NCBI GenBank assembly: GCA_028697145.1
Contig: JAQVFR010000006.1
Coordinates: forward strand, 1-64,000
DNA: 64,000 nt
From: Actinomycetota bacterium
GTDB taxonomy: Bacteria; Actinomycetota; Geothermincolia; Geothermincolales; RBG-13-55-18
Direction of reading: 5' to 3'
The translations under genes and the position numbers were made by a program. Every line of letters begins with the position of its first letter. Position 1 is the stretch's first letter. The notes beneath the pieces were generated by a model. That model was not told where the DNA came from, did no database searches, and was given only the letters and a program-made list of their open reading frames with translations. Below are positions 1-64,000 of this stretch, piece by piece.

Positions 1-125
1 GGCCGCTTGCCGTCCCGGAGCTGTCCGATATTGCTCTGGCTCTTCACCCCCAAGCGGGCCGCGATCTCCGACGGCTTTTCCTTCTCCAGGATCTTACGGG
101 CCTGGTTTATGGTATTGCTCATCAT
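1..125 (-). CDS. Partial hypothetical protein, HTH-like N-terminus, cut by window edge
   Basis: About 41 codons read on the minus strand from tandem ATG codons directly beside the leader-distal CRISPR repeat, and the frame stays open to the window edge. The residues (TINQARKILEKEKPSEIAAR, then LGVKSQSNIGQLRDGKR) look like real protein and resemble a helix-turn-helix DNA-binding segment. There is no convincing ribosome-binding site; the last repeat supplies the upstream bases. It could be the start of a small regulator or the remains of a gene into which the array once expanded. Function is not known. Confidence 0.35.
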   Translation of the reverse strand, partial: MMSNTINQARKILEKEKPSEIAARLGVKSQSNIGQLRDGKR

Positions 126-126
126 T

Positions 127-896
127 GTTTCAATCCACGCCTCCCGCGCGGGAGGCGACCGTCACGTCGAAGGGAAAGAAGCTGGACCTCTCAGTTTCAA
201 TCCACGCCTCCCGCGCGGGAGGCGACCATAATACGTTGGTGTTTAACCAGGAGCTATCAGTTTCAATCCACGCCTCCCGCGCGGGAGGCGACTCTTTCGT
301 CTCGCGATCGATCAGTGGCGAGCTGTCGTTTCAATCCACGCCTCCCGCGCGGGAGGCGACAAGATCGGGCGGTGCATCGAGGGAGCCGTGATAGTTTCAA
401 TCCACGCCTCCCGCGCGGGAGGCGACATCCCAAGAGGCGGTGGTGGGAATGGCGGCGATGAGTTTCAATCCACGCCTCCCGCGCGGGAGGCGACGCTTCT
501 CGATCTCCTCCAGGAAGGCGTCAGCGGGTTTCAATCCACGCCTCCCGCGCGGGAGGCGACTTGAGCCGATCGAGGGAGGCGACATCATCGAATCCGTTTC
601 AATCCACGCCTCCCGCGCGGGAGGCGACTTGAGCCGATCGAGGGAGGCGACATCATCGAATCCGTTTCAATCCACGCCTCCCGCGCGGGAGGCGACATCC
701 TCGAGGCCTCGATCATGGCGGGGTCAAGTTGTTTCAATCCACGCCTCCCGCGCGGGAGGCGACGCCGCATCAGGTGCCTTATCTCGCCCATCAACTGTTT
801 CAATCCACGCCTCCCGCGCGGGAGGCGACGCTCCTCCTCCCGTTCCTCCACGAGCCCCTGTATGTTTCAATCCACGCCTCCCGCGCGGGAGGCGAC
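127..896 (-). CRISPR. Type I-C CRISPR array, 12 repeats, 11 spacers
   Basis: Twelve identical 33-bp repeats start at 127, 194, 260, 328, 394, 462, 528, 596, 664, 731, 797 and 864. On the plus strand each begins GTTTCAATCC and ends GGGAGGCGAC, with an internal palindrome CCTCCCGCGCGGGAGG. Spacers are 33-35 bp. The reverse complement ends in GGATTGAAAC, the usual 3' end of type I-C repeats, so the crRNA is read on the minus strand and the leader is at the high-coordinate side next to cas2. Spacers 561-595 and 629-663 are identical. Several spacers translate without stops on the minus strand (for example ADAFLEEIEK), as expected for coding-phage protospacers, though their sources are unknown. 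Confidence 0.97.
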
Positions 897-962
897 CGCA
901 TGCCCGTTAAACCCTCTTGAAATATACGTTTAAACGGGGCAATTCGCGATACATTGCATTTG

Positions 963-989
963 CTAATATGTCACTATGGGAATTGTCAA
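963..989 (-). promoter_or_regulatory. Candidate promoter in CRISPR leader
   Basis: On the minus strand a perfect TTGACA box (984-989) is followed after 15 bp by TATTAG (963-968). It lies in the AT-rich leader between cas2 and the array and points into the first repeat, giving a leader transcript of about 60 nt. The spacing is short for sigma-70, so the call is tentative. The leader (897-1084) has no gene. Confidence 0.4.
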
Positions 990-1084
990 AGAGCATTCTA
1001 TAAAACTGTCTATTGATGGGAACCTTAGAGCATCGCGAACTTCTCCGGTTAACCATGATAGCTATACATTCGCGAATGCGATAT

Positions 1085-1375
1085 TCATATGACAAGAGGA
1101 CCCTCCGGATCATATGAGGGCTTTGCACCTATATGCTCAACGCGATGACGCCAATTGTTGCCAAGAAAATAGAAACGCAGACTATCTTCATCCTTGTCTA
1201 TCTCATCGATGAGGCGCTTTCTGAATGCAGTCCACTGAGCCATATCAACTAAACATTCAAAAACGGATTTCTGCACTCTCTGGCCCATATTTTCACATTT
1301 CTTCGCGACGCGCCGAAGCCTCTTCCGACCTTGCGGCGTTTCAGTATTCACATCATATGTAACGAGTACCATCAT
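1085..1375 (-). CDS. cas2: CRISPR-associated endonuclease Cas2
   Basis: Small (about 96 aa) Cas2 protein with the ferredoxin-like opening MVLVTYDVNT, whose aspartate is the conserved metal ligand, followed by the R/K-rich GRKRLRRVAKKCENMGQRVQ segment and the FECLVD strand. Cas2 dimerises and scaffolds Cas1 during spacer integration. It is the last gene of the cas operon, starting a few bases after the cas1 stop, with the CRISPR leader downstream. An ATG after GGAG is preferred to an upstream GTG. Confidence 0.95.
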   Translation of the reverse strand: MMVLVTYDVNTETPQGRKRLRRVAKKCENMGQRVQKSVFECLVDMAQWTAFRKRLIDEIDKDEDSLRFYFLGNNWRHRVEHIGAKPSYDPEGPLVI

Positions 1376-1381
1376 CACCTA

Positions 1382-2413
1382 TCATCTCCACAAAAAAGGC
1401 GGATATCCATCGATATCCCCTCTTAGAAAACGAGAGAACAGCATTGCTTGCACATGAGGAATAAGGCCGATCGCGATTTTCTCCTTGATGAAGGGGTGAA
1501 GGATCTCCTCTTGCTTGCGCTTCTGATATGCAACGAGGATGGTCTTTCTGGTCTCATCATTCATAAGGACTGCCCCCGATTCTGTTTTCTTGAAACCTTT
1601 GCCCTTTACTTGTTGCCGGTTAACAAGTGATAGGGCTAAGCGATCCGCAAAGAAGGAGCGTAGCTCCTCCATGATGTCCAATGCCAGTCCAGGCCTTCCC
1701 GGTCTATCACGGTGAAGGAAACCAACCGCTGGATCCAAGCCTACTCCCTCCAATGCAGAGGATACATCGTGTACCAATAATGAATAAAGAAAAGAGAGAA
1801 GCGCATTCATATTATCCATCGGCGGACGGCGGTTGCGACCATGGAAAAAGAAGTCATCCTTATTGGCGATGATGAGATGGCTAAACACGCTGAAATAGAC
1901 ACGAGCCGCCTCGCCTTCAAGGCCACGCGCAGTATCCGCATTAACCGATTCCTTCAACTTATCGGCGATACGTGCAAGATGTCGTATGGACTTCCTTATC
2001 GAATCAACGTCGATGCTGTCCTGGTGATCGCGTTGAGCTCGCAGGAGCACAACTCTGGAATTGGCGATCTTGGCGAGAACGATATTGCGTGCGACTTCAG
2101 AGGAGAAGTCAACATCATCCGCTCTCCGATATTGCTCTCGTCTTAACAGGACGTTTCCAGAAACCGGGCCCTGAACCCTTGCCCAGAACCTTCCATACTC
2201 ACTCAGGAAAGAAATATTGACGTTCCTTTCTCCACACATCTGCATAAGTGGTGGACTGCAGGTAACCTGTCCAAAACAGATTATTCCGTCGAGTGTATGT
2301 ATGGGTATGCGGAGTTTTACCTCACGATCCACTTTTACGAGTACGGTCTCGCCTTCGCGGGAGAGGTAAGAGCCTTGGCTTGTTACATATAAGGTGTTAA
2401 GGAGATGCTTCAT
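1382..2413 (-). CDS. cas1: CRISPR-associated integrase Cas1 (type I-C)
   Basis: About 343 aa. The start chosen is the ATG opening MKHLLNTLYV, the usual Cas1-C N-terminus; it overlaps the end of cas4. The metal-binding residues of the integrase are visible: Glu in GLEGEAARVYF, His in VGFLHRDRPGR and Asp in LALDIMEELR. The N-terminal beta domain and C-terminal helical domain are both present at normal length. With Cas2 it inserts new spacers at the leader end; Cas4 trims prespacers and selects the PAM. Confidence 0.96.
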   Translation of the reverse strand: MKHLLNTLYVTSQGSYLSREGETVLVKVDREVKLRIPIHTLDGIICFGQVTCSPPLMQMCGERNVNISFLSEYGRFWARVQGPVSGNVLLRREQYRRADDVDFSSEVARNIVLAKIANSRVVLLRAQRDHQDSIDVDSIRKSIRHLARIADKLKESVNADTARGLEGEAARVYFSVFSHLIIANKDDFFFHGRNRRPPMDNMNALLSFLYSLLVHDVSSALEGVGLDPAVGFLHRDRPGRPGLALDIMEELRSFFADRLALSLVNRQQVKGKGFKKTESGAVLMNDETRKTILVAYQKRKQEEILHPFIKEKIAIGLIPHVQAMLFSRFLRGDIDGYPPFLWR

Positions 2414-3119
2414 CAGCACCCTCCTCAAATTCGGTAATGGCGTCGTTGAAATATCGCTCTATACTTCTGCTTCTACTTAGTGCTTTGGGAAGGCAGACAT
2501 CGATTAAGGAACACTTATCACACTTCTTGGAATAATAGGCTTCAGGTGTACGGGCATGTCTAAGTATTTCATGCATTCTTCTTGATGCTGCCTCGGTTTT
2601 TTCCCGCAAGGTTTCATCGAATTCTACTTCCAGACGCCTCCCTGTCTTGCCATAGAAAATTGCCCCCGCTTGAATAGTAGTCTCCAGCATTTCCTCCAGG
2701 CAGATAGCTTGGGCACAGAGCTGCACTTCGTATCCTTCTTCATGCCGCAGCTTGCCGCGTTTATACTCCACAGGGAAAGGTTGCCATAGTCCCGGTACGC
2801 CCTCCAAGCGGATTCCATCAGGTAAGATTCTGTCAGAAAATAGAACAATATCACCTTGTGTAAAACGATGGAACTCTACAACATCTGCTTTGCCCGAAAG
2901 CCCAAGCCCCATGGACCTTAACGGCAATCCGCGAGCGATCCTTATGTCTCCTCGCACTTCAGTAGAGGAGGTATGAGATCGTTCGTGCAAATGGCTCCCC
3001 TCCACCGTGAAGGGATTATCATCCCATATCCCCTCGATATATATCAGCGCTGCCCTGCGCTCGCAGAAGAGCAGGTGCTGAAGCGAGGACAAAGGTATAA
3101 AGTCATCTTCGTTAAACAT
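2397..3119 (-). CDS. cas4: CRISPR-associated exonuclease Cas4
   Basis: About 240 aa from the ATG at MFNEDDFIPL, 20 bp after the cas7 stop. One iron-sulfur cysteine lies in LLFCERRAALIY and three in the C-terminal CDKCSLIDVC cluster; the RecB-type nuclease core includes GKADVVEFHR and PVEYKRGK. In type I-C systems Cas4 works with Cas1-Cas2 to process prespacer ends. The 3' end overlaps the cas1 start, so the two are probably translationally coupled. Confidence 0.95.
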   Translation of the reverse strand: MFNEDDFIPLSSLQHLLFCERRAALIYIEGIWDDNPFTVEGSHLHERSHTSSTEVRGDIRIARGLPLRSMGLGLSGKADVVEFHRFTQGDIVLFSDRILPDGIRLEGVPGLWQPFPVEYKRGKLRHEEGYEVQLCAQAICLEEMLETTIQAGAIFYGKTGRRLEVEFDETLREKTEAASRRMHEILRHARTPEAYYSKKCDKCSLIDVCLPKALSRSRSIERYFNDAITEFEEGADEASP

Positions 3120-3139
3120 ATCAAGTTGGTTTGGTGCCT

Positions 3140-4177
3140 CTATGACTCGATGATATTGTGTGGCACATCGTTCCACAGCAAATTGGCGGCTCCTCCTTCA
3201 CCAGTGACGATGAATCCTGCTTCGATGCCTTTTGGCAGCGCACTCTTATTAAAGACGACTTCATAATCGGTAAAGGATCGCGGGGCTTCCACTCCTTTTT
3301 TCTTCTCGATGCCGATAAGATCGAAGAGCTTATGTGCAGGAGCGCATCCCAGCATCGCCTGCTTTTCGCGCTGCTTGATGTCGGTATCTGTTCCCACATG
3401 CTTGAAGACGAAAATGGGTTCGCGAACCGACATAAGACCCTTGCTGGCCGAACGATCATGCTCGTACATCTTTAGCAACGCCTCCCAGAAGAGCGCCAAG
3501 TCATCCTCTGCAAATCCAGTTCCAGTATCCTCCTGTGCAAGGTGCGCGCTGATAAAGCCCTTGGCGACATAGAGACCATACGGGATTAATGCCTTTCGGC
3601 CCATGGTGCGGAGCTCGTCCTCGGGTTGCTCTTTCTCCCATTCCTCGAATTGCTTAGATCCGACACCCTTGCCCTTAATCTCATTATCTGCAACAGCCAT
3701 CCTGGTTATCGATATGTCTAGAGGCAATACAGGATCAACCGATCGGGCAAATGAGAATTGAACAGGGCCACGTATCTGGCCAGCATTAGGCCCTGTTGAA
3801 AGAACCGCTCCGAAAGTCCGAACATCGTAAAAGTTCTGGCACATCCACTTACCGGCAGCTCTTGCTTTATCCAAGGTCGTTTTCCACTTAGTATTCTTAA
3901 ACGGCGGCATACCACTCGTTTCTTCGTGTGCTCTCGCAATTTTAGTGTTGAGATTGGTTGCGTGCTCAACAAAGATTGCAAATGGCATCTTGTTTCCTCG
4001 AGCTATCTGTACATAATTGCGTACCCGTCTCTTCAATGCAACATCGGATACTAGGCCTCGCATATCCTGAGGGTCTATGCGGGGAGCATTGCCTGCATCA
4101 GGATCTCCATTAGGATTTCCATTCTCGCAATCGAAAAGTAACAAGAATTCGTATCGGTTCTTAATGGTATCAGTCAT
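3140..4177 (-). CDS. cas7c: Type I-C Cascade backbone Cas7 (Csd2)
   Basis: About 345 aa RAMP-fold protein of the Csd2 family. The N-terminus [20 protein letters not shown] is the family hallmark and is followed by the [17 protein letters not shown] segment. Several copies form the crRNA-binding filament of the type I-C effector. The ATG is preceded by AAGGAGG inside the end of cas8c and the genes overlap by a few bases, so the two are coupled. Intact length, with no sign of decay. Confidence 0.95.
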
Positions 4178-6026
4178 CACAAGCCTCCTTGACTTTCTCG
4201 AGCTGATTATCTTTGCCCTTTCTTACGTCTGCGATCTGTTGGTAGTATCCAAGAGCAAACAGGCTTTGCTCTTCCAGATCGAGCGTCCTTGGGATTGAAT
4301 CGCCTAGCTTACGCCATATTTCGCATAATTCATCTTCATACCAGCGGGCTTTTCCTGGGTATTTCTTACTTAGTTGACTTAGATGATGCTGGCTTAGCGA
4401 TGTTAGTCGCCCGAGTACAAGTGATGGTGTTGTACAAGCCGCACTATAATATCGCTGGACTATGCCCGCCCCTACATTACCCAGGGCGCTGTGCTGCAAA
4501 TCAGCGAGCATTGCCATCAATCTACCGCATTGATACGCCGGATGCATATTGCTCCTGTTCAATCGTGGCAGGATCATCTCGCTCATAGCCATACCTCCTC
4601 GTCTTTTCTGGCTTCTTCGAAGATATACTTTCATCAGCGCAAGGCGCGCGTAAGTTGCTGAGAGAACACCAATTTGGTCATTAGTCAGTTTGCCTTCGAG
4701 CATTGCATTGAGGGTTTCCTCAAGATTACCAGAAACCACCGTGTTTCTTTGTTGGATTACCACTCGTGTGAGAATACTGTTGGGAATTGGTTGGTTAGTT
4801 GTTGCTGCCTTAAATATTTCCAGGCGCTCGGAGCCTATCGGTTTAATCCAGTCCTTATATTTCTGGTTCTGTTTACGAGGAGGCAGCACGCAGGTAATTA
4901 TCCGCTCAATCCCTGGCAAGCGGGTCAAGCCTGTTCCTTGAAGATTGACGATTGATAAATCTTCGAACCATTTATCGATATTGCTGACGAGAGTTACAAA
5001 TGGGCCCTCTATCCAATCTCGCACCATAATCCTTCCAGCCGCCCCCGAGAGCGCGATAGCATAGTAATAATTGTTGTGAAGGTCTGGCCTCTGGCCATCC
5101 CTGATGCTGCGTAGCAGTCTGCTTGCAAGATTTTGGGCCTGCAATTCCTCTTCCCGTTCTCCTTCTTCCAGCCATTTCAGGGGATCGTCTTCATCGGAGA
5201 TTTTATTCCTAAACCAGTGAACTATCTTAGCCCCTGCAATCCTTTGGCTATGATTCTCGACTAAATGGTTAAGGGATGCCCTATAAGCCGAAGCTGCGTT
5301 CTCGGATACTGCTGCGTTCATAGATTGTTCAAAGCCGTAAGATCTGAAGGAGTCTTTATCGAAGCCTATCAATACATCACCTTGTGCGTTACCGCCGACG
5401 TTTGCCAAACCTTTTATCTTAAAGTGTGTCGTGGCTGGCTCTACCAATTCTCCAGTCGCAAAGCAACGCATCAATTCCTTGTCATTTCCTGTTTCCTGAA
5501 GTGCGGCTTTTCTGAAATCGCGCCACCAATCGTGCCAAGCGTCGGATTCCAGGGGAAAAACCCCCCCTACTCGAAAAGTTACCTTATCCGTTTCCTTTGC
5601 TCTGGCGTCAGCCAAGCGTTCTCGTATCGCTTGCAGCAAGGATTCATCGGATAAAACATCTGCAATAATGCGAAGTACCGGCACAGCTTCGCCTGCTTTG
5701 CGCAACAGCCCAATAAAGCACGCATGCTTATCGGTTGTCTTCCTACTCCCGGCATCTTTCCCGTATAGTGCGACAACAGAAGTGGTTTCAGCCAGGAAAT
5801 GGCACCTAATGCCCCCCTTTCTCACCATCTCCGAGTGGCTGAGGTCGGGTGCATTCATAAATTGCTGACCTGGGTTCCTTTTCTGATCAGGATCGCCCAA
5901 TTCGAAGACATCGAGAAAGCGACCGCTTTCATCGAGAACGATGGCCCATCGGACATACTTAGGGCTAAAACCGGGCTCTGCCACTAAGCCATGCTCCCTT
6001 GCATATTTGATAAGCGCCTCCAACAT
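4170..6026 (-). CDS. cas8c: Type I-C Cascade large subunit Cas8c (Csd1)
   Basis: 618 aa, normal for Csd1. It starts [13 protein letters not shown] and carries family features such as [13 protein letters not shown] near the N-terminus, [12 protein letters not shown]-type sequence in the middle and a C-terminal helical region. In type I-C, Cas8c recognises the PAM, and its gene commonly also yields the small subunit Cas11c from an internal start; that product is not separately visible as an ORF here. It shares one base with the cas5 stop (TAATG), a typical coupled junction. Confidence 0.93.
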
Positions 6027-6781
6027 TAATATCTACCCCCATCTACCTTGAAGACCTCATCACCATTCTCATACTCGGGGACGAGCAAGATACCATTCTC
6101 CACCTTCGCTCGAAACAGGCTTACTTGCGGTTTCTCATCGGCGGAGCAAGGTCTTGATAGATCAAAGACATCATACAACATAAGACCTATGTCGACGTTC
6201 AAAGGAAGCGGTTCGCATAACGGTAATCCCGGCTCGACCAACTCGAAATATGCTGGGAATTCACGACAGCCTAGATAAGGTTGATAAATGCACTTCCCGC
6301 AAGATGCTCTTCTTCGGAATTGCGCTTCCATTCCTTGAATACGGTCCTCGAAACCCGGCCACGGCCGTATTTCCGCATGCAGGCGGTAACGGACATCCTT
6401 CAAGGCCATGGTCTGTCTCTGTGTGCGCCCCCTCTGATCCGTCCCAAGTACGTCTTTTGTTCCATCCGCGATTATCGGTTCAGGTTCCCGCCCGCCTGTC
6501 GCCCAGCTTAATATCGTGCTCGTGCTCGGAGCCTTCTCCTTGACTTCGTTGCGCCGTAAGGCGATATATTTTGGCTCCGATAGGACCTCCACTTTCTTTA
6601 TTTGCCACCTGAACTCGGCTTTAGACGGGTTCTTATTTGGCTTGCAGTAGATAGCATCGAATATCGCGCGAGCGGCTGATGGCGTGATCACCGGATAGCT
6701 GAACCTCTCCACCTTGAGCTCGGGTCGTGTAAAGCAGGCGAATTCTCCCCAAACCTCCAATACTTGAGTCTTGGGCTTCAT
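6026..6781 (-). CDS. cas5c: Type I-C crRNA endonuclease Cas5c (Cas5d)
   Basis: 251 aa. The Cas5-type I-C signature ERFSYPVITPSAARAIFDAI is at residues about 25-45, and the C-terminal PYLGCREFPAYFEL block is also diagnostic. In type I-C systems, which lack Cas6, Cas5 cuts the pre-crRNA within the repeat. It follows cas3 after about 25 bp and is coupled to cas8c. An SD-like GGGAGA precedes the ATG. Confidence 0.95.
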   Translation of the reverse strand: MKPKTQVLEVWGEFACFTRPELKVERFSYPVITPSAARAIFDAIYCKPNKNPSKAEFRWQIKKVEVLSEPKYIALRRNEVKEKAPSTSTILSWATGGREPEPIIADGTKDVLGTDQRGRTQRQTMALKDVRYRLHAEIRPWPGFEDRIQGMEAQFRRRASCGKCIYQPYLGCREFPAYFELVEPGLPLCEPLPLNVDIGLMLYDVFDLSRPCSADEKPQVSLFRAKVENGILLVPEYENGDEVFKVDGGRY

Positions 6782-6806
6782 GTCTATCTCCCTTTTATCC
6801 AGCCGA

Positions 6807-9167
6807 TCAGCCTATAAAACATTCCATCCCTTCCGGAGGATTAAGCCCGGTTTCCGGGCAGTAATGATTCTCGTTTAAGTAGACAAACCAGTTCTCCGAG
6901 AAAGCACCTTTGCCGATTGGAACCGGTTCGATATAAGAACTCACAGGATTATCAGCTGACGGCTTAAACAAGCCGATGGCATATGGTCTAGCCCTAGCGA
7001 TCCACTTCGCGTTCAGCCTGTTATTGCGCGCCTCTTCAGCAAGAAGCGTGAAAATTCCAGGGTTATATGGGACAAGGATATTGATGGTATTGTTTTCTAT
7101 TATTCGGTAATTGGAGGCAACCTTTTCAAAATCCCGAAGGTCTATCGCATCGAGCAAGTCCTTTTTTCTCGCCTCCGGTTTTGCGACATCATAGAGCTCT
7201 CGGTAATACTCCTCGAATATATGTGGGGAATTGATGTCCAATTCTTGATCGTCGTATGTCCTTAAGAAACTGTTCGTTATCACAGCAGCTTGCCTGTAGG
7301 AACCATCAGGATAGATGTTTCTTCCTTCCGCGTCCTGGGGCGTGAACAATACAACTTCCCCGAAGCCCAGCCTGCCGTTTCTATTGCATCGTCCGGCCGC
7401 CTGCGCTATGGAGTCCATGGGACCCAATGCCCGGTATACGAGAGGAAAATCAACGTCAACACCGGCTTCAACGCATTGTGTTGAAACAAGGCGGCATGGC
7501 TTTCTGTCCTTCAGCCTGGAGCATACTTCTCTGAGTACTTCCCGCCGGTGAGCAGGACACATGTTTGTTGAGAGGTGAAAGATATCAGGCACACCTGTTT
7601 CGACAAGCTCGTTGAAAAGCGCCAAGGCGTGACGTTTGAGGTTTACGATACAGAGCACCTGTTCACATGTATCATCTGCCAGCAATATCGCAAGATCTTG
7701 CCATGAAAGCGAATGACCTGCACCTTCAAACCATTTTATCCTATTGCGCCGAGCTCTTTGGTAGAGACCCAGCTCCTCAGGCACGATCTCCTTGGGGCTC
7801 CAACCAAACGAGCAGTATCGCCTCACATGTGTTTCGAGATGAGAAAAGGCAGGCTGTGTAGCGGTGGCAAAGACAATAGTGGAATTGTACTTTTCTGCGA
7901 GGCGCGACAGTGTCGCCAGGGTAGGAATAACCAAGCCGATAGGAAGAGTCTGGATCTCGTCGAAAAGAACCACGCTGTTGCTGATTCTATGAAGCTTGCG
8001 GCAAGCAGAAGGCCTATTGGAAAGAAGGGATTCAAGGAATTGTACGCTGGTAGTTATGATTACCGGCGCATCCCAGTTTTCCGCTAGCAGCCTCTCTTGG
8101 TGGTGTCGATTCTGTTCATCTTCATGAATACCCTGGCGAGCTGTATTCTCGTCTTTGCCCAAGCCAGCGAGGCTGTGATGCTCGAGAACATACTTATGCA
8201 TGTCTTCTTCCGCAATCACTGACGCAAAAGCCTTCTGATACTCGCCAACCGTCTGTTCGATAATGTTGAGATAGGGAAGAACCGTGATTATCCTGTTGAG
8301 GTTGTTCTGCGACGCGTGTTTCATCGCGAAGGCAAGCATGCTTAAGGTCTTGCCGGTTCCGGTAGGTGCCGTTAGAGTGAATAAACCATGTGGATATTCT
8401 GCGGCAGAAAGGCAAGCATTGAGGAGGTCATCGCGCATTGCACGGACATCAGGCGATGCGGTGGATTCCTCCGCCAGCTCGCCTATGTAGGCAAGAAGAT
8501 GTGCCAGAAGGGAATCGGGCTTCAAGGATAATCCCGGTTCGCGATAAGCTCTTTCCCCCTTCTTCTTCGCATTAAAATGTGCCTCTGTTTCGATGAAATC
8601 GGCGTCAACAAGGGCGGAAAATAGCATGCGGACATCGAGCATTCCAGAGGCTTTGGCGCCATTGGAATGCTTGTAGATGGGATCAACTATCTGCTCTGGT
8701 GGGGGAAGCTCAAGGCCGTCACCCTCTATTCTCTCAAAGAGCACCGCGACATCTTTCTCTGAAAGAACCAAATCCGTGGACTGATTGCCCGATAATCTGG
8801 CAGGATCAAGCTCCTTCAAGGCGTCTCTAGAAGCTTTCTTGAGTCCGGCATGGTGCCCTTGAATCGAAAGTGCAGCTGCGATGCCCGATGCTCTGTATCT
8901 CATTAATGCGATCCATGCACCAAGCGACCAGTGATCAATCCCCCTCACTTCGCCTCGTAACCTTCTCTGAAACGCATCCCCATACTTCCCGATATCGTGA
9001 AGAAGGCCTGCGAGGTACGCCTCAGGTGCTGCATTGAATGCTTCTGCATATTCTGCAGCTCTATCTGCTACCTTTTTTAGGTGGTCGCGTAGCGTGTCAA
9101 CTTCTCCGGCAATATTTACCGAATGAGCAAGATAAGCTGAACCTGTATGCCCTGCAAAACCACCCAT
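6807..9167 (-). CDS. cas3: CRISPR-associated helicase-nuclease Cas3
   Basis: 786 aa with both expected domains. The HD nuclease domain is N-terminal, with H57-D58 in LLHDIGKYG and further histidines at H79 and H105-H106. The SF2 helicase follows: Walker A TGTGKT (269-274), DEIQ box (403-406), FATATQP and the C-terminal QAAGRCNRNGR motif VI. Cas3 is recruited by target-bound Cascade and degrades DNA. It is the first gene of the cas operon. No SD is evident before the ATG. Confidence 0.95.
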   Translation of the reverse strand: MGGFAGHTGSAYLAHSVNIAGEVDTLRDHLKKVADRAAEYAEAFNAAPEAYLAGLLHDIGKYGDAFQRRLRGEVRGIDHWSLGAWIALMRYRASGIAAALSIQGHHAGLKKASRDALKELDPARLSGNQSTDLVLSEKDVAVLFERIEGDGLELPPPEQIVDPIYKHSNGAKASGMLDVRMLFSALVDADFIETEAHFNAKKKGERAYREPGLSLKPDSLLAHLLAYIGELAEESTASPDVRAMRDDLLNACLSAAEYPHGLFTLTAPTGTGKTLSMLAFAMKHASQNNLNRIITVLPYLNIIEQTVGEYQKAFASVIAEEDMHKYVLEHHSLAGLGKDENTARQGIHEDEQNRHHQERLLAENWDAPVIITTSVQFLESLLSNRPSACRKLHRISNSVVLFDEIQTLPIGLVIPTLATLSRLAEKYNSTIVFATATQPAFSHLETHVRRYCSFGWSPKEIVPEELGLYQRARRNRIKWFEGAGHSLSWQDLAILLADDTCEQVLCIVNLKRHALALFNELVETGVPDIFHLSTNMCPAHRREVLREVCSRLKDRKPCRLVSTQCVEAGVDVDFPLVYRALGPMDSIAQAAGRCNRNGRLGFGEVVLFTPQDAEGRNIYPDGSYRQAAVITNSFLRTYDDQELDINSPHIFEEYYRELYDVAKPEARKKDLLDAIDLRDFEKVASNYRIIENNTINILVPYNPGIFTLLAEEARNNRLNAKWIARARPYAIGLFKPSADNPVSSYIEPVPIGKGAFSENWFVYLNENHYCPETGLNPPEGMECFIG

Positions 9168-9189
9168 CGTATCAATCTCTCAATATGAA

Positions 9190-9218
9190 ATCGTACTGCG
9201 TTTACCCTATTTTGTAAG
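9190..9218 (-). promoter_or_regulatory. Candidate cas operon promoter
   Basis: Minus-strand CTTACA (9213-9218), 17 bp, TACGAT (9190-9195), about 20 bp upstream of the cas3 ATG. Each box matches consensus at four of six bases, so this is a weak prediction. The implied 5' UTR is very short, consistent with the missing SD. Confidence 0.28.
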
Positions 9219-9297
9219 ACTACAGGATGGCAGTGACAGAGGGTGACTGGCTGATGCAAGATCGAAACGCTGTCTGGTGCAGTCCACCAGGCTCAGG

Positions 9298-9969
9298 TTA
9301 CGTCTCCAACTGCAAGCGCAGCAGGCCGTCTCTTTCCTCTATCCCGCCCGGCCGGAAGTCCACCGCATGGCGGAAGAGAGGGCCGGCGTACACGAAGGTA
9401 TGGAACTCGCCTCCCTCCCCGGAGATGTCCACCCCGCGTTTCTCCAGCGCGGACAGGGTGGAGCGGTCGAGGGTCTTTCCCAGCCAGTCCCTCGACAAGG
9501 CCTCCTCGCGCACAGAGACGATCATCGCCTGGTACCCGAGGTCGATGAACTCCAAAACCAGATCTTCCCGCTTTTCGCCCCATAGCGGAAGCAGGGGCTC
9601 GATGGCCATCTCGGCGCAGACCCTCTCGATCCATTCGCGGTGCTCGGCCAGGTCTATGTCCCCGAAGACGCCTGCCTCGATCCCGCCCGACTTGAGCCTG
9701 GCGACCTCCTCTTTGAAGGCCGCTTCGTAGCCTTGCCAGGTGGAGCTTGCGAAACGGACGGGGAGGCCAAGCGCTTCCGCCTGGCGCTCGATGAGCGCCC
9801 CCGGGGTGCCGTGCGTACGCAGAAACCCGCCGCTCTCGTGCGTCATGGTGAAGAGGACGGCGACGCTGTTGCCCCCGGCCAGCGAGCGGTGCAGGGCGAG
9901 GCAGGAGTCCTTGCCCCCGCTCCAGGACGAGAAAGCGGTCAATCCTTTGTCCTTCAGGTTAGTCCCCAC
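9298..9969 (-). CDS. PP-loop ATPase, diphthine-ammonia ligase (Dph6)-like
   Basis: About 223 aa adenine-nucleotide alpha-hydrolase of the Dph6/MJ0570 family. The PP-loop SSWSGGKDSCLAL is at the N-terminus and the family C-terminal motif GEGGEFHTFVYAGPLF is present. Archaeal and eukaryotic members amidate diphthine on EF-2; bacteria lack diphthamide, so bacterial members have an unknown amidation or ligation role. It is 130 bp upstream of cas3 on the same strand but is unlikely to be functionally linked. Confidence 0.85.
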   Translation of the reverse strand: MGTNLKDKGLTAFSSWSGGKDSCLALHRSLAGGNSVAVLFTMTHESGGFLRTHGTPGALIERQAEALGLPVRFASSTWQGYEAAFKEEVARLKSGGIEAGVFGDIDLAEHREWIERVCAEMAIEPLLPLWGEKREDLVLEFIDLGYQAMIVSVREEALSRDWLGKTLDRSTLSALEKRGVDISGEGGEFHTFVYAGPLFRHAVDFRPGGIEERDGLLRLQLET

Positions 9970-10022
9970 TGCGTCTTTCCAGTGCGTCCGGATGTTCCCG
10001 TTCCCTTAGAGCATAGCAGCAA

Positions 10023-10091
10023 AAAGCTGACCTCTGCGAAGGTGTCGCGGCGCCAGCGGCATGGGAGGTCGATGACGGTGCCCGGCACCTC
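10023..10091 (-). pseudogene. Remnant of a second GrdB-like C-terminus
   Basis: On the minus strand this stretch encodes VPGTVIDLPCRWRRDTFAEV, which parallels EPGMILDLPYQWRRHEFSPV near the C-terminus of the selenoprotein at 10470-11396. Nothing resembling the rest of the protein accompanies it, and the frame runs on into unrelated sequence. It is best read as the residue of a tandem duplication that was mostly deleted. The rest of 9970-10120 has no gene. Confidence 0.6.
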
Positions 10092-10120
10092 CATGCTGGA
10101 AGGTATGGTGTCGTTTATCC

Positions 10121-10432
10121 TTAAGGAATTGCCTTGCTTATCATCTCGAGTGCCTCGTCGAGCGAGAAGACCTGCTCTACTTTCCACCTCACACCCTTTA
10201 CCGATGTTCCCAGCCTGAACAACAGCTCCCTCATCAGGCGCAACGCCTCATCCTCATGGCCTTTTTCCACGTCGACGATTATATATTCAATGATCCCGTC
10301 GTCGCCGAACTGGTAGTAAACGTCCCTTCTTGCATAGCCGGGAAAGGGGCCCTTCGTCGATTCCTCGATCATCACCGTCGCATAATCGGCGACCGAGGAA
10401 AAGGGTATCGTACCGACAGCCATCAGAAGCAT
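10121..10432 (-). CDS. Hypothetical small protein (about 103 aa)
   Basis: The start is taken as the third of three consecutive ATG codons because GAGGTG lies about 8 bases upstream of it. The protein (MLLMAVGTIPFSSVADYATV, ending LDEALEMISKAIP) is mixed alpha/beta and could be a dimeric alpha-beta barrel domain, but no family is recognised with certainty. It sits between the intact GrdB-like gene and the duplicated C-terminal remnant, so it may belong to the same transcript or have been trapped by the duplication. Confidence 0.55.
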   Translation of the reverse strand: MLLMAVGTIPFSSVADYATVMIEESTKGPFPGYARRDVYYQFGDDGIIEYIIVDVEKGHEDEALRLMRELLFRLGTSVKGVRWKVEQVFSLDEALEMISKAIP

Positions 10433-10469
10433 CATCATCACCTCATACGATCTTTGCGGCAGTCCCCTA

Positions 10470-11396
10470 TTAAAAGCAGCCTCGCGACCACTGATGAGGC
10501 TGTAGTTGCTCCGTTCGTTCAAACCCCTGTACGTTGCTGGTGGTTGCGCAGTCGGAAAAATCGACAGGCGAGAACTCATGGCGCCGCCATTGATAAGGAA
10601 GGTCCAGTATCATCCCTGGCTCTCCCAACGAGTATAGCGACGCCAGCATGTCCCTGATTATGGTGCGCTGCTGGTTTATATTGCCAGGCTCCCCCAGGGG
10701 CGCTCCGTAGGGGTAGCGCAGGTAGAGGGTGCGCGGGGCGCCTATCTTCTCGGACAGCTCGCGGTTGAGGGAGAGCGCCACCGTGCTTATGCCGTAGGAC
10801 TCCACCACGCGGGCGATCAGGCTCACGGCCCGGTTGCACATGGGTCAGCCCGGGGTGAGCAGCACCACGTCCACGCCGTCCTCCACGAGGGCGCGGGCCA
10901 CCTCGTGGGCGCTGCCCACGGCGGGGTCCACCAGTTCCTTCACGTGGAGGTCGAAACCGTAGCAGTAATGGCAGCTTCCCACCGAGCCGATCACGCCCTC
11001 GCCCGCCAGCTCGCGCAGCCTGTCCAGGGGAAGGATGACGTTGATGTCGGCCTGGGCGCGGTCGAGCGGATAATGGGTGTGGGAGATGCACAGCCGGGCC
11101 GGGTCCGCGTCCGAGGGCACGGCGCGGTAGCTGGAGTCCCCCAGCGCGGCGGCGGTGTCGAAGGGCTCCTGTTCGCGCAAGTGCACGCCGGTAGTGGTGA
11201 TGAGGCTGACGCGGCACTGCGACAGCGGCTTGCGCAGGGGAGTGAAGGCGGGGGGCTCATCGCTCTCGCCCGCCGCGATGGGCTTCATGCCTTTCTCCAC
11301 CAGTTTGCGGAAGGTACTCTGGAACCTCGTGCCCAGGCGGGAGTTGGTCATCTTGCCGAAGAGCGACCATATCCTCAGCTTCTCGAACAGGCCCAT
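10470..11396 (-). CDS. Predicted selenoprotein, GrdB/PrdB-like reductase family, UGA = Sec at 10845-10847
   Basis: Two adjacent same-frame ORFs are separated only by a UGA: LLTPG-UGA-PMCNRAVSLIARVVES. In the glycine/sarcosine/betaine reductase selenoprotein B family this position is the redox motif, Sec- or Cys-x-x-Cys (Cys forms read like CPVC), so the UGA gives UPMC and is predicted to encode selenocysteine (residue 184 of 308). Both sides stay homologous to one family. The ATG chosen (MGLFEKLRIW) follows AAAGGAG. A short stem, CGGGC/GCCCG, begins 13 nt after the UGA and could contribute to a SECIS element. Upstream and overlapping is an MBL-fold gene; no sel genes lie in the window. A pseudogene with a nonsense mutation is the alternative. 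Confidence 0.8.
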
Positions 11397-11407
11397 GGAC
11401 GCTCCTT

Positions 11408-12613
11408 TCATCCCACGGGAGAGAACAGCACGCGCTCCCCCTCCCGGCGGCTGGCGGCGCCCGCCTCCTTGAGGACCACCGCCACCAGCACGTCCAGGCG
11501 GCCCGGAACGCGCTGGAACCTCATGGCCTTGCGCAGGTTATTGGCCGGCTCGTCTATCGCGCGCAGCTCCTCGGTTATCTCCGGGATGGTGGCCTCGCCC
11601 GCCCTCGCGTGGGCCGTGAGTACGTTCTCCTTGAGGCGCGAGTAGAGGTCCTCGAAGGCACCGAAGAACCGGGAACACTCGTCCCCGCCGCGCGCCACGT
11701 CCACCAGCTCCATATCGTCGAAGGGGGTCAGGCCAAGACTGTCCAAGACGTCGGGGAAGAAGGTGGTGCTGCGGTGGGAGTCCGTGGCCAGCTCTATGTA
11801 GCCCTCCTCCGCCATGCGGCGGAACTTGCCGCAGGCGGAGATGCAGCGGTCGAGCGAGGAGTAGTAGAAGGCGGGGTTGATCTCCACCGTCACGTCCCCC
11901 GACAGCAGCAGCTTGTTCTCGGGGTCGTAGAGGGAGACGTGCCCCCGGGTGTGGGAGGCGTCGTGAATGGCGAAGAAGCGCCCCACCTCCCATCCCTCCA
12001 GCTCGACGCCGCCGAAGCTGCGCTTCACCTTGGCGGTTTCGGGCAGTATGGTCGCGCCTCCCAGGAAGTTGTCGATGCCCCCGAACATCAGCTTGAGGTT
12101 GGCCTGCAGCAGCGATCGCGCCAAGCCCATCGAGACCCGCGAGGCCAGGTTCACGGGGGCGGTTATACCGCGCATGTCGAAGAGGGAGTAGATGTTGTAA
12201 AGCTGTTCCAGGTCGCGGAAGTCCGCCATCCAGTCCGAGAAGAAGTCGAGCACGCCGGCTTCCGGCTCCTGCAGCAGGAAGCTCCACTCCAGGCCGCTCT
12301 CACGGATGACGTCGTTGTTGGAGGCGTGGTCGAAGTGTCCCTGGGTGAGCACGAGATCGACTTTCTTCACCCCGTCCGCGCGGTAGCGCCGCATGACCTC
12401 CAGCATCCTCTCGCGGTAGAAGGGGTAGGTGCCGGTGTCGAGGACGAGAAGGGAGTCGCCGTCCCGCAGCATGAAGACGTTGCAGGACGCGGGCTTGAGC
12501 AGGAAGTAATCGCTGATGTAGCCCTCCAGCATCCACACGTCGGGGGCGATCTCGCGCGTGAACGACCGCCGCAGTTCCTTTTCCTGTCCGGGCAAGGTGA
12601 GCTTGTAAGACAC
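11408..12613 (-). CDS. Metallo-beta-lactamase-fold hydrolase
   Basis: About 401 aa from a GTG (VSYKLTLPG) with GAGGAGGGG upstream, 3 bp beyond the TetR stop. The N-terminal half has the MBL fold: LLVLDTGTY, the metal motif TQGHFDHA (residues 90-97), SHTRGHVSLYD (220-230), LLLSGD (236-240) and ATDSH (276-280). The first His of the HxHxDH motif is Gln (Q91), so the metal site is atypical. It overlaps the start region of the GrdB-like selenoprotein gene by ATGA coupling, suggesting a shared pathway. Substrate unknown. Confidence 0.85.
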   Translation of the reverse strand: MSYKLTLPGQEKELRRSFTREIAPDVWMLEGYISDYFLLKPASCNVFMLRDGDSLLVLDTGTYPFYRERMLEVMRRYRADGVKKVDLVLTQGHFDHASNNDVIRESGLEWSFLLQEPEAGVLDFFSDWMADFRDLEQLYNIYSLFDMRGITAPVNLASRVSMGLARSLLQANLKLMFGGIDNFLGGATILPETAKVKRSFGGVELEGWEVGRFFAIHDASHTRGHVSLYDPENKLLLSGDVTVEINPAFYYSSLDRCISACGKFRRMAEEGYIELATDSHRSTTFFPDVLDSLGLTPFDDMELVDVARGGDECSRFFGAFEDLYSRLKENVLTAHARAGEATIPEITEELRAIDEPANNLRKAMRFQRVPGRLDVLVAVVLKEAGAASRREGERVLFSPVG

Positions 12614-12615
12614 GG

Positions 12616-13368
12616 TCAACCCCTCCTCTTCGGCGCGGGAGTCGCCGTTTCCCCCGGCGGAGTATCCCCCTTCCGCGCCCTTAATCCGTCCATGAGTATG
12701 GCCAGCATAGGTCCGCCCGCCTTCTCGAGATCGAAACCGCCGTCGGTCAGGCACCACTCGATCACGATCCCCCTCGTGGCGCGGGTCAGCGCCAGGGCGA
12801 TCTCCTCGGCCGGGAGGTCCCGACGGAGCTCCCCGCTCTCCTGCGCCTCCCTCACCAGGCGCAGCGTGATGAGGTGCGAGGCCCGATCCCGCGACGCCAG
12901 GGGGGAATGGCCTCTCCCCGGCGCCATCTGGCTGGAATAGGCGGCCTTGATGTAGCCCTTGCCCAGGCCGGAGATGTGCCGCAGCGAATACCTCCCGAGG
13001 GCCTCGAGCCGTCCGATGGCCGTTTCGATGTCGCCGAGCTCAGGGAGGGCGTCCAGGTAGGAACGGTCGAGCGCGAGGAGTTCGTCCACCACGACCTGGT
13101 CCTTCGACGCGAAATGCACGTAGAAGGTCCCCTTGGATACGCCGGCCTCGCGGCAGATGTCGTCCACTGCCACGTTGTCGTAACCCCTGTCGGCGAAGAG
13201 CCGCAGCGCCGTCTCCGCCAGCTTGAGGCGGGTGTTCTCGGCCTGCTGCTTGCGCGTGAGCTTCCCCCCCGGGGTGTCCCCGCGGGTCTTACCGCCGCCC
13301 GGTGCCGCTCGCGCGGTGTCGATGCTCACCCGTTGTCTTGCGGCCCCCTGGCCTGATCCCACTCCCAT
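12616..13368 (-). CDS. TetR/AcrR family transcriptional regulator
   Basis: 250 aa. After a disordered basic N-terminus of about 40 residues comes the TetR HTH domain (TRLKLAETALRLFADRGYDN, then VDDICREAGVSKGTFYVHFA), then an all-helical ligand domain. It is the first gene of the operon with the MBL-fold and selenoprotein genes and probably controls it. Two palindromes over the predicted transcription start (13397-13421) are the likely operator. An AAAGGGG site precedes the ATG. Confidence 0.92.
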   Translation of the reverse strand: MGVGSGQGAARQRVSIDTARAAPGGGKTRGDTPGGKLTRKQQAENTRLKLAETALRLFADRGYDNVAVDDICREAGVSKGTFYVHFASKDQVVVDELLALDRSYLDALPELGDIETAIGRLEALGRYSLRHISGLGKGYIKAAYSSQMAPGRGHSPLASRDRASHLITLRLVREAQESGELRRDLPAEEIALALTRATRGIVIEWCLTDGGFDLEKAGGPMLAILMDGLRARKGDTPPGETATPAPKRRG

Positions 13369-13396
13369 AGGGCCCCTTTCAGCCGCCGCATTTCAA

Positions 13397-13448
13397 TGAC
13401 TAAGGTCAGTGACTATAGTCATTATAATGCAAGGAGGGGAGATGGCAA
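13397..13448 (-). promoter_or_regulatory. Promoter with twin TetR-type operators
   Basis: Minus-strand promoter TTGCCA (13443-13448), 16 bp, TATAAT (13421-13426). Over the predicted start lie two 12-bp palindromes one base apart: TGACTATAGTCA (13410-13421, perfect) and TGACTAAGGTCA (13397-13408, imperfect). Placement between promoter and tetR argues for autorepression. Confidence 0.65.
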
Positions 13449-13582
13449 GCATCGGGCGAGCAGGGCCTGTTCTTAAGGGCGTCGAGAGCCAGCGCCGGAG
13501 GCAAGACCATCCATTTCGCCCGGTTTTCGCCGCCCGGGGCGGCCGGATGTGGCACGAGCCGGGGTTGACCCCGGGTATGATG

Positions 13583-14914
13583 CTACAGCGACTCCAGCCA
13601 TTCCCCGATCCTGGGGAACAGCTCGGTCGGCGCATTGAGTCCCAGCACGACGTCGGCGTGGGCGGTGCCCGGAATGACGTAGCAGCGGTCCCTGGGGTCG
13701 CGGGTCTTGAGCAAGTGGATCGCCTCGACGTCCTCGGGGTTGGTGATGTCCCGGGTGGCGTCCACGAGCACCAGGGCCGGGAGGCTTATCTTGTCGAGGT
13801 TATCCGAGTAGTAGAAATACCCGTCGCCGCCGCGGGGTGGAGGCGGGCTCCAGCGCCAGAAGTTGAAGAAGCCGTTGCGGTAGTCCTCCCGCATCCTGTG
13901 GTTAACGCACGCGTCAAGGAACTGCACCACGGCCCGCGAGCTGAAGCCGTCCGCCGCGTACTGGAAGAAGAAGGAAGATATATCCGCGTTGAGGTTGTCG
14001 GGATAGATCGAGAGCATCAGGTTGGCGGGAAAGAAGAAGTCCGGGTAGCCCAGAAGGCTCCACACCCCGCGCAGCAGGTTCTCCAGGCCGAGGACGGGTG
14101 AGGCCACCGCTCCGCCCAGGGTGGCGGTGATGGGCCTCAGGTCCAGGTAGTAGGGGATGTACAGGGCGGTCCACAGGACTATCTTCATCAGGCACGTGAG
14201 GTTGCCGGTCGGGTAAGCCGGCCCGTCCAGGGAGACCAGGCCCTTGAGCGCCTGCGGCCCCTTCCCGTCGTTGCGCTCGCGCACCAGGGCGGGGTCGGAG
14301 ATGACCCTGGAGTCGGGATCGGCCATGTTCTCGAACCTCGCGCCCTCCAGGTACATGTAGGACATGACGCCGCCCATGCTGTGCCCGGCCCACACCGGCT
14401 TGCGCCCGGTGATCTCTCTCACCCTGGCGATGATGGCCGGCATGTCGTAGATGCCGAGTTCGTCGATGGCGTACCCGCTCGCTCCGCCACTCCTGAACTC
14501 ACCTCGGCCCTGGCCGCGATAGTTCACCAGCCAGACGTCGTAACCCCGGCTCCACAGATAGTAGGCCAGGCTGTAGTAACGCATGGGGTCTTCCCGCAGG
14601 TAGGCGTCCCCGGCGGCCCATGGGGCCGGGTCCCGCGGTAGCTGCGTTGCGTAGGCCGCCCCCTCCGGGGTGTGCACGTTGAAGAAGTTGAAATTACAGG
14701 CCATACCGGGCATGAGGATCACCGGCTGCGCGCCCTCCCGCAGAGGGCTCTGCGGATCGGGGCGGTACCTCCACATGGCGAGGTCCACGCCGTCCACGGT
14801 GCGCGCGGTGTATATGTCCCCGCTGTCGCCTGCCCACGCGACCGGGCACAGGAACAGCAACACGAGAACGATTGCCGTAAAAACCCCGACGGCCGCAGAT
14901 CCCTTGCCCTTCAT
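13583..14914 (-). CDS. Secreted alpha/beta-hydrolase, lipase-like
   Basis: 443 aa with a signal peptide (hydrophobic AAVGVFTAIVLVLLFLCP, cleavage near AWA-GD). The fold resembles acid-lipase type hydrolases: VILMPGMACNFNFF oxyanion region, nucleophile elbow GHSMGG, catalytic Asp in LVLVDATRDITNPED, and His in IPGTAHADVVLG. It probably hydrolyses an ester or lipid outside the membrane. It is monocistronic, with a hairpin CCGGGGT/ACCCCGG (13559-13574) just after its stop. Confidence 0.85.
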   Translation of the reverse strand: MKGKGSAAVGVFTAIVLVLLFLCPVAWAGDSGDIYTARTVDGVDLAMWRYRPDPQSPLREGAQPVILMPGMACNFNFFNVHTPEGAAYATQLPRDPAPWAAGDAYLREDPMRYYSLAYYLWSRGYDVWLVNYRGQGRGEFRSGGASGYAIDELGIYDMPAIIARVREITGRKPVWAGHSMGGVMSYMYLEGARFENMADPDSRVISDPALVRERNDGKGPQALKGLVSLDGPAYPTGNLTCLMKIVLWTALYIPYYLDLRPITATLGGAVASPVLGLENLLRGVWSLLGYPDFFFPANLMLSIYPDNLNADISSFFFQYAADGFSSRAVVQFLDACVNHRMREDYRNGFFNFWRWSPPPPRGGDGYFYYSDNLDKISLPALVLVDATRDITNPEDVEAIHLLKTRDPRDRCYVIPGTAHADVVLGLNAPTELFPRIGEWLESL

Positions 14915-15004
14915 CCCAGCCTCCTGTGCGTCGCGGCCTTCAAGGGAAGGCCTTCCGGGCCCTTCATGGGACTCTTTATCCGCGCTCCACCCGTCCTCGC
15001 GCGT

Positions 15005-15568
15005 TCAGGATATCTTCAGCGCTTTCTTCCAGGTGCGGTGCACGGGGCACTGGTTCTTCCATTCCTGGGTCGAGTTCCGGGCGCACCAGCGGCAGGCGTG
15101 GAAGACCTGCCCGATGAGCACCAGCTGCATTACCGCCAGATAACGCGCAAGCATGCGGCGGTCTCCGCGCATGGCCACGGCCGGTATCCAGAAAATGGAG
15201 CCGAGGCATGCCGCCTCCAGGCCGATGCCCACGGGGCCCACGTCCTTGCCCTCCACCCCTGGGAGGACGAGGGAAGTGTACTTGCCGATGTAATAGGAGT
15301 AGCACATCTGGCCGTAGCCCTCGCAGCGCGAGCAGATGATGTAGCGGGCGATGGTGAGGAATACCGACCAGACGCCGAGCCAGGCACCCAGGAGCTTGAA
15401 CTTGCGCTCCTTGATCATCCCCACCAGGGCCATGATGATGCCCGTCCCGAAGGCCGCGAAACGCAGGGCCATGATGATCGGATTAGGCCGCGGACCGCAC
15501 GGTTCGTCGCAGCATGTAGCACAGGTGCACTCGGTCTTTTTCTCTTCGTGATCGGCGCCGCAGCCCAT
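15005..15568 (-). CDS. Cysteine-rich multi-pass membrane protein, unknown function
   Basis: 187 aa. The N-terminus has a cysteine cluster (CTCATCCDEPC) that could bind metal. About four membrane spans follow, among them RFAAFGTGIIMALVGMI, LLGAWLGVWSVFLTIARYII and YLAVMQLVLIGQVFHA, with further Cys pairs in ICSRCEGYGQMC and HACRWCARNS near the membrane faces. The pattern suggests a redox or metal-linked integral protein, but no family is recognised. It reads in the same direction as the lipase, about 90 bp upstream of it. Confidence 0.7.
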   Translation of the reverse strand: MGCGADHEEKKTECTCATCCDEPCGPRPNPIIMALRFAAFGTGIIMALVGMIKERKFKLLGAWLGVWSVFLTIARYIICSRCEGYGQMCYSYYIGKYTSLVLPGVEGKDVGPVGIGLEAACLGSIFWIPAVAMRGDRRMLARYLAVMQLVLIGQVFHACRWCARNSTQEWKNQCPVHRTWKKALKIS

Positions 15569-15609
15569 GGCCTCCTCCTTTTCCGACTCCCTGTCGTTTT
15601 AACCATACT

Positions 15610-15807
15610 ATGCCAGATGATTTGTATGCGCAAGGGGCTGAGAACAACGCGGGAAACGCCTGGCGAGACACTGCCGAAGACGCGGTCCCCGGCCGGGGAT
15701 CGCATAGGAAGGCGGCCCTGCTCATGCTGGGCCTCACCCTTGGTCTGCTCTCCCTGGCGGGCACGGCGCGTATGCGGGTGAGAAAGAGACGCGGAGACAT
15801 GGCCTGA
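15610..15807 (+). CDS. Possible small single-span membrane protein
   Basis: 65-codon ORF with one hydrophobic segment (AALLMLGLTLGLLSLAG) followed by a basic tail. Its stop overlaps a downstream ATG (TGATG) that leads into the Usp reading frame. No ribosome-binding site is visible, so it may be a chance ORF. Confidence 0.2.
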   Translation: MPDDLYAQGAENNAGNAWRDTAEDAVPGRGSHRKAALLMLGLTLGLLSLAGTARMRVRKRRGDMA

Positions 15808-15917
15808 TGAAAAAATGGCAGATCGGCGTCCCGGTGAAAGAGGGGGTTAGCTGCGGGGCAAGTCCTGTTATCATTGAAGATGAAGGGCAGGCCGGCGAAA
15901 CAGGAGGAGAGGATACC

Positions 15918-16373
15918 ATGCTGGATAAAGTGCTGCTTCCCACCGACGGTTCGGAGACGGCCGAGAAGGCCATCGCCTTCGCGGCAAAGCTGTTCGCCAA
16001 CTCATCTTGCAGGGTCACCCTGCTCTCCGTGGTGGAGGAGCCGGTGTATTCCGCCTTCTGGTCCGACGGCCTCATCGCCCCCGAGGTGCTGGTGCCGCCG
16101 CCCGAGGAGCTGCGCGAGGAGTTGGACAAGCGGGCCGAGGAGATGCTCGCGGAGAGCGCGAAGCCCCTGCGCGGCGCGGGCCTGGAGGTGATGCCCAAGA
16201 TACGTTTCGGCAACTCCGCGGCGGAGATCCTCCAGGAAGCCGAGGAGGGGGATTACGAGATGATCGTCATGGGAAGCCACGGGCGCGGCGCCCTGGGAGG
16301 ATTCCTGCTGGGCTCGGTGAGCAACCGGGTGACCCATCACGCCAAGTGTCCCGTCCTCATCGTGAGGGAGTAG
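15918..16373 (+). CDS. Universal stress protein, UspA family, ATP-binding type
   Basis: About 151 aa from the ATG at MLDKVLLPTDGS, chosen because AGGAGGAGAGG lies just upstream; a longer in-frame ORF begins at 15807. The C-terminal nucleotide motif GSHGRGALGGFLLGSVSNRV fits the G-2x-G-9x-G-S/N pattern of ATP-binding Usp proteins. These cytosolic dimers take part in stress and starvation responses. Standalone gene. Confidence 0.92.
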   Translation: MLDKVLLPTDGSETAEKAIAFAAKLFANSSCRVTLLSVVEEPVYSAFWSDGLIAPEVLVPPPEELREELDKRAEEMLAESAKPLRGAGLEVMPKIRFGNSAAEILQEAEEGDYEMIVMGSHGRGALGGFLLGSVSNRVTHHAKCPVLIVRE

Positions 16374-16508
16374 GCAGAGGCCAGCGCCTCTCCTCGCGGT
16401 CCCGCCGCCGCCGGCTCTCCTCGTGGCTGGTAACGGGGCTCTTTCCAAGCTGCAGGCAAACGGGCCGAAATAGGGCGGATAAAAGTACCGGCAGCATACA
16501 CATTAATG

Positions 16509-16601
16509 TATAATGTCCTTGGGCTATTTTGTGCTGAGTATGGAGGGCAGGTCCATGTGAGCGGTAATAGCCTCACTTGTCGCTGGTTCCACCTGCTCCC
16601 C
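16509..16601 (+). promoter_or_regulatory. -10 box and long structured 5' leader
   Basis: A perfect TATAAT (16509-16514) has no clear -35. About 27 bases later a strong stem forms: GGAGGGCAGGT (16542-16552) pairs with ACCTGCTCCCC (16591-16601) with one mismatch, and inside it GTGAG (16557-16561) pairs with CTCAC (16572-16576). The structure ends 20 bases before the esterase ATG, beside its AAAGGA site, so it could influence translation or RNA stability. No known riboswitch class was recognised. The rest of 16374-16508 has no gene. Confidence 0.45.
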
Positions 16602-16620
16602 CGATTCCGAAAGGAATGAG

Positions 16621-19260
16621 ATGATGTGCTGCAAAAGTAGGGCAAAAACGCCGTTTGCTGTCGTGGCTTTGTTATGCGCCGCTCTGGTCTTCGCCTTTTT
16701 CGCGGGGTGCGAGATCCTTCCTTACGGGGAGCCTGTCACGGGGGGGCAGGCGGTACGCTATGACTTCGTCTCGACTGTTGACGGCCTCAACCTGCCCTGC
16801 AGCATCTATCTTCCCAAGGGCTACGACCCCTCCCGTTCCTATCCGATGTGGGTGGAGCTGCACGCCCTGGAGGGAGTGCCCATAGTATCCAACAACCAGT
16901 GGGACATCTTCTCCAACAGCATAAAGAACGTGGCCGATACCAACGGGTGGATAGTGCTCTCCCCGTGGGGTCGAAACCTGGGCGGCTACTACATCGATGG
17001 CGTGAAGAAGGACTCCGGGGACAACCGCGAACCCGACATCATCGACGGGCTCTCCAGCCTGAGCGGTTGGAACGTGGCGGCGGGGGCCTGGTCCACCACC
17101 GGCAGCATCTTTCGCCAGACCGACGGATCGAGCGCGTGGAAGGAGGCGGTGAGGTCGGGTTCCTCCGGCCAGGACTACGCCGTGCGCGTGAGGCTCAGGG
17201 AGGTAAGCCGCGGCGGGACGGCCAGCGCCATGGGGGTCAGGCTGCGCAGGGACCCGGCGACCGGCGATTGTTATCACGTCGACCTCTACACGGAAGGAAC
17301 GAACAAGTACGTGCGCCTCTTCAGGTATTCCGGAGGCACCTGGACCCTCATCAGCCAGGTCGTCAACGAATGGAAGCCGTTGACGATGTGGGATACCTGG
17401 CTGACCTTGAAGGTCACCTCCTATAACGGCTACATCAGGGTCGCGGTCAACGACAAACCCGTCGACATACAGGTTCCGGGCGAAGCGGCGCCTTACGGCG
17501 TGGGAAGGATCCTGCCCGAGCCGCCCACCAGCGGTGAGGTGTCGCTGTGCAGCATGGGCGGCGTGCACGAGTTCGACGAGCTGCGGGTCCAGAACGACTA
17601 CGAGTACGGCGAGCGGGACATGCTGGATTGCATCAACCAAGCCATGGAGAAGCTCAACATAGACGAGGACCGCGTCTACGCTTCCGGCCTGTCCATGGGG
17701 GGCACGGGCGCATATATCCTGGGCATCCACGCCCCGGGACTTGTGGCGGCTGTCTCCCCGAATGCCGGGGCCTCGGACCTGGTCTACGATTTCGAATTCC
17801 TCAAGGAGCACTTCCCCGTGAACTACGGGGCACCGTACGCGGACGTAAACGACGCCTTCGTCTGCGACAGCTGGAGGCTTCTCGCCGGCCAGGAGCACTC
17901 TCCGGAACAATCGATGGATATCCCGCTCATGAGGGATTACAGCGCGCGCTACGTGCTGGAGAACATGGCCAACATGCCCATCCGCATCGTCCAGGGCCTC
18001 AACGACAGCAATTTCCCCAACTCCTATGAGAACCTGACCGTGGTGTGGTGGATGAAGACGGACCCCTCGTCCACCTGGTGGTGGCACGTGCAGGCGCCAG
18101 CCCCCTATTCTCCCGCGACGGCTACCTTCGCCAACGGCGGTGATATCTACGAGGCCCTCACCGACTGGTCCGGCCTTGGCCCCTATTACGCCGAATACAA
18201 CACCAGCCCCTGGGGAGGGCACGGCTTCATGGAACCCTACGATACGACCGCCAACTTCTTCAAGGCGCATGCCAGGGTCCGGCATCCCGCCGAGGTGGCG
18301 TACAAGAGCTACGACGACGAGTCCAGCGAGGCCTACTGGATGAGGATGAGGAGATACGCGGCGGCGGGGGAGGAGGCGGCCCTGGCCAGGGCCGCGGTAG
18401 ACCGGACCGCGAACGCGGTTGCGGCCCACGCGAAAAACGTCGAGACCCTCACCCTCGACCTCGTGGATGCCGGTATCGACATCGGCGCGGGCAAGACCGT
18501 GACCCTGCGCCTGGATGCCGAAACCGGTCCCAGCCTTATGCCCGTGGCGGACAGGCTGGGCATGATCTCTCTCGAACTGGTGCACGCCTGGCCGGCCGAG
18601 GCCGGGATGGCGGTGAAGCTGGACGGGGCGCCCCTCGTGGAGGGAACGGGTTACTCGTTGCAGGGGGCTTCGCTCTTCGTTCCCACCATCGCCCTGAACC
18701 ATCAGCGCACGCTGACCATAACGATGGCGGCGACGCTGCCGCAGAACCTGCTCTCCAACGCGGGATTCGAGAGCGTGAACCCGGACGGCAGCGTGCCGGG
18801 GTGGAGCCCGGTGACGCTCTCCGGAGGCACCGCGCGCCTGGAGTCTACTCCCATGCAGTCCCACGGCGGGGGCCGTTCCCTGCGCATAAAGGACCCCGCG
18901 CCCACCGCGTCCCCCTACGCCTGCGCCTGGAACAGCGCGCGGGTGACCAGCGGGATAGATGCCGGCGGGAGGTACAAGTTTCTCGTATCCTACCGCACCA
19001 GGATGCTCAAGGGCGCTTCCGTGGGCGCAGCTATTTACTGGTACGATTCGTCGGGAAACCTCGTGGGTACTAGCACCTCAACCCGGGAGGCGGCGACCTC
19101 GTATTCTACGCACAACTGGAAGCCTCTCTCGTTCGAGGCCATAGCCCCGTCCGGGGCGGTCTCGGCCGTGGTAAGCCTGCAGACCATAGGAGAAAGCGGC
19201 TCGGGGGCGATGGGCAGCGCGTGGTTCGACGACGCCTCCCTCACGGGGGTCAGCCCTTAA
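16621..19260 (+). CDS. Lipoprotein esterase/peptidase-like hydrolase with inserted and C-terminal beta-sandwich domains
   Basis: 879 aa. The N-terminus is a lipoprotein signal (hydrophobic stretch ending FFAGC). The hydrolase core is split: residues about 50-130 (YDFVSTVDGLNLPCSIYLPK, as in PHB-depolymerase/feruloyl-esterase-like proteins) and about 335-560 with the nucleophile elbow GLSMGG (Ser358). Between them is a jelly-roll-like insert (VRVRLREVSRGGTASAMGVR). The last 170 residues (NLLSNAGFESVNPDG to WFDDASLTG) are a carbohydrate-binding-module-like domain. It is probably surface-attached and acts on a polymeric ester or glycan. The final codons and stop (GVSP-stop) come from a dispersed repeat end, so the original C-terminus may have been changed. 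Confidence 0.8.
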   Translation: MMCCKSRAKTPFAVVALLCAALVFAFFAGCEILPYGEPVTGGQAVRYDFVSTVDGLNLPCSIYLPKGYDPSRSYPMWVELHALEGVPIVSNNQWDIFSNSIKNVADTNGWIVLSPWGRNLGGYYIDGVKKDSGDNREPDIIDGLSSLSGWNVAAGAWSTTGSIFRQTDGSSAWKEAVRSGSSGQDYAVRVRLREVSRGGTASAMGVRLRRDPATGDCYHVDLYTEGTNKYVRLFRYSGGTWTLISQVVNEWKPLTMWDTWLTLKVTSYNGYIRVAVNDKPVDIQVPGEAAPYGVGRILPEPPTSGEVSLCSMGGVHEFDELRVQNDYEYGERDMLDCINQAMEKLNIDEDRVYASGLSMGGTGAYILGIHAPGLVAAVSPNAGASDLVYDFEFLKEHFPVNYGAPYADVNDAFVCDSWRLLAGQEHSPEQSMDIPLMRDYSARYVLENMANMPIRIVQGLNDSNFPNSYENLTVVWWMKTDPSSTWWWHVQAPAPYSPATATFANGGDIYEALTDWSGLGPYYAEYNTSPWGGHGFMEPYDTTANFFKAHARVRHPAEVAYKSYDDESSEAYWMRMRRYAAAGEEAALARAAVDRTANAVAAHAKNVETLTLDLVDAGIDIGAGKTVTLRLDAETGPSLMPVADRLGMISLELVHAWPAEAGMAVKLDGAPLVEGTGYSLQGASLFVPTIALNHQRTLTITMAATLPQNLLSNAGFESVNPDGSVPGWSPVTLSGGTARLESTPMQSHGGGRSLRIKDPAPTASPYACAWNSARVTSGIDAGGRYKFLVSYRTRMLKGASVGAAIYWYDSSGNLVGTSTSTREAATSYSTHNWKPLSFEAIAPSGAVSAVVSLQTIGESGSGAMGSAWFDDASLTGVSP

Positions 19261-19276
19261 CATTCATCATTTCGTT
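19246..19276 (+). repeat. Solo copy of inverted-repeat element end
   Basis: Begins GGGGTCAGCCCTTAACATTC and matches 30 of 31 bases of the left terminus of the element at 25608-25793. Only one end is present here. It supplies the stop codon of the upstream lipoprotein gene. The remaining sequence to 19437 has no gene. Confidence 0.7.
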
Positions 19277-19437
19277 AGCATTGCTTACTACCGTGCATGG
19301 CGGCGTGTTGCACTCGTTGCACCGGGGGCAGCCCCTCAGCCCCTGTTTCGATGTCGAACACAGCGGAGCCGGCAGGGCCGGGGCCCGAGGGGGGTCGGCG
19401 CCATGTCGCACCAGGTGCGGGTGTGGTCCATTCCGTT

Positions 19438-20274
19438 CTAAGGGCGGGGAAAATGGGCCATGCGGTAGTCGCAGAGCTTCTCAAACCCTATGCCCAGGTA
19501 AACGCGCTGCGCGGGGGCATTCTCCCTGGAGACGCTGAGGCAGGCCTTGCCGATACGGGCCAGGATCCCCTCGCACAACAGGGACATGGAGGCGAAGGAA
19601 AGGCCCCTCCCGCGGTGCTCTGGAACGGTATAGACGCCGCCGACGAGGGCAGCCAGCGAGGTGCGCACCATGATCTCGGCCTTGGACACGATCTCCCCGC
19701 CGAACTCGCCGACGGCGATACCCCCGTCCAGCATGCGCATCTCCGCCATCCTGCCCAGTTCCTCCTCGGCATCACTCAGTTCGCCGAAGTACTCGAGCTG
19801 GAAGGCGCGGTTCAACTCCATCAGGCGATCCAGGTCACGGGGCTCGGCGAAACGGGCCCCCGGCCCGAAGCGCGGACAGAACCGGTTGGGGGCGAGCGCC
19901 ATGTATTCCTGTTCCTCCACGCCTGCGACCGCTTGGCCACCCCGCACCAGCGCGTCGATGAGCGGGCCCGCCCACTCGGCGCGGCCGATGACGTAAGACG
20001 GCTTTCTCTCCAGGGAGGCCATTAGTTCCACCAGTTCCGGCAACAGCGCGGGATCTGGAGCGTAGATGAACAGAGAGCCGAAATTGAAGAGGGCGGCCAT
20101 GCCGCCGAGGTCTCCCTCCCGGAACGCGCCGTAGTATTGCCCCTGGAAGGGATGCCCCCGATCCTCGATACCGAAGTGGGTGATATCGTAGATCATGATA
20201 AGGTTGAGCTCGTGGTCGCGGTCGAGCAGAGCAAGGGCCTTATCGCGGTCCGCCTCTCCCAGCAGTCTTATCAT
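19438..20274 (-). CDS. GNAT-family N-acetyltransferase
   Basis: About 278 aa from the ATG at MIRLLGEADRDKAL, with GGAGGAAG upstream; an earlier in-frame ATG at 20406 lacks a site. The C-terminal half carries the acetyl-CoA-binding GNAT signature VYTVPEHRGRGLSFASM and the late strand AQRVYLGIGFEKL. The N-terminal half is a divergent GNAT-like domain, as in two-domain acyltransferases. The acceptor is unknown. Divergent from the T-box/homocysteine unit. Confidence 0.85.
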   Translation of the reverse strand: MIRLLGEADRDKALALLDRDHELNLIMIYDITHFGIEDRGHPFQGQYYGAFREGDLGGMAALFNFGSLFIYAPDPALLPELVELMASLERKPSYVIGRAEWAGPLIDALVRGGQAVAGVEEQEYMALAPNRFCPRFGPGARFAEPRDLDRLMELNRAFQLEYFGELSDAEEELGRMAEMRMLDGGIAVGEFGGEIVSKAEIMVRTSLAALVGGVYTVPEHRGRGLSFASMSLLCEGILARIGKACLSVSRENAPAQRVYLGIGFEKLCDYRMAHFPRP

Positions 20275-20399
20275 CTTTACACTTCCTCCATGGATTTTCT
20301 TTGATATTATTCCGGCCCCTCTCCCCGCGGTCAACTTCTCCACCCGCCTGCCCTCTCCCGTCCGATCCGTGAAGTCACGCATGCGCATGCCGGTGCCGT

Positions 20400-20428
20400 T
20401 TGACACGGGGAAGGTGTGGAAGTATCAT
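20400..20428 (+). promoter_or_regulatory. Sigma-70-type promoter of the T-box unit
   Basis: Perfect TTGACA (20400-20405), 17 bp spacer, TATCAT (20423-20428). Transcription would start near 20435, about 40 bases before the T-box leader begins, and continue into the DUF39 gene. Confidence 0.7.
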
Positions 20429-20473
20429 CTTTTTATTACCCTATTACTGGGGATTATTGACAACGACATACCA

Positions 20474-20721
20474 ACCGCGAAAGGCGATGAAGGGGAGGAT
20501 TAAGCCCGCGGGAGGCGCTACAGAGAGCCGGGCTGAGGTTGAGAACCGGCGCGCCGGGCGGGCTGAAGATGGCCCCGGAGCTTCCCGCTGAAAGCGCGAG
20601 CGAGTAGGCGAGGACGGATGCCTCCGTGATCACAGGCGAGGGTATCGCGCAGCGGCGCCGTACCCGGTGCGGGAGAGACGGTTATGAGACCGCCGTGCAT
20701 CCTTCGCCGGCGGCGTTTTTT
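20474..20721 (+). promoter_or_regulatory. T-box leader, predicted methionine specifier (AUG)
   Basis: Stem I landmarks are present in order: a K-turn-like GATGA (20486-20490), helix GGGG (20492-20495) with CCCC (20573-20576), helix GCCCGC (20504-20509) with GCGGGC (20558-20563), and the apical CAGAGAGCCGGG and TTGAGAACCGG motifs. The specifier loop 3' strand reads UGAAG-AUG-G (20564-20572), with AUG followed by a purine directly before the helix, so tRNA-Met is the likely ligand. Then come CCGGAGC, GCTGAAAGC, AGTAGGC and a stem III hairpin ACGGA/TCCGT (20614-20627). The T-box sequence itself is odd: GAGGGTATCGCG lacks the canonical UGGN bulge. A terminator follows. Met control fits the homocysteine-forming genes downstream. 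Confidence 0.72.
20690..20721 (+). terminator. Intrinsic terminator of the T-box leader
   Basis: CCGCCG (20690-20695) pairs with CGGCGG (20708-20713), followed two bases later by TTTTTT (20716-20721). It lies about 220 bases before the DUF39 ATG, as expected for a premature attenuator rather than an end-of-gene terminator. Confidence 0.7.
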
Positions 20722-20942
20722 ATCCTTCTCCCCTCGGGGCGGCTGCATCGGAGGTCGCCGGCAAGCAGCGTGGCGGAAGAGGGACGGCGTGTCTCCCGCG
20801 GCTGGAAGCGAGAAGACGGAGATCGGAGTGAAGAGAAGAGAGGAAGAGATAACGGCGAAGGTGGTGGTGGCCTCCGTATGGGTCATGCCCGGCTTTACCC
20901 GCGCGCGTGAGTTGTCGGTATGACGGGAAGAGGAGTTGAGAA

Positions 20943-22118
20943 ATGGGCAAGACCATAGAGGAGATAAACGAGAGGATCAAGCGGGGCGAGGCGGTGGTGG
21001 TCACCGCCGAGGAGGTCATGGACCTGGTGAGGAAAGAGGGGGTCGAAGAGACGGCGCGCAAGGTGGACGTCATCACCACCGGCACCTTCGGCCCCATGTG
21101 CTCCTCGGGAGCTTTCGTGAACGTCGGGCACGCCCAGCCGCGCATGAGGATATCGCGCGCCTGGCTCAACGACGTGCCGGTGTTCTGCGGCATCGCCGCC
21201 GTGGACGTCTATATTGGGGCCACGGAGATGGCGGAACACGACCCGCTAAACGAGGTCTTCCCCGGCGAGTTCCGCTACGGCGGGGGCCACGTCATCGAGG
21301 ACCTGGTGGCGGGGAAGACGCTGCGCCTGCGGGCCGAGTCCTACGGCACCGACTGCTACCCCAACCGGCACTGGGAGAAAGACGTCACCCTGGCCGAGAT
21401 CAAGGAGGCGTGGCTCTTCAACCCGCGCAACGCGTATCAGAACTACAACGTGGCCGTGAACCTCTCCGACCGTGTCATCTACACCTATATGGGGGTGCTG
21501 CGGCCGGAGCTGGGAAACGCCAACTACTGCAGCGCGGGCCAGCTCTCACCGCTGCTCAACGATCCGCTGCTGCGGACCATCGGCATAGGCACCCGCATAT
21601 TCCTGGGCGGCGGCACGGGTTACGTCGCCTGGCACGGCACCCAGCACAACACCCGGGTGCCCCGCGACGGGGAGGGGGCTCCCACCCGTCCGGCCGGTAC
21701 CCTGTCGGTTATCGGCGACCTGCGCGGGATGAACCCGCGCTACCTCACCGGCTATTCCATCCTGGGGTACGGGGCGAGCCTGGCGGTGGGGATAGGCGTT
21801 CCCATCCCCGTCCTCGACGAGGACGTGGTCAGGGCGGCCGCGGTGCGGGACGAGGACCTCAAGGCCCCCGTGGTCGATTACTCCGTCGATTATCCCCAGG
21901 GGACGGGTAGGGTGCTGGCGGAGGTAACCTACGCCGAGCTCAAGAGCGGCAGCATCAGGCTGGAGGGGAAGGACGTTCCCACGGCCTCGCTCTCCAGCTA
22001 CAGCCGCGCGCGGGAGATCGCGTCGACCCTGAAGGAGTGGATATCACGCCGTGATTTCCTTCTCACGCGTCCGGTCGAGCTGTTGCCCTGCGCTGACCGG
22101 GAAGAGGGGGTGGAGTAG
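20943..22118 (+). CDS. DUF39 homocysteine biosynthesis protein (MA1821-like)
   Basis: 391 aa, DUF39 family. Conserved stretches include TTGTFGPMCSSGAFVNVGHA, the Cys in ESYGTDCYPNRHWEKD and the glycine-rich GIGTRIFLGGGTGYVAWHGT. In Methanosarcina the DUF39 protein MA1821 and its partner MA1822 make homocysteine from aspartate semialdehyde and sulfide, bypassing the usual O-acyl-homoserine route. Here there is no C-terminal CBS pair. GAGGAG lies seven bases before the ATG. The next gene follows with no gap, and the upstream T-box places the pair under methionine control. Confidence 0.9.
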   Translation: MGKTIEEINERIKRGEAVVVTAEEVMDLVRKEGVEETARKVDVITTGTFGPMCSSGAFVNVGHAQPRMRISRAWLNDVPVFCGIAAVDVYIGATEMAEHDPLNEVFPGEFRYGGGHVIEDLVAGKTLRLRAESYGTDCYPNRHWEKDVTLAEIKEAWLFNPRNAYQNYNVAVNLSDRVIYTYMGVLRPELGNANYCSAGQLSPLLNDPLLRTIGIGTRIFLGGGTGYVAWHGTQHNTRVPRDGEGAPTRPAGTLSVIGDLRGMNPRYLTGYSILGYGASLAVGIGVPIPVLDEDVVRAAAVRDEDLKAPVVDYSVDYPQGTGRVLAEVTYAELKSGSIRLEGKDVPTASLSSYSRAREIASTLKEWISRRDFLLTRPVELLPCADREEGVE

Positions 22119-22526
22119 ATGGTCAGGCACAAGATAGTCCTGCACTTCCCCCACGAGCAGGTGGACAAGCCCATCGTGAGCAGACTGGTACGGGACTTCG
22201 GGCTGGACTTCAATATCCTCAAGGCCTCCATAACACCGCGCGAGGAGGGCCTGCTGGTGCTGGAGATAATCGGCAAGGAGAAGGACTACGAGCGCGGCAT
22301 GGCCTACATCGAGTCCTGCGGCGTGAGCATCCAGCCCCTGTCCCAGGACATCCGGCGCAACGATGCCAAGTGCACCCACTGCGGCGCCTGCATCGCCGTA
22401 TGTCCCACCGACGCCCTTCGCGTGGACCGCGACAAGATGGAGGTTGCCTTCAACGACGAGGAATGCGTGGCCTGCGAGCTGTGCATCAAGGTGTGCCCGC
22501 CCCGGGCCATGGAGATCCATTATTAG
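22119..22526 (+). CDS. NIL domain - ferredoxin protein (MA1822-like)
   Basis: 135 aa. The NIL ligand-binding-like domain is N-terminal (HKIVLHFPHEQVDKPIVSRL, to about residue 75). Two 4Fe-4S motifs follow: CTHCGACIAVCPTDA and CVACELCIKVCPPRA. In methanogens this partner supplies electrons for sulfide assimilation into homocysteine by the DUF39 protein. The ATG directly follows the DUF39 stop, so the two genes form one operon. Confidence 0.92.
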   Translation: MVRHKIVLHFPHEQVDKPIVSRLVRDFGLDFNILKASITPREEGLLVLEIIGKEKDYERGMAYIESCGVSIQPLSQDIRRNDAKCTHCGACIAVCPTDALRVDRDKMEVAFNDEECVACELCIKVCPPRAMEIHY

Positions 22527-22563
22527 CCCGAGCCCGGGGTAACGGCTCCTTCACTTCCGAAAG

Positions 22564-22623
22564 AGCCCGGCGGCAAGGCTGGTCGTCGTCGCATGCTCCT
22601 CCGAGCACCTTGCCCGCCGGGCT
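22564..22623. terminator. Long GC-rich hairpin between convergent genes
   Basis: AGCCCGGCGGCAAGG (22564-22578) pairs with CCTTGCCCGCCGGGCT (22608-22623) with a single bulge and a 29-base loop. It sits between the convergent ferredoxin and flavoprotein genes and probably blocks read-through, although no T-tract follows on either strand. Confidence 0.45.
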
Positions 22624-22662
22624 GGCGACGGTCAAGCAGATGGGTCTTTGTCGGGCTTGAGT

Positions 22663-24006
22663 TCAGGCCGGTTCGAGGCGGCGGCGGGCCTTCGCGACAC
22701 GGGAGCGCCATTGCTCCAGCGAAGCGGGGTCGTAACGCTCGGGGTAATCCTCGTAGATCTTCTTGAGGGCGATGGCCGCGCTGGCCAGCCAGGCGAAGCG
22801 GGCGGTGAAGAGGGGATGGCGCAGGCTGCGCAGGCGGCGCAGGGCGTCGGTGAGGTCGATGCCCAGCGGCTCGGCCTTGAGCCCGGCCTCCACGTCGCCC
22901 GGCGTCATGACGTAGCCGACTAGCTTGTCCATGTCCTCGCGGTCGAAGTTGTCGGTGAGCCCGCGCGTGACGTCGAAGTAGGCCATGAGGGCACCGCGCC
23001 CGCGCTGGTAGGCAGCGGCGTATTCCCACAGGTTCTCCCTGCCCGTGTCGCCCTCCTCGAGGCATCGCGCGAGGGTCCGCGCCGCGAGGTCGCCGGCTAT
23101 GAGCGAAGAAGCAACGCCGGAGCCGTGGGCGGGGATGACCATGCAGGCGGAATCGCCCGTGAGGAGCAGGCCGTGGTCGACCAGGACGTCGAGCGAACGC
23201 CGCACAGGGATGAGGCCGCCCCCCCCGTAAACCCGTTCTCCGCCGATGCCCTTTTCCGCGAGGAAGCGTGCGACGAATTCCCCGGCGCTTTCCTCCGCCT
23301 CCTCCCGGTTGAAACCCACCAGGATGTCCAGCTCGCTCTCGCGCGGGTCCCAGTGCAGCATGAGCACGGAATAGCCGCCGCGCCAACCCACGCGGGATAC
23401 GCTCACGCCCGGGGGTATGCCCAGAAGGCGCGGGACGTCCGCCGCCTCGTCGGGCGGGAGGCGCCGCTGCTCGCGCCAGGCGGTCACCATGTAACCTTCG
23501 TCCATCTCCCGCGGCACGGGCGAACTCTCCGGGAGCCCGTGGCGCAATACGGCCTCCCATCCCGAGGCGTCCACCACGGCGCGCGCGGGGATCTCCTCCC
23601 CGGACGCGGTCACCACACCTGACACCCGGTCCTTTTCCACGAGGGCGCGCTCCACCGTCGTCTCGCCCCTGAGCTCAGCGCCTGCCGCCACGGCGCCGGC
23701 AAGGAGGCGGCGGACGAACACGCTCATGCGTACCTCGATGGTGGGAGCGGACGTCGTCTCCACGTAACGTTTTCCCGCGGGTCCCAGGAGCCGCGAGCTC
23801 AAGGGCGACGGCATCGTCTCCTCTCCGCTGGGCATGGCTATGCCCAGCCGGCCGAAGACCGTCCTCTCGACGCCGTTTACCCAGGTGTGGCCGAGGCCGT
23901 CCGGGGACTGGCGGTCCAGCAGGAGCACCTTGAACCCACGCCCCGCCGTCCTCTCCGCCGCCACGCAGCCGGCGCATCCTGCTCCCACTACCACCAGGTC
24001 ATACAT
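22663..24006 (-). CDS. FAD-dependent oxidoreductase, geranylgeranyl-reductase-like
   Basis: 447 aa. N-terminal dinucleotide motif VVVGAGCAGCVAAERTA and the second FAD motif LLLTGDSACMVIPAHGSGVASS place it in the FixC/geranylgeranyl-reductase-like flavoprotein group. Members saturate isoprenoid chains or hydroxylate and halogenate small molecules, and the substrate cannot be read from sequence. The C-terminal helical region (ARFAWLASAAIALKKIYEDY) is as in this family. It follows the rmlD-like gene closely, possibly in the same transcript. Confidence 0.82.
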   Translation of the reverse strand: MYDLVVVGAGCAGCVAAERTAGRGFKVLLLDRQSPDGLGHTWVNGVERTVFGRLGIAMPSGEETMPSPLSSRLLGPAGKRYVETTSAPTIEVRMSVFVRRLLAGAVAAGAELRGETTVERALVEKDRVSGVVTASGEEIPARAVVDASGWEAVLRHGLPESSPVPREMDEGYMVTAWREQRRLPPDEAADVPRLLGIPPGVSVSRVGWRGGYSVLMLHWDPRESELDILVGFNREEAEESAGEFVARFLAEKGIGGERVYGGGGLIPVRRSLDVLVDHGLLLTGDSACMVIPAHGSGVASSLIAGDLAARTLARCLEEGDTGRENLWEYAAAYQRGRGALMAYFDVTRGLTDNFDREDMDKLVGYVMTPGDVEAGLKAEPLGIDLTDALRRLRSLRHPLFTARFAWLASAAIALKKIYEDYPERYDPASLEQWRSRVAKARRRLEPA

Positions 24007-24016
24007 TGCCGCTCCT

Positions 24017-24877
24017 CTATAGCTCGCCGCTCTCCAGCAGCCACTCGACGTATTCCCGCAGGGGCTCCATGTAATGCCGCGCCGGAGGGAAGCCCTGCAG
24101 GCGCAGATTCATGTTGTCCAGAGGGGAATAAGGCGGGCGTGGGCAGGGCAGGCCGAGGTCGGCGTAAACGATGGGCTCCACCGGGACGTCCTGCATGCCC
24201 GCGAGTTCGAGGATCTGCCGCGCGAACTCGAAGCGGGAGCAGACCCCCTCGTTGGTGGCATGGTAAAGCCCGTGCCAGTCCGAGGTGCACACGCGGTAGA
24301 TGATCTCCGCCAGGTCCGCCGTGCAGGTGGGGGTCCCCACCTCGTCGGTGACAACGCGCAGGCTGCCCTTTTCCCTCGCACCCCCCAGGATGCTCTTGAC
24401 GAAGTTGCGCTTCCCCGCCTTGCCGAAGAGCCACTGCGTGCGGAATACGTACCAGCGGGGAAGGATGGACGCGATATAGCGCTCCGATGCCAGCTTGGCC
24501 TTGCCGTAGATTCCCTGGGGATTGGGCTCGTCGAACTCGTTGTAGGCGCCGCCCTTGCGGCCGTCGAAGACGTAGTCCGAGCTGATAAAGGCAAGGGGGC
24601 ATCCCGCCTCCAGGCAAGCGAGGGCCAGGTTCTGGGTGCCGGTGAAATTGGTCCTGAAGGATGGCTCGGGGTCGAGCTCGGCCTGGTCGGCGTCGAGGTC
24701 GGCCGCGGAGTTTATGAGCAGGTCGGGCCCGAGGGAGGGGATCTTCTCCATGACCAGGGAGTGGTCGGTGATGTCCAGGTCCAGGTCGAATCCCAGGACC
24801 TCCTTGCCCCCGGCCTCGAAGACCCTCACCAGGTCGCTCCCAAGCTGGCCGGCGGCGCCGCAGATGATCACGCGCAT
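24017..24877 (-). CDS. rmlD: dTDP-4-dehydrorhamnose reductase-like (RmlD)
   Basis: 286 aa SDR-extended protein. N-terminal GAAGQLGSDLV binds NADPH, the conserved ISSDYVFDG strand and catalytic YGKAKLASE (YxxxK) are present, and RTQWLFG follows. RmlD reduces dTDP-4-dehydro-rhamnose to dTDP-rhamnose for surface polysaccharides. An RmlC-like epimerase gene lies about 270 bp away on the opposite strand, while RmlA and RmlB are not in the window. A related deoxysugar reductase is possible. Confidence 0.86.
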   Translation of the reverse strand: MRVIICGAAGQLGSDLVRVFEAGGKEVLGFDLDLDITDHSLVMEKIPSLGPDLLINSAADLDADQAELDPEPSFRTNFTGTQNLALACLEAGCPLAFISSDYVFDGRKGGAYNEFDEPNPQGIYGKAKLASERYIASILPRWYVFRTQWLFGKAGKRNFVKSILGGAREKGSLRVVTDEVGTPTCTADLAEIIYRVCTSDWHGLYHATNEGVCSRFEFARQILELAGMQDVPVEPIVYADLGLPCPRPPYSPLDNMNLRLQGFPPARHYMEPLREYVEWLLESGEL

Positions 24878-24991
24878 TCCCGTCCTCCTCGTGGTAGCCC
24901 GGCACGCCTCGATTCTTGAACCTTAACACGGTGCCGTGCCCCGGGGTCAAGCCTCAGGCATCGGGGTCAAGCCTCGCCTTGTGCCTGGCGC

Positions 24992-25081
24992 CGTCATCGC
25001 GAGCGTAGCAAAACGGCCCCATTTGGTACGTCCCGCACTCGTTAACGGAGATCGCCGCACCGCTTTGTCCTCGTGATGACG
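24992..25081. repeat. Palindromic dispersed repeat, CGTCAT(T/C)GCGAG type
   Basis: The left end CGTCATCGCGAGCGTAGC and the right end CTCGTGATGACGG are near-inverted copies (10 of 11 core bases) about 90 bp apart, with AGATCGCCGC inside. This resembles the widespread intergenic repeat that reads CGTCATTGCGAG in many genomes. Nearby, GTTAACGGAG (25041-25050) and CTCCGTTAAC (25116-25125) form a second perfect inverted repeat, and GGGGTCAAGCCTC occurs twice at 24944-24977. Confidence 0.55.
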
Positions 25082-25145
25082 GAAAAAAGGCAACGGCATT
25101 GCGCTTGGTGACTCGCTCCGTTAACCTGTACGGGGGTGATGATTT

Positions 25146-25607
25146 ATGGACGACAGGTACTCCGAAAGCATAGACGGCGTGCGCGTGAAGTCCCTTATCC
25201 GCTTCTGCGACGAGCGGGGGTACCTGCTCGAGGTGCTGCGTGACGACGACGCGCTCCTGGAGCGTTTCGGGCAGACCACCTTCACCATGACCTACCCGGG
25301 CGTGATCAAGGCCTTCCATTGGCACCGCAGACAATACGACCTGTGGTTCATGGCAATGGGCGAGGCGCAGGTGGTCCTACACGACCTCAGGGAGGACTCA
25401 CCCACCTACCGGCGCACCCAGGTCATACACGCGGGTGAGCACAAGCCGCTGCTCATCGTCATCCCCCCCGGCGTCGCCCACGGCTACAAGGTGTTGGGAG
25501 AACGGCCCGCGGGGCTCTTCTACCACACCAGCGAAAGCTATAATCCGTCCGACCCCGACGAGGAGCGCATCCCCTACGACGATCCCTCCATAGGCTTCAC
25601 CTGGTAG
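25146..25607 (+). CDS. rmlC: RmlC-like cupin sugar epimerase
   Basis: 153 aa cupin related to dTDP-4-dehydrorhamnose 3,5-epimerase (short WxcM/RfbC-like form). The metal/catalytic-site region GVIKAFHWHRRQYDLWF and the second cupin strand IVIPPGVAHGYKVLG are present; the C-terminus retains SESYNPSDPDEERIPYDDP, typical of RmlC. A GGGGGTGATG site precedes the ATG. With the neighbouring RmlD it suggests a deoxyhexose of the rhamnose type in the surface polymer. Confidence 0.85.
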   Translation: MDDRYSESIDGVRVKSLIRFCDERGYLLEVLRDDDALLERFGQTTFTMTYPGVIKAFHWHRRQYDLWFMAMGEAQVVLHDLREDSPTYRRTQVIHAGEHKPLLIVIPPGVAHGYKVLGERPAGLFYHTSESYNPSDPDEERIPYDDPSIGFTW

Positions 25608-25793
25608 GGGGTCAGCCCTTAACATTCGTCATTTCGTTGTTAAGGTAGCATTTATCGATCTTTTCGTGTGCGGTTCCGAGCCCTTGATCCGAAGCATCCA
25701 TAGTCGTAGCGCCTTCCCGGTCAACGGCAAGGAAGACGGACATGGATACTATTTCGAAAATGAAACAAATGATGAATGTTAAGGGCTGACCCC
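25608..25793. mobile_element. MITE-like element, 186 bp with 27-bp terminal inverted repeats
   Basis: The left terminus (25608-25634) starts GGGGTCAGCCCTTAACATTC, and the right terminus (25767-25793) is its reverse complement with one mismatch in 27. There is no coding capacity between them. A third copy of the end is at 19246. The element starts immediately after the rmlC stop codon and ends 3 bases before the terminator hairpin. No target-site duplication is evident, and no transposase is in the window. Confidence 0.65.
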
Positions 25794-25796
25794 ATT

Positions 25797-25823
25797 GGAA
25801 AGGGCCCCGTGGGGGCCCTTTCC
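25797..25823. terminator. Strong hairpin between convergent genes
   Basis: GGAAAGGGCCCC and GGGGCCCTTTCC form a perfect 12-bp stem with a GTG loop. It lies between the rmlC-like gene (+) and the LPXTG gene (-). T-tracts are poor, but the stem is very stable. Confidence 0.6.
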
Positions 25824-25854
25824 TTGGCGGTGTGACGTTAAGGGATTGCTCTTT

Positions 25855-28800
25855 TTATTCCTGGTAGCGGCGGCGCAGGCCCAGGGCCAGGAAGAAGAGG
25901 CCGATGACCATCAGGACCGCCGCCGTCAGGATCAGAGGGAGCTGGTTCATGCCGGTCATGGGAAGCGTGTCCGGTCTGATTGGCGGTTGCGGCAGCACCT
26001 CGACCTCCACGTTGAGGAAGTCGACGGCCTCCTCTCCACCCGGTGGCAGGGTCACGTCCACGCTTTCCGGCGTGACGGCCTTCATCTTGGTGGAATCAAA
26101 GAACTCGGTCACGTTGTATTCGCCCGCCTCGAGCAGGAGGAAAGCGTAGCTCCCGTCCTCCTCCGTCTCCGCATCGATGCTCACCAGCTCGCCACTGAGG
26201 GTCTTGCCGGTTAGCCTCAGGGGCATGCCGGCCTTTGGCTTGTCCTTCTCTTTGTCGAGCAGCAGGTCGCCGTCGTCCAGCCACTTGTTCGCGATGATCT
26301 TGCCGTAAAGGGTATTGGAGAAGATCACGGATATGCTCTCGCCAGGACCCACGGTCACTTCGACCAGTATGGGGCGCGTGGCGTAGTAGCCCGGCGGCAC
26401 CTTTTCCGAAACGGCGTACTGGCCCGGCTTGAGGTCGTTGAAGACGAAGGTGCCGTCCTCGCCCGTAACCGTGGTGGCCAGGAAGGCGATATCGCCGAGG
26501 CCTTCCAGGGTCACTTCGATCCCCGCAAGGGTGGGTTCTCCCGGGTCAAAGGAGCCGTCCCCGTCGAGGTCGTCGAACTTCAGTCCCTCTACGCGCCCGT
26601 AGGGGCAGTTGCCGAAGTTGACCACCGCGCCCTCCCCCGCCGAGAGGACCACGGTCACGTTGACCGGGGTGCAGTAGAAGTAGCCTTCCTTCTCCGTCTC
26701 GACCAGGGTGTAAGTGCCGGGCTCGAGGTGGGTGAACTCGAAATACCCGTCCTCGCCGGTCACCGCCGAGGCGATGAGGTCGCCGGGCGGGCTGCCCTCG
26801 TAGAGGTTGATGGTTATGCCCGCGATGAATTCCGCCTCTTCCTCGTCCCAGACCCCGTCGTAGTCGGCGTCGAGCCACTTCTTCCCGGAGATGGACCCGT
26901 AAGGGGCCTCGGAGAAATAGACCTTTACGGTCACTCCGCAGACCACGTCCACTTCCACGGTTACGGGGCTGAGGGGATAGTAATCGGGGACCGTGGACTC
27001 ATCCACGCTCACCGTGTATTTACCGGGCAGTAGATGGCCGAAGTAGAAGTACCCGTCGGCGTCCGTCACCGTGACCTGGGGCGCTCCGATATCGGGATCG
27101 GGGTCGAGCATGATGGTCACTCCGGCGAGCCCCTCGTCATCTCCGTCCATGATGCCGTTCTCGTCCTTGTCCCAGTACTTCCAGCCCTCGATGGCCCCGT
27201 AGCGCGCGTTGAGGAAATCGAGGTCCTCCACGTCCGCGTCAGTGAGCACCACCGGGTCGTAAACCCCGCCGTCGGGGCTGACGATATACCAGTCCTCGAG
27301 CATCCCGGCGGTGAGCGCCTCCCGCACCTTGTAGGTGCCGGGCTTGAGGCCGGTGAACTCGTAATAGCCGCCCGCGCCGGTGAGCGTCGAGGCCACGTAC
27401 TCGTACTCGCCGCTGACCTCGTTCCAGATGAACAGTTGTACCTCCACGCCGGGCACGCCCGGGTCCTCCGCGCCGATCTCGCCGTCGCAGTCGGCGTCCT
27501 CGAACTTATGTCCGCTGATGGAGAGGTCGCGCGCGTTGAGGAAGTCCTTGCCGTCCACGTCACCGGTGCCGACCGGCACGTCTACGTAGATCCCGCCCTC
27601 GGGGTAGGTGCATCTCCAGCCGGCCTGGAGCACTTCCTTGACGGTGTACAGGCCTTCGGGAAGGCCATCGAAGCTGTACTCTCCCGCGGCGTTGGTCGTG
27701 GTGGTGGCGATGAGGGCTCCTTGGTCGTCGTACAGCTCTATCGTCCATCCCTCGAGGGGCACGTCGGTGCCGGCGTCGTATACGCCGTTGCTGTTCACGT
27801 CCTCATACTTGTGCCCGCGCAGGTGCGAGTTCGGCGAGAGGAGGAAATATACGCACTGCCACCAGCAAGGCCAGGGGCAGTTGTGGAGGACGACGTCGAC
27901 CTCGGTCGGCGATTTGGCCGTATATCCCGCCGGCGTCTCCATCACCACCCTGTACCTGGCCTCGGTGTCGCTGCCGCCGTAGGCGCGCGGCAGGCCTTCC
28001 CAGATGACGTGTCCGCCGGGGTAATAAACGGGGAGGGTGATGATGAGCACCTGGAAGCCCCACCCCGGTCCGGTGATCATGGAAGGCGGCGAGACGGGGG
28101 TCAGGTCGTCGTTCTCCTCGATGTGGTAGAGCCTGATGGTCACCCCGTCGAGCAGTGGGTCGTCCCACGTGAATTCCCCGTCGCAGTCCTCGTCCACCCT
28201 CACCAGGGCCTCTATGACGCCGTCATCGCACACCCTGTCCTTGTCCTTGTTGAAGAAGTCGACGCCGGTGACGTCCTGCCCCTCCGCGACCGTCACGTCG
28301 ACGCTGGCGGGGGAGGTCGCCTCCGTGCCCGCGGGGACGATCTCCTTGACGGTGTAATCCCCCGGCTCGAGGTCGCCGAAGGAATAGCTGCCGTCCGCGG
28401 CGGTGGTCGCGGTGGCGGCGATGACGCCGCCGGACCACAGCTCGATGGTGACCCCGCCCAGCGGGAGGTCGCCTTCGCTGTACGCCCCGCTGCCGTCCAC
28501 GTCGTCGTACTTGTGCCCGCTGATGGAGCCCTTGAGCGGCTCGTCAGGAGCGTTACCGAAATAAACGGTGACCTTCTCGTTCCAGCTTATATCCAAGGTG
28601 TAGGAGGTCGGGGTGGTGGCGTAGTAACCGTCGGGGACGGTCTCGCTCACGGTGTATGTGCCGCCGGAGAGATCGTCGTAACAGACCTTGCCGTCGCTTC
28701 CCGTCTGCTTGGGATTCGCGCCGTTGAGCGTTATGGTCACTCCGGACAGACCCTGCTCTTCGGCGTCCATGACGCCGTTCTCGTTCCCGTCGAGGAACTT

Positions 28801-29046
28801 GATCACGCAGATCCTGCCCTCGGCGCACAATACGCCCGCCTGCGGCGGGGTCCCCCCGGAGCCATCCTCGACCGGTGCTTCCCCTTTGACCTCGACGTCC
28901 TGCAAGCCTTCCGCCATCAAGGTCTCCTGCGCCGCATCGGGCGCGCCGCCGTTCCCCGCCGTGGCGGACACGACGCCTCCCAGCAGCGACAACAGCACGA
29001 GAGCCGTGACGGAGACGAAGGCCAACCACCTGGTCGTCTTGCTCAT
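25855..29046 (-). CDS. LPXTG cell-wall protein with nine SdrD/Cna-B-type beta modules
   Basis: About 1063 aa from the ATG at MSKTTRWLAF, with GGAGGTGA upstream. A signal peptide (SVTALVLLSLLGGVVSA) is followed by nine repeated modules of about 100 residues, each opening with a G-x-K-x-x-D-x-D-x-D-G calcium-loop-like strand (for example SISGHKYDDVDGSG) and closing with PGTYTVxE. The C-terminus is a complete sorting signal: LPMTG (residues 1028-1032), a hydrophobic span and RRRYQE. It should be sortase-anchored as a stalk or adhesin. No sortase is in the window. It borders the polysaccharide gene region. Confidence 0.92.
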   Translation of the reverse strand: MSKTTRWLAFVSVTALVLLSLLGGVVSATAGNGGAPDAAQETLMAEGLQDVEVKGEAPVEDGSGGTPPQAGVLCAEGRICVIKFLDGNENGVMDAEEQGLSGVTITLNGANPKQTGSDGKVCYDDLSGGTYTVSETVPDGYYATTPTSYTLDISWNEKVTVYFGNAPDEPLKGSISGHKYDDVDGSGAYSEGDLPLGGVTIELWSGGVIAATATTAADGSYSFGDLEPGDYTVKEIVPAGTEATSPASVDVTVAEGQDVTGVDFFNKDKDRVCDDGVIEALVRVDEDCDGEFTWDDPLLDGVTIRLYHIEENDDLTPVSPPSMITGPGWGFQVLIITLPVYYPGGHVIWEGLPRAYGGSDTEARYRVVMETPAGYTAKSPTEVDVVLHNCPWPCWWQCVYFLLSPNSHLRGHKYEDVNSNGVYDAGTDVPLEGWTIELYDDQGALIATTTTNAAGEYSFDGLPEGLYTVKEVLQAGWRCTYPEGGIYVDVPVGTGDVDGKDFLNARDLSISGHKFEDADCDGEIGAEDPGVPGVEVQLFIWNEVSGEYEYVASTLTGAGGYYEFTGLKPGTYKVREALTAGMLEDWYIVSPDGGVYDPVVLTDADVEDLDFLNARYGAIEGWKYWDKDENGIMDGDDEGLAGVTIMLDPDPDIGAPQVTVTDADGYFYFGHLLPGKYTVSVDESTVPDYYPLSPVTVEVDVVCGVTVKVYFSEAPYGSISGKKWLDADYDGVWDEEEAEFIAGITINLYEGSPPGDLIASAVTGEDGYFEFTHLEPGTYTLVETEKEGYFYCTPVNVTVVLSAGEGAVVNFGNCPYGRVEGLKFDDLDGDGSFDPGEPTLAGIEVTLEGLGDIAFLATTVTGEDGTFVFNDLKPGQYAVSEKVPPGYYATRPILVEVTVGPGESISVIFSNTLYGKIIANKWLDDGDLLLDKEKDKPKAGMPLRLTGKTLSGELVSIDAETEEDGSYAFLLLEAGEYNVTEFFDSTKMKAVTPESVDVTLPPGGEEAVDFLNVEVEVLPQPPIRPDTLPMTGMNQLPLILTAAVLMVIGLFFLALGLRRRYQE

Positions 29047-29289
29047 TACGTCACCTCCGCTGAGTTGCTTCTCCTCAAAGGCGGGACGCGCTTTCGCTTC
29101 CTCGGCACAAGGCGAGCAAGCGAACGAGGAGTGTCTCAGGGTTGTCTCAGGAGAAGATCTTGCGGCCAAACCAGGCATCTACGCCGAGTGAGTCCTGGCC
29201 ACGACCCGTTAGTCCACCCCGGATCCAGCCCTCCTACCCCTTCTTGCGTCCTCCTTTTGCGTCCGATTTTGTCTGCCGTTCCTTGTATG

Positions 29290-29318
29290 AAAAAACCCGA
29301 CCGTTTAAAACGATCGGG
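29290..29318 (-). terminator. Intrinsic terminator, minus strand
   Basis: Read on the minus strand, CCCGATCG-loop-CGGTCGGG (29296-29318) is followed by six Ts. It would end the transcript of the wzy-like gene upstream at 29564. The remaining sequence between 29047 and 29563 holds no convincing gene. Confidence 0.8.
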
Positions 29319-29563
29319 CCGGTTTCACCACTAGCTCCCCGCAGCTGAGGTAACCACACTGCACACTGCGGATCGTCGCTTCCCTATCGTGAGCTACATA
29401 TCGCTGTCTATGGTTTCATTATTATATGCGAAAAACACCCAAATGCAAACCCTTTCTGAACAAACGGTTGAAACACGTTCGCGTCTTTTCCCCGCCGGGG
29501 TAGCGAGCCGCACGAGCATTCCCGTCATGCTCCTTGCTTCGCGCTCCGCGTGGCCGGAACGCG

Positions 29564-31114
29564 TCACGTCAGGTGGAGGGAATAACGCCGTGCGGGCGCC
29601 GGCTCCCCCTCCCGGTAGATGTTGTACAGGCTGCCCCCCATGCCCACGAAGAACCAGAAGAGGGTGTGCATGGGTATGGCGAAAAGCAGCCACGCACCGA
29701 ACATGTTGGCTATCACGTATCCCACCATGCCGAGGATGAACGCCTCGCTCAGGAAATACAGGAAGGGGTCCCCCGGCGAGTTGTTGCGCACGTGCAGGAG
29801 CAATGCCCAGTACATGATGAAGACCAGCAGGAAGGCGATGAGGCCCACGAGGCCGTGGGAGACGAGGTAGGTGAGGAAGGCGTTCTCCACCGCCGCCCAT
29901 GTCGCCCGCAGGTTGTTCTCCACGATCCTCTGGCCCTCCATCCCCATGCCCAGGCCGAAGACGGGATGAGACAGGAAGAAGTCGAACGCGAGCTGATACA
30001 TGTATATCCGCCCCTCCGCGGCTTCCGTGGCGCTGAGGCTGCTGAAGCGCTTCTTCACGAATTCGGGCGGGGATAGAATGAAGAAGATGAGCACCAGCAC
30101 GAGGAACACGGTCCCGGCCGCCAGCCATACCCGCTTGTCCTTGAGGCCGAAGATGCTGTAGATGATGGCTATGCACCCGGCGGCCACCCAGGCGGCGCGG
30201 GAGCCGGTGAAGAAAAGGGCCCCCAGGTTTATGCCCAGGGCTATCAGGAGTATCCACCACGCCCGTTTGCGGCCGGCGCGCCACGCCATGCTGAGCAGGC
30301 TGACCAGGAAGGGCAACACGAAGACGAGGTACCCACCGAGGATGTTGGGGTGCAGGAAGGTGGAGTTGATGCGGTATGCCTGGGTCGCGCCTCCCCCCGC
30401 GACGTAGTTGACGTCGTCCGGGTAGCCTATCTTCTTGAGCACGTGCTCCGCGATCCACTCCGTCCTGGACTGCCCTATGGCGAACTGCACCAGGCCGAAA
30501 AGGGCCACCAGCGTGGCGCATACGAGCATGAGGATGACCAGGTTGCGGAACAGGTAACGTGTCTTCACTATGTTGATCACCAGGAAGAATATGTACACGA
30601 AGAAGGTGGTGCGGACGAAACGGAAGGCGAGCACCAGGGGCTTGGCCCCGTTTATGAGTCCGACGAAGCCGGCGAGGATCGAGGTGAGCATGTAGAGGAT
30701 TATGGCGAAGATGACCGGGCTGGAGGTCTTCCACTCCGCTTCCTTGAGGAAGCACTTGAGGATCCAGGCCACCAGGGTCATGGTGATGACGATCTCGTGC
30801 ACGTTGAAGTGGAGGCCTCGGGTCTCCCCCATGACCATCACCTGCATGCCCAGGTTCCAGGTGGGGCCGGCCTGGGGGATGGTCAGGTTGAGGAGGAGGA
30901 AAAGTCCCAGCCCGAGCCAGAGATAGCGGTAGATGAGGAAGAAGAGCGCGATGCCGGCGAAGGCGATGGCGACGTAGAGGAAGGGCAGGCGCGTGGAAGC
31001 CAGGCCGATGATGGTCCCCAGGACCACTATGGTGGCCAGCAGGACATCAAGCCTGGAGAGGGGCCACGAACGAGGTTTATACCTCTCCTTCAGGGATACC
31101 TTTAACTCCGACAC
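29564..31114 (-). CDS. O-antigen ligase/polymerase family membrane protein (Wzy-like)
   Basis: 516 aa with about a dozen membrane spans. The large extracytoplasmic loop with STFLHPNILGGYLVFVLPF and FFTGSRAAWVA is typical of Wzy_C (O-antigen ligase/polymerase) proteins. The role would be to polymerise or ligate lipid-linked repeat units outside the membrane. The start is a GTG inside the end of the preceding glycosyltransferase gene (13-bp overlap), so the two are coupled. Confidence 0.86.
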   Translation of the reverse strand: MSELKVSLKERYKPRSWPLSRLDVLLATIVVLGTIIGLASTRLPFLYVAIAFAGIALFFLIYRYLWLGLGLFLLLNLTIPQAGPTWNLGMQVMVMGETRGLHFNVHEIVITMTLVAWILKCFLKEAEWKTSSPVIFAIILYMLTSILAGFVGLINGAKPLVLAFRFVRTTFFVYIFFLVINIVKTRYLFRNLVILMLVCATLVALFGLVQFAIGQSRTEWIAEHVLKKIGYPDDVNYVAGGGATQAYRINSTFLHPNILGGYLVFVLPFLVSLLSMAWRAGRKRAWWILLIALGINLGALFFTGSRAAWVAAGCIAIIYSIFGLKDKRVWLAAGTVFLVLVLIFFILSPPEFVKKRFSSLSATEAAEGRIYMYQLAFDFFLSHPVFGLGMGMEGQRIVENNLRATWAAVENAFLTYLVSHGLVGLIAFLLVFIMYWALLLHVRNNSPGDPFLYFLSEAFILGMVGYVIANMFGAWLLFAIPMHTLFWFFVGMGGSLYNIYREGEPAPARRYSLHLT

Positions 31115-32268
31115 CTCCCCCCACTGACCATATCATAGAGGCCGATGATCGTCGCTGCCGACTTTTCCCAGGTGAACCCGGAGGCCCTGCGCAACCCCTT
31201 CTCCCTCAGCTCCTCGACCTCCCGCCCGCCTTCCCACATGGTCTCCATCCCCCGCGCTATCTCCCCGGGATCCAGGGGGTCCACCAGAAGGCCGGCGTCT
31301 CCCACCACCTCGGGGATGGAGGAGACCCGCGAGGCAAGGACGGGGGAGCCGCAGGCCATGGCCTCGAGCAGGGGGAGGCCAAAGCCCTCGTAGAGGGAGA
31401 GGCAGAGGAAACAGGCGGCGCCGGAGTAGAGCGCCGGCAGGTCCCCTTCCTCCACGAACCCGGGGAGGGACACCATGTCCTCCATGCCCAGCTCCTCCAG
31501 TTCGTCCCCGACGTAACCCTCGAAGCCCTGAAAATCCCCGGCCAGGACAAGGCGCGGGCCGTCGCCGGCTGCCCTCGCGAAACGCTTGAACGCGAGCAGC
31601 ATGTTGCGCAGGTTCTTCCTGGGATCGAAGCCCCCCAGGTAGAGGAAATAAGGCCCCTCTATGCCGTACCTCTCCAGCGCCGCCGCCTTCACGCTCCCGT
31701 CCTCCACCGGGGCGTAATCGGGGGTGACGCCCTCGTGGACCACCGCGATGCGTTGCGGCGGGATGCCCCAGATGCGCTGCACGTCCCTGGCGGTGTTCTC
31801 CGAGACCGCAATCACCATGTCGGCCCCTCGGGCGGCGCGGCGGTGGGCCCACATCCACAGCCATGCGGTGGGGCCCAGGTAGGGACCGCGCAGCACGAGC
31901 AGGATGAGATCGTGGACGGTGATCAGGCTGGGGCAGCGCAGAAAGGGGACCATGTTATGGTCGATGCCGTGGAAGATATCCACTCCCGCTTTCTCTATCT
32001 CCCGCGCGTACGTCAGGTGTTCGCCCGGGAAGGCCAGGAGGGGCGGGCCCTTGACGCGGGGGATCTCATGCCATTCCAGCCCGTCCATGGCGTCGCGGGC
32101 GATGAGGTCCTCCCCGGGCGGCCCGCCGTAACCGAAGAGGACGAAATGGATGTCATCACCTGCCCGCGCCAGGCCCTCCACGAGGCGGGCGGTGTAACGG
32201 CCGATACCGCGCAGGCGGTTGACGTTGCCTAGGGCACGTCCGTCCAGTCCTACCCTCAAGCCCTTCAA
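31102..32268 (-). CDS. Glycosyltransferase family 4
   Basis: About 388 aa. The true start is probably the TTG of LKGLRVGLDGRAL, overlapping the methyltransferase stop (TTGA); the reading frame upstream is only a shadow of that gene. GT-B features include FHGIDHNMVPF, VIAVSENTARDV, the donor-domain FLYLGGFDPRKNL and the E-x7-E motif SLYEGFGLPLLEAMACGSPV. It would transfer a sugar to a lipid-linked glycan at the cytosolic face. It belongs to the wzy-glycosyltransferase-methyltransferase operon. Confidence 0.9.
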   Translation of the reverse strand: MKGLRVGLDGRALGNVNRLRGIGRYTARLVEGLARAGDDIHFVLFGYGGPPGEDLIARDAMDGLEWHEIPRVKGPPLLAFPGEHLTYAREIEKAGVDIFHGIDHNMVPFLRCPSLITVHDLILLVLRGPYLGPTAWLWMWAHRRAARGADMVIAVSENTARDVQRIWGIPPQRIAVVHEGVTPDYAPVEDGSVKAAALERYGIEGPYFLYLGGFDPRKNLRNMLLAFKRFARAAGDGPRLVLAGDFQGFEGYVGDELEELGMEDMVSLPGFVEEGDLPALYSGAACFLCLSLYEGFGLPLLEAMACGSPVLASRVSSIPEVVGDAGLLVDPLDPGEIARGMETMWEGGREVEELREKGLRRASGFTWEKSAATIIGLYDMVSGGRCRS

Positions 32269-33698
32269 GCCGCCCCGCCCCCCATTGTCTTCCGGGCGGC
32301 CACGAACAGCAGCCGTCCCCTCCGCCCGAGAAAAGGCAGGCGCTCCAGCCACGGGAGGAAGGAGAGCTCCCCCCTGTAGAGGGCGGGCAGCCTCAGGTGC
32401 GGCAGCATCGTCGAGGTGTGAAAGACCTCGAGCCCCGCTTCCCTCACCGCTTCTCCCATGGCGCGCGGCGAGAACCTGTTGACCGGCCTGGGACCCGGCC
32501 TCGGCTCCCACCCCCTGAAGAGGGCGTTGGCGGTGACCAGGGCCACGACCCCCCCTTGCTTCAGGACCCTGCCCCATTCCGAGAGCGCCTCCCCGGGGTC
32601 CTCCAGGCCTTCCAGGGTGAACTGAGCGATCACGGTGTCGAAGTGGCCCGCGGGGAAGGGGAGGCGGCACGGGTCTCCGGCCACCCAGCGGTATCCGCTG
32701 CCGCGCCCGGGCGACGCCGGGCCTTCCCGCGCAGGTCCCTCTCCGGGCTCCAGCCATATGACCTCCAGGCCGACCTGGCCGGCGAGACGGCCGGCCAGCA
32801 TCCCCTCGCATTCTCCCACCAGCAGGACCCTGCTTCCCCGGCGGGGCCTGGTCAGGCGCAGCAGGCGGTCCACCCGCAACTGCGCCTCCCTTCCCCCCTC
32901 CCGGGGCCACGCCTCGGCCATGAGGCTGAGGCAGAAGAAGTAACCGGCAGGGCGGGCGAAGAGGACCCTCATCGCCGCCCGCTCCCACGGGTTGGGATCG
33001 ATTCCCGTGAAGAAGCTGCGCGGGATCACTCGCGCCCGGTAACCCGCCTCCCTCAGTCCCCGGTAGAGGGAGAGGGGGCTCTGTTCGTTGACGTGCAGGT
33101 AGGCGTCGGACTCGTGGCGCAGGTCTTGCGGAAACTCGCGGCGCAGGACCAGTCGGGCCAGCGTGCGCACCGGAGGATACCCGTACCTGTAGAACCAGGT
33201 GTTGGGCCCGGTGTGGACGATGAGCATCCCGCCCGGCCGCAGCACCCTCCTGATCTCCCCCAGGGCGTGCTCGATCTCGTGGGGATGGAGGTGTTCGTAG
33301 ACGTCCACCATGAAGACCACGTCGAAGGAACCCGCGGGGAAGGGCAGGCCCTTGGCGTCGACCTGCCTGAACTCCACCCTTGCGGCGACGTCCCCGTAGA
33401 GCGCCTCGAGGCGCTGGCGGGAGATCTCGATGGCCGCCTCGGAGTAGTCGATCCCCACGGCGTGGGCCCCCTTCCTGGCCGCCTCGCACACAAGCTCGCC
33501 GCGCCCGCATCCTATATCCAGGACCCAGCGTCCGTCCAGGTCGCCGGCCTTTTCCAGGGCCTCCCTTATGCGCTCGGGGAGTTCCTCGGCATCCTTGAGG
33601 AAGATCTCGTAGCCCTCACAGTCGCTGGTGTAATACTCGCGTGTATACAGTTCCGGCGAGACCGGGTCTGGTCCCCCCTGGTTTTCTCTATCTGGCAT
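32265..33698 (-). CDS. Tandem SAM-dependent methyltransferase (two class I domains)
   Basis: About 477 aa from the ATG of MPDRENQGG with GAGGTGAGG upstream. The first domain has the SAM motif WVLDIGCGRGELVCEAA and the post-motif DVVFMVDVYEHLHPHE. The second starts near residue 300 with VLLVGECEGMLAGRLAG, a weak glycine motif, and DTVIAQFTLEGLEDPGEA. The second domain may be less active. A role in methylating or modifying a surface glycan is inferred from the neighbouring glycosyltransferase. Confidence 0.85.
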   Translation of the reverse strand: MPDRENQGGPDPVSPELYTREYYTSDCEGYEIFLKDAEELPERIREALEKAGDLDGRWVLDIGCGRGELVCEAARKGAHAVGIDYSEAAIEISRQRLEALYGDVAARVEFRQVDAKGLPFPAGSFDVVFMVDVYEHLHPHEIEHALGEIRRVLRPGGMLIVHTGPNTWFYRYGYPPVRTLARLVLRREFPQDLRHESDAYLHVNEQSPLSLYRGLREAGYRARVIPRSFFTGIDPNPWERAAMRVLFARPAGYFFCLSLMAEAWPREGGREAQLRVDRLLRLTRPRRGSRVLLVGECEGMLAGRLAGQVGLEVIWLEPGEGPAREGPASPGRGSGYRWVAGDPCRLPFPAGHFDTVIAQFTLEGLEDPGEALSEWGRVLKQGGVVALVTANALFRGWEPRPGPRPVNRFSPRAMGEAVREAGLEVFHTSTMLPHLRLPALYRGELSFLPWLERLPFLGRRGRLLFVAARKTMGGGAA

Positions 33699-33754
33699 CT
33701 GCCTCACCTCGAGAGCAATAGAGCGGGACTCGCGGCATCGTGCGATGTCGCCGG

Positions 33755-34807
33755 CTACACATTCTTCTCGAACCAGGCGAACATGAGTTCCCATACCTCC
33801 AGGCGCCCCGCGGGATCTACGACGCAATGGGCTTCGTCCGGGTAGAGCTTGATCTCCACCGTCTTTCCGGCCGCGCTGAGCGCGTCGTACAGGCGCCGGG
33901 CCTGGCCCACGGGACAGATGGGGTCCTTCTCACCGTGGATGAGCAGGGTGGCGGCCTGCAGCGAGTCGGTGTAGTTCAGGGCGGAGCGGACCTCGTATTC
34001 CCGGGGGACTTCGTCCGGCGTGCCCCCGACCATGGAGAGAAGGTCGTTGAGGATCGTCTTCACCGTCGGGTCGCTCGAGGCCACGGCGTTGTTGTAGAGG
34101 TCGACGGCGTCGTAGAAACCGGCCTCGGCCACGACCGCCTTGATGCGCGCATCGCGCTCGGCCGCGAGCACGGAGATGGCGGCGCCATGGCTCTGGCCGT
34201 AGAGGCCTATGCGCTCACCCTCGATCAGGTCCCGGGACTCCAGGTAGTCGATGGCGGCGATGACGTCGTCCACCTCCCCCTTGGCCCCCTCGTGGCTGCC
34301 CTGGGACATGCCGCTTCCCCGGTAATCGGGGTTGAACACCAGGTACCCCTGGTCCCTGATCATGAGGGCGACGTCGCTGAAATCGCCGGCCGTCCCGAAG
34401 CCGGGATGGTTGACGATGATGGTGGGCCAGGGAGGGCTTCCCTCGGCGGGACGGAAGAGCAGGCCCGAGACGGTCAGGCCGCCGGAGCTCTGGTAATAGA
34501 CCCGCTCCGCCACCTTCTCCATGTTGAGCATGGCGTCGTATGTCTCGTCTATGAGTTCGTCCGCCCGCGCGAAATCGTTCTGGTTGTAGGCGTCGAGGGC
34601 CTGCATCCATTTCGCCCGGGCCTCGCGGACGTCATACCCCTCGCCCGCTTTCTGGTTCAGCTCGTTGGCGCAGGCCAGCCCGCGCACCGTCACCGTTGCC
34701 TGATCGATCACCCGGGTCAGCGCGCAACTGCACCCGCCCGTCAAGAGACCGGCGAGGAGCACGGCCAGCACCGCGACGGCCACCTTGCACTTGAGTCCAG
34801 ACGCCAT
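33755..34807 (-). CDS. Lipoprotein alpha/beta-hydrolase (dienelactone-hydrolase/S9-like)
   Basis: 350 aa. Lipoprotein signal AVLAVLLAGLLTGGC. The hydrolase core contains VNHPGFGTAGDFSD, the nucleophile elbow GLYGQSHGAAIS, acidic residue region TLLIHGEKDPICP and catalytic His in LYPDEAHCVVD. It is a membrane-anchored extracytoplasmic esterase or peptidase of unknown substrate, possibly removing acyl groups from the surface polymer, since it lies between flippase and methyltransferase genes on the same strand. Confidence 0.85.
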   Translation of the reverse strand: MASGLKCKVAVAVLAVLLAGLLTGGCSCALTRVIDQATVTVRGLACANELNQKAGEGYDVREARAKWMQALDAYNQNDFARADELIDETYDAMLNMEKVAERVYYQSSGGLTVSGLLFRPAEGSPPWPTIIVNHPGFGTAGDFSDVALMIRDQGYLVFNPDYRGSGMSQGSHEGAKGEVDDVIAAIDYLESRDLIEGERIGLYGQSHGAAISVLAAERDARIKAVVAEAGFYDAVDLYNNAVASSDPTVKTILNDLLSMVGGTPDEVPREYEVRSALNYTDSLQAATLLIHGEKDPICPVGQARRLYDALSAAGKTVEIKLYPDEAHCVVDPAGRLEVWELMFAWFEKNV

Positions 34808-34841
34808 CCCTTACCTCACATTCGGATCGCGATGCCCATGA

Positions 34842-36560
34842 TCACACCGTGAGCAGGTCGTTCAGCTCATGCAGGCCCTTTCTGCTCAAGGCCCTGGTAG
34901 CGAACGCCAGTATCACGTATAGAATCGTCAGCGCCGCCGCTATTATAAAGGCGGATTGCAGGGAGCTCATGAAGGTGTCCTTGCCCACCGCGAAAACCCT
35001 ATATAAGACGAAGGCGGCACCGTAGAGAGTTCCGAGCATGAGCAGCGGTACTGCCGCGAACTTGAGCAGGTCGATGCGGTAACGCAACTCCACAGAGAGC
35101 CGCCAGAAGAGGACCACGAAAGCCACCCCCTCGCTGACCAGGACGGTGACCGCGGCACCCGTGTATCCCCAGAACGGGATGACCAGCAGCGCCAGGATCA
35201 CCTTGGCCACCAGGCCGACGGTGACGATCAGGGTCACCGTCTTCTGCTTGTTGATGACGATGAAGAAGGGGAAGCTGATGGCATACATGAAGGTGAAATT
35301 CATGGCGCCCATGGTCAACCAGGTGACGTTCCAGGCCCGGACGAAATCGTGTTCCTGCAGGACCAGGATGGGCCGGGCCAGGATGGGCACGATGACGGCC
35401 AGGGGGATGATCAGGAACCAAGCATAGCGCAGGAGTTTTTCCCAGATCGGCCCCAGCCGGGCGGGATCCTTCCCTCCCACCCTGGATATCGCGGGCAGGA
35501 CGGCCATGTTCAGGGCCAGGGTGAGGAAGACGAAGGCCTTGGCGAACATCCCGGCAGCGCTGTACAGGCCCACCTGCGTGTCCCCCTTGAGCCAGGAGAG
35601 GAGGGGTATGTCGATACCCGCGTATATGGTCACGCCCGCCGAGACCACCGCCAGGGGCCAGGCGCTGCCCAGCAGGTATCGCCATAACCTGCCGTCCATG
35701 GTGAAGGGGCCGAACCTGGAGACGGAGGCCGGGTCGCTCTGCGGCGGCGCCACCAGCGGCGCCGCCGCCTCTGCCCCGGGGTCCTCACCGGGCAGGGCCC
35801 CGGACGCTTCCGCCAGGCCGGCGTAGGAGTAGTCGGCGAGCAGTGCCTCGACGGCAGCTTCGCCCGAGGGCGCTGGCGCGTGGGTCACGGCCTCGGCCAT
35901 GGCCATATCGCTGATCTCGGCGGTCACCAGCCCGGCCTTGCGCAGGGTGCGGCGGTAGAGCGGGTAGAGGTGGAGGATGGAGTACAGGATGGTGATGATA
36001 TAGATGATGATGAGGTAGATGAGCACGTTCTCGAGGCCGACGACGACGACGTACACGGACATCGCGACCTTCATGATCCCCATGATCATGTAGACGAGCG
36101 CTACCACGCCGAGTCTCTCCAGGGCGATGAAGTTCTCGGAGAGCGAGTTGGAGAAGGGCTGCTCGATGAGCAGGCAGAAGGCGATGGTGAAGACGACCCA
36201 GAACTTCTCCCCGGCCAGCGCGCCGTCGCCCTGCAGGGCCAGGGTGATGAAATTGGTGAGCATGAGGAGGCCGAAGGCCACCAGGCCGAGGAGCAGGCGC
36301 AGGGATACGATGTTCTGGAAATAGCGGCGCATGCGGGAGGTTTCCTGGGAGATGTCGCGGATGGAGATGTTGCCGATGCCGAAGTCCGGGATGACCTGGA
36401 AGATTGTGTAAAGAGTGAAGGCGTAGGTATATATGCCCGCCAGCTCCGGGCCCAGTTTGCGGTTGATGATAATGGCCATCCCGAAGGTGAGCGCGGAGGT
36501 GACTATCCTGGCGCTCACCAGCGCCGCGGTGTTTTTCGACAGGCGGCTCACTCTTTCCAT
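34842..36560 (-). CDS. wzx: Polysaccharide flippase (Wzx/MATE-like, MVF superfamily)
   Basis: About 572 aa from the ATG of MERVSRLSKNTA, with AAGGA upstream; the ORF continues about 70 codons further without a site. Twelve to fourteen membrane spans, with N-terminal TSALTFGMAIIINRKLGPEL as in polysaccharide-synthesis flippases, and a cytosolic Ala/Glu-rich insert (residues about 225-290). It would move lipid-linked repeat units outward for the Wzy-like polymerase. Confidence 0.9.
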   Translation of the reverse strand: MERVSRLSKNTAALVSARIVTSALTFGMAIIINRKLGPELAGIYTYAFTLYTIFQVIPDFGIGNISIRDISQETSRMRRYFQNIVSLRLLLGLVAFGLLMLTNFITLALQGDGALAGEKFWVVFTIAFCLLIEQPFSNSLSENFIALERLGVVALVYMIMGIMKVAMSVYVVVVGLENVLIYLIIIYIITILYSILHLYPLYRRTLRKAGLVTAEISDMAMAEAVTHAPAPSGEAAVEALLADYSYAGLAEASGALPGEDPGAEAAAPLVAPPQSDPASVSRFGPFTMDGRLWRYLLGSAWPLAVVSAGVTIYAGIDIPLLSWLKGDTQVGLYSAAGMFAKAFVFLTLALNMAVLPAISRVGGKDPARLGPIWEKLLRYAWFLIIPLAVIVPILARPILVLQEHDFVRAWNVTWLTMGAMNFTFMYAISFPFFIVINKQKTVTLIVTVGLVAKVILALLVIPFWGYTGAAVTVLVSEGVAFVVLFWRLSVELRYRIDLLKFAAVPLLMLGTLYGAAFVLYRVFAVGKDTFMSSLQSAFIIAAALTILYVILAFATRALSRKGLHELNDLLTV

Positions 36561-36804
36561 CGCTGTCCTTCTTGCCCTTTCGTGGACCCTGCTCGCAGCC
36601 CGGTCGCGCACAAAGATGCAGGCCAGAACACCCCGCGGTTTTGTCTCGCTCGTTTTGCCGGTGCCGGCTTTGGATGTTAAGGCCTGGACCTGCCGTCTAT
36701 TCCCAGTCGGTGCCTTCCTCGCTGCCGCTTCGGCGGTTGACAGCCTCGCTTTCCCTGGCTTTGCCCTCATGAAGCGGGGCCCGATGCTTCCTTCCCTTGC
36801 GCCG

Positions 36805-38796
36805 TCAGCCCCGTGGCGGCCTGTTTTCGTCCTCGCCGGACGGCGCCGCCGCGCCGCCTCTCTTCGGGGTGGAAGCGAACCTGGCGCCCGCGTCAGTCAA
36901 CATCTTCCGCAGGTGTTGCTGAGCCCCTTCCTCGCTCATGTGGGCGTACTCTCCCTCGCGCCGCATCATCTTTATTATGGAATCGGTTATATCGACCACG
37001 CTTTCGTCGCTGATGCTGTAGCGGCGCAGGAATGACTGGTAATAAGCGGTAATGGCCGCCTCCGCCGGGCCCCCGATATCCGCCTTGTCCGAGTTCAATG
37101 CCCTCAACCATGTCTTGGGGATGGGAGCCCCCGTCTCGCCCAGGCGCCGGAACTCCTCCACGACCTCCCGGTTCTCTCCCCCGGCCGCGGGCATCTCTTC
37201 CTCTGGCTCGGGCCCGGCGGCCGTTTCCACCGCGGCCGCGGGCGGCTCCGTTCGCCCGCTCGCTGCCGGGGCGGCGCTTGCCGCCTCCGGCTCCGTCTCC
37301 TCCACCGGGACCGGCTCGGCCGCCGCGGCGGCGGGTGCGGGCGGGGGTGGAACGGCCGAGGCTGCGGCCGGCGCTTTCTTGCGCTTTTTATCTCTCGTGG
37401 CGGAGACGGCGGCAACCTCGGCCTTGCCGGCCCCCCCGGCGCGCTCCCTGCCTTTTATCTTCACGTTGACGAGAACTACGCCGCTGGGCTTTATGTTCAG
37501 GCGTTCGAAGGCCGTCAGGGCCTCGAGGGCAAGGCGGCGGGTGCACAGGTCGACGTCGATCAGCACCAGCGAGACGTGGACATTGGAGGCGATAATCGCG
37601 CCGTTCATCGACGTGGAGAGGGGAGGCGCGTAGATCACCACCAGGTCGTACTGGTCCTCGAGGCGCCGCAACTCCTCCTCGAAGAAGGGCAGGGAAACCA
37701 GGTCCGTTGACCTGGGGCTGGCCTTGCCGGCCGGGAGCAGGTACAGGTCGGCCGCGCCGCCCTCGACGACCTTGCCGCGAACGCCCGCCTCCTGCTCGAG
37801 GGCATCGGACAGCCCCGGCTTTTCCGCTGCCCCCAGGAGGTCGGACACCGCCCGCTCCGTCATATCGCCGTCGATGAGCAGGGTCCTCCTCCCGGTGTTG
37901 GCGATGCTCATGGCCAGGTTGAAGGCCACGGTCGGTCCGGCCGCGAATGGTACGGCGGGAGTGACCAGGATGGACCTCACGTCCTCTTCTTTCTGGGAGA
38001 ATATGAGCATGGAACGGATGTCGGAATAGGCGTTCCATGCGGGGGAGCCCTCCTCGATAGCGGGCAGCAGGGCGTTGCTCCTGTCTCCCCGCTCCTTCGG
38101 CACCATCCCCAGTATGGGCAGCCCGAGCATCTCCTCCGTCTCTCGCGTGGAACGGAAATGGGGATCGAAATACTCGATGCCTATCACCAGGGTGAGGCCG
38201 AGCACCAGCCCGATAAAAGCGCCCAGGCCTACATAGAGCAGCGGCTTAGGCTGAGTGGGTTTTTCGGGCACCACGGCCCTGTTTGTGAAGGAGAGGGTGC
38301 CTCCGAGGAGAAGGGTCCCGAAAGTGGCGTCGTAGAGGTCGTTGCCCTCGACGGCCAGTGACTTGAGGCTCAACACCTCTCCCCAGGTGTTGGCTATCTC
38401 GGCCGCCCTGGTCGGGCTTCCGTCGGAGACCACGATCCTGAGGGAGGTGGATGACACCTCCGGCTGGGCGCTGACCTTGCCCAGCAATTCCTCCGGCGGG
38501 ATGTCGACGCCGCTGCCGGACAACCTCTCGCTCACCTTGATCGCCACCTCGATGCTCTCGCAGGCGTTGCCTATGGAAGGCAGCAGCCCTCCCGCGGAAT
38601 ATGCCGCGGCGATAGTCGCGTCGGGGAGCCTGGTGGTCGGGTTCTTCGGCGGCGTGGCGACGATCACGATCTCCACCTTGTAAACCGGGCTCTGTATGTA
38701 AGCCACGATCGCTCCCACCAGCATGGCGATCAGCGTCAAGGCCACGATGACCCACCATCGCTTCCTGATAGCGCCCGTCACGTCTTGCAGCCTCAT
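36805..38796 (-). CDS. Wzz-type chain-length protein fused to a BY-kinase-like domain with degenerate P-loop
   Basis: 663 aa. Wzz domain with two membrane spans (residues about 14-34 and 186-207) and the usual PxxP region (VPEKPTQPKP) before the second. The kinase-like domain begins near 255. Walker A', LLIDGD (306-311), is kept, but the Walker A position reads TPAVPFAAGPTVAFN (279-293) with no GK(S/T), and the Walker B site is LVVIYAPP. A long Ala/Pro/Glu linker (about 475-565) leads to a unique C-terminal domain with no tyrosine cluster. It probably regulates polymer length without kinase activity. Confidence 0.85.
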   Translation of the reverse strand: MRLQDVTGAIRKRWWVIVALTLIAMLVGAIVAYIQSPVYKVEIVIVATPPKNPTTRLPDATIAAAYSAGGLLPSIGNACESIEVAIKVSERLSGSGVDIPPEELLGKVSAQPEVSSTSLRIVVSDGSPTRAAEIANTWGEVLSLKSLAVEGNDLYDATFGTLLLGGTLSFTNRAVVPEKPTQPKPLLYVGLGAFIGLVLGLTLVIGIEYFDPHFRSTRETEEMLGLPILGMVPKERGDRSNALLPAIEEGSPAWNAYSDIRSMLIFSQKEEDVRSILVTPAVPFAAGPTVAFNLAMSIANTGRRTLLIDGDMTERAVSDLLGAAEKPGLSDALEQEAGVRGKVVEGGAADLYLLPAGKASPRSTDLVSLPFFEEELRRLEDQYDLVVIYAPPLSTSMNGAIIASNVHVSLVLIDVDLCTRRLALEALTAFERLNIKPSGVVLVNVKIKGRERAGGAGKAEVAAVSATRDKKRKKAPAAASAVPPPPAPAAAAAEPVPVEETEPEAASAAPAASGRTEPPAAAVETAAGPEPEEEMPAAGGENREVVEEFRRLGETGAPIPKTWLRALNSDKADIGGPAEAAITAYYQSFLRRYSISDESVVDITDSIIKMMRREGEYAHMSEEGAQQHLRKMLTDAGARFASTPKRGGAAAPSGEDENRPPRG

Positions 38797-38862
38797 GTCA
38801 CTTCCCTCTCGTTTTTTGCGGGTCGACAGCCATACATTGGTATTAGTCCTGTTTATACATAG

Positions 38863-38876
38863 GGTATATTATACCA
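38863..38876 (-). promoter_or_regulatory. Extended -10 promoter inside a palindrome
   Basis: On the minus strand, TGG-TATAAT (38868-38876) forms an extended -10 for the wzz-like gene. It lies in a perfect palindrome GGTATATTATACC (38863-38875) that could be an operator. The rest of 38797-39129 has no gene; an AT-rich stretch near 39030 may hold the divergent promoter. Confidence 0.4.
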
Positions 38877-39129
38877 GCACCATCAGGGCATTCCTATCGA
38901 GGCGGGAGGGGGCGGAGCGCCCATATCCCGAGCGTTTTCGGGCATCACGAGGGGCTTTGGCGGCGGTCGCCGCCTCCGTGATCCGGCGCCGCGGCCATGG
39001 GGGGACGGCGGGTTCGATTAAAGACGAGATTGATTTAGTATAAAGGTGTTATAGACGATGAGATGAAGTAAATGAGCGCTTCCGGACGGCGGTGGCCGTG
39101 GGGTGGTGGGTGAAAGGAGTTGGGGAAAG

Positions 39130-39861
39130 ATGGATCGCGAGTATTACACCATGCTGGCCAGGGGGTATTGGTTCCTGGGGCGAAACCTGCTGGCGGGCAA
39201 GATCACCAACAAGGCACTGGAGCTCCTGGCCTTACTGGACTATCGCCTGCTCATGCTGCTCTCCATGTGGCATCCGGACATGGAGACGCGCAAGAAGCTG
39301 TTGAGAAAAAGGGGCGTGAACGTAGCCGAGAATGCCTGGATCGACCTGGGATGCTGGATAGAGATGACCACGCCGCAGTCGGTGTTCATCGAGGACTATG
39401 CAAAGATCGCCTACGGCGTCATCATCTTCGCCCACGATGCGGCGGTCAACGCCGTGGTCGACCTGCCGATGAGGGTGAAGACCACCCGGATCGGATACAA
39501 TTCCGCCATAGGGGCGCGCTCTATCATCATGCCCGGGGTGACCGTGGGCACGAGCTGCGGCGTGGTCGCGGGGTCGGTGGTGACCAAGGACTTGCCGGAC
39601 CATACGGTATGGGGGGGCGATCCGGCGAAGCAGCTCTTCACCGCCGAGGAACTGGGCCTGGCCTGGCAGGCGGACATGAAAGTGCACCCCGAGCTGTATT
39701 TCGATCATCCCAACGAATCGCGCGGCCCAACCACCGCCTTCGACCATCTCCTTACCTGGCGCGAGGAGGGGGTGAAGGTGCGCGACTGGCGCGAGATCAG
39801 GACCGGCACCCCCTTCGATTACCTGCTGGACGCCAAGATGCGCAAGGAGAGGTCGGGATAA
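39130..39861 (+). CDS. Hexapeptide-repeat (left-handed beta-helix) acyltransferase
   Basis: About 243 aa from the ATG at MDREYYTML. The middle has hexapeptide repeats (VNVAENAWIDLGCWI, IGYNSAIGARSIIMPGVTVG, VVAGSVVTKDLPD), ending with VWGGDPAKQL, typical of LbetaH O-acetyltransferases. The catalytic-type His is in FAHDAAVN. It probably acetylates a sugar of the exported polymer. First gene of a plus-strand operon with three glycosyltransferases. Confidence 0.87.
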   Translation: MDREYYTMLARGYWFLGRNLLAGKITNKALELLALLDYRLLMLLSMWHPDMETRKKLLRKRGVNVAENAWIDLGCWIEMTTPQSVFIEDYAKIAYGVIIFAHDAAVNAVVDLPMRVKTTRIGYNSAIGARSIIMPGVTVGTSCGVVAGSVVTKDLPDHTVWGGDPAKQLFTAEELGLAWQADMKVHPELYFDHPNESRGPTTAFDHLLTWREEGVKVRDWREIRTGTPFDYLLDAKMRKERSG

Positions 39862-39918
39862 CCGGCGCGTGCCGGGCGGCGGCAGCCGCCGCCTACATGA
39901 GACATCCAGGAGGAGAGC

Positions 39919-41139
39919 GTGGCCGAGTACCGCATGTTGGTCGTGAACCATGCCGTGGAGACAGGCGGAGCGGAACGCGTGCTTATCAGGCTCCTGGAAA
40001 GCCTGGACCGCGGCCTTTTCGAGCCCGCGCTGGCATGCCCCCGCGAGGGGCCTCTAACCGTGGAGGCGGAGAAGCTGGGGATAGAGGCGCATCTCGGTTA
40101 TCCCTCCCCGCGCCTTCTCGAGGTGAAGAGGAGATCGGTGGGGAACAGCGGGGCCGGCGTCCTTCTCTACCCTTATGACCTGGCGCGCACCGTGCGGGGG
40201 CTGGCCCGGCTGATAAGGAGAGGCGGCTTCGACCTGGTGTACACGAACAGCGCCAAAGCGGACATATACGGCAGCCTGGCGGGATGGGTGGCGGGCAGGC
40301 CGGTGGTTTGGCGCTTGCACGATATCGTCACCGCGGAGGCCTTCAGCCGCTTCAACATGTTCCTGTTCAAGTCCTGCGCGTCGCTCTTCGCCTCCAGGGT
40401 GCTGGCGGTCTCCGGGGCGGCGAGCGAGGCCCTGGTGGCCCTGGGGGTGCCGCGCCGAAAGGTGAGGACGCTGTATAACGGCATCGACCTGGCGTCCGTC
40501 AAGCCGGAAAGAGGCAGGGAAAGCGTAAGGGTCGAATGGGACATCGAGGCCAATGCGCCCCTGGTCGGCATGGTGGGCAGGCTGGTGGACTGGAAAGGCC
40601 CGGACGTCTTCCTGCGGGCCGCCGCGGCGATCGCGAGGGAACTGTCCGGGGCGCGTTTCATGCTGGTAGGGGACGCCACCTTCGGGGAGAAGAGCTACGT
40701 GGATGAACTCAAGGGGATGTGCGCGGACCTCGGCCTGGAGGAGAAGGTGGTCTTCACCGGCTTCAGGTCGGACGTCGCGGAGATCATGGCCTCGCTGGAC
40801 CTCCTGGTGCACGCCTCCGTCCTCCCCGATCCCCTGCCCACCGTGCTCATCGAGGCCATGGCCCTGGGGATCCCGGTGATAGCGGCCGCAGGGGGCGGCG
40901 TGGGCGAGATAGTGGAGGACGGCGTGACCGGCCTGGTGGTGCCGCCCGGGGACGCGGAGGGCATGGCCGTTGCGGCGCTGCGGGTGCTGGGCCGCCGCGA
41001 TGAGGCGGTCAGGATGGGCGAGGCGGGTAAAAAGCGGGCGGCCGAGGTTTTCGATATCGGACTGAGGACGCGGGAGATGGAGAGAGAGCTTTGCGAGGTG
41101 ATAGCGGGTGCCGGCGGGCGCGGACGCCGTTTGAGGTGA
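39919..41139 (+). CDS. Glycosyltransferase family 4
   Basis: 406 aa from a GTG preceded by AGGAGGAG. GT-B glycosyltransferase with N-terminal VNHAVETGGAERVLIRLLES, acceptor-side YTNSAKADIYGSLAG and donor site VGMVGRLVDWKGPDVFL, then DPLPTVLIEAMALGIPVIAA with the E-x7-E-like motif. It adds a sugar to a lipid-linked oligosaccharide at the membrane. Tight spacing to its neighbours indicates a single operon. Confidence 0.92.
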   Translation: MAEYRMLVVNHAVETGGAERVLIRLLESLDRGLFEPALACPREGPLTVEAEKLGIEAHLGYPSPRLLEVKRRSVGNSGAGVLLYPYDLARTVRGLARLIRRGGFDLVYTNSAKADIYGSLAGWVAGRPVVWRLHDIVTAEAFSRFNMFLFKSCASLFASRVLAVSGAASEALVALGVPRRKVRTLYNGIDLASVKPERGRESVRVEWDIEANAPLVGMVGRLVDWKGPDVFLRAAAAIARELSGARFMLVGDATFGEKSYVDELKGMCADLGLEEKVVFTGFRSDVAEIMASLDLLVHASVLPDPLPTVLIEAMALGIPVIAAAGGGVGEIVEDGVTGLVVPPGDAEGMAVAALRVLGRRDEAVRMGEAGKKRAAEVFDIGLRTREMERELCEVIAGAGGRGRRLR

Positions 41140-41184
41140 TCGCTGGCCGTACGGCGGGAAAGGCAGCGCGGGGAGGTCCTGGCC

Positions 41185-42297
41185 ATGAGGATAGGCGTTG
41201 AGGGAAGGACGCTGCAGGGCAAGCGCTACGGCGTGGCCAGGTGCCTGGTCAACCTGCTCAAGTACCTGGTGCAGATGGGGGATGACGAGTATGTCCTCTA
41301 CCTCTCCGAGGCCATCGAGCCACTGGGCTTCTCTTCACCCAACCTGGAACTCGAGGTCCTGGGCTTCGCCCCGTCACTGGCGTGGAGGCACCTGCGCCTG
41401 CCCCTGGCCATGCGCCGGGACAAGGTGGACCTCCACTTCTCCCCCTCTTATTTCCTTCCCCTCGTCAAGGTATGCCCCTCCGTGGTGGAGGTGTTCGACA
41501 TCACCTTCAAGGTACACCCCGAGTGGTTCGCGAAAGACCGCAGGTTCATCTTCGACGACATCTTCTGGAGGGAGGTGAAGCGCGCCGAGCGCATCCTGAC
41601 GACGAGCGAGCACTCGCGCGGCGACATCGTGAGGACGCTGGGGGTGGACCCCGGGAAGATCACCGTGATCCCCGCGGCGGCTGACGAGCTTTTCCGCCCC
41701 GTTGACGATGAGGAACGCCTGGACGGATTGAGGCGCGGGCTGGGCCTGTCCGAGGGGTTCCTCTTCACGGCGGGGTCCATCCACACCAGGCGCAACCTGG
41801 AGAGGCTCATCGAGGCGGCGGCGGAGGCCTCACGCCTCCTGGGCTCGGAGCTGCAGCTCCTCATCCTGGGCACCCCGGCCCCGTTCACCCCGCCGGTGGA
41901 CATCCGGGGGACCGCACGGCGCTGCGGCATGGAGAACAGGGTCGTGCACGTGGAATACGTGAGCGAGGAGGAGCTGCTGCTGCTGTATAATGCCTGCGGC
42001 ATGTTTGTCTACCCCTCGCTTTACGAGGGGTTCGGTCTGCCGGTGATCGAGGCCATGTCCTGCGGGACCCCCGTAGCCTGCTCCAACACCACCTCCCTGC
42101 CCGAGGTGGGGGGAGAGGCGGTGCAGTACTTCGATCCCCTGGACGTGGAGGAGATGGCGGGAGCGGTGGCGCGGATAATGAGCGACGCGAAGCTGCGCGG
42201 GGAGCTTGCCGAGGCCGGCAGGAGCAGGGCGGCCACCTTCTCCTGGAGGAGGGCGGCCGAGGAGACGCGGCGCGTGTTCCGGGAAGCGATGGGCTGA
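41185..42297 (+). CDS. Glycosyltransferase family 4
   Basis: 370 aa. N-terminal IGVEGRTLQGKRYGVARCLV, central LTTSEHSRGDIVRTLGV and VIPAAADELF, donor-domain LFTAGSIHTRRNLERLI and FVYPSLYEGFGLPVIEAMSC identify a mannosyltransferase-type GT4. A GGGGAGG site precedes the ATG. It works with the adjacent transferases on the same repeat unit; linkage and sugar are not deducible. Confidence 0.92.
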   Translation: MRIGVEGRTLQGKRYGVARCLVNLLKYLVQMGDDEYVLYLSEAIEPLGFSSPNLELEVLGFAPSLAWRHLRLPLAMRRDKVDLHFSPSYFLPLVKVCPSVVEVFDITFKVHPEWFAKDRRFIFDDIFWREVKRAERILTTSEHSRGDIVRTLGVDPGKITVIPAAADELFRPVDDEERLDGLRRGLGLSEGFLFTAGSIHTRRNLERLIEAAAEASRLLGSELQLLILGTPAPFTPPVDIRGTARRCGMENRVVHVEYVSEEELLLLYNACGMFVYPSLYEGFGLPVIEAMSCGTPVACSNTTSLPEVGGEAVQYFDPLDVEEMAGAVARIMSDAKLRGELAEAGRSRAATFSWRRAAEETRRVFREAMG

Positions 42298-42356
42298 CGG
42301 GAGGGCTTATATATTAAGAGCCGCTGACGATATATGGATTACACGACGGATACGAG

Positions 42357-43340
42357 GTGAAATACATGGCAAGCAGCGAGAAGCGGGGGGAGTACCGGCC
42401 GCGGGTGAGCGCGGTGATCCCCAACTGGCACCGCAAGGACGACCTGCGCGAGGCCATCGAGGCCATCAAGGCGCAGACCTATCCCGTGGACGAGATCATC
42501 GTCGTTGACAATAATTCCCAGGACGGCACGCGCGAGATGGTCAAGGAGGAGTTCCCGGAGGTGATGTTCATACAGTCCCCGCACAACATCGTCATCCAGG
42601 CCCTGAACATCGGGGCCAAGACCGCGAGCGGAGACCTCATCCTCCACCAGGACAACGACGGCGTGCTGGCGCCGGACGCTCTGGAGCGCCTGGTCGCGGT
42701 CATGGGCTCCGACCCGAGCATCGCGGTAGTGCACTCCAGGAACCTCTACTACGACAGCGGCGAGGTCTTCGACCCCCTGCGCTGGTTCACGGCCGAGGAG
42801 CATGGCTCCGACGGGGTCTTCGACGTCCCCAGCTTCCACGGCAACGGCGCCCTGATCCGGCGCGACGTGCTGGAGATGATCGATTATATAGAGCCCGAGA
42901 TACTCCTCTACCAGTTCGAGAGGAACATCTCCACCAAGGCCATAGACCGTGGCTTCCGCATCGTCTATCATCCGGCGTCGACCATCCGCCACAAAATATC
43001 CCGCGAGGTGAGAAACCCCGGGCATCGGCTGTACATCACCATGACCGGCGGCTGGTGGTATCTGGCGCGCTTCTACCCGGCGGGGAAGGCCCTGGAGAAA
43101 GCCGCGACGTACCTGGTCTTCTTCGTCCTGTATTCCATGAAGCACCGCACCTTCCGGGACTTCTTCCGCGGCATATTCGATACCCTCCTGGGGCTCCCAC
43201 AGGTACTCAGGGGCAGGCGGGTGGTGTCCAGGGAGACGGTGAGGATACTGGAGAGCAAGCCCTACGAGACCTCGCTCATCTGGTACGGATCACTGGACAC
43301 GGCGCGCAAGTGGCTGGCGGCGAGGTTGAAGAAAGGTTGA
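42357..43340 (+). CDS. Glycosyltransferase family 2
   Basis: About 327 aa. The GT-A fold begins VSAVIPNWHRKDDLREAIEA and IIVVDNNSQDGTREM, and the metal-binding DxD equivalent is LHQDNDGVLAP. The C-terminal third has a hydrophobic membrane-associating segment (ATYLVFFVLYSMKHRTF), as in rhamnosyl- and galactofuranosyl-type transferases. Fourth gene of the plus-strand glycan operon. Confidence 0.92.
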   Translation: MKYMASSEKRGEYRPRVSAVIPNWHRKDDLREAIEAIKAQTYPVDEIIVVDNNSQDGTREMVKEEFPEVMFIQSPHNIVIQALNIGAKTASGDLILHQDNDGVLAPDALERLVAVMGSDPSIAVVHSRNLYYDSGEVFDPLRWFTAEEHGSDGVFDVPSFHGNGALIRRDVLEMIDYIEPEILLYQFERNISTKAIDRGFRIVYHPASTIRHKISREVRNPGHRLYITMTGGWWYLARFYPAGKALEKAATYLVFFVLYSMKHRTFRDFFRGIFDTLLGLPQVLRGRRVVSRETVRILESKPYETSLIWYGSLDTARKWLAARLKKG

Positions 43341-43364
43341 GAGGCGAGGCAACGCTAAGGAGGA

Positions 43365-44048
43365 ATGAAGATGGCTGAGGGCGCACAAGCGCACTTTATC
43401 GACGATCTCAAGCTGGCGGTGAAGCGCAAGGGGGCGGGCGGTCTCATGCGAGACGTCTTCCTGCATCCCGGCAACCAGGCCATAGCCCTGTACCGCATCT
43501 ACCGCATGCTCTATCTCAAGGGCCATGTCAACCTGGCCTTTCTGGGTTACCGCTTGAACTATTTCCTGTGCGGGGTGGAGATACACCCCGACGCCGACAT
43601 CGGCCCCGACTTCCACCTCGACCACCCCGTGGCCACCCTCATCGGCAGGCAGACGCGCATCGGCAGGGGGGTGCGCATCTATTCACACGTGGCCGTGGGC
43701 GCCGTGGGACTGCCGGAGGACAAGCCCTTCATGGACGTGCGCGACTACGTGCAGATCTACCACGGCGCCATGGTGGGCGGCAGCGCCGTCATAGGCGAGT
43801 ACGCCCAGATCGGCCTCAACGCCGTGGTGTGGGACATGGACGTGCCGCCGTACGCGGTGGTGGCGGGCAATCCGGCCAGGGTGATAAGGGTGGAGGGGAA
43901 GCGCGTCAATCCCGACGACTACAAGGGCTACAAGTACGACCCCGCCGACTTCCACGGCCCGCCGCCGGAACACGACCTCGAGAGGGAGGCGGCGCGCAGC
44001 GAGTCCTGGACCGACCCCTCTTCGTTTCTCGACAGAGGGCAGGCTTGA
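43365..44048 (+). CDS. Serine-acetyltransferase-like hexapeptide acyltransferase
   Basis: 227 aa. The helical N-terminus and LbetaH core (GVEIHPDADIGPDFHLDHPV, IGRQTRIGRGVRIYSHVAVG, IGEYAQIGLNAVVW, VVAGNPARVIR) resemble CysE, but it follows glycosyltransferase genes and lacks a cysteine-synthesis context, so it is more likely a sugar O- or N-acetyltransferase. Last gene of this operon. The sequence after it (44049-44185) is empty. Confidence 0.85.
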   Translation: MKMAEGAQAHFIDDLKLAVKRKGAGGLMRDVFLHPGNQAIALYRIYRMLYLKGHVNLAFLGYRLNYFLCGVEIHPDADIGPDFHLDHPVATLIGRQTRIGRGVRIYSHVAVGAVGLPEDKPFMDVRDYVQIYHGAMVGGSAVIGEYAQIGLNAVVWDMDVPPYAVVAGNPARVIRVEGKRVNPDDYKGYKYDPADFHGPPPEHDLEREAARSESWTDPSSFLDRGQA

Positions 44049-44185
44049 GCGGACCCGTGAAGATATTTCCCAGATGCACCCCACCTGGATAATCCAGCGA
44101 TGCAGGCCACTCGATGATGGTCATGCATGTATGGAAACGACTTGTACTCGATCTTGAACAGTTGAAACGTTTGGCCCGGTATCCC

Positions 44186-44419
44186 TCAGAATCTCTGCTC
44201 GGTGCGGGCGATGATCGAATCCTGAAGGCCCCTGGAGAGGTCGACGAAGTAGGCGCTGTACCCCGCCACCCTGATTACCAGGTCCTGATACTCCTCCGGT
44301 TTTTCCTGCGCCTGCAGGAGGGTCTCCCGATCGACCACGTTGAACTGGATGTGGCTGATCCCCAAGTCACCCCAGGCACGCAGGTAATCCACGAATCTCT
44401 TCTTGGTGATCAGCGACAA
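44186..44419 (-). pseudogene. C-terminal fragment of a glycyl-radical enzyme
   Basis: About 77 codons matching only the last part of pyruvate-formate-lyase-type glycyl-radical enzymes: [19 protein letters not shown], then the radical loop [13 protein letters not shown] and the terminal IIARTEQRF. The first ORF codon is TTG with no ribosome-binding site, and the preceding 600 or more residues of such an enzyme are missing. The sequence immediately upstream belongs to a different broken gene. An autonomous GrcA-like radical spare part is an alternative, because the radical loop is intact. Confidence 0.75.
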
Positions 44420-44424
44420 TTAGA

Positions 44425-44747
44425 ATTCCCGGCAGCGGGCGCGTGATATCCGCGACCTTTGCCTCGATATTCCCTATTCCCCGCGCGGCGATCTTCTCCA
44501 ATAGGGCATCGATCATATCCGGCCAGCAATCCAGCGCATACACCACCCCCGTCTCCCCAACAATACTGGATGCCCGGAGAGCATAATCTCCCGGCCCGCA
44601 GCCCAAATCCAGAAAGGAGTCTCCTTTCTCAATTCCGAGCGCGCCGAAGATCAGCTCCGGATCGTGCATCCAGAAGCTGCTCGGGTCGCTTCCGTGCTTG
44701 TGATCCCCGTGGCCATTATCTCGCCTGCACCCCTGTCCGCTGCTCAG
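44425..44747 (-). pseudogene. Truncated class I methyltransferase fragment
   Basis: The frame has a His-rich segment (DNGHGDHKHGSDPSSFW) followed by the SAM-binding core FLDLGCGPGDYALRAS and VVYALDCWPDM, then stops resembling a methyltransferase after ADITRPLPG and runs into the glycyl-radical fragment near 44425. About half of a normal protein is missing. At the 5' side GGAGGTGA (44754-44761) has no in-frame ATG; a CTG at 44745 is possible, and a GTG frame (TDPEQRTGVQAR) stops after 13 codons, suggesting an early frameshift. Confidence 0.65.
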
Positions 44748-44902
44748 GGTCGGTCACCTCCGTTTGCTGCCGGCAGAGTATTTGCTCCCAATCGCAAAGA
44801 TCTATTCTCCGGGACGGAACCCTCCACTGGGAAACTTCTTGTTAACCAAGCTGTCAATGAATCGCCTAAGGGACCTTAGGGGCCGCCTTGAACTTGACTA
44901 CC

Positions 44903-45106
44903 TCAGCCGGATGGAAGCAGGTGGAACTCGACGGAGGCGGGCTCCTTCACCCTGCGTGAGGCATCAAGGACCTCGATACCCACCATGTTCCCTTCCCCGT
45001 CGAAGTCGATGATGATTCCGGGTTTCTCCTCATCGCTCTCGACTATTGGATTTTCGTTGAACCTTATGGTAAGGGTATCGGTTTCCTTGTCATAAGTTAC
45101 TTTCAT
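44903..45106 (-). CDS. DUF2283 family small protein (putative antitoxin)
   Basis: 67 aa. Typical DUF2283 sequence: YDKETDTLTIRFNENPIVES, DEEKPGIIIDFDGEGNMVGI and EVLDASRRV. Such proteins are commonly encoded with DUF4258 partners in a toxin-antitoxin-like arrangement. Here the ATG overlaps the stop of the DUF4258 gene (ATGA), so the pair is translationally coupled. The antitoxin role is inferred from genome context in this family. Confidence 0.82.
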   Translation of the reverse strand: MKVTYDKETDTLTIRFNENPIVESDEEKPGIIIDFDGEGNMVGIEVLDASRRVKEPASVEFHLLPSG

Positions 45107-45369
45107 GCCTCGGTCCTCCAGTACTTGTCGACCTTGCTCGTCCGATAGACGGTAACCACCTCGATTTGCCGCCTATCTACATCTACGAAAACCCGATACA
45201 GATAAATGCGAGGTGGGTCACCCTCCAATCTCCGGGCTTGATACACCTTCCGGCCTTTGCGAACCTCATATTCCTGCTCATGCGATTCAATAATCTCATA
45301 TGCCGTCTCTTCGGGTATACCCCTCCTCGACATCTCCCGACGCGCGTGGTCCGTAAGCCGGAATTCCAT
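45103..45369 (-). CDS. DUF4258 family small protein (putative toxin)
   Basis: 88 aa. It has the DUF4258 features FRLTDHARREMSRRGIPEET at the N-terminus and RIYLYRVFVDVDRRQIEVVTVYRT at the C-terminus, a fold related to RelE/BrnT-like RNases. It is encoded first in a coupled pair with the DUF2283 protein. The pair sits in a decayed low-density patch between the two halves of the polysaccharide region, as accessory TA modules often do. Confidence 0.82.
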   Translation of the reverse strand: MEFRLTDHARREMSRRGIPEETAYEIIESHEQEYEVRKGRKVYQARRLEGDPPRIYLYRVFVDVDRRQIEVVTVYRTSKVDKYWRTEA

Positions 45370-45869
45370 ACCGGTGTTCTCCCCCTGTCTTTATATGCCC
45401 TGAATCCATCTTGAAATAGCGTATTATGCAGCGACGACCTGTCCGGCTGCAGATTGAAGGCTGGGTTCAGGTCATCTTGACGTTCGGAAATGGGCACGAT
45501 TTGGACACAACTGAGAACCCGTCCTTTTTACAACTCCTTCATGTATAGCAACCTTTAATCGTAAAAAGAGCAGCTTAAAGCAGCGATAAGTGAAGAGCTA
45601 GGATCTTGATTCTGCCGGGTTTCTTTCAGAGCACAGCGCCTTTCGAGGCATGAGAGCCTCCCGGTAAAGGCATAGAATGCAAGACGTCTTAAAGCACTTC
45701 TTGTTTCCCAGAACGCCCCTATAGCCGCTTGTCAACCCTCCCGCAGGGCGAGGGGTTGAAATCCATGTAACCACCATCGCTCTTGTGATGGGTTCACGGC
45801 GTTCCCTACAATAGTCTCGTTGCGGACCCCTTTGTCTTTGCGTCTCGGCAAGCCGGGAAGGAGAATGTC
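45370..45869. other. Intergenic region without recognisable genes
   Basis: 500 bp of lower-GC sequence. No ORF with protein-like composition and a ribosome-binding site is seen. A distant inverted repeat CTTTTTAC/GTAAAAAG spans roughly 45525-45570, and GGTTGAAATCCATG near 45760 is not part of a CRISPR repeat. It probably continues the decayed patch. Confidence 0.5.
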
Positions 45870-46322
45870 ATGGATAAGCTCGTCGTTGCATCCAAGGTCA
45901 TGAAGCCCGTGGTCAAGATGGTGGGAGCGCAGAACCGGCTGATGGTGCGGGTTCCGGGAGGCAAGGCCATGGTAGGAGCGATGAACCGCGCCCTCGGGAA
46001 GCTGTTGCCCCGGCTCTCATTCCTCGGCTTCAGAAAAGATCCCTCCTACGAGAACGCCCTCCACAACTGGGAGACCTACCTGGTCCTGGTGGGTGCCGGC
46101 GATTACGAGAAGGAGACCCGTGGCCCCCGGGAGAATGTCTACACTTTTCACAAGTGCCCGGCCGGGTTCTGCCGCTCGGCGCATGCGGATGCATGCGATG
46201 CCACCATGGTGCTCGATCACAGCGTGGTGGAAAGCTCCGGAGCCCGCCTCAGGGTCGACAAGACGATCCCGGTGGACGGCGTCTGCGTCGAAGTCGTGGT
46301 GCCCGCTGGCGGGAGCGTTTGA
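45870..46322 (+). CDS. Hypothetical protein with conserved-looking Cys motif
   Basis: 150 aa with AAGGAG seven bases before the ATG. A basic helical N-terminus (VVASKVMKPVVKMVGAQNRL) is followed by a compact domain containing HKCPAGFCRSAHADACDATM, whose cysteines and histidines could bind metal or form disulfides, and the C-terminal strand IPVDGVCVEVVVP. No family is identified. Convergent with the sugar-phosphate transferase gene. Confidence 0.6.
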   Translation: MDKLVVASKVMKPVVKMVGAQNRLMVRVPGGKAMVGAMNRALGKLLPRLSFLGFRKDPSYENALHNWETYLVLVGAGDYEKETRGPRENVYTFHKCPAGFCRSAHADACDATMVLDHSVVESSGARLRVDKTIPVDGVCVEVVVPAGGSV

Positions 46323-46432
46323 GGGAATGAACGACGCTGGCGGACCGGGGCTGGAAATCGAAACCGGGTGGCCGTCAGGCCACCCGGTTCCCCCAAACCC
46401 CCCTACGCTATAGTCCTTGTCCTTGCCCGCTC

Positions 46433-48034
46433 CTAGTAGGCTCCGTTGGAGGAGAGGACCGCGGAGAAGGTCCTCAGGATTATCTTGACGTCTGTCCACA
46501 CCGACCAGGTCTCTATGTAGAAGAGGTCCAGCTTTATCATCTCGTCGAAGGGGAGTTCGCTGCGCCCGCTCACCTGCCACGGGCCGGTGATACCTGGTTT
46601 GACGTTCAGCCTCTGCTTGTGCCAGTCCTTGTATCCCTGGACCTCTTCCTTTATATGAGGCCTGGGCCCCACCAGGCTCATCTTGCCGGAGAGGACGTTG
46701 AATATCTGCGGCAGCTCGTCGATGGAGAACTTGCGGATCCACTTTCCCACCCGCGTTACGCGCGGGTCGTCCTGGATCTTCCAGCACAGCCAGCCGTTCT
46801 CGGCGTTGGTGTCGCTCTTGACCAGCTCTTCCTGCATCTTGCAGGCACCGTCCACCATGGAACGGAACTTCAGGCAGTTGAAGCACCTGCCGTTCTTCCC
46901 CACCCTTTTGTGACGGAAGAAGACCGGCCCGGGCGAGTCCAGTTTGATCGCTATGGCGGTTACGGCCAGGATAGGCCAGACGAGCAGGAGCACGATGGTC
47001 CCCAGCACGTAGTCCTCGGCGGCCTTGATCAGCCTGCGGTAACCCCCGATCTTCTTTTCGCGCAGGCGGATGAGGGGGATGCCCCCGATCTCGTTGACCT
47101 TTATCTCGTCCGTTATCACCTCGAAGAGGCGGGGGACGATGCAGCACTCCACTCCCATCTTGTTGCACCGCGATGCCAGGTTGAGGAGCTGCTCCGAGGA
47201 CGCGCCGGTGAAGGCGATAACCACCTTCTCCACATCGAAATCCTCGATGATGCGGGTGAGGTCGGTCAGTCCTCCCAGCACGCGCATGCCTTTTAGCTCT
47301 GGTTCGGAGAATTCCACGTATAGCGGGTCGTCGTCGATCAATCCTATCGGGCGCAATCCGAAGGAGTCGTGCCGCTGCAGTTTGCGCGCGACCTCCTTTC
47401 CCACCTTGCCGGCGCCGACGATGAGGGTGTTGCGCATCACGATGTCGCTTATGCCCACGGAAGACAGCAGCAGCTGCAGCAGCATGCGGCCCGCGAAGAG
47501 GAAGAAGATGGACAGCATCCAGAAGAACACCAGGAAGCCGCGGGTGGCAACCGAGGAGTCCAGCAGAAAGGACATGATGAGCAGGAACACGAGATAGACG
47601 TTCACCGCCCCCATGATCCTGGGTATGCGGTCCAGGATGCGCACGCGCGTGCGGGTCTCGTACATCCCGCATATCTTGAGGGCGAAGAACAGGATGGGCG
47701 AGGTCACGAGCATGACGAGGGCGATATCGCCGAACGTCGCGACGTTCTCGGGAGGGAAGGCGCGGAGTACGGCTGCGTTCTCGAACCTGATCCAGTACGA
47801 TACCCAAATAGCCAGGAAAAAGGCGATCCCGTCCACGAACAGGCGGGAAGCCACGCGCGCAGCGACCTCGAGCCGCTTGGAGACCGGGCGCTCCAGCAGG
47901 CTCATCTCGGCTTCGGAGAGAATGGCGATAAGCTCCTCGTCCGATATGCCCCCGGCCGCGGGTAAGGCTACCTGCACCTCCGCGAATCCTGTCTCGGTCT
48001 CAGACAACCCGTTTTTCGTCAGCTGCCGTTCCAT
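46433..48034 (-). CDS. Polyprenyl-phosphate glycosyl-1-phosphate transferase (WcaJ/CpsE-like)
   Basis: 533 aa. Several N-terminal membrane spans, then a CoA-binding-like Rossmann domain (TLIVGAGKVGKEVARKLQRH), then the catalytic bacterial sugar transferase domain from about residue 340: SPGPVFFRHKRVGKNGR, CLKFRSMV, SIDELPQIFNVLSGKMSLVG and GPRPHIKEE. It starts repeat-unit synthesis by loading a sugar phosphate onto undecaprenyl phosphate. Its start overlaps the end of the upstream glycosyltransferase gene by 35 bp. Confidence 0.94.
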   Translation of the reverse strand: MERQLTKNGLSETETGFAEVQVALPAAGGISDEELIAILSEAEMSLLERPVSKRLEVAARVASRLFVDGIAFFLAIWVSYWIRFENAAVLRAFPPENVATFGDIALVMLVTSPILFFALKICGMYETRTRVRILDRIPRIMGAVNVYLVFLLIMSFLLDSSVATRGFLVFFWMLSIFFLFAGRMLLQLLLSSVGISDIVMRNTLIVGAGKVGKEVARKLQRHDSFGLRPIGLIDDDPLYVEFSEPELKGMRVLGGLTDLTRIIEDFDVEKVVIAFTGASSEQLLNLASRCNKMGVECCIVPRLFEVITDEIKVNEIGGIPLIRLREKKIGGYRRLIKAAEDYVLGTIVLLLVWPILAVTAIAIKLDSPGPVFFRHKRVGKNGRCFNCLKFRSMVDGACKMQEELVKSDTNAENGWLCWKIQDDPRVTRVGKWIRKFSIDELPQIFNVLSGKMSLVGPRPHIKEEVQGYKDWHKQRLNVKPGITGPWQVSGRSELPFDEMIKLDLFYIETWSVWTDVKIILRTFSAVLSSNGAY

Positions 48035-49208
48035 TATGCCCCTCCATGTTTGTGTCGGGTACGGGAACGCTTATGAGGTGCCCCGTCTTGGTGAGAGTCG
48101 CCTGGCTATGCGAAAAGCTTTTCCACGCTTGCTCGACATTGGCGAGCATATTTTGCTTGAACACGGCGACGTCGAAGGTCATGGCATGCCGTCTTGACGT
48201 TTCGGGGTCGAAACGCCCGGGGTCGAAATCTCTTATCGCCTCCTGCAGCGACTGGGAGTCCTGGCGGTCGAAGAAGATGCCCGTGACTCCCTCCACCACC
48301 GTCTCCAGGACGCCGCCCGCCCGCAGGGCGATCACCGGCCGGCCGGCCGCCATGGCCTCCAGGGGGACGATGCCGAAGTCCTCCTCCTGCGGGAAGATCA
48401 ATGCCTGGCAGCGCGAATAAAGCTCACCCAGCTCCGCGTCGGACACCCTTCCCAGGAACTCTATGTTGGGGCCGGCCGCCGCGCGCAGCGAGTCCAGCTC
48501 GGAACCCGTGCCCGCGATCTTCAAGGGCAGGCCCAGCCGGTTGAAGGCCTCGACCACGATGTCCGCCCGCTTGTAGGGGATGAGCCTGCCCACCAGGAGA
48601 AAGTAATCGTCCACGGAGGGCGAGATGTTCAGCCAGGACGTGTTCACCGGCGGATAGATGACGTCCGCTTCCCGCCGGTAGTATTTCTCGATGCGCCTCG
48701 CCACGTGATGGCTGATGGCCACGAAGCGGTCGACGCGGTCCGCCGCGCAGCGATCCCATACCCTGAGGTAGTTGGTCATGTAAGGCATGACCGCCTTGAC
48801 CAGGGGGTTCAGGACGCCGAAACGCGGATTGTCCAGGTAATGATGATAACCGCTCCAGTAATAGCGTATGGGCGTATAACAGTAGCATATGTGCAGGGTC
48901 TCCGGCCGCGTGATCACGCCCTTCGCCTCGGCGTGGCTGGAGGATATGACCACGTCGTATGCGGAGAGGTCGAAACGCTCGAAGGCGACCGTGCGCAGGA
49001 GGGGGAATGCCTGGTGCCTTGTCCTGGCGCCCGGCACCTTCTGCAGGAAGGAGGTCCTGACGTCGCTATCCGCAAGTTCCGGGAACTGTTCCGGGACGAA
49101 CACGGAGGTATATACGGGAGCCTCGGGATAGAGTTCATGCAGGGCCAGAAGCACCCTCTCCGAGCCCGCCAGGTTTGTAAGCCATTCGTGTACCAGGGCT
49201 ACTTTCAT
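48000..49208 (-). CDS. Glycosyltransferase family 4 (WbaZ-like)
   Basis: 402 aa. Starts KVALVHEWLTNLAGSERVL, with CYCYTPIRYYWSGYHHYL and FVAISHHVARRIEKYYRRE, the pattern of WbaZ-type mannosyltransferases, and donor-site LVGRLIPYKRADIVVEAF plus FPQEEDFGIVPLEAMAAGRP. It is the first gene of an operon with the initiating sugar-phosphate transferase. A good promoter lies about 120 bp upstream. Confidence 0.92.
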   Translation of the reverse strand: MKVALVHEWLTNLAGSERVLLALHELYPEAPVYTSVFVPEQFPELADSDVRTSFLQKVPGARTRHQAFPLLRTVAFERFDLSAYDVVISSSHAEAKGVITRPETLHICYCYTPIRYYWSGYHHYLDNPRFGVLNPLVKAVMPYMTNYLRVWDRCAADRVDRFVAISHHVARRIEKYYRREADVIYPPVNTSWLNISPSVDDYFLLVGRLIPYKRADIVVEAFNRLGLPLKIAGTGSELDSLRAAAGPNIEFLGRVSDAELGELYSRCQALIFPQEEDFGIVPLEAMAAGRPVIALRAGGVLETVVEGVTGIFFDRQDSQSLQEAIRDFDPGRFDPETSRRHAMTFDVAVFKQNMLANVEQAWKSFSHSQATLTKTGHLISVPVPDTNMEGHNGTAADEKRVV

Positions 49209-49333
49209 CGCTTCCCGTCGTCCTTCATCGCCGCGGCGTCAACTATACACCGTTAGAAACGCTGCCTCGTCCTTCGCGATCAAGCGGTGAAAGTAACCGG
49301 TGAGTCGTAGAGGACGGAGCCGGGTAAAAGGGA

Positions 49334-49362
49334 ATTATATCTGTATAGATAGGAAGTATCAA
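49334..49362 (-). promoter_or_regulatory. Sigma-70-type promoter for glycosyltransferase operon
   Basis: Minus-strand TTGATA (49357-49362), 17 bp, TATAAT (49334-49339), one of the best consensus promoters in the window. Predicted start near 49327, leaving about 118 bases of 5' UTR before the glycosyltransferase ATG at 49208. Confidence 0.65.
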
Positions 49363-49801
49363 ACATAAATGATTCTTCGCCCGTGTTGTTTTCACCTTTT
49401 GCGCCCGAATTTTTGTCCTCCAAACACCCCCAGTTAGTGCCCGCTTGTCTCTTGCCGGCCTCTCTGCCCGTTCCTGTAAGCCAGTCGGGCTGCGCCGTTA
49501 AACAACCTTCCTGTACAATTAATCTTACATTGTTTGGTGCTTAAATCAAGTTACCCGTAAGTAATTTAACAGAATCACAACCTGAATGTAACGTCATCGT
49601 AACAAATTCCCCGCAAGACGGACGTGCGCGATGATCGTCGGCGAGGTGGCCCCTGCCTTGACGGCGTTGCCGCACGATTCTCGATATACACCACCACGCG
49701 ATTGTGGTAAAAATATATTCCCGGTTCATGGGGCGGCGCCGATGCCGAAAGGGTAACCGTGTGGGTGCAGGGGCGTGCGCTACGATCGAGATGAGGAGAA
49801 C
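49363..49801. other. AT-rich intergenic regulatory region
   Basis: Between divergent genes and clearly lower in GC than its surroundings. No protein-like ORF. It contains several AT-rich promoter-like tracts (for example near 49515-49560 and AAAAATATATTC near 49708) and a short inverted repeat CCAC/GTGG near 49695. No known RNA recognised. Confidence 0.45.
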
Positions 49802-50779
49802 ATGATGGAAGAGGGCGTTCAGGAAAAACCGAAGCTGTTGTTCCGTTTGCTCGAGGGCGCGTTCATGGCCCAGTTCCACGTCATCAAAGCGCTATCCTAT
49901 ATCCTTCCCCCTTCCGTGCTCTGCCTCATCCCCAAGGCGATGGGCATCGCCTTTTTCTACGCCCGGCCCGGGATGCGCCGCAGGCTCCTGCAGCGGATCA
50001 CCGAGGCTATGCCGGAGATCAGCGACCCACGCGAACTGGGCCGTCTTGGCCGCGAGGTCTGCGTCGGGGTGTTCATGCCCCTCTTCGACATCTTCATCCT
50101 GGCGCGGCACGGAGACCGCTACATGCGGGAGCTGCGCCTGGAGGGGATGGACTTGCTCGAGGAGGCGGAGGCGCGGGGCAAGGGCATTATCTTCACCGGC
50201 GCGCATACGGGCGCCATCGGCATCATCCACGCGGTCATGGCGCGCCTGGGCAAGCCGTACACGCCCATCGCCTTCAACCCCAAGGACACGGAACTGCCCC
50301 GTTACGTGGAGACCCTGGAGTTTTGCAGCGGCATCCTGGGATGCGATGTCGAGGAGCCGGTGTTCTTCGTAGGGGAGGACATCATCCCCAAGGTCAAGGA
50401 GCACCTGAAGGCGGGCAAGCGTATCGGCCTCACCTTCGACATAGGCGGGAGCGGTATAGTGGATTTCTTCGGACGGCCGGCGGCCTTAGCCACCGGGGTC
50501 GCCCATTTCGCCTACGATTCCGGCGCCCCCGTCGTCCTCTTCTCCCTGCGGCGGGGCAAGGGCCCCTTCGACAACTGCCTGAATGTCTCGGGGGTCGTCA
50601 CCTGCGACCCCGCCGCGGACCGCAGGAGCGAGGTGTCGCGGGTGATGCAGGAGGTAGTGAAGTGCGGCGAGGAGATCATCCGCGAGATCCCCGGGCAGTG
50701 GATGAGCTGGTTCGGGCTCTGGAGTTTCTGGCAGGGGGCGCGGGATATCATGGAGGGCAAAGCAAAGCAGCGGGGTTGA
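49802..50779 (+). CDS. LpxL/HtrB-like lysophospholipid acyltransferase family protein
   Basis: About 325 aa from the ATG doublet after GATGAGGAG. Family features: an N-terminal membrane segment (HVIKALSYILPPSVLCLIPK), GIIFTGAHTGAIGIIHAVM, where the catalytic His-x4-acidic motif of LpxL proteins is modified to HTGAIG, and GIGLTFDIGG/FFGRPAALATG-like blocks. It may acylate a membrane glycolipid rather than lipid A. A truncated paralogue follows immediately. Confidence 0.82.
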   Translation: MMEEGVQEKPKLLFRLLEGAFMAQFHVIKALSYILPPSVLCLIPKAMGIAFFYARPGMRRRLLQRITEAMPEISDPRELGRLGREVCVGVFMPLFDIFILARHGDRYMRELRLEGMDLLEEAEARGKGIIFTGAHTGAIGIIHAVMARLGKPYTPIAFNPKDTELPRYVETLEFCSGILGCDVEEPVFFVGEDIIPKVKEHLKAGKRIGLTFDIGGSGIVDFFGRPAALATGVAHFAYDSGAPVVLFSLRRGKGPFDNCLNVSGVVTCDPAADRRSEVSRVMQEVVKCGEEIIREIPGQWMSWFGLWSFWQGARDIMEGKAKQRG

Positions 50780-50797
50780 GCAAGGGTCTTAAGCCTT

Positions 50798-51087
50798 ATG
50801 GCCTATCGAGCGAGCGACGCAGGAAAAGCGGCCGGCACAAGGGCAGCACCCGCCCCCGACCTCTTTCTCAGAACGGCCGAGTTCACCCTCCTCCTCCTAT
50901 TTCACCTCAACCGGGCGCTGGCTTCGTTCGTCCCTCCCGACGTGATGAAGGGCCTCTCTATATGCTCTGCGGGTACCTCGCCTGTTCCTTCTTCCCCCCC
51001 ATGAGGCACCGCCTCGACGACAAGATCGCCGAGGCCATGCCGGAGATCACCGGCAGAGAGAGGAAGACCGGCGGCGGTGACGGGTAG
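50798..51087 (+). pseudogene. Truncated, frameshifted paralogue of the upstream LpxL-like gene
   Basis: The first frame reads LFLRTAEFTLLLLFHLNRAL and ASFVPPDVMKGLSIC, matching LFRLLEGAFMAQFHVIKAL and SYILPPSVLCLIPK of the upstream protein. After a frameshift near 50960 the second frame reads MRHRLDDKIAEAMPEITGRE, matching MRRRLLQRITEAMPEISDPRE. The copy then stops at 51087. It corresponds only to residues about 10-80, so it is a tandem-duplication remnant. Confidence 0.8.
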
Positions 51088-51134
51088 AGGCTGTGGGGCG
51101 CCGCCCGGCGCAGGGCGCAGGGCCCGGCGTCAGT

Positions 51135-52103
51135 TCATCGAGCGAGGGCGTTCCAGTGCCAGGGATATCTGGACAGGATGGGAATTTTACCTATAGCCTC
51201 GTCCAGGGGAATGGCCGCCTTCTCCAGGGGAAAAAGGCGCAGGTTCCGTCCCACCATCTGAGAGAACTCGGTGGAGACGAAAAAGATCGCGGCGGAGAGG
51301 TAGCCCGCCGGCTTCAGGCGGATGCGGGTGAAACCGGCCTCCCTCAGCAGCCCTTCGAGCTGGTCCCGGGAGAAACCCTCCGTGAGTTTGTCCGCCTCCG
51401 AGACCATCTCCTCCCCGCCGATGGGCTTGTCCACGATGCTCTTCACCGCCTTGAGCAGGAGCTTGCCCAGGGGATAGATGGTGTGGTTCTGCCAGCTATT
51501 GGGCTCCGTACCCAGCGAGAATACTCCCCCCGGTTTGAGGACGCGGACGATCTCCCTCAGGCAATTCAGGGGGTCGGGAAGGTGATGCAGGCAGGCCACC
51601 ATGAAGGCGCCGTCAAATGAGTCGTCGGCGAAGGGAAGGAATTCCGCGTCCGTGAGGAGGTGGTCGCAGGAATCGCCGTAGCCGTTTTCCCGGTGCAGCC
51701 TGCGCGCTTCCCCGAGGTGCCCTGGCGCGATGTCCGTCTCCACCACCCGGTAACCGGACCTCAGCAGCTCCAGCCCGTCGGTGCCGAGGCCGCAGCCGAC
51801 CTCCAGTATGAGCGAACCGGTGGGCAGGAGCCGCAGGTCATCGAGGAACGACTCGTGGTAGTGGAGGTAAAATGGACTGTCCCGCCAGGTCGCGTGCATG
51901 TCCAGGTAGTACCCGATCTTTTCCGTGTAGTGCTCCCTCTCGGACAGCTTGAGGTCCGAGGACTGTGGCGGGAGAAGGTCCCACAGGCCGTCCAGCATCG
52001 TGAATGCGATCTCGCATGCCGGGCAGGCAAGCCCGCCCGCTTCTTTCTCCAGCGGGCCCCTGCAGGACGGACACCGCAGCATCTCCTCGACGACGGTCAT
52101 CAT
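51135..52103 (-). CDS. Class I SAM methyltransferase with N-terminal zinc ribbon
   Basis: 322 aa. A Trm112-like ribbon (CPSCRGPLEKEAGGLACPAC, residues about 11-30) precedes the methyltransferase: LILEVGCGLGTDGLELL, the acidic VVETDIAPGHL, and AFMVACLHHLPDPLNCLREI. The C-terminal segment (AAIFFVSTEFSQMVGRNL) is partly hydrophobic. It belongs to the Methyltransf_11 group acting on small molecules or lipids. Possible partner of the acyltransferase; convergent with it. Confidence 0.87.
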   Translation of the reverse strand: MMTVVEEMLRCPSCRGPLEKEAGGLACPACEIAFTMLDGLWDLLPPQSSDLKLSEREHYTEKIGYYLDMHATWRDSPFYLHYHESFLDDLRLLPTGSLILEVGCGLGTDGLELLRSGYRVVETDIAPGHLGEARRLHRENGYGDSCDHLLTDAEFLPFADDSFDGAFMVACLHHLPDPLNCLREIVRVLKPGGVFSLGTEPNSWQNHTIYPLGKLLLKAVKSIVDKPIGGEEMVSEADKLTEGFSRDQLEGLLREAGFTRIRLKPAGYLSAAIFFVSTEFSQMVGRNLRLFPLEKAAIPLDEAIGKIPILSRYPWHWNALAR

Positions 52104-52176
52104 TTCAATCCTCCGAGCTTCTTATCGAACGCGAGGGGCGGGCATGCGCCCCGGGAAGGCGCCGACGGGATCGTCA

Positions 52177-52866
52177 TCAGCTGGGCATGAGGCTCTGTAT
52201 CATCTCGCTGGCCTGCTGGATCAGGAGGTTGGCCTCATCGATATAGCTGAAGTCCGCTGTGCTGATGGCCCGCAGGTAGAGGTCGCAGGCCCCGATGTAC
52301 ATGTCGAGTATCTGGAGGGCTTTCTGGCGCAGCGTTTCGAGCTCGGGAGCCAGGTACATGGAGACCACCTGGTTGCGGTAGTCCACGAGGATGGCCTTCC
52401 ATTCCGAGATCTCGTTGGCCATCTCCATCCCGGAGATCAGGTCCTGCCCCATCACCGAGATGTTCTGCTGCAGGGTGTTGAGGTCCACTATGGTATCCGT
52501 GGGTATGGACGTCTGTATGGCCTCGATGCCGGAGGATTCGTCGATCGCCCTCTGCTGCTCCGCTATGGCCTCGGCTTCCTTCTTGAGCTGCTCCTCGTGC
52601 TCGGGACTGTATTTGTCGACGTATTCGATCTTGTAGTCGGCGGCTTCAGACGGGTCCACCCACGCGGTCTGGGTGTTGTCCTCCCATATGTGGTTGTCGA
52701 GGGGGTCCCTCACGATAGTGCCGTATCTTACCTCTACCTTCTTGGGGACCACGAGCATATAGGCGACGACGGCGATGACGGCCAGAGCCACCACAATGCC
52801 CAGGCCGGCGATGGCTATCTTCGTTCCCCGTCTCAAACCGCTGTACCACTGCGATATCCTGTTCAT
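52177..52866 (-). CDS. Hypothetical protein, single N-terminal membrane anchor and coiled coil
   Basis: 229 aa. One membrane span (IAIAGLGIVVALAVIAVVAY) after a basic start, so most of the protein faces outside. The rest is helical with an acidic, coiled-coil-prone centre (HEEQLKKEAEAIAEQQRAID) and a long helical C-terminus. No catalytic motif or family is recognised. It may be a surface or division-linked scaffold. It has its own transcription unit. Confidence 0.7.
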   Translation of the reverse strand: MNRISQWYSGLRRGTKIAIAGLGIVVALAVIAVVAYMLVVPKKVEVRYGTIVRDPLDNHIWEDNTQTAWVDPSEAADYKIEYVDKYSPEHEEQLKKEAEAIAEQQRAIDESSGIEAIQTSIPTDTIVDLNTLQQNISVMGQDLISGMEMANEISEWKAILVDYRNQVVSMYLAPELETLRQKALQILDMYIGACDLYLRAISTADFSYIDEANLLIQQASEMIQSLMPS

Positions 52867-53211
52867 GTTCTCACCCTCGGGTTATGACTTGGATTTCCCG
52901 CCCCTGGTTCCCCCTGTGTATTGTCTCCTTGCGCAGGAGCGATAGCGGCGTGTTCCTGGGCGAACACAATCTTATCATGGCGCTCGTGGCCCATCAATGC
53001 GGGCGTGCGGGGCCCTTTGCCGGGCGCGTCTCGAATACGTCCCGCCGTTCCCGTAGAAAATGGGCTTGCGCAGGTTCTCCTCCCGCACTCACATGATCGG
53101 AGACCCGGGGCGGGCGCCCGGAGCGGGAATGAGTGTCGCATTGAGCTGGATCATTGTTTGCGGCGGCGGACGCATATATATTTTTAGAAACGGTCTCTGC
53201 GGGAGGTAAGG
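52867..53211. other. Intergenic region
   Basis: 345 bp between divergent genes. No protein-like ORF. Near its right end TTGTTT (53154-53159) and TATATA (53177-53182) are spaced 17 bp apart and point toward the zinc-ribbon gene; this is a plausible weak promoter. GCCCGGAGCGGG-type short stems are present but no known RNA. Confidence 0.4.
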
Positions 53212-53412
53212 ATGCCTATATTCGAGTATAGATGCGAGGAATGCAAGCACCGCTTCGACGCCTTCTTCCGCCATGCGGAGGACGCCGACAAGGAGCAGCT
53301 TGTCTGCGGCAAGTGCGGTTCCGAGAGGGTGGCCAAGATGTTTTCCGTCATCGGGATCGGAGGCGCCGATAAGGAGCGGGACGCCGGCGGGTGCAGCACG
53401 CGCTCCACGTGA
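53212..53412 (+). CDS. FmdB-family zinc ribbon protein
   Basis: 66 aa. It has the canonical FmdB start MPIFEYRCEECKHRFDAFF and the second cysteine pair VCGKCGSERV, which bind zinc, followed by a short Gly-rich tail. GGGAGGTAAGG lies just before the ATG. The family was first seen next to formylmethanofuran or amidase operons and is thought to be regulatory, but its role is uncertain. A small membrane-peptide ORF follows 43 bp downstream. Confidence 0.92.
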   Translation: MPIFEYRCEECKHRFDAFFRHAEDADKEQLVCGKCGSERVAKMFSVIGIGGADKERDAGGCSTRST

Positions 53413-53455
53413 CGTCCGTGGTGAGGGTCCGGTCCGGACCGGGAGAGAGCAAGAG

Positions 53456-53542
53456 ATGGAATGGCTTATTCTCGTTATCGTAATCGCGGCGTGGCTGGTA
53501 TTGAGCGCCTTCGTTCTGCCGCGGCTTGGAGTCCCCACGTGA
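53456..53542 (+). CDS. 28-residue single-span membrane peptide
   Basis: The ORF MEWLILVIVIAAWLVLSAFV ending LPRLGVPT starts after a purine-rich GGGAGAGAGCAAGAG. It is almost one membrane helix with a defined polar tail (PRLGVPT). Composition is strikingly unlike a random GC-rich ORF, and its position directly after the zinc-ribbon gene suggests co-transcription. No function known; below normal gene-calling size. Confidence 0.5.
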   Translation: MEWLILVIVIAAWLVLSAFVLPRLGVPT

Positions 53543-53972
53543 ATCTCCGGCGCTTGCCGCGTGCGGCGCGAGGATGAAGGGGAAGAGGAGAAGCCCGACT
53601 GAACCAGGCCGTTGAACGAATCAGGCCGGGGCCCGGGCCCCGGCCTGTTGCGCGTGCGCTGAACGCGTTCCCGGCGCGGAGGATTTCCGCGCACCCCTTT
53701 GACCCCGCGGGTTTCCCTGCCTCTCCATACGAGAAAAACCTCCGCAGGACACGGGCCTGCCTTCAGGCCAGAGGGCCGCCTTCACGGGCTGCGCCCGTGA
53801 CCTCATCTCCTCTCCAGCATCATATCTATCCACACGGCGTCTGGCGGAAACCTCACGGGAGTTTCGTGGGCGGAGAAAGCCGGAGATCCCGGTGCAGCCC
53901 GCACCAGGTGGGTTTTATTCCCCGCGGCGGGAAAGGGGGCAAGGGCCGCCGCCGCGGGTATCGAGCCGGCGT
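53543..53972. other. Intergenic region with perfect 24-bp palindrome
   Basis: No gene seen. AGGCCGGGGCCC and GGGCCCCGGCCT form a perfect palindrome at 53623-53646, probably the hairpin ending the zinc-ribbon transcript, though no T-tract follows. The rest is GC-rich sequence with only shadow ORFs. Confidence 0.5.
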
Positions 53973-55301
53973 TCAACTCCTGAGCGCGGCTTCCGCGGCG
54001 TCGATGCCGCTGCGCAGGGAGCCGTCCACCGACGGCATGTTCATGTATTCGCCCGCGAGGAAGAGACCCTTAACGTCCCGGTAATGGTCGCGCTTCATGT
54101 TGTGGATCTCCCGCAGCATGCCCGGAGGCGAGAGGCAGACCGCCTCGTCCCAGCGGTAGATCTCCGAGAAAAGCGGCTCGTCGGGCATGGTCGGCACGAA
54201 GCGCCTTATCTCGCCCTTGAGGCGGGAGAAGACATCCGCGTCGGGCATGGCGTTGAGCTCGAAGGCATGCCTGCCGAAGGTGAAGCAGTGAACCATGCCC
54301 CCGCCGGGCGGGGTGTACTGCGGGGACTTGACGGAGTTATCCGTGAACCCGGCCATGGAAGTGCCCGCCCTTCGCGTCAGCCCGACCGCGTACCACCCCT
54401 CCGGCAGCAGGTGGTCCTCCAGCCCGAACATGGTGTGGCAGCAAGCGCTGTAGGTCACCTTGCGCATGGGCCCGCGCAGCCCGTCCGGCAGGTCCGGCAT
54501 GAGTTCGAGGGCCCTGGTGGCGGTGGTGGTGCAGACCACCGCGTCGGCCTCCATGAGGCCGTCCTGCGTCTCCACTCCCTTCACGGCGCCCCCCTCGATG
54601 ACGATTCTCTTCACCGGCGTGGACAGGCGCACGTCTTGCGCGCATTCCTCGTAGAGTCTCTCGGCCAGTGAGCCTATGCCCCGCTTCAGGGTGAAGAGTC
54701 CGTTGAGGGCGTACCACAGGAGCGACAGGCCGTAACCGGCCCCCACGTCCTCCGGCTCGCCCAGCGTGAGGCAGGATGCGATGGGCTGGAAGAGATATTC
54801 CAGGATGTCCTCGCCGCCGCGGCGCAGCGCGAGGTCGGCGAGGCTCTCGTCGTCCAGGTCGAGCATGTTCGCGTAATCTATGAAGTGGAGGTCGCGGCGG
54901 CGCTTCAACAGCAGGGGTGAGATGCGCAGGAACTGCAGGATCGCTTTCAGGGAAAGGCCGCGGAAGCGGACGAGGTCGTCACGGTTGCGCCACAACAGCC
55001 TGGGATCCAGCCCGGCCGTGAGCGGATACAGCTTTCCGTTCCTCGTCAGGGCGACCTTGAAGGGGAAGGTGACGATATCGTTCCCCAGGCCGATCTCGCG
55101 GCACAGCCCGAAGGTGGTTTCGTAGAACTTGAAGAAGAACTGCGCGCCCAGGTCCATGGTGTAACCCTCGCGGCGCGCTCCGATGATGCGACCGCCGGCC
55201 AGTTCCTTAGATTCCAGGGCCACGACGTCAGCGCCCCTCTTGCGCAGGGTGTATGCGGCCGCCAGTCCGGAGGTGCCGGCTCCGACTACGATGACTTTCA
55301 T
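53973..55301 (-). CDS. FAD-dependent amine-oxidase/protoporphyrinogen-oxidase-like protein
   Basis: 442 aa. N-terminal FAD motif VIVVGAGTSGLAAAYTLRKR, then GGRIIGARREGYTMDLGAQF as in HemY/phytoene-desaturase-type oxidoreductases, AVVCTTTATRALELM in the middle, and the C-terminal GLFLAGEYMNMPSVDGSLRSG that closes the FAD site. Substrate not inferable, and no heme or carotenoid genes are nearby. It is transcribed alone and is divergent from the HdeD-like gene. Confidence 0.87.
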   Translation of the reverse strand: MKVIVVGAGTSGLAAAYTLRKRGADVVALESKELAGGRIIGARREGYTMDLGAQFFFKFYETTFGLCREIGLGNDIVTFPFKVALTRNGKLYPLTAGLDPRLLWRNRDDLVRFRGLSLKAILQFLRISPLLLKRRRDLHFIDYANMLDLDDESLADLALRRGGEDILEYLFQPIASCLTLGEPEDVGAGYGLSLLWYALNGLFTLKRGIGSLAERLYEECAQDVRLSTPVKRIVIEGGAVKGVETQDGLMEADAVVCTTTATRALELMPDLPDGLRGPMRKVTYSACCHTMFGLEDHLLPEGWYAVGLTRRAGTSMAGFTDNSVKSPQYTPPGGGMVHCFTFGRHAFELNAMPDADVFSRLKGEIRRFVPTMPDEPLFSEIYRWDEAVCLSPPGMLREIHNMKRDHYRDVKGLFLAGEYMNMPSVDGSLRSGIDAAEAALRS

Positions 55302-55497
55302 GACATCCCTCCCGTATATAGACCCTCCCTATGTATGGGGCCAGAACATTATACCAGTGCTGTGCGGGAAGGTCTGAACCACCGTGTCGGGCACCGCCCG
55401 GGATATCGTGGTGGAACGGACCCCCATGGCTTAATATAAGACCAACGATATGGATATGAAAGGGATGTTCGGGACGGAGCCGTGAAAGGAGAAACGC

Positions 55498-56067
55498 ATG
55501 GAGCCCGCGTTCGTCATCAGGAACTGGAAGCTGACCCTTGTGAGCGGTCTGCTGGCGTTGCTGTTCGGTATCGTCATCCTGATATGGCCGGCGGCCACCA
55601 CCCTCGTGCTCCTGATCCTCTTCGGGGCGCTGGCCCTGGTGGACGGCATCTTCCACGTCGTTCAGGCGATAACGGATGCCGCCAGGAAGGAGAAATGGGT
55701 CCTGACGCTGCTCTTCGGGCTACTGGAGACCATCGTCGGGATCATCGTCCTTTCCCGCCCCGGGGTAGGCCTCGGAGCGCTGCTCGTACTGGTCATCGTC
55801 TATCTCGTCGCGTACGGATTCGTGGAGATCTTCGCGGCGTTCGAGATGCAGGCGGTCAGCACGGGACTCAGGGTGCTGCTGGGGATAACCGGCGTGCTCT
55901 CCGTGGTCGTCGGCTTCATCTTCATGTTCAGGCCGGGCCTGGGGATCTGGTCCGTCATCCTCTTCATCGGCATCTACTCCATCTTCGTGGGCATACTGCG
56001 TGTCATCCTGGCCGTCCTGATCAGGAGCTGGTGGAAGGAGCAGCCTCCCGCCGGAGCCGCGGTCTGA
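55498..56067 (+). CDS. HdeD-family membrane protein
   Basis: 189 aa with six predicted spans arranged as three hairpins (LLALLFGIVILIWPAATTLV, LLFGLLETIVGIIVLSRPG, ITGVLSVVVGFIFMFRPG), the repeat pattern of DUF308/HdeD proteins. These are linked to acid or general stress in enterics, but the biochemical role is unknown. GAAAGGAGAAACGC precedes the ATG, a good ribosome-binding site. Monocistronic. Confidence 0.9.
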   Translation: MEPAFVIRNWKLTLVSGLLALLFGIVILIWPAATTLVLLILFGALALVDGIFHVVQAITDAARKEKWVLTLLFGLLETIVGIIVLSRPGVGLGALLVLVIVYLVAYGFVEIFAAFEMQAVSTGLRVLLGITGVLSVVVGFIFMFRPGLGIWSVILFIGIYSIFVGILRVILAVLIRSWWKEQPPAGAAV

Positions 56068-56265
56068 CCGCGCGTGCCCCGAGGGAGCGGACAGGAGCGG
56101 GTCTCTTCCGGCGCTACAAGCCCCCGGATGAGCAACGGCAAGAGCGGAAGGACGTGTGCGCGTCTTACGCGCACCCGAGGGCTCGGGAGCGCACGGGCTT
56201 CGAAGCTTTTGTCCCCCTTCTTCTCTTGCGACCATTCCTTGCGCCGCTGATATCCGCTGCGTCGC

Positions 56266-56937
56266 TTACAATCCGGCTATGCCCTTGCCGATGAGGACAA
56301 CCCCGAAGACCAGCAGCAGCACGAACATCACCGTTGCGTTATTGCCGGACAGCCAGACCTTCCAACCATTGAGCAGCTTCTCGCTCTTCTCCTTCAGGAG
56401 CAGGCTCGCCATGACCGGAACGGCCACGCTGACGATGGCGATGACCAGGAATACCGCGAAGGCGATCGCGGACTTCCCGCCGCCCATACCGCCCTGGCTG
56501 ACAGCCATGGAGGCCGCCAGGGTCAACGCCAGGTTCTTGGGATTTGCGCCCGACAGGAGCGTGGCAAGGCCGAAAGACTTGATCGGTGTGATGGTGTCGA
56601 TGGTGGACATCCACTTGGGCATGGCCGGCTCCTCTCCGGGCTCACGCCTCTTGCGCCAGTTCCGCCAGGCGGCGATGAAGAGCAGCACGCCCAACACCAG
56701 CCTGACGATGGACGCCCCCCTGGAGGGGCCGCTCTTGGTGGCGATGTCGGCGGTGCCGGCGATAGCATAGACGATCCAGAAGGCAGCGGAGAGACCCGTG
56801 ATCCAGCCGAGGAGAAAAGCCGGGCCGTTGCCCTTCGCCCTTTTGCTGAAGAGCATGAGGATAACGGCTATGATGGGTACAGGGCTTATGGCTACCCCCA
56901 GCGCCAGGGGAAGGATGTCCCCGATCACGCCTCCCAC
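56266..56937 (-). CDS. GAP/LysE-like family membrane transporter
   Basis: 223 aa, six spans. N-terminal DILPLALGVAISPVPIIAVI and the mid-protein LLSGANPKNLALTLAASMAV are characteristic of the GAP (Sap/LysE-like) family seen in actinobacteria, where members export small molecules or take part in glycopeptidolipid traffic. A cytosolic basic loop (WRNWRKRREPGEE) separates the two halves. The gene stands alone. Confidence 0.85.
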   Translation of the reverse strand: MGGVIGDILPLALGVAISPVPIIAVILMLFSKRAKGNGPAFLLGWITGLSAAFWIVYAIAGTADIATKSGPSRGASIVRLVLGVLLFIAAWRNWRKRREPGEEPAMPKWMSTIDTITPIKSFGLATLLSGANPKNLALTLAASMAVSQGGMGGGKSAIAFAVFLVIAIVSVAVPVMASLLLKEKSEKLLNGWKVWLSGNNATVMFVLLLVFGVVLIGKGIAGL

Positions 56938-57099
56938 GTGAACCTCCCTCTTTCATGGTGTCCGGGTTTAGGGCGCACACCTTCACCCTGTTGGCCTGGC
57001 CCCTCTTTTCGCTATTTTCGCCGCAGGCGTCCGAGTCACCTTTCGTGGCGCCGCGAGCGCAGGCCGTTGGATCCAGGTCGCATAGCGCAACCCCGGGGG

Positions 57100-57387
57100 T
57101 CAAGCCGCCCTGATCCGCCTGCTCTTGCTGGCCCCTCCGCTGCTGTACGAGGCGATGTCGAGCAGCACACCCAGGACCACCCAGAGCCAGCGCCAGCCGA
57201 AGACTCCGACGCCGGGCAGGTAGGCCAGGGAGTAGAGAAGGGTGGTGTAGGGGAGGAGGAAGAGGCCCAGCAGCGGCCACCAGAAAGTGGTGAAGGCGCG
57301 GCTTACGTAGGGGGTGAATATCCAGACGATGAGCAGGGCCAGCCGGGGCGCGAACATCCCTACGAAAGCGGCTACACAGCAGCACAT
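57100..57387 (-). CDS. Small hydrophobic membrane protein
   Basis: 95 aa from the ATG after AAGGAGT. Starts MCCCVAAFVGMFAPRLALLI and has two to three spans, with an aromatic-rich middle (AFTTFWWPLLGLFLLPYTTL) and a basic tail. It resembles small proteins annotated only as hypothetical membrane proteins of actinobacteria. Function unknown. The CCC at the N-terminus might be lipidated or metal-linked. Confidence 0.65.
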   Translation of the reverse strand: MCCCVAAFVGMFAPRLALLIVWIFTPYVSRAFTTFWWPLLGLFLLPYTTLLYSLAYLPGVGVFGWRWLWVVLGVLLDIASYSSGGASKSRRIRAA

Positions 57388-57678
57388 TGCGGGACTCCTT
57401 CCAGCTGCGAACGGACGTTGCGGGTCGCGGACATCTTGAGTGATCCCCGGTACCTGCCCCATTATTCCCTGCCTGAAGGGCTTTGAAACCGGGGGACCGG
57501 ATCCCGGTGCGAGGGGCGATGACGCTGTTGGAGATGACGAACACCGCCGCTCCCGGCGTCTCCTTGTGGAGCGGCCGCGTTTTAGTGATAATCATCGTGG
57601 ACAGGATAACGGAAACCTTGCCGTCAGGCGGGAGGCGCCCCGGGGCTCCGCCCGGTGTCGCGGTTCAGGGGTGATGGC

Positions 57679-58683
57679 GTGGCGAAGATCGGCGATCTCA
57701 TACACGGCGGATCGGTTACGTCTACAGACGTAGTGATCCTCGAGGAAAAGCTGCTGTTCGACCGCCAGCCCAAGCGGGATCGTTACGTGCGCTTCTTCGT
57801 CCTTCTCCTCCTCTCCGCGGTCATCGCCACCTACGGCGTCGTGAGCGATTCGGTGGCGACGGTCATCGGCGCCATGATCGTGGCTCCCCTCATGACCCCT
57901 ATCATGGCCATCTCCCTCAGCGTCGTCAGCGGAGACCTCCACAACATCGTCCGCTCGTTCCTGGTCGTGGCCGCGGGCACTGCGGCGGTGGTGGGATTCG
58001 CGTACGTACTTGCGGAGATCCTGGTGGGCTCCGTGTATACAGCCGGCAACTCACAGATCACCGCCCGCACCTCTCCACGCCTCATCGACCTCATCATCGC
58101 CCTGGCCTCCGGAGCCGCGGGGGCTTTCGCCACGGGAAGGGAGGACGTGTCCGATGCCCTTCCCGGCGTGGCCATCGCCGTCTCGCTGGTGCCGCCGCTT
58201 TCAGTCGTGGGCATCTGCCTTTCCGCCGGGGCCTTCAGGGAGGCCCTCGGCGCCCTCGTCCTCTTCCTCACCAACCTCCTGGCCATCGTCATCGCCGGCC
58301 TCGTCGTCTTCGCCGTCATGGGCTACGGGGGAGCGGCCCTCGATCTTCGCGGCAGGAAGGCGAAGCGGTGGGCGACGTTGGTCATCATCCTTGCCACCCT
58401 GATGATACTCGCGCCGCTGGGTGTCACCAGCCACCGGGTCACCACCGAGCAGATCCTGCAGCAGCGGACGAAGGCGGAACTGGAGGAATGGCTGGACGGG
58501 ACTGGCTACGAGGTCTACAGGATATACGTCGACGGCCGTAGCGTTGATGCCATCGTGGCCGGGGAGGGAGACCTCCCGCCCTTCGATGACCTCCTCTCCG
58601 GTATGAGTGAGCGCGCGGGAGACGTGACCATCAACCTGAAGGTCGTGCCGGAGCGCACCTTCCAGGGAAGCACCGGCGATTAA
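57679..58683 (+). CDS. DUF389 (TIGR00341-like) membrane protein
   Basis: About 334 aa. GTG start with AGGGGTG upstream is chosen; another in-frame GTG lies at 57655. The DUF389 core is clear: LLLLSAVIATYGVVSDSVAT, VIGAMIVAPLMTPIMAISLS and VAIAVSLVPPLSVVGICLS, all membrane embedded, followed by a soluble C-terminal domain (about 80 aa). Function is unknown; related proteins are widespread in actinobacteria and cyanobacteria. Confidence 0.9.
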   Translation: MAKIGDLIHGGSVTSTDVVILEEKLLFDRQPKRDRYVRFFVLLLLSAVIATYGVVSDSVATVIGAMIVAPLMTPIMAISLSVVSGDLHNIVRSFLVVAAGTAAVVGFAYVLAEILVGSVYTAGNSQITARTSPRLIDLIIALASGAAGAFATGREDVSDALPGVAIAVSLVPPLSVVGICLSAGAFREALGALVLFLTNLLAIVIAGLVVFAVMGYGGAALDLRGRKAKRWATLVIILATLMILAPLGVTSHRVTTEQILQQRTKAELEEWLDGTGYEVYRIYVDGRSVDAIVAGEGDLPPFDDLLSGMSERAGDVTINLKVVPERTFQGSTGD

Positions 58684-58861
58684 GCCGGCAGCAGGCCTGG
58701 ACCATCGCGCGCGCACGAGGATGCCCAGGCTCGCGCCGCGTCATTGGCGGTATTGCGCCGCCCGCGGCTCGTCCGAAGCATCCCGCCTGGGCGAAGCCGG
58801 TATCGTCGAGCACGATCATGAGCACGTTGGGGGCCCCCTCAGGCGCCCACCGGGCACGCCC

Positions 58862-60475
58862 TCAGACCGATGCGCCCCCCTTCACCTGGATGCGCGGCGG
58901 GTACTTCTTGAACGTCGCCCCGTGCCGGGCAGCGATCCCCGATATCACCGGGAGGAGCACCAGCTTGCGGATGGTGAAGGAGTGCTCCTCCTTGGGGTCG
59001 AGGAAGAGGTTGAAGGTCTTCCCGTAAGTGTACTGCACGTTATGGCCGCTGAAACCGCCCGGGGTCACGGTGTCGTGGATGTCGATCTCGGTCGCGCACG
59101 TCATCAGCTTGTAGCCTCCCATGCGCACGCCGGAGTGCTGGTCGAGCAGCCAGGAGTGCACCGCCACCCGGTTGGAGGACCAGGCCGGGTCCACGGCCCA
59201 GTAGGTATCCTCCGGAACCGAGCTGGCCAGAAGGAAGCCGCGCTGGTCCACCCCGTCGATAAAGCGGTCCCCGGGCAGTTCACCCACCCCGGCAAGGGCG
59301 CAGAAGGTGGGGAAGAGGTCGCAGAAGTCGAAGAGCCCGTCGCTGGTGCGACCCTCCTCGATCATGCCCTTCCAGTAGAAGATGCCGGGCACGCGGATGC
59401 CACCCTCCCAGGTGGTGCCCTTGGAGCCGCGGAAAGGGGTGTAGGAGCTGTCCGGCCAGCTCTCCATCTCCGGGCCGTTGTCGGAGGTGACGAAGACGAG
59501 GGTGTTCTCCAGCTGCCCCGTCTCCTCCAGGGCGCGGAAGAGGCGCCCGAAGATATCGTCCATCTCCACCAGCACGTCGTGGAAGGGGTACTTGGCGCGG
59601 GACTTCCCCTTGAAGCCGTCGGGCGGGTAGTTGTCGAAATGGCAGCCGCGGGTGCCGTGGTAGAGGAACCACGGCTGGTCGCTCGCGGCCATGTCGCGGA
59701 TGAACTTCTCGGAGTAGGCGGCCCACTTCTCGTCCAGGTCCTTGACCGTCTCCAGGTCGATCTCCTCCTGCTCGATCTCGGGGACGTCGAACTGCCCCGC
59801 CTTGGCCAGGATGTTGTGCTTGTTGAACTTCATGCGCATGACCGCCTCGAAGACGAAGGGGTCGTTCACTATCTCCGGGTAGAAGTAGTTGTCGCGCCAT
59901 TCCGTGTACATGTCGGAGACGCCGTAGAAGCCATAGAATTCGTCGAAGCCCTTGTTCTGCGGCACCGACTCGGCGTTCTCGCCGCAGTGCCACTTGCCCA
60001 CGGCGCGGGTCGCGTAGCCCGCTTTCTTCAGCAGCTCCGGCAGGGTCACCTCGTCCTGCAGGCCGCCCGGCTGGCCGTACATGGGCGGGGTGAGGATGCC
60101 GTGGCGGATGGGCAGGCGACCGGTCATGATGGTGGCGCGGGAGGGGGAGCAGCTCGGCTGGGAGTAGCAGGAGGTGAGCTTGAGCCCCTCCGCCGCCAGC
60201 TTGTCGAAGTTCGGGGTGGGAGCGCCGCGCAGGTGCCCCCCGCCGTAACAGCCGAAGTCGCCCCAGCCCACGTCGTCCAGGATATAGACGAGGAAGTTGG
60301 GTTTCCTCCCGGTTCTCTTCTCCAGGGCGGCGAGCTTCTCCTCGGCCGCCTGAAGCCACTCGGGGTGCAGCATGCGCGGTTCGCGGTTCTCGGCGTAGTA
60401 ATCGATGCTCCCTCCCACGATGCGCTCGCCGTCGTCCTGTGGTATGGCTCCGCTGTCTATCCAGTGTTGCGTCAT
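58862..60475 (-). CDS. Arylsulfatase-type sulfatase (Cys-type, formylglycine)
   Basis: 537 aa from the ATG with AAGGAGGGGG upstream. Alkaline-phosphatase-fold sulfatase: metal site VYILDDVGWGDFGCYGG (D67-D68), the maturation motif C109-S-P-S-R followed by ATIMTGR, AVGKWHCGENAES, and VFVTSDNGPEMES. The Cys must be oxidised to formylglycine, and a matching anaerobic maturase is encoded two genes upstream. No signal peptide is visible, so it is probably cytosolic, which is unusual for the family but suits a Gram-positive anaerobe. The substrate is unknown. Confidence 0.93.
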   Translation of the reverse strand: MTQHWIDSGAIPQDDGERIVGGSIDYYAENREPRMLHPEWLQAAEEKLAALEKRTGRKPNFLVYILDDVGWGDFGCYGGGHLRGAPTPNFDKLAAEGLKLTSCYSQPSCSPSRATIMTGRLPIRHGILTPPMYGQPGGLQDEVTLPELLKKAGYATRAVGKWHCGENAESVPQNKGFDEFYGFYGVSDMYTEWRDNYFYPEIVNDPFVFEAVMRMKFNKHNILAKAGQFDVPEIEQEEIDLETVKDLDEKWAAYSEKFIRDMAASDQPWFLYHGTRGCHFDNYPPDGFKGKSRAKYPFHDVLVEMDDIFGRLFRALEETGQLENTLVFVTSDNGPEMESWPDSSYTPFRGSKGTTWEGGIRVPGIFYWKGMIEEGRTSDGLFDFCDLFPTFCALAGVGELPGDRFIDGVDQRGFLLASSVPEDTYWAVDPAWSSNRVAVHSWLLDQHSGVRMGGYKLMTCATEIDIHDTVTPGGFSGHNVQYTYGKTFNLFLDPKEEHSFTIRKLVLLPVISGIAARHGATFKKYPPRIQVKGGASV

Positions 60476-60657
60476 GGCCCCCTCCTTGACTATGAAATAC
60501 GCCCGAAGCACTATATGGAATGCCCAAGTCGGTTCCGGCACCGCGCCGGATCCGGCAGATTTCACCATCCATTTAACCATATTCCAGGTCGGCAAGCCGC
60601 ATGATTGCGGCGCGATTGTTTGGAAACCGCTTCCGGACCGCGACGGGCGCGCCGCTC

Positions 60658-61621
60658 CTATCCCTGTACGACTACCTCCGGTAGAAGCTGGAATATTGGA
60701 AACAGCCATGGATACCCGAAGGAGACGATCTCCGCTACCAGTTCTCCCGCGAAGTGGAGCACCTGTATGGAATGGGCGCGGAAAACGCGCCTCTCTTCGT
60801 CTCGCTGGTAGACGCCGAAGGCCAGCTGCCCGTTGGCACGCCGGGGCAGTAGGCGCCAGCGGCCCCGCGCCGCGCCCGCGAGCATGCCGGCGGCCAGGTG
60901 CTCCTCCACCGCGTCCCTCCCCGCGTACCAGGAGGGGGAGGGGGGCAACTGAAGGACCACGTCCTCGCTGAGCCGTTCCATCAATGCCACGGCGTCGCCG
61001 CTTTCCCAGGCAAAGAGATAGCGCATGAGAAATTCCGCAGCCGCGTTATCGGCGGGAGGCTCCCTGGTCCCCATCGCGCCGTCGTAGGTGCGGGACATGG
61101 AGGCGCGCGCTTCCTCCAGCACGGCGCGCGCTTCCGCGGCGCCTCCATCCAGAACCCGAGTCAGCGATTCCACGCTCCAGCCCATGACGTCGCCCAGGAT
61201 GATACAGATGCGCTCGTCCGGACGCAGCGACTGCAGGGAAGCGGTGAAATAAAGGGACACGCTTTCCCTCTCGCCATAACGTCTCTCGCCGCCGGGCGCT
61301 GCCTGGCGGTAGAGGTCGTCGGGGAAGGGCTCGAGCCACTGGCGGCCTTCCTCCCCCGGCAGGGGCGGCAGCCGGGGGTCGCCGGGCGGGTTTGCCAGGC
61401 GGGGCAGGACGCGCGCGGGCCGGTCCGTAAGGGCACGCATGCACAGGCGAGCCGCGGTCCCGAAAAGCCGCGCGCGCGCGCGGTCAGTGTCGTCGGGTAG
61501 CGCCGCGCCGCCGGCCTTTGCCAACGTCTCCTCGACGAGGTCCTCGGCTTCCCGCAGGGAGCCCCCCATGCGGTAGCAGAAGAGCAGCAGCTCCTCCCGG
61601 AAGACCTCGACCACGCCTGAA

Positions 61622-61632
<11 letters not shown>
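60658..61632 (-). CDS. ECF sigma factor with SnoaL-like C-terminal domain (SigG/SigJ type)
   Basis: 324 aa. Sigma-2 region (VVEVFREELLLFCYRMGGSL, EAEDLVEETLAKA) and sigma-4 region (LRPDERICIILGDVMGWSVE, SLTRVLDGGAAEARAVLEEA) precede a SnoaL/NTF2-like domain (FLMRYLFAWESGDAVALMER to about residue 310), the layout of SigG and ECF41-type sigma factors, where the tail modulates activity in place of an anti-sigma factor. The ATG lies within the last codons of the maturase gene (11-bp overlap), so they are coupled. Its targets are unknown. Confidence 0.87.
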
Positions 61633-62917
<1,285 letters not shown>

Positions 62918-63159
62918 TGGTTGCCTCCTGCCGTGATGGACGTGTCCGCACGCGTTTATCCCGAGGCCGGCTCGATCATTATCGATTATCGCACGCCGGA
63001 AGAAAGGAATCAGCTCACGTCTCGACGTTGCCCGCGGAGGCCACGGCGTGGCCGGCTATCTCTGGCGGCGATATCCACCTTGTTAAAAGGGAAGGTCACG
63101 GGGCCGCAAGGAGCCGGCAACGGAAACGCCGCATGACCGGCGCCGTGCCAGCGGGAAGC

Positions 63160-63798
63160 TCAATGGTTCAGGGTGTGGTGGATGATCACGCTGAGGTCGT
63201 GGATGAGGACGTCGCGGTCGGCCCGCAGCCCTCCGCTCAGCCACTGCAGGTTGGTGTATTCGAGCATGGTCACAATGATCTGGGCGGTCACCTCTGGGTC
63301 CAGGTCCCCGCACAGGCCCTTTTCCAGGTGCTCGCGCAGCTTCCTCTCGACTATGCTCACGAAGGGCTGGTTGAACTCCTCGAGCGCCTGGCGGAAATCC
63401 TCGCTGTCGAGGGAAGCGCGCACGATGAGGGGGTGGATGTTGGAATAGCGCGCGAATATCTCCATGACCCCGCGGATGATGCCTTCCACCTCCTCCAGCG
63501 ACCTCACCGAGGGACCCTCCGGTTCGTCATCGCGGAACCAGCCGAACGACTCGAACTCGCCGATCATGTCCTGGAGCATGTAGCGCAGGAGGTCGTCCTT
63601 GTTGCGGAAGTAGAGCCAGAAGGTGCCGTGTCCGATGCCGGCGCGGGAGATGATCTTGGCTGCGGTGGTCCTGTCGTAGCCGTGCTCGGCGAACACCTCC
63701 TCCGCGGCCTCGACGATGCGGCGCAGGGTCTCGCGCGACCGGTCCTGGGCGAAACGCACCCCTCGCACTGACGCCTCCGCCCTGCTTTCCTTGCTCAT
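63160..63798 (-). CDS. TetR/AcrR family transcriptional regulator
   Basis: About 212 aa from the ATG of MSKESRAEASVRG with GGAAAGG upstream; an earlier in-frame ATG at 63831 falls at the operator and is less likely. HTH: ETLRRIVEAAEEVFAEHGYD and TTAAKIISRAGIGHGTFWLY, then the helical effector domain. A palindrome at its own promoter indicates autorepression. The maturase gene follows 242 bp downstream on the same strand and may also be controlled by it. Confidence 0.92.
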   Translation of the reverse strand: MSKESRAEASVRGVRFAQDRSRETLRRIVEAAEEVFAEHGYDRTTAAKIISRAGIGHGTFWLYFRNKDDLLRYMLQDMIGEFESFGWFRDDEPEGPSVRSLEEVEGIIRGVMEIFARYSNIHPLIVRASLDSEDFRQALEEFNQPFVSIVERKLREHLEKGLCGDLDPEVTAQIIVTMLEYTNLQWLSGGLRADRDVLIHDLSVIIHHTLNH

Positions 63799-63817
63799 AT
63801 AGGCCTTTCCATTATTA

Positions 63818-63910
63818 TGACTGACAGTCACAATTTACCATCACCACCCGGCAAGGTCAATTTCACCCCGACCTCGACCGCTTGACCCGTCGGGACGGGG
63901 GCAATAAAAT
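63818..63910. promoter_or_regulatory. Back-to-back promoters with TetR operator
   Basis: Minus-strand promoter for tetR: TTGACC (63855-63860), 17 bp, TAAATT (63832-63837). Its predicted start falls in a palindrome TGACTG-A-CAGTCA (63818-63830), the likely operator. Plus-strand promoter: TTGACC (63882-63887), 17 bp, TAAAAT (63905-63910), giving a start within a few bases of the ATG at 63920. Both promoters share the same -35 box and spacing. Confidence 0.68.
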
Positions 63911-63919
63911 ATTTGTGTA

Positions 63920-64000
63920 ATGAAAAATATGAAAGATGCAAAGAAATCCCCCGCCAGGGGCGACGACGAAGTCTTCGTCGAGATGGTGGAGACGGTGTTC
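63920..64000 (+). CDS. Partial hypothetical protein running off the window
   Basis: 27 codons from an ATG (MKNMKDAKKSPARGDDEVFV, then EMVETVF) open to the window end. The predicted promoter lies so close that the mRNA would be nearly leaderless, and no ribosome-binding site is present. Too short to identify. Being divergent from tetR, it is a candidate target of that repressor. Confidence 0.5.
   Translation, partial: MKNMKDAKKSPARGDDEVFVEMVETVF

Follow-up and report, generated by a model that had tools for sequence, protein, structure and literature searches.

The 64,000-nucleotide stretch of Actinomycetota DNA analyzed here (the window) carries a gene that a UGA appears to break in two, which raises the questions of whether this codon is a stop or is read as selenocysteine (Sec) and, in the latter case, what kind of enzyme the gene would encode. 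The triplet TCA at 10845-10847 on the plus strand is an in-frame UGA on the minus strand, and it falls, at the U of a UxxC motif, inside a single open reading frame (ORF) of 308 codons (11396-10470), which it divides. The first part runs from 11411 or 11396 to 10845 and the second from 10841 to 10470; joined, they read VVLLTPG-U-PMC-NRAV around Sec and end at a TAA terminator (10472-10470). The ATG at 11396 is a better start than 11411, because an SD sequence, AAAGGAG (11408-11402), lies 5 nt upstream of it and the orthologues start from the corresponding residue or close to it; counted from this ATG, Sec is residue 184 of 308 (189 of 313 when numbered from 11411). At its C terminus, the window protein is approximately 27 residues longer than the orthologues, in a region (10470-10560, minus strand) that overlaps an ORF at 10121-10579. 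The features discussed below are collected in Table 1.

Table 1. Coordinates of the genes and predicted elements at the locus and of the related UGA-containing genes. Positions are those of the window unless a locus is named.
Feature	Position	Strand	Remarks
PrdB-like selenoprotein gene (predicted)	10470..11396	-	308 codons; UxxC = U184-P-M-C187
In-frame UGA, predicted to be read as selenocysteine	10845..10847	-	conserved codon, hairpin, dN/dS
SECIS-type hairpin (predicted)	10816..10834	-	UGA+13 to +31 (U of UGA = 0); apical loop CGUGA
MBL-fold hydrolase, PF00753	11408..12625	-	405 aa; metal motif QGHFDH
TetR-family regulator, PF00440	12616..13368	-	profile match
Palindromic predicted operator	13397..13421	-	TGACTATAGTC-ACT-GACCTTAGTCA; conserved at G002 and G001 loci
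Promoter-like TTGCCA-16-TATAAT	13421..13448	-	11/12 consensus bases; abuts operator
Alpha/beta hydrolase, signal-like N terminus	13583..14914	-	upstream gene; directly beside Sec gene in G009
Cys-rich hydrophobic protein, probably membrane	15005..15568	-	beside or near Sec gene in 4/6 class orthologue loci
Racemase-family (PF01177) UGA gene (candidate)	L073:1333-2130	-	near TetR, MBL
Racemase-family (PF01177) UGA gene (candidate)	L088:6928-7719	-	near TetR
Racemase-family (PF01177) UGA gene (candidate)	L089:5071-5850	+	near 2-hydroxyacyl-CoA dehydratase D subunits

Elsewhere in the window, a Type I-C CRISPR-Cas system occupies 112-9167, with an array of approximately 33-nt repeats (around 127-896) and cas8c, cas5c, and cas3 on the minus strand; two successive repeat-spacer units of this array are identical over 68 nt (528-663), which amounts to a duplicated spacer. 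A c-di-GMP-II riboswitch aptamer (59 bits) lies at 29308-29392 on the minus strand.

The comparison of homologues bears directly on the reading of the UGA. All six orthologues of the class, counting the window gene, to which the other five are 73, 70, 68, 60, and 49% identical, have TGA at this codon, and it is found in 30 of the 34 Actinomycetota homologue loci that were closely inspected, the remaining 4 having TGC (Cys). Across the phylum, 78 of 396 genomes carry homologues, and an in-frame TGA is present in nearly all of the approximately 90 matches tabulated, some of the weakest of which are GrdB-type. A column otherwise held by Cys or Sec thus carries an in-frame UGA, the mark of a bacterial selenoprotein, and residues R96, H111, D122, Sec/Cys189, and C192 (313-residue numbering) are invariant in 34/34 homologues. 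Between the window gene and the five orthologues, dN/dS is 0.12 to 0.27 downstream of the UGA, lower than upstream of it, and by this measure the codons past the UGA are under purifying selection. The probability of a nonsense pseudogene or a sequencing error is negligible, as nothing more than the stop codon itself speaks for it and a pseudogene, frame, or sequencing-error reading is ruled out by the same-codon UGA (or Cys) in many genomes and by dN/dS below 0.3 past the UGA, the Sec machinery being complete as well. It is likewise very improbable that the UGA is a true stop and that a second polypeptide starts from the AUG at 10841: such an AUG does stand two codons past the UGA, but it lacks conservation (the PMC of the window protein is PLC or LTC in homologues), the Cys homologues run straight through, and a SECIS-type hairpin follows the UGA.

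For this hairpin, RNAalifold, applied to 27 distinct sequences, gave a stem-loop at UGA+13 to +31 with a CGUGA or GUG loop 17 nt from the UGA, in which 95.2% of cells were paired and three pairs showed compensatory two-sided changes; controls in which the hairpin was slid or shuffled scored well below the real position. The 5-bp core was 98.7% paired in the 30 Sec genes versus 60% in the 4 Cys genes. The published bSECIS criteria are a loop of 3 to 9 nt with G in one of the first two places, a stem of 4 to 16 bp, a distance of 16 to 37 nt from the UGA, and a minimum free energy (MFE) of -7.5 kcal/mol or below (PMC13188914). In the window gene, the loop is CGUGA, the spacing 17 nt, and the stem 5 to 7 pairs; the isolated hairpin (5 pairs, -7.0 kcal/mol) falls just short of the strict cut-off, and the 48-nt segment folds with -15.4 kcal/mol. 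Since approximately 10% of random window positions satisfy bSECIS-like criteria and the window hairpin is modest, it is the comparison, and not single-sequence prediction, that carries the SECIS claim.

The source genome (2.98 Mb, 97.6% complete) contains selA (597 bits) and a tRNA-Sec with anticodon TCA (79 bits). They lie in a 15-kb stretch in the order selD-like ORF, YedF-like ORF, selA, selB-like ORF, and tRNA-Sec, where selD, yedF, and selB were named from ORF translations and not by profile search; SelA, SelB, SelD, and tRNA-Sec are thus all present in the genome. It is almost certain that the seemingly stop-broken gene gives an intact enzyme whose active site contains selenium. The original prediction had joined LLTPG-UGA-PMCNRAV across this codon, taken the UGA to be Sec, and placed the start at 11396, and it stands on all three points: the first follows from the sequence and from the same codon in the orthologues, the second is borne out by the UGA/Cys column, the Sec genes, and the covarying hairpin, and the third agrees with the SD position and the orthologue starts. 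The checks proposed with it, namely, alignment with Sec- and Cys-containing relatives, a search of the genome for selA, selB, selD, and tRNA-Sec, and a SECIS search after the UGA, gave a UGA/Cys column kept across the family, all four components in one cluster, and a hairpin that covaries in Sec genes. PrdB-type proteins encoded with a UGA have in themselves been known for a long time (PMC2398784, PMC13188914).

As to the family, the best NCBIfam match is TIGR04483 (PrdB) with 174.1 bits over model positions 17 to 236 of 238, spanning the UGA junction; the PrdB equivalog cut-off of 300 bits is not reached by the window protein, and the clade members tested scored 121 to 174 bits. Pfam PF07355 (GRDB) matches with 32.4 bits (gathering score, 22) through its C-terminal part only, in a match that ends just before the junction. 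Because a search for PF09338 (PrdA/GrdE) matched in none of the 15 genomes with the PrdB-like group that were tested first, a positive control was run, in which PF09338 was present in 8/8 genomes of the phylum with GrdB-type matches and again absent from the window genome. In a tree whose comparison set was GrdB-type proteins, true clostridial PrdB being left out, the PrdB-like clade and four GrdB-type proteins were split at 100/100, with the class orthologues, six in number, in one clade at 100/97. By these comparisons, the protein is a member of a widespread, uncharacterized PrdB-like group that lacks the usual partner subunit. The best match, extending over nearly the full TIGR04483 model, would suggest the PrdB subunit of D-proline reductase, but with 174 bits against 300 and with PF09338 absent under a working positive control, this has very little probability, and the assignment to D-proline or glycine reductase was rejected. 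The original placement in the GrdB/PrdB-like family accordingly holds with respect to homology and UxxC and is refined with respect to the missing PrdA/GrdE partner, which sets the protein apart from the proline and glycine reductase subunits.

The protein can be set against four known systems: (i) PrdB (TIGR04483) is the closest family and likewise has a UxxC with Sec decoded by UGA, but the window protein differs from it in its score, in the lack of PrdA, in its operon, and in an extra N-terminal region of approximately 50 residues; (ii) GrdB/GrdF/GrdH (protein B of glycine, sarcosine, and betaine reductase; PF07355, TIGR01918) have a homologous C-terminal half with UxxC, whereas the window protein lacks the GrdB N-terminal half (it matches PF07355 positions 220 to 345), has no GrdE, and belongs to a separate clade (100/100); (iii) the marine "PrdB" proteins of the Sargasso Sea and GOS surveys (PMC1088965, PMC2398784) are PrdB-type UxxC selenoproteins from metagenomes and possibly represent the same stand-alone clade, but the parts of these reports that deal with them give no operon context or MBL/TetR module; and (iv) FarB, the fluoroacetate reductase component of Cloacibacillus porcorum (PMC10838667), is a GrdB-family selenoprotein from a substrate-induced operon with a proposed selenolate attack on C-X, but its partners are FarE (GrdE-like) and the glycine reductase system, whereas PF09338 is absent from the window genome.

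A sequence search of the PDB returned no relative, with weak glutaredoxin matches only (E 0.07), and a fold search of the PDB with an AlphaFold model (mean pLDDT 71.7, core mostly 85 to 97, built with only 5 sequences) returned nothing significant (best E 0.008, TM approximately 0.27); nothing in this search supported a common, racemase-like fold. The main rival to a selenolate reductase is a general UxxC thiol/selenol-disulfide oxidoreductase that acts on disulfides or peroxides and does not reduce organic C-X bonds. It would agree with the invariant Cys of the UxxC motif and the existence of Cys forms, with the absence of PrdA/GrdE, and with the pyridine-nucleotide flavoprotein disulfide reductase that adjoins or lies near the PrdB-like gene at three loci (L049, L052, and L055). 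In the window, the Sec gene has no flavoprotein reductase as a direct neighbor. We regard this rival as unlikely, given that a thioredoxin-like fold is not evident from the searches above, that the full-length similarity is to PrdB, and that a repressor of its own points to a particular substrate.

A ligand-induced selenolate reductase, the reading that we prefer, draws in the neighboring genes. Their coupling, proposed at the outset as MBL-fold and TetR genes upstream of the Sec gene, was confirmed by the profile matches: the three genes lie on one strand and overlap or abut, the MBL stop being at 11408 and the Sec-gene AUG at 11396. The MBL protein scores 50.6 bits against PF00753, and in 6/6 members of its subfamily QxHxDH replaces HxHxDH, the first His being Gln. 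GOB beta-lactamases likewise have Gln for the first His. The order TetR-MBL-PrdB occurs in three genomes, those of the window, G002 (L044), and G019 (L047, with TetR divergent), and the MBL gene is adjacent to the Sec gene in 3/3 genomes holding both; a class-wide search found no additional MBL genomes. In G005 and G009, which belong to the same family, the Sec gene occurs without TetR or an MBL of this subfamily and near the Cys-rich membrane protein, in G009 also with the alpha/beta hydrolase. This Cys-rich protein has no Pfam or NCBIfam match and contains the conserved motifs CSRCEGYGxMC and HACRxCA.

A palindrome similar to the predicted operator precedes TetR in G002 and lies between TetR and MBL in G001, and with up to two mismatches the pattern occurs at one place each in the window genome, G002, and G001. 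A single match in G003, inside a coding gene and with no TetR, was set aside as chance. TetR would bind the palindrome in the window, and the overlap of operator and promoter, at one site in the genome, supports a ligand-controlled operon. The dedicated, ligand-controlled pathway that had been suggested for this locus gains support in this respect and is refined in that MBL and TetR are not obligatory neighbors, two genomes of the family being without them. It is conceivable, though on balance doubtful, that TetR and MBL are mere neighbors and that the Sec protein instead partners the Cys-rich membrane protein and an esterase: the membrane protein is found at 4/6 class orthologue loci versus 3/6 for MBL plus TetR, and next to TetR-MBL pairs at other loci stand TPP enzymes or a candidate Sec gene of the racemase family, but the MBL gene abuts the Sec gene and is next to it in all three genomes with both.

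On the whole, the locus is probably best explained by a stand-alone PrdB-like selenoprotein in a TetR-repressed operon, acting with the MBL hydrolase as a ligand-induced selenolate reductase. In the proposed sequence of events, the hairpin after the UGA would direct SelB and tRNA-Sec(UCA) to insert Sec at codon 184, forming the U-P-M-C redox pair; TetR would occupy the promoter and keep the TetR-MBL-PrdB operon repressed until released by a ligand; the MBL hydrolase would open an ester, thioester, or lactone; the selenolate would then attack the MBL product or its relative at an electrophilic C-X or X-X bond; Cys187 would resolve the intermediate to a selenenylsulfide; and re-reduction would fall to a flavoprotein disulfide reductase that uses NAD(P)H, in keeping with the reductases next to or near the homologues at L049, L052, and L055. 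Comparison supports the reading of the UGA as Sec and shows the UxxC motif, the lack of PrdA/GrdE, the conservation of the operon, and the predicted operator over the promoter; ligand release, the order of MBL before Sec protein, C-X reduction, and the electron donor are steps that we infer. GrdB/PrdB chemistry is thought to consist of a selenolate attack on carbon followed by thiolate cleavage of the selenoether, giving a selenenylsulfide (PMC10298544), and fluoroacetate induces the operon of the GrdB-family protein FarB, which has been assigned to C-F cleavage (PMC10838667). In the absence of PrdA, no carbonyl that could activate an amine is known, and the activation of the substrate must differ; this counts against the proposed reading, as do the Sec genes of G005 and G009 with neither MBL nor TetR and the lack of a neighboring flavoprotein reductase in the window.

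In G001, a genome of the same genus, a paralogous MBL gene (63%) and a divergent TetR gene adjoin an ORF of the Asp/Glu-racemase family that has a UGA at the position of the catalytic Cys (VLVPG-U-TIMSP), beyond which the reading frame continues; two more copies, which are 65 and 61% identical, have a TGA as well, so that the gene is found at three places in two genomes of the genus. NCBIfam gave weak racemase matches only, the 2026 selenoproteome review makes no mention of the family, and the gene is a candidate for a new selenoprotein family. At two further loci (L074:1638-7050 and L075:4590-9988), TetR and MBL genes (MBL approximately 50% identical) are followed by two TPP-dependent acetolactate-synthase-like enzymes. 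We tentatively suggest, as an idea with less than even support, that the TetR-MBL cassettes of the genus may be modules switched by a ligand and that the selenolate enzymes they feed, PrdB-like or of the racemase family, may be interchangeable.

Ocean surveys place PrdB-type selenoproteins among the selenoprotein families of highest abundance (PMC2398784), and these proteins take their name from proline reductase. Because PrdA/GrdE, needed for proline reductase chemistry, is absent in the genomes tested, that name is probably wrong for the stand-alone clade. The racemase-family Sec gene, if confirmed, would add a selenoprotein family, and such ligand-switched modules with interchangeable enzymes, if real, would represent a new kind of inducible selenoenzyme pathway. 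For the PrdB-like enzyme itself, the predicted repressor, operator, and promoter may provide, through the inducer, a handle on the substrate.
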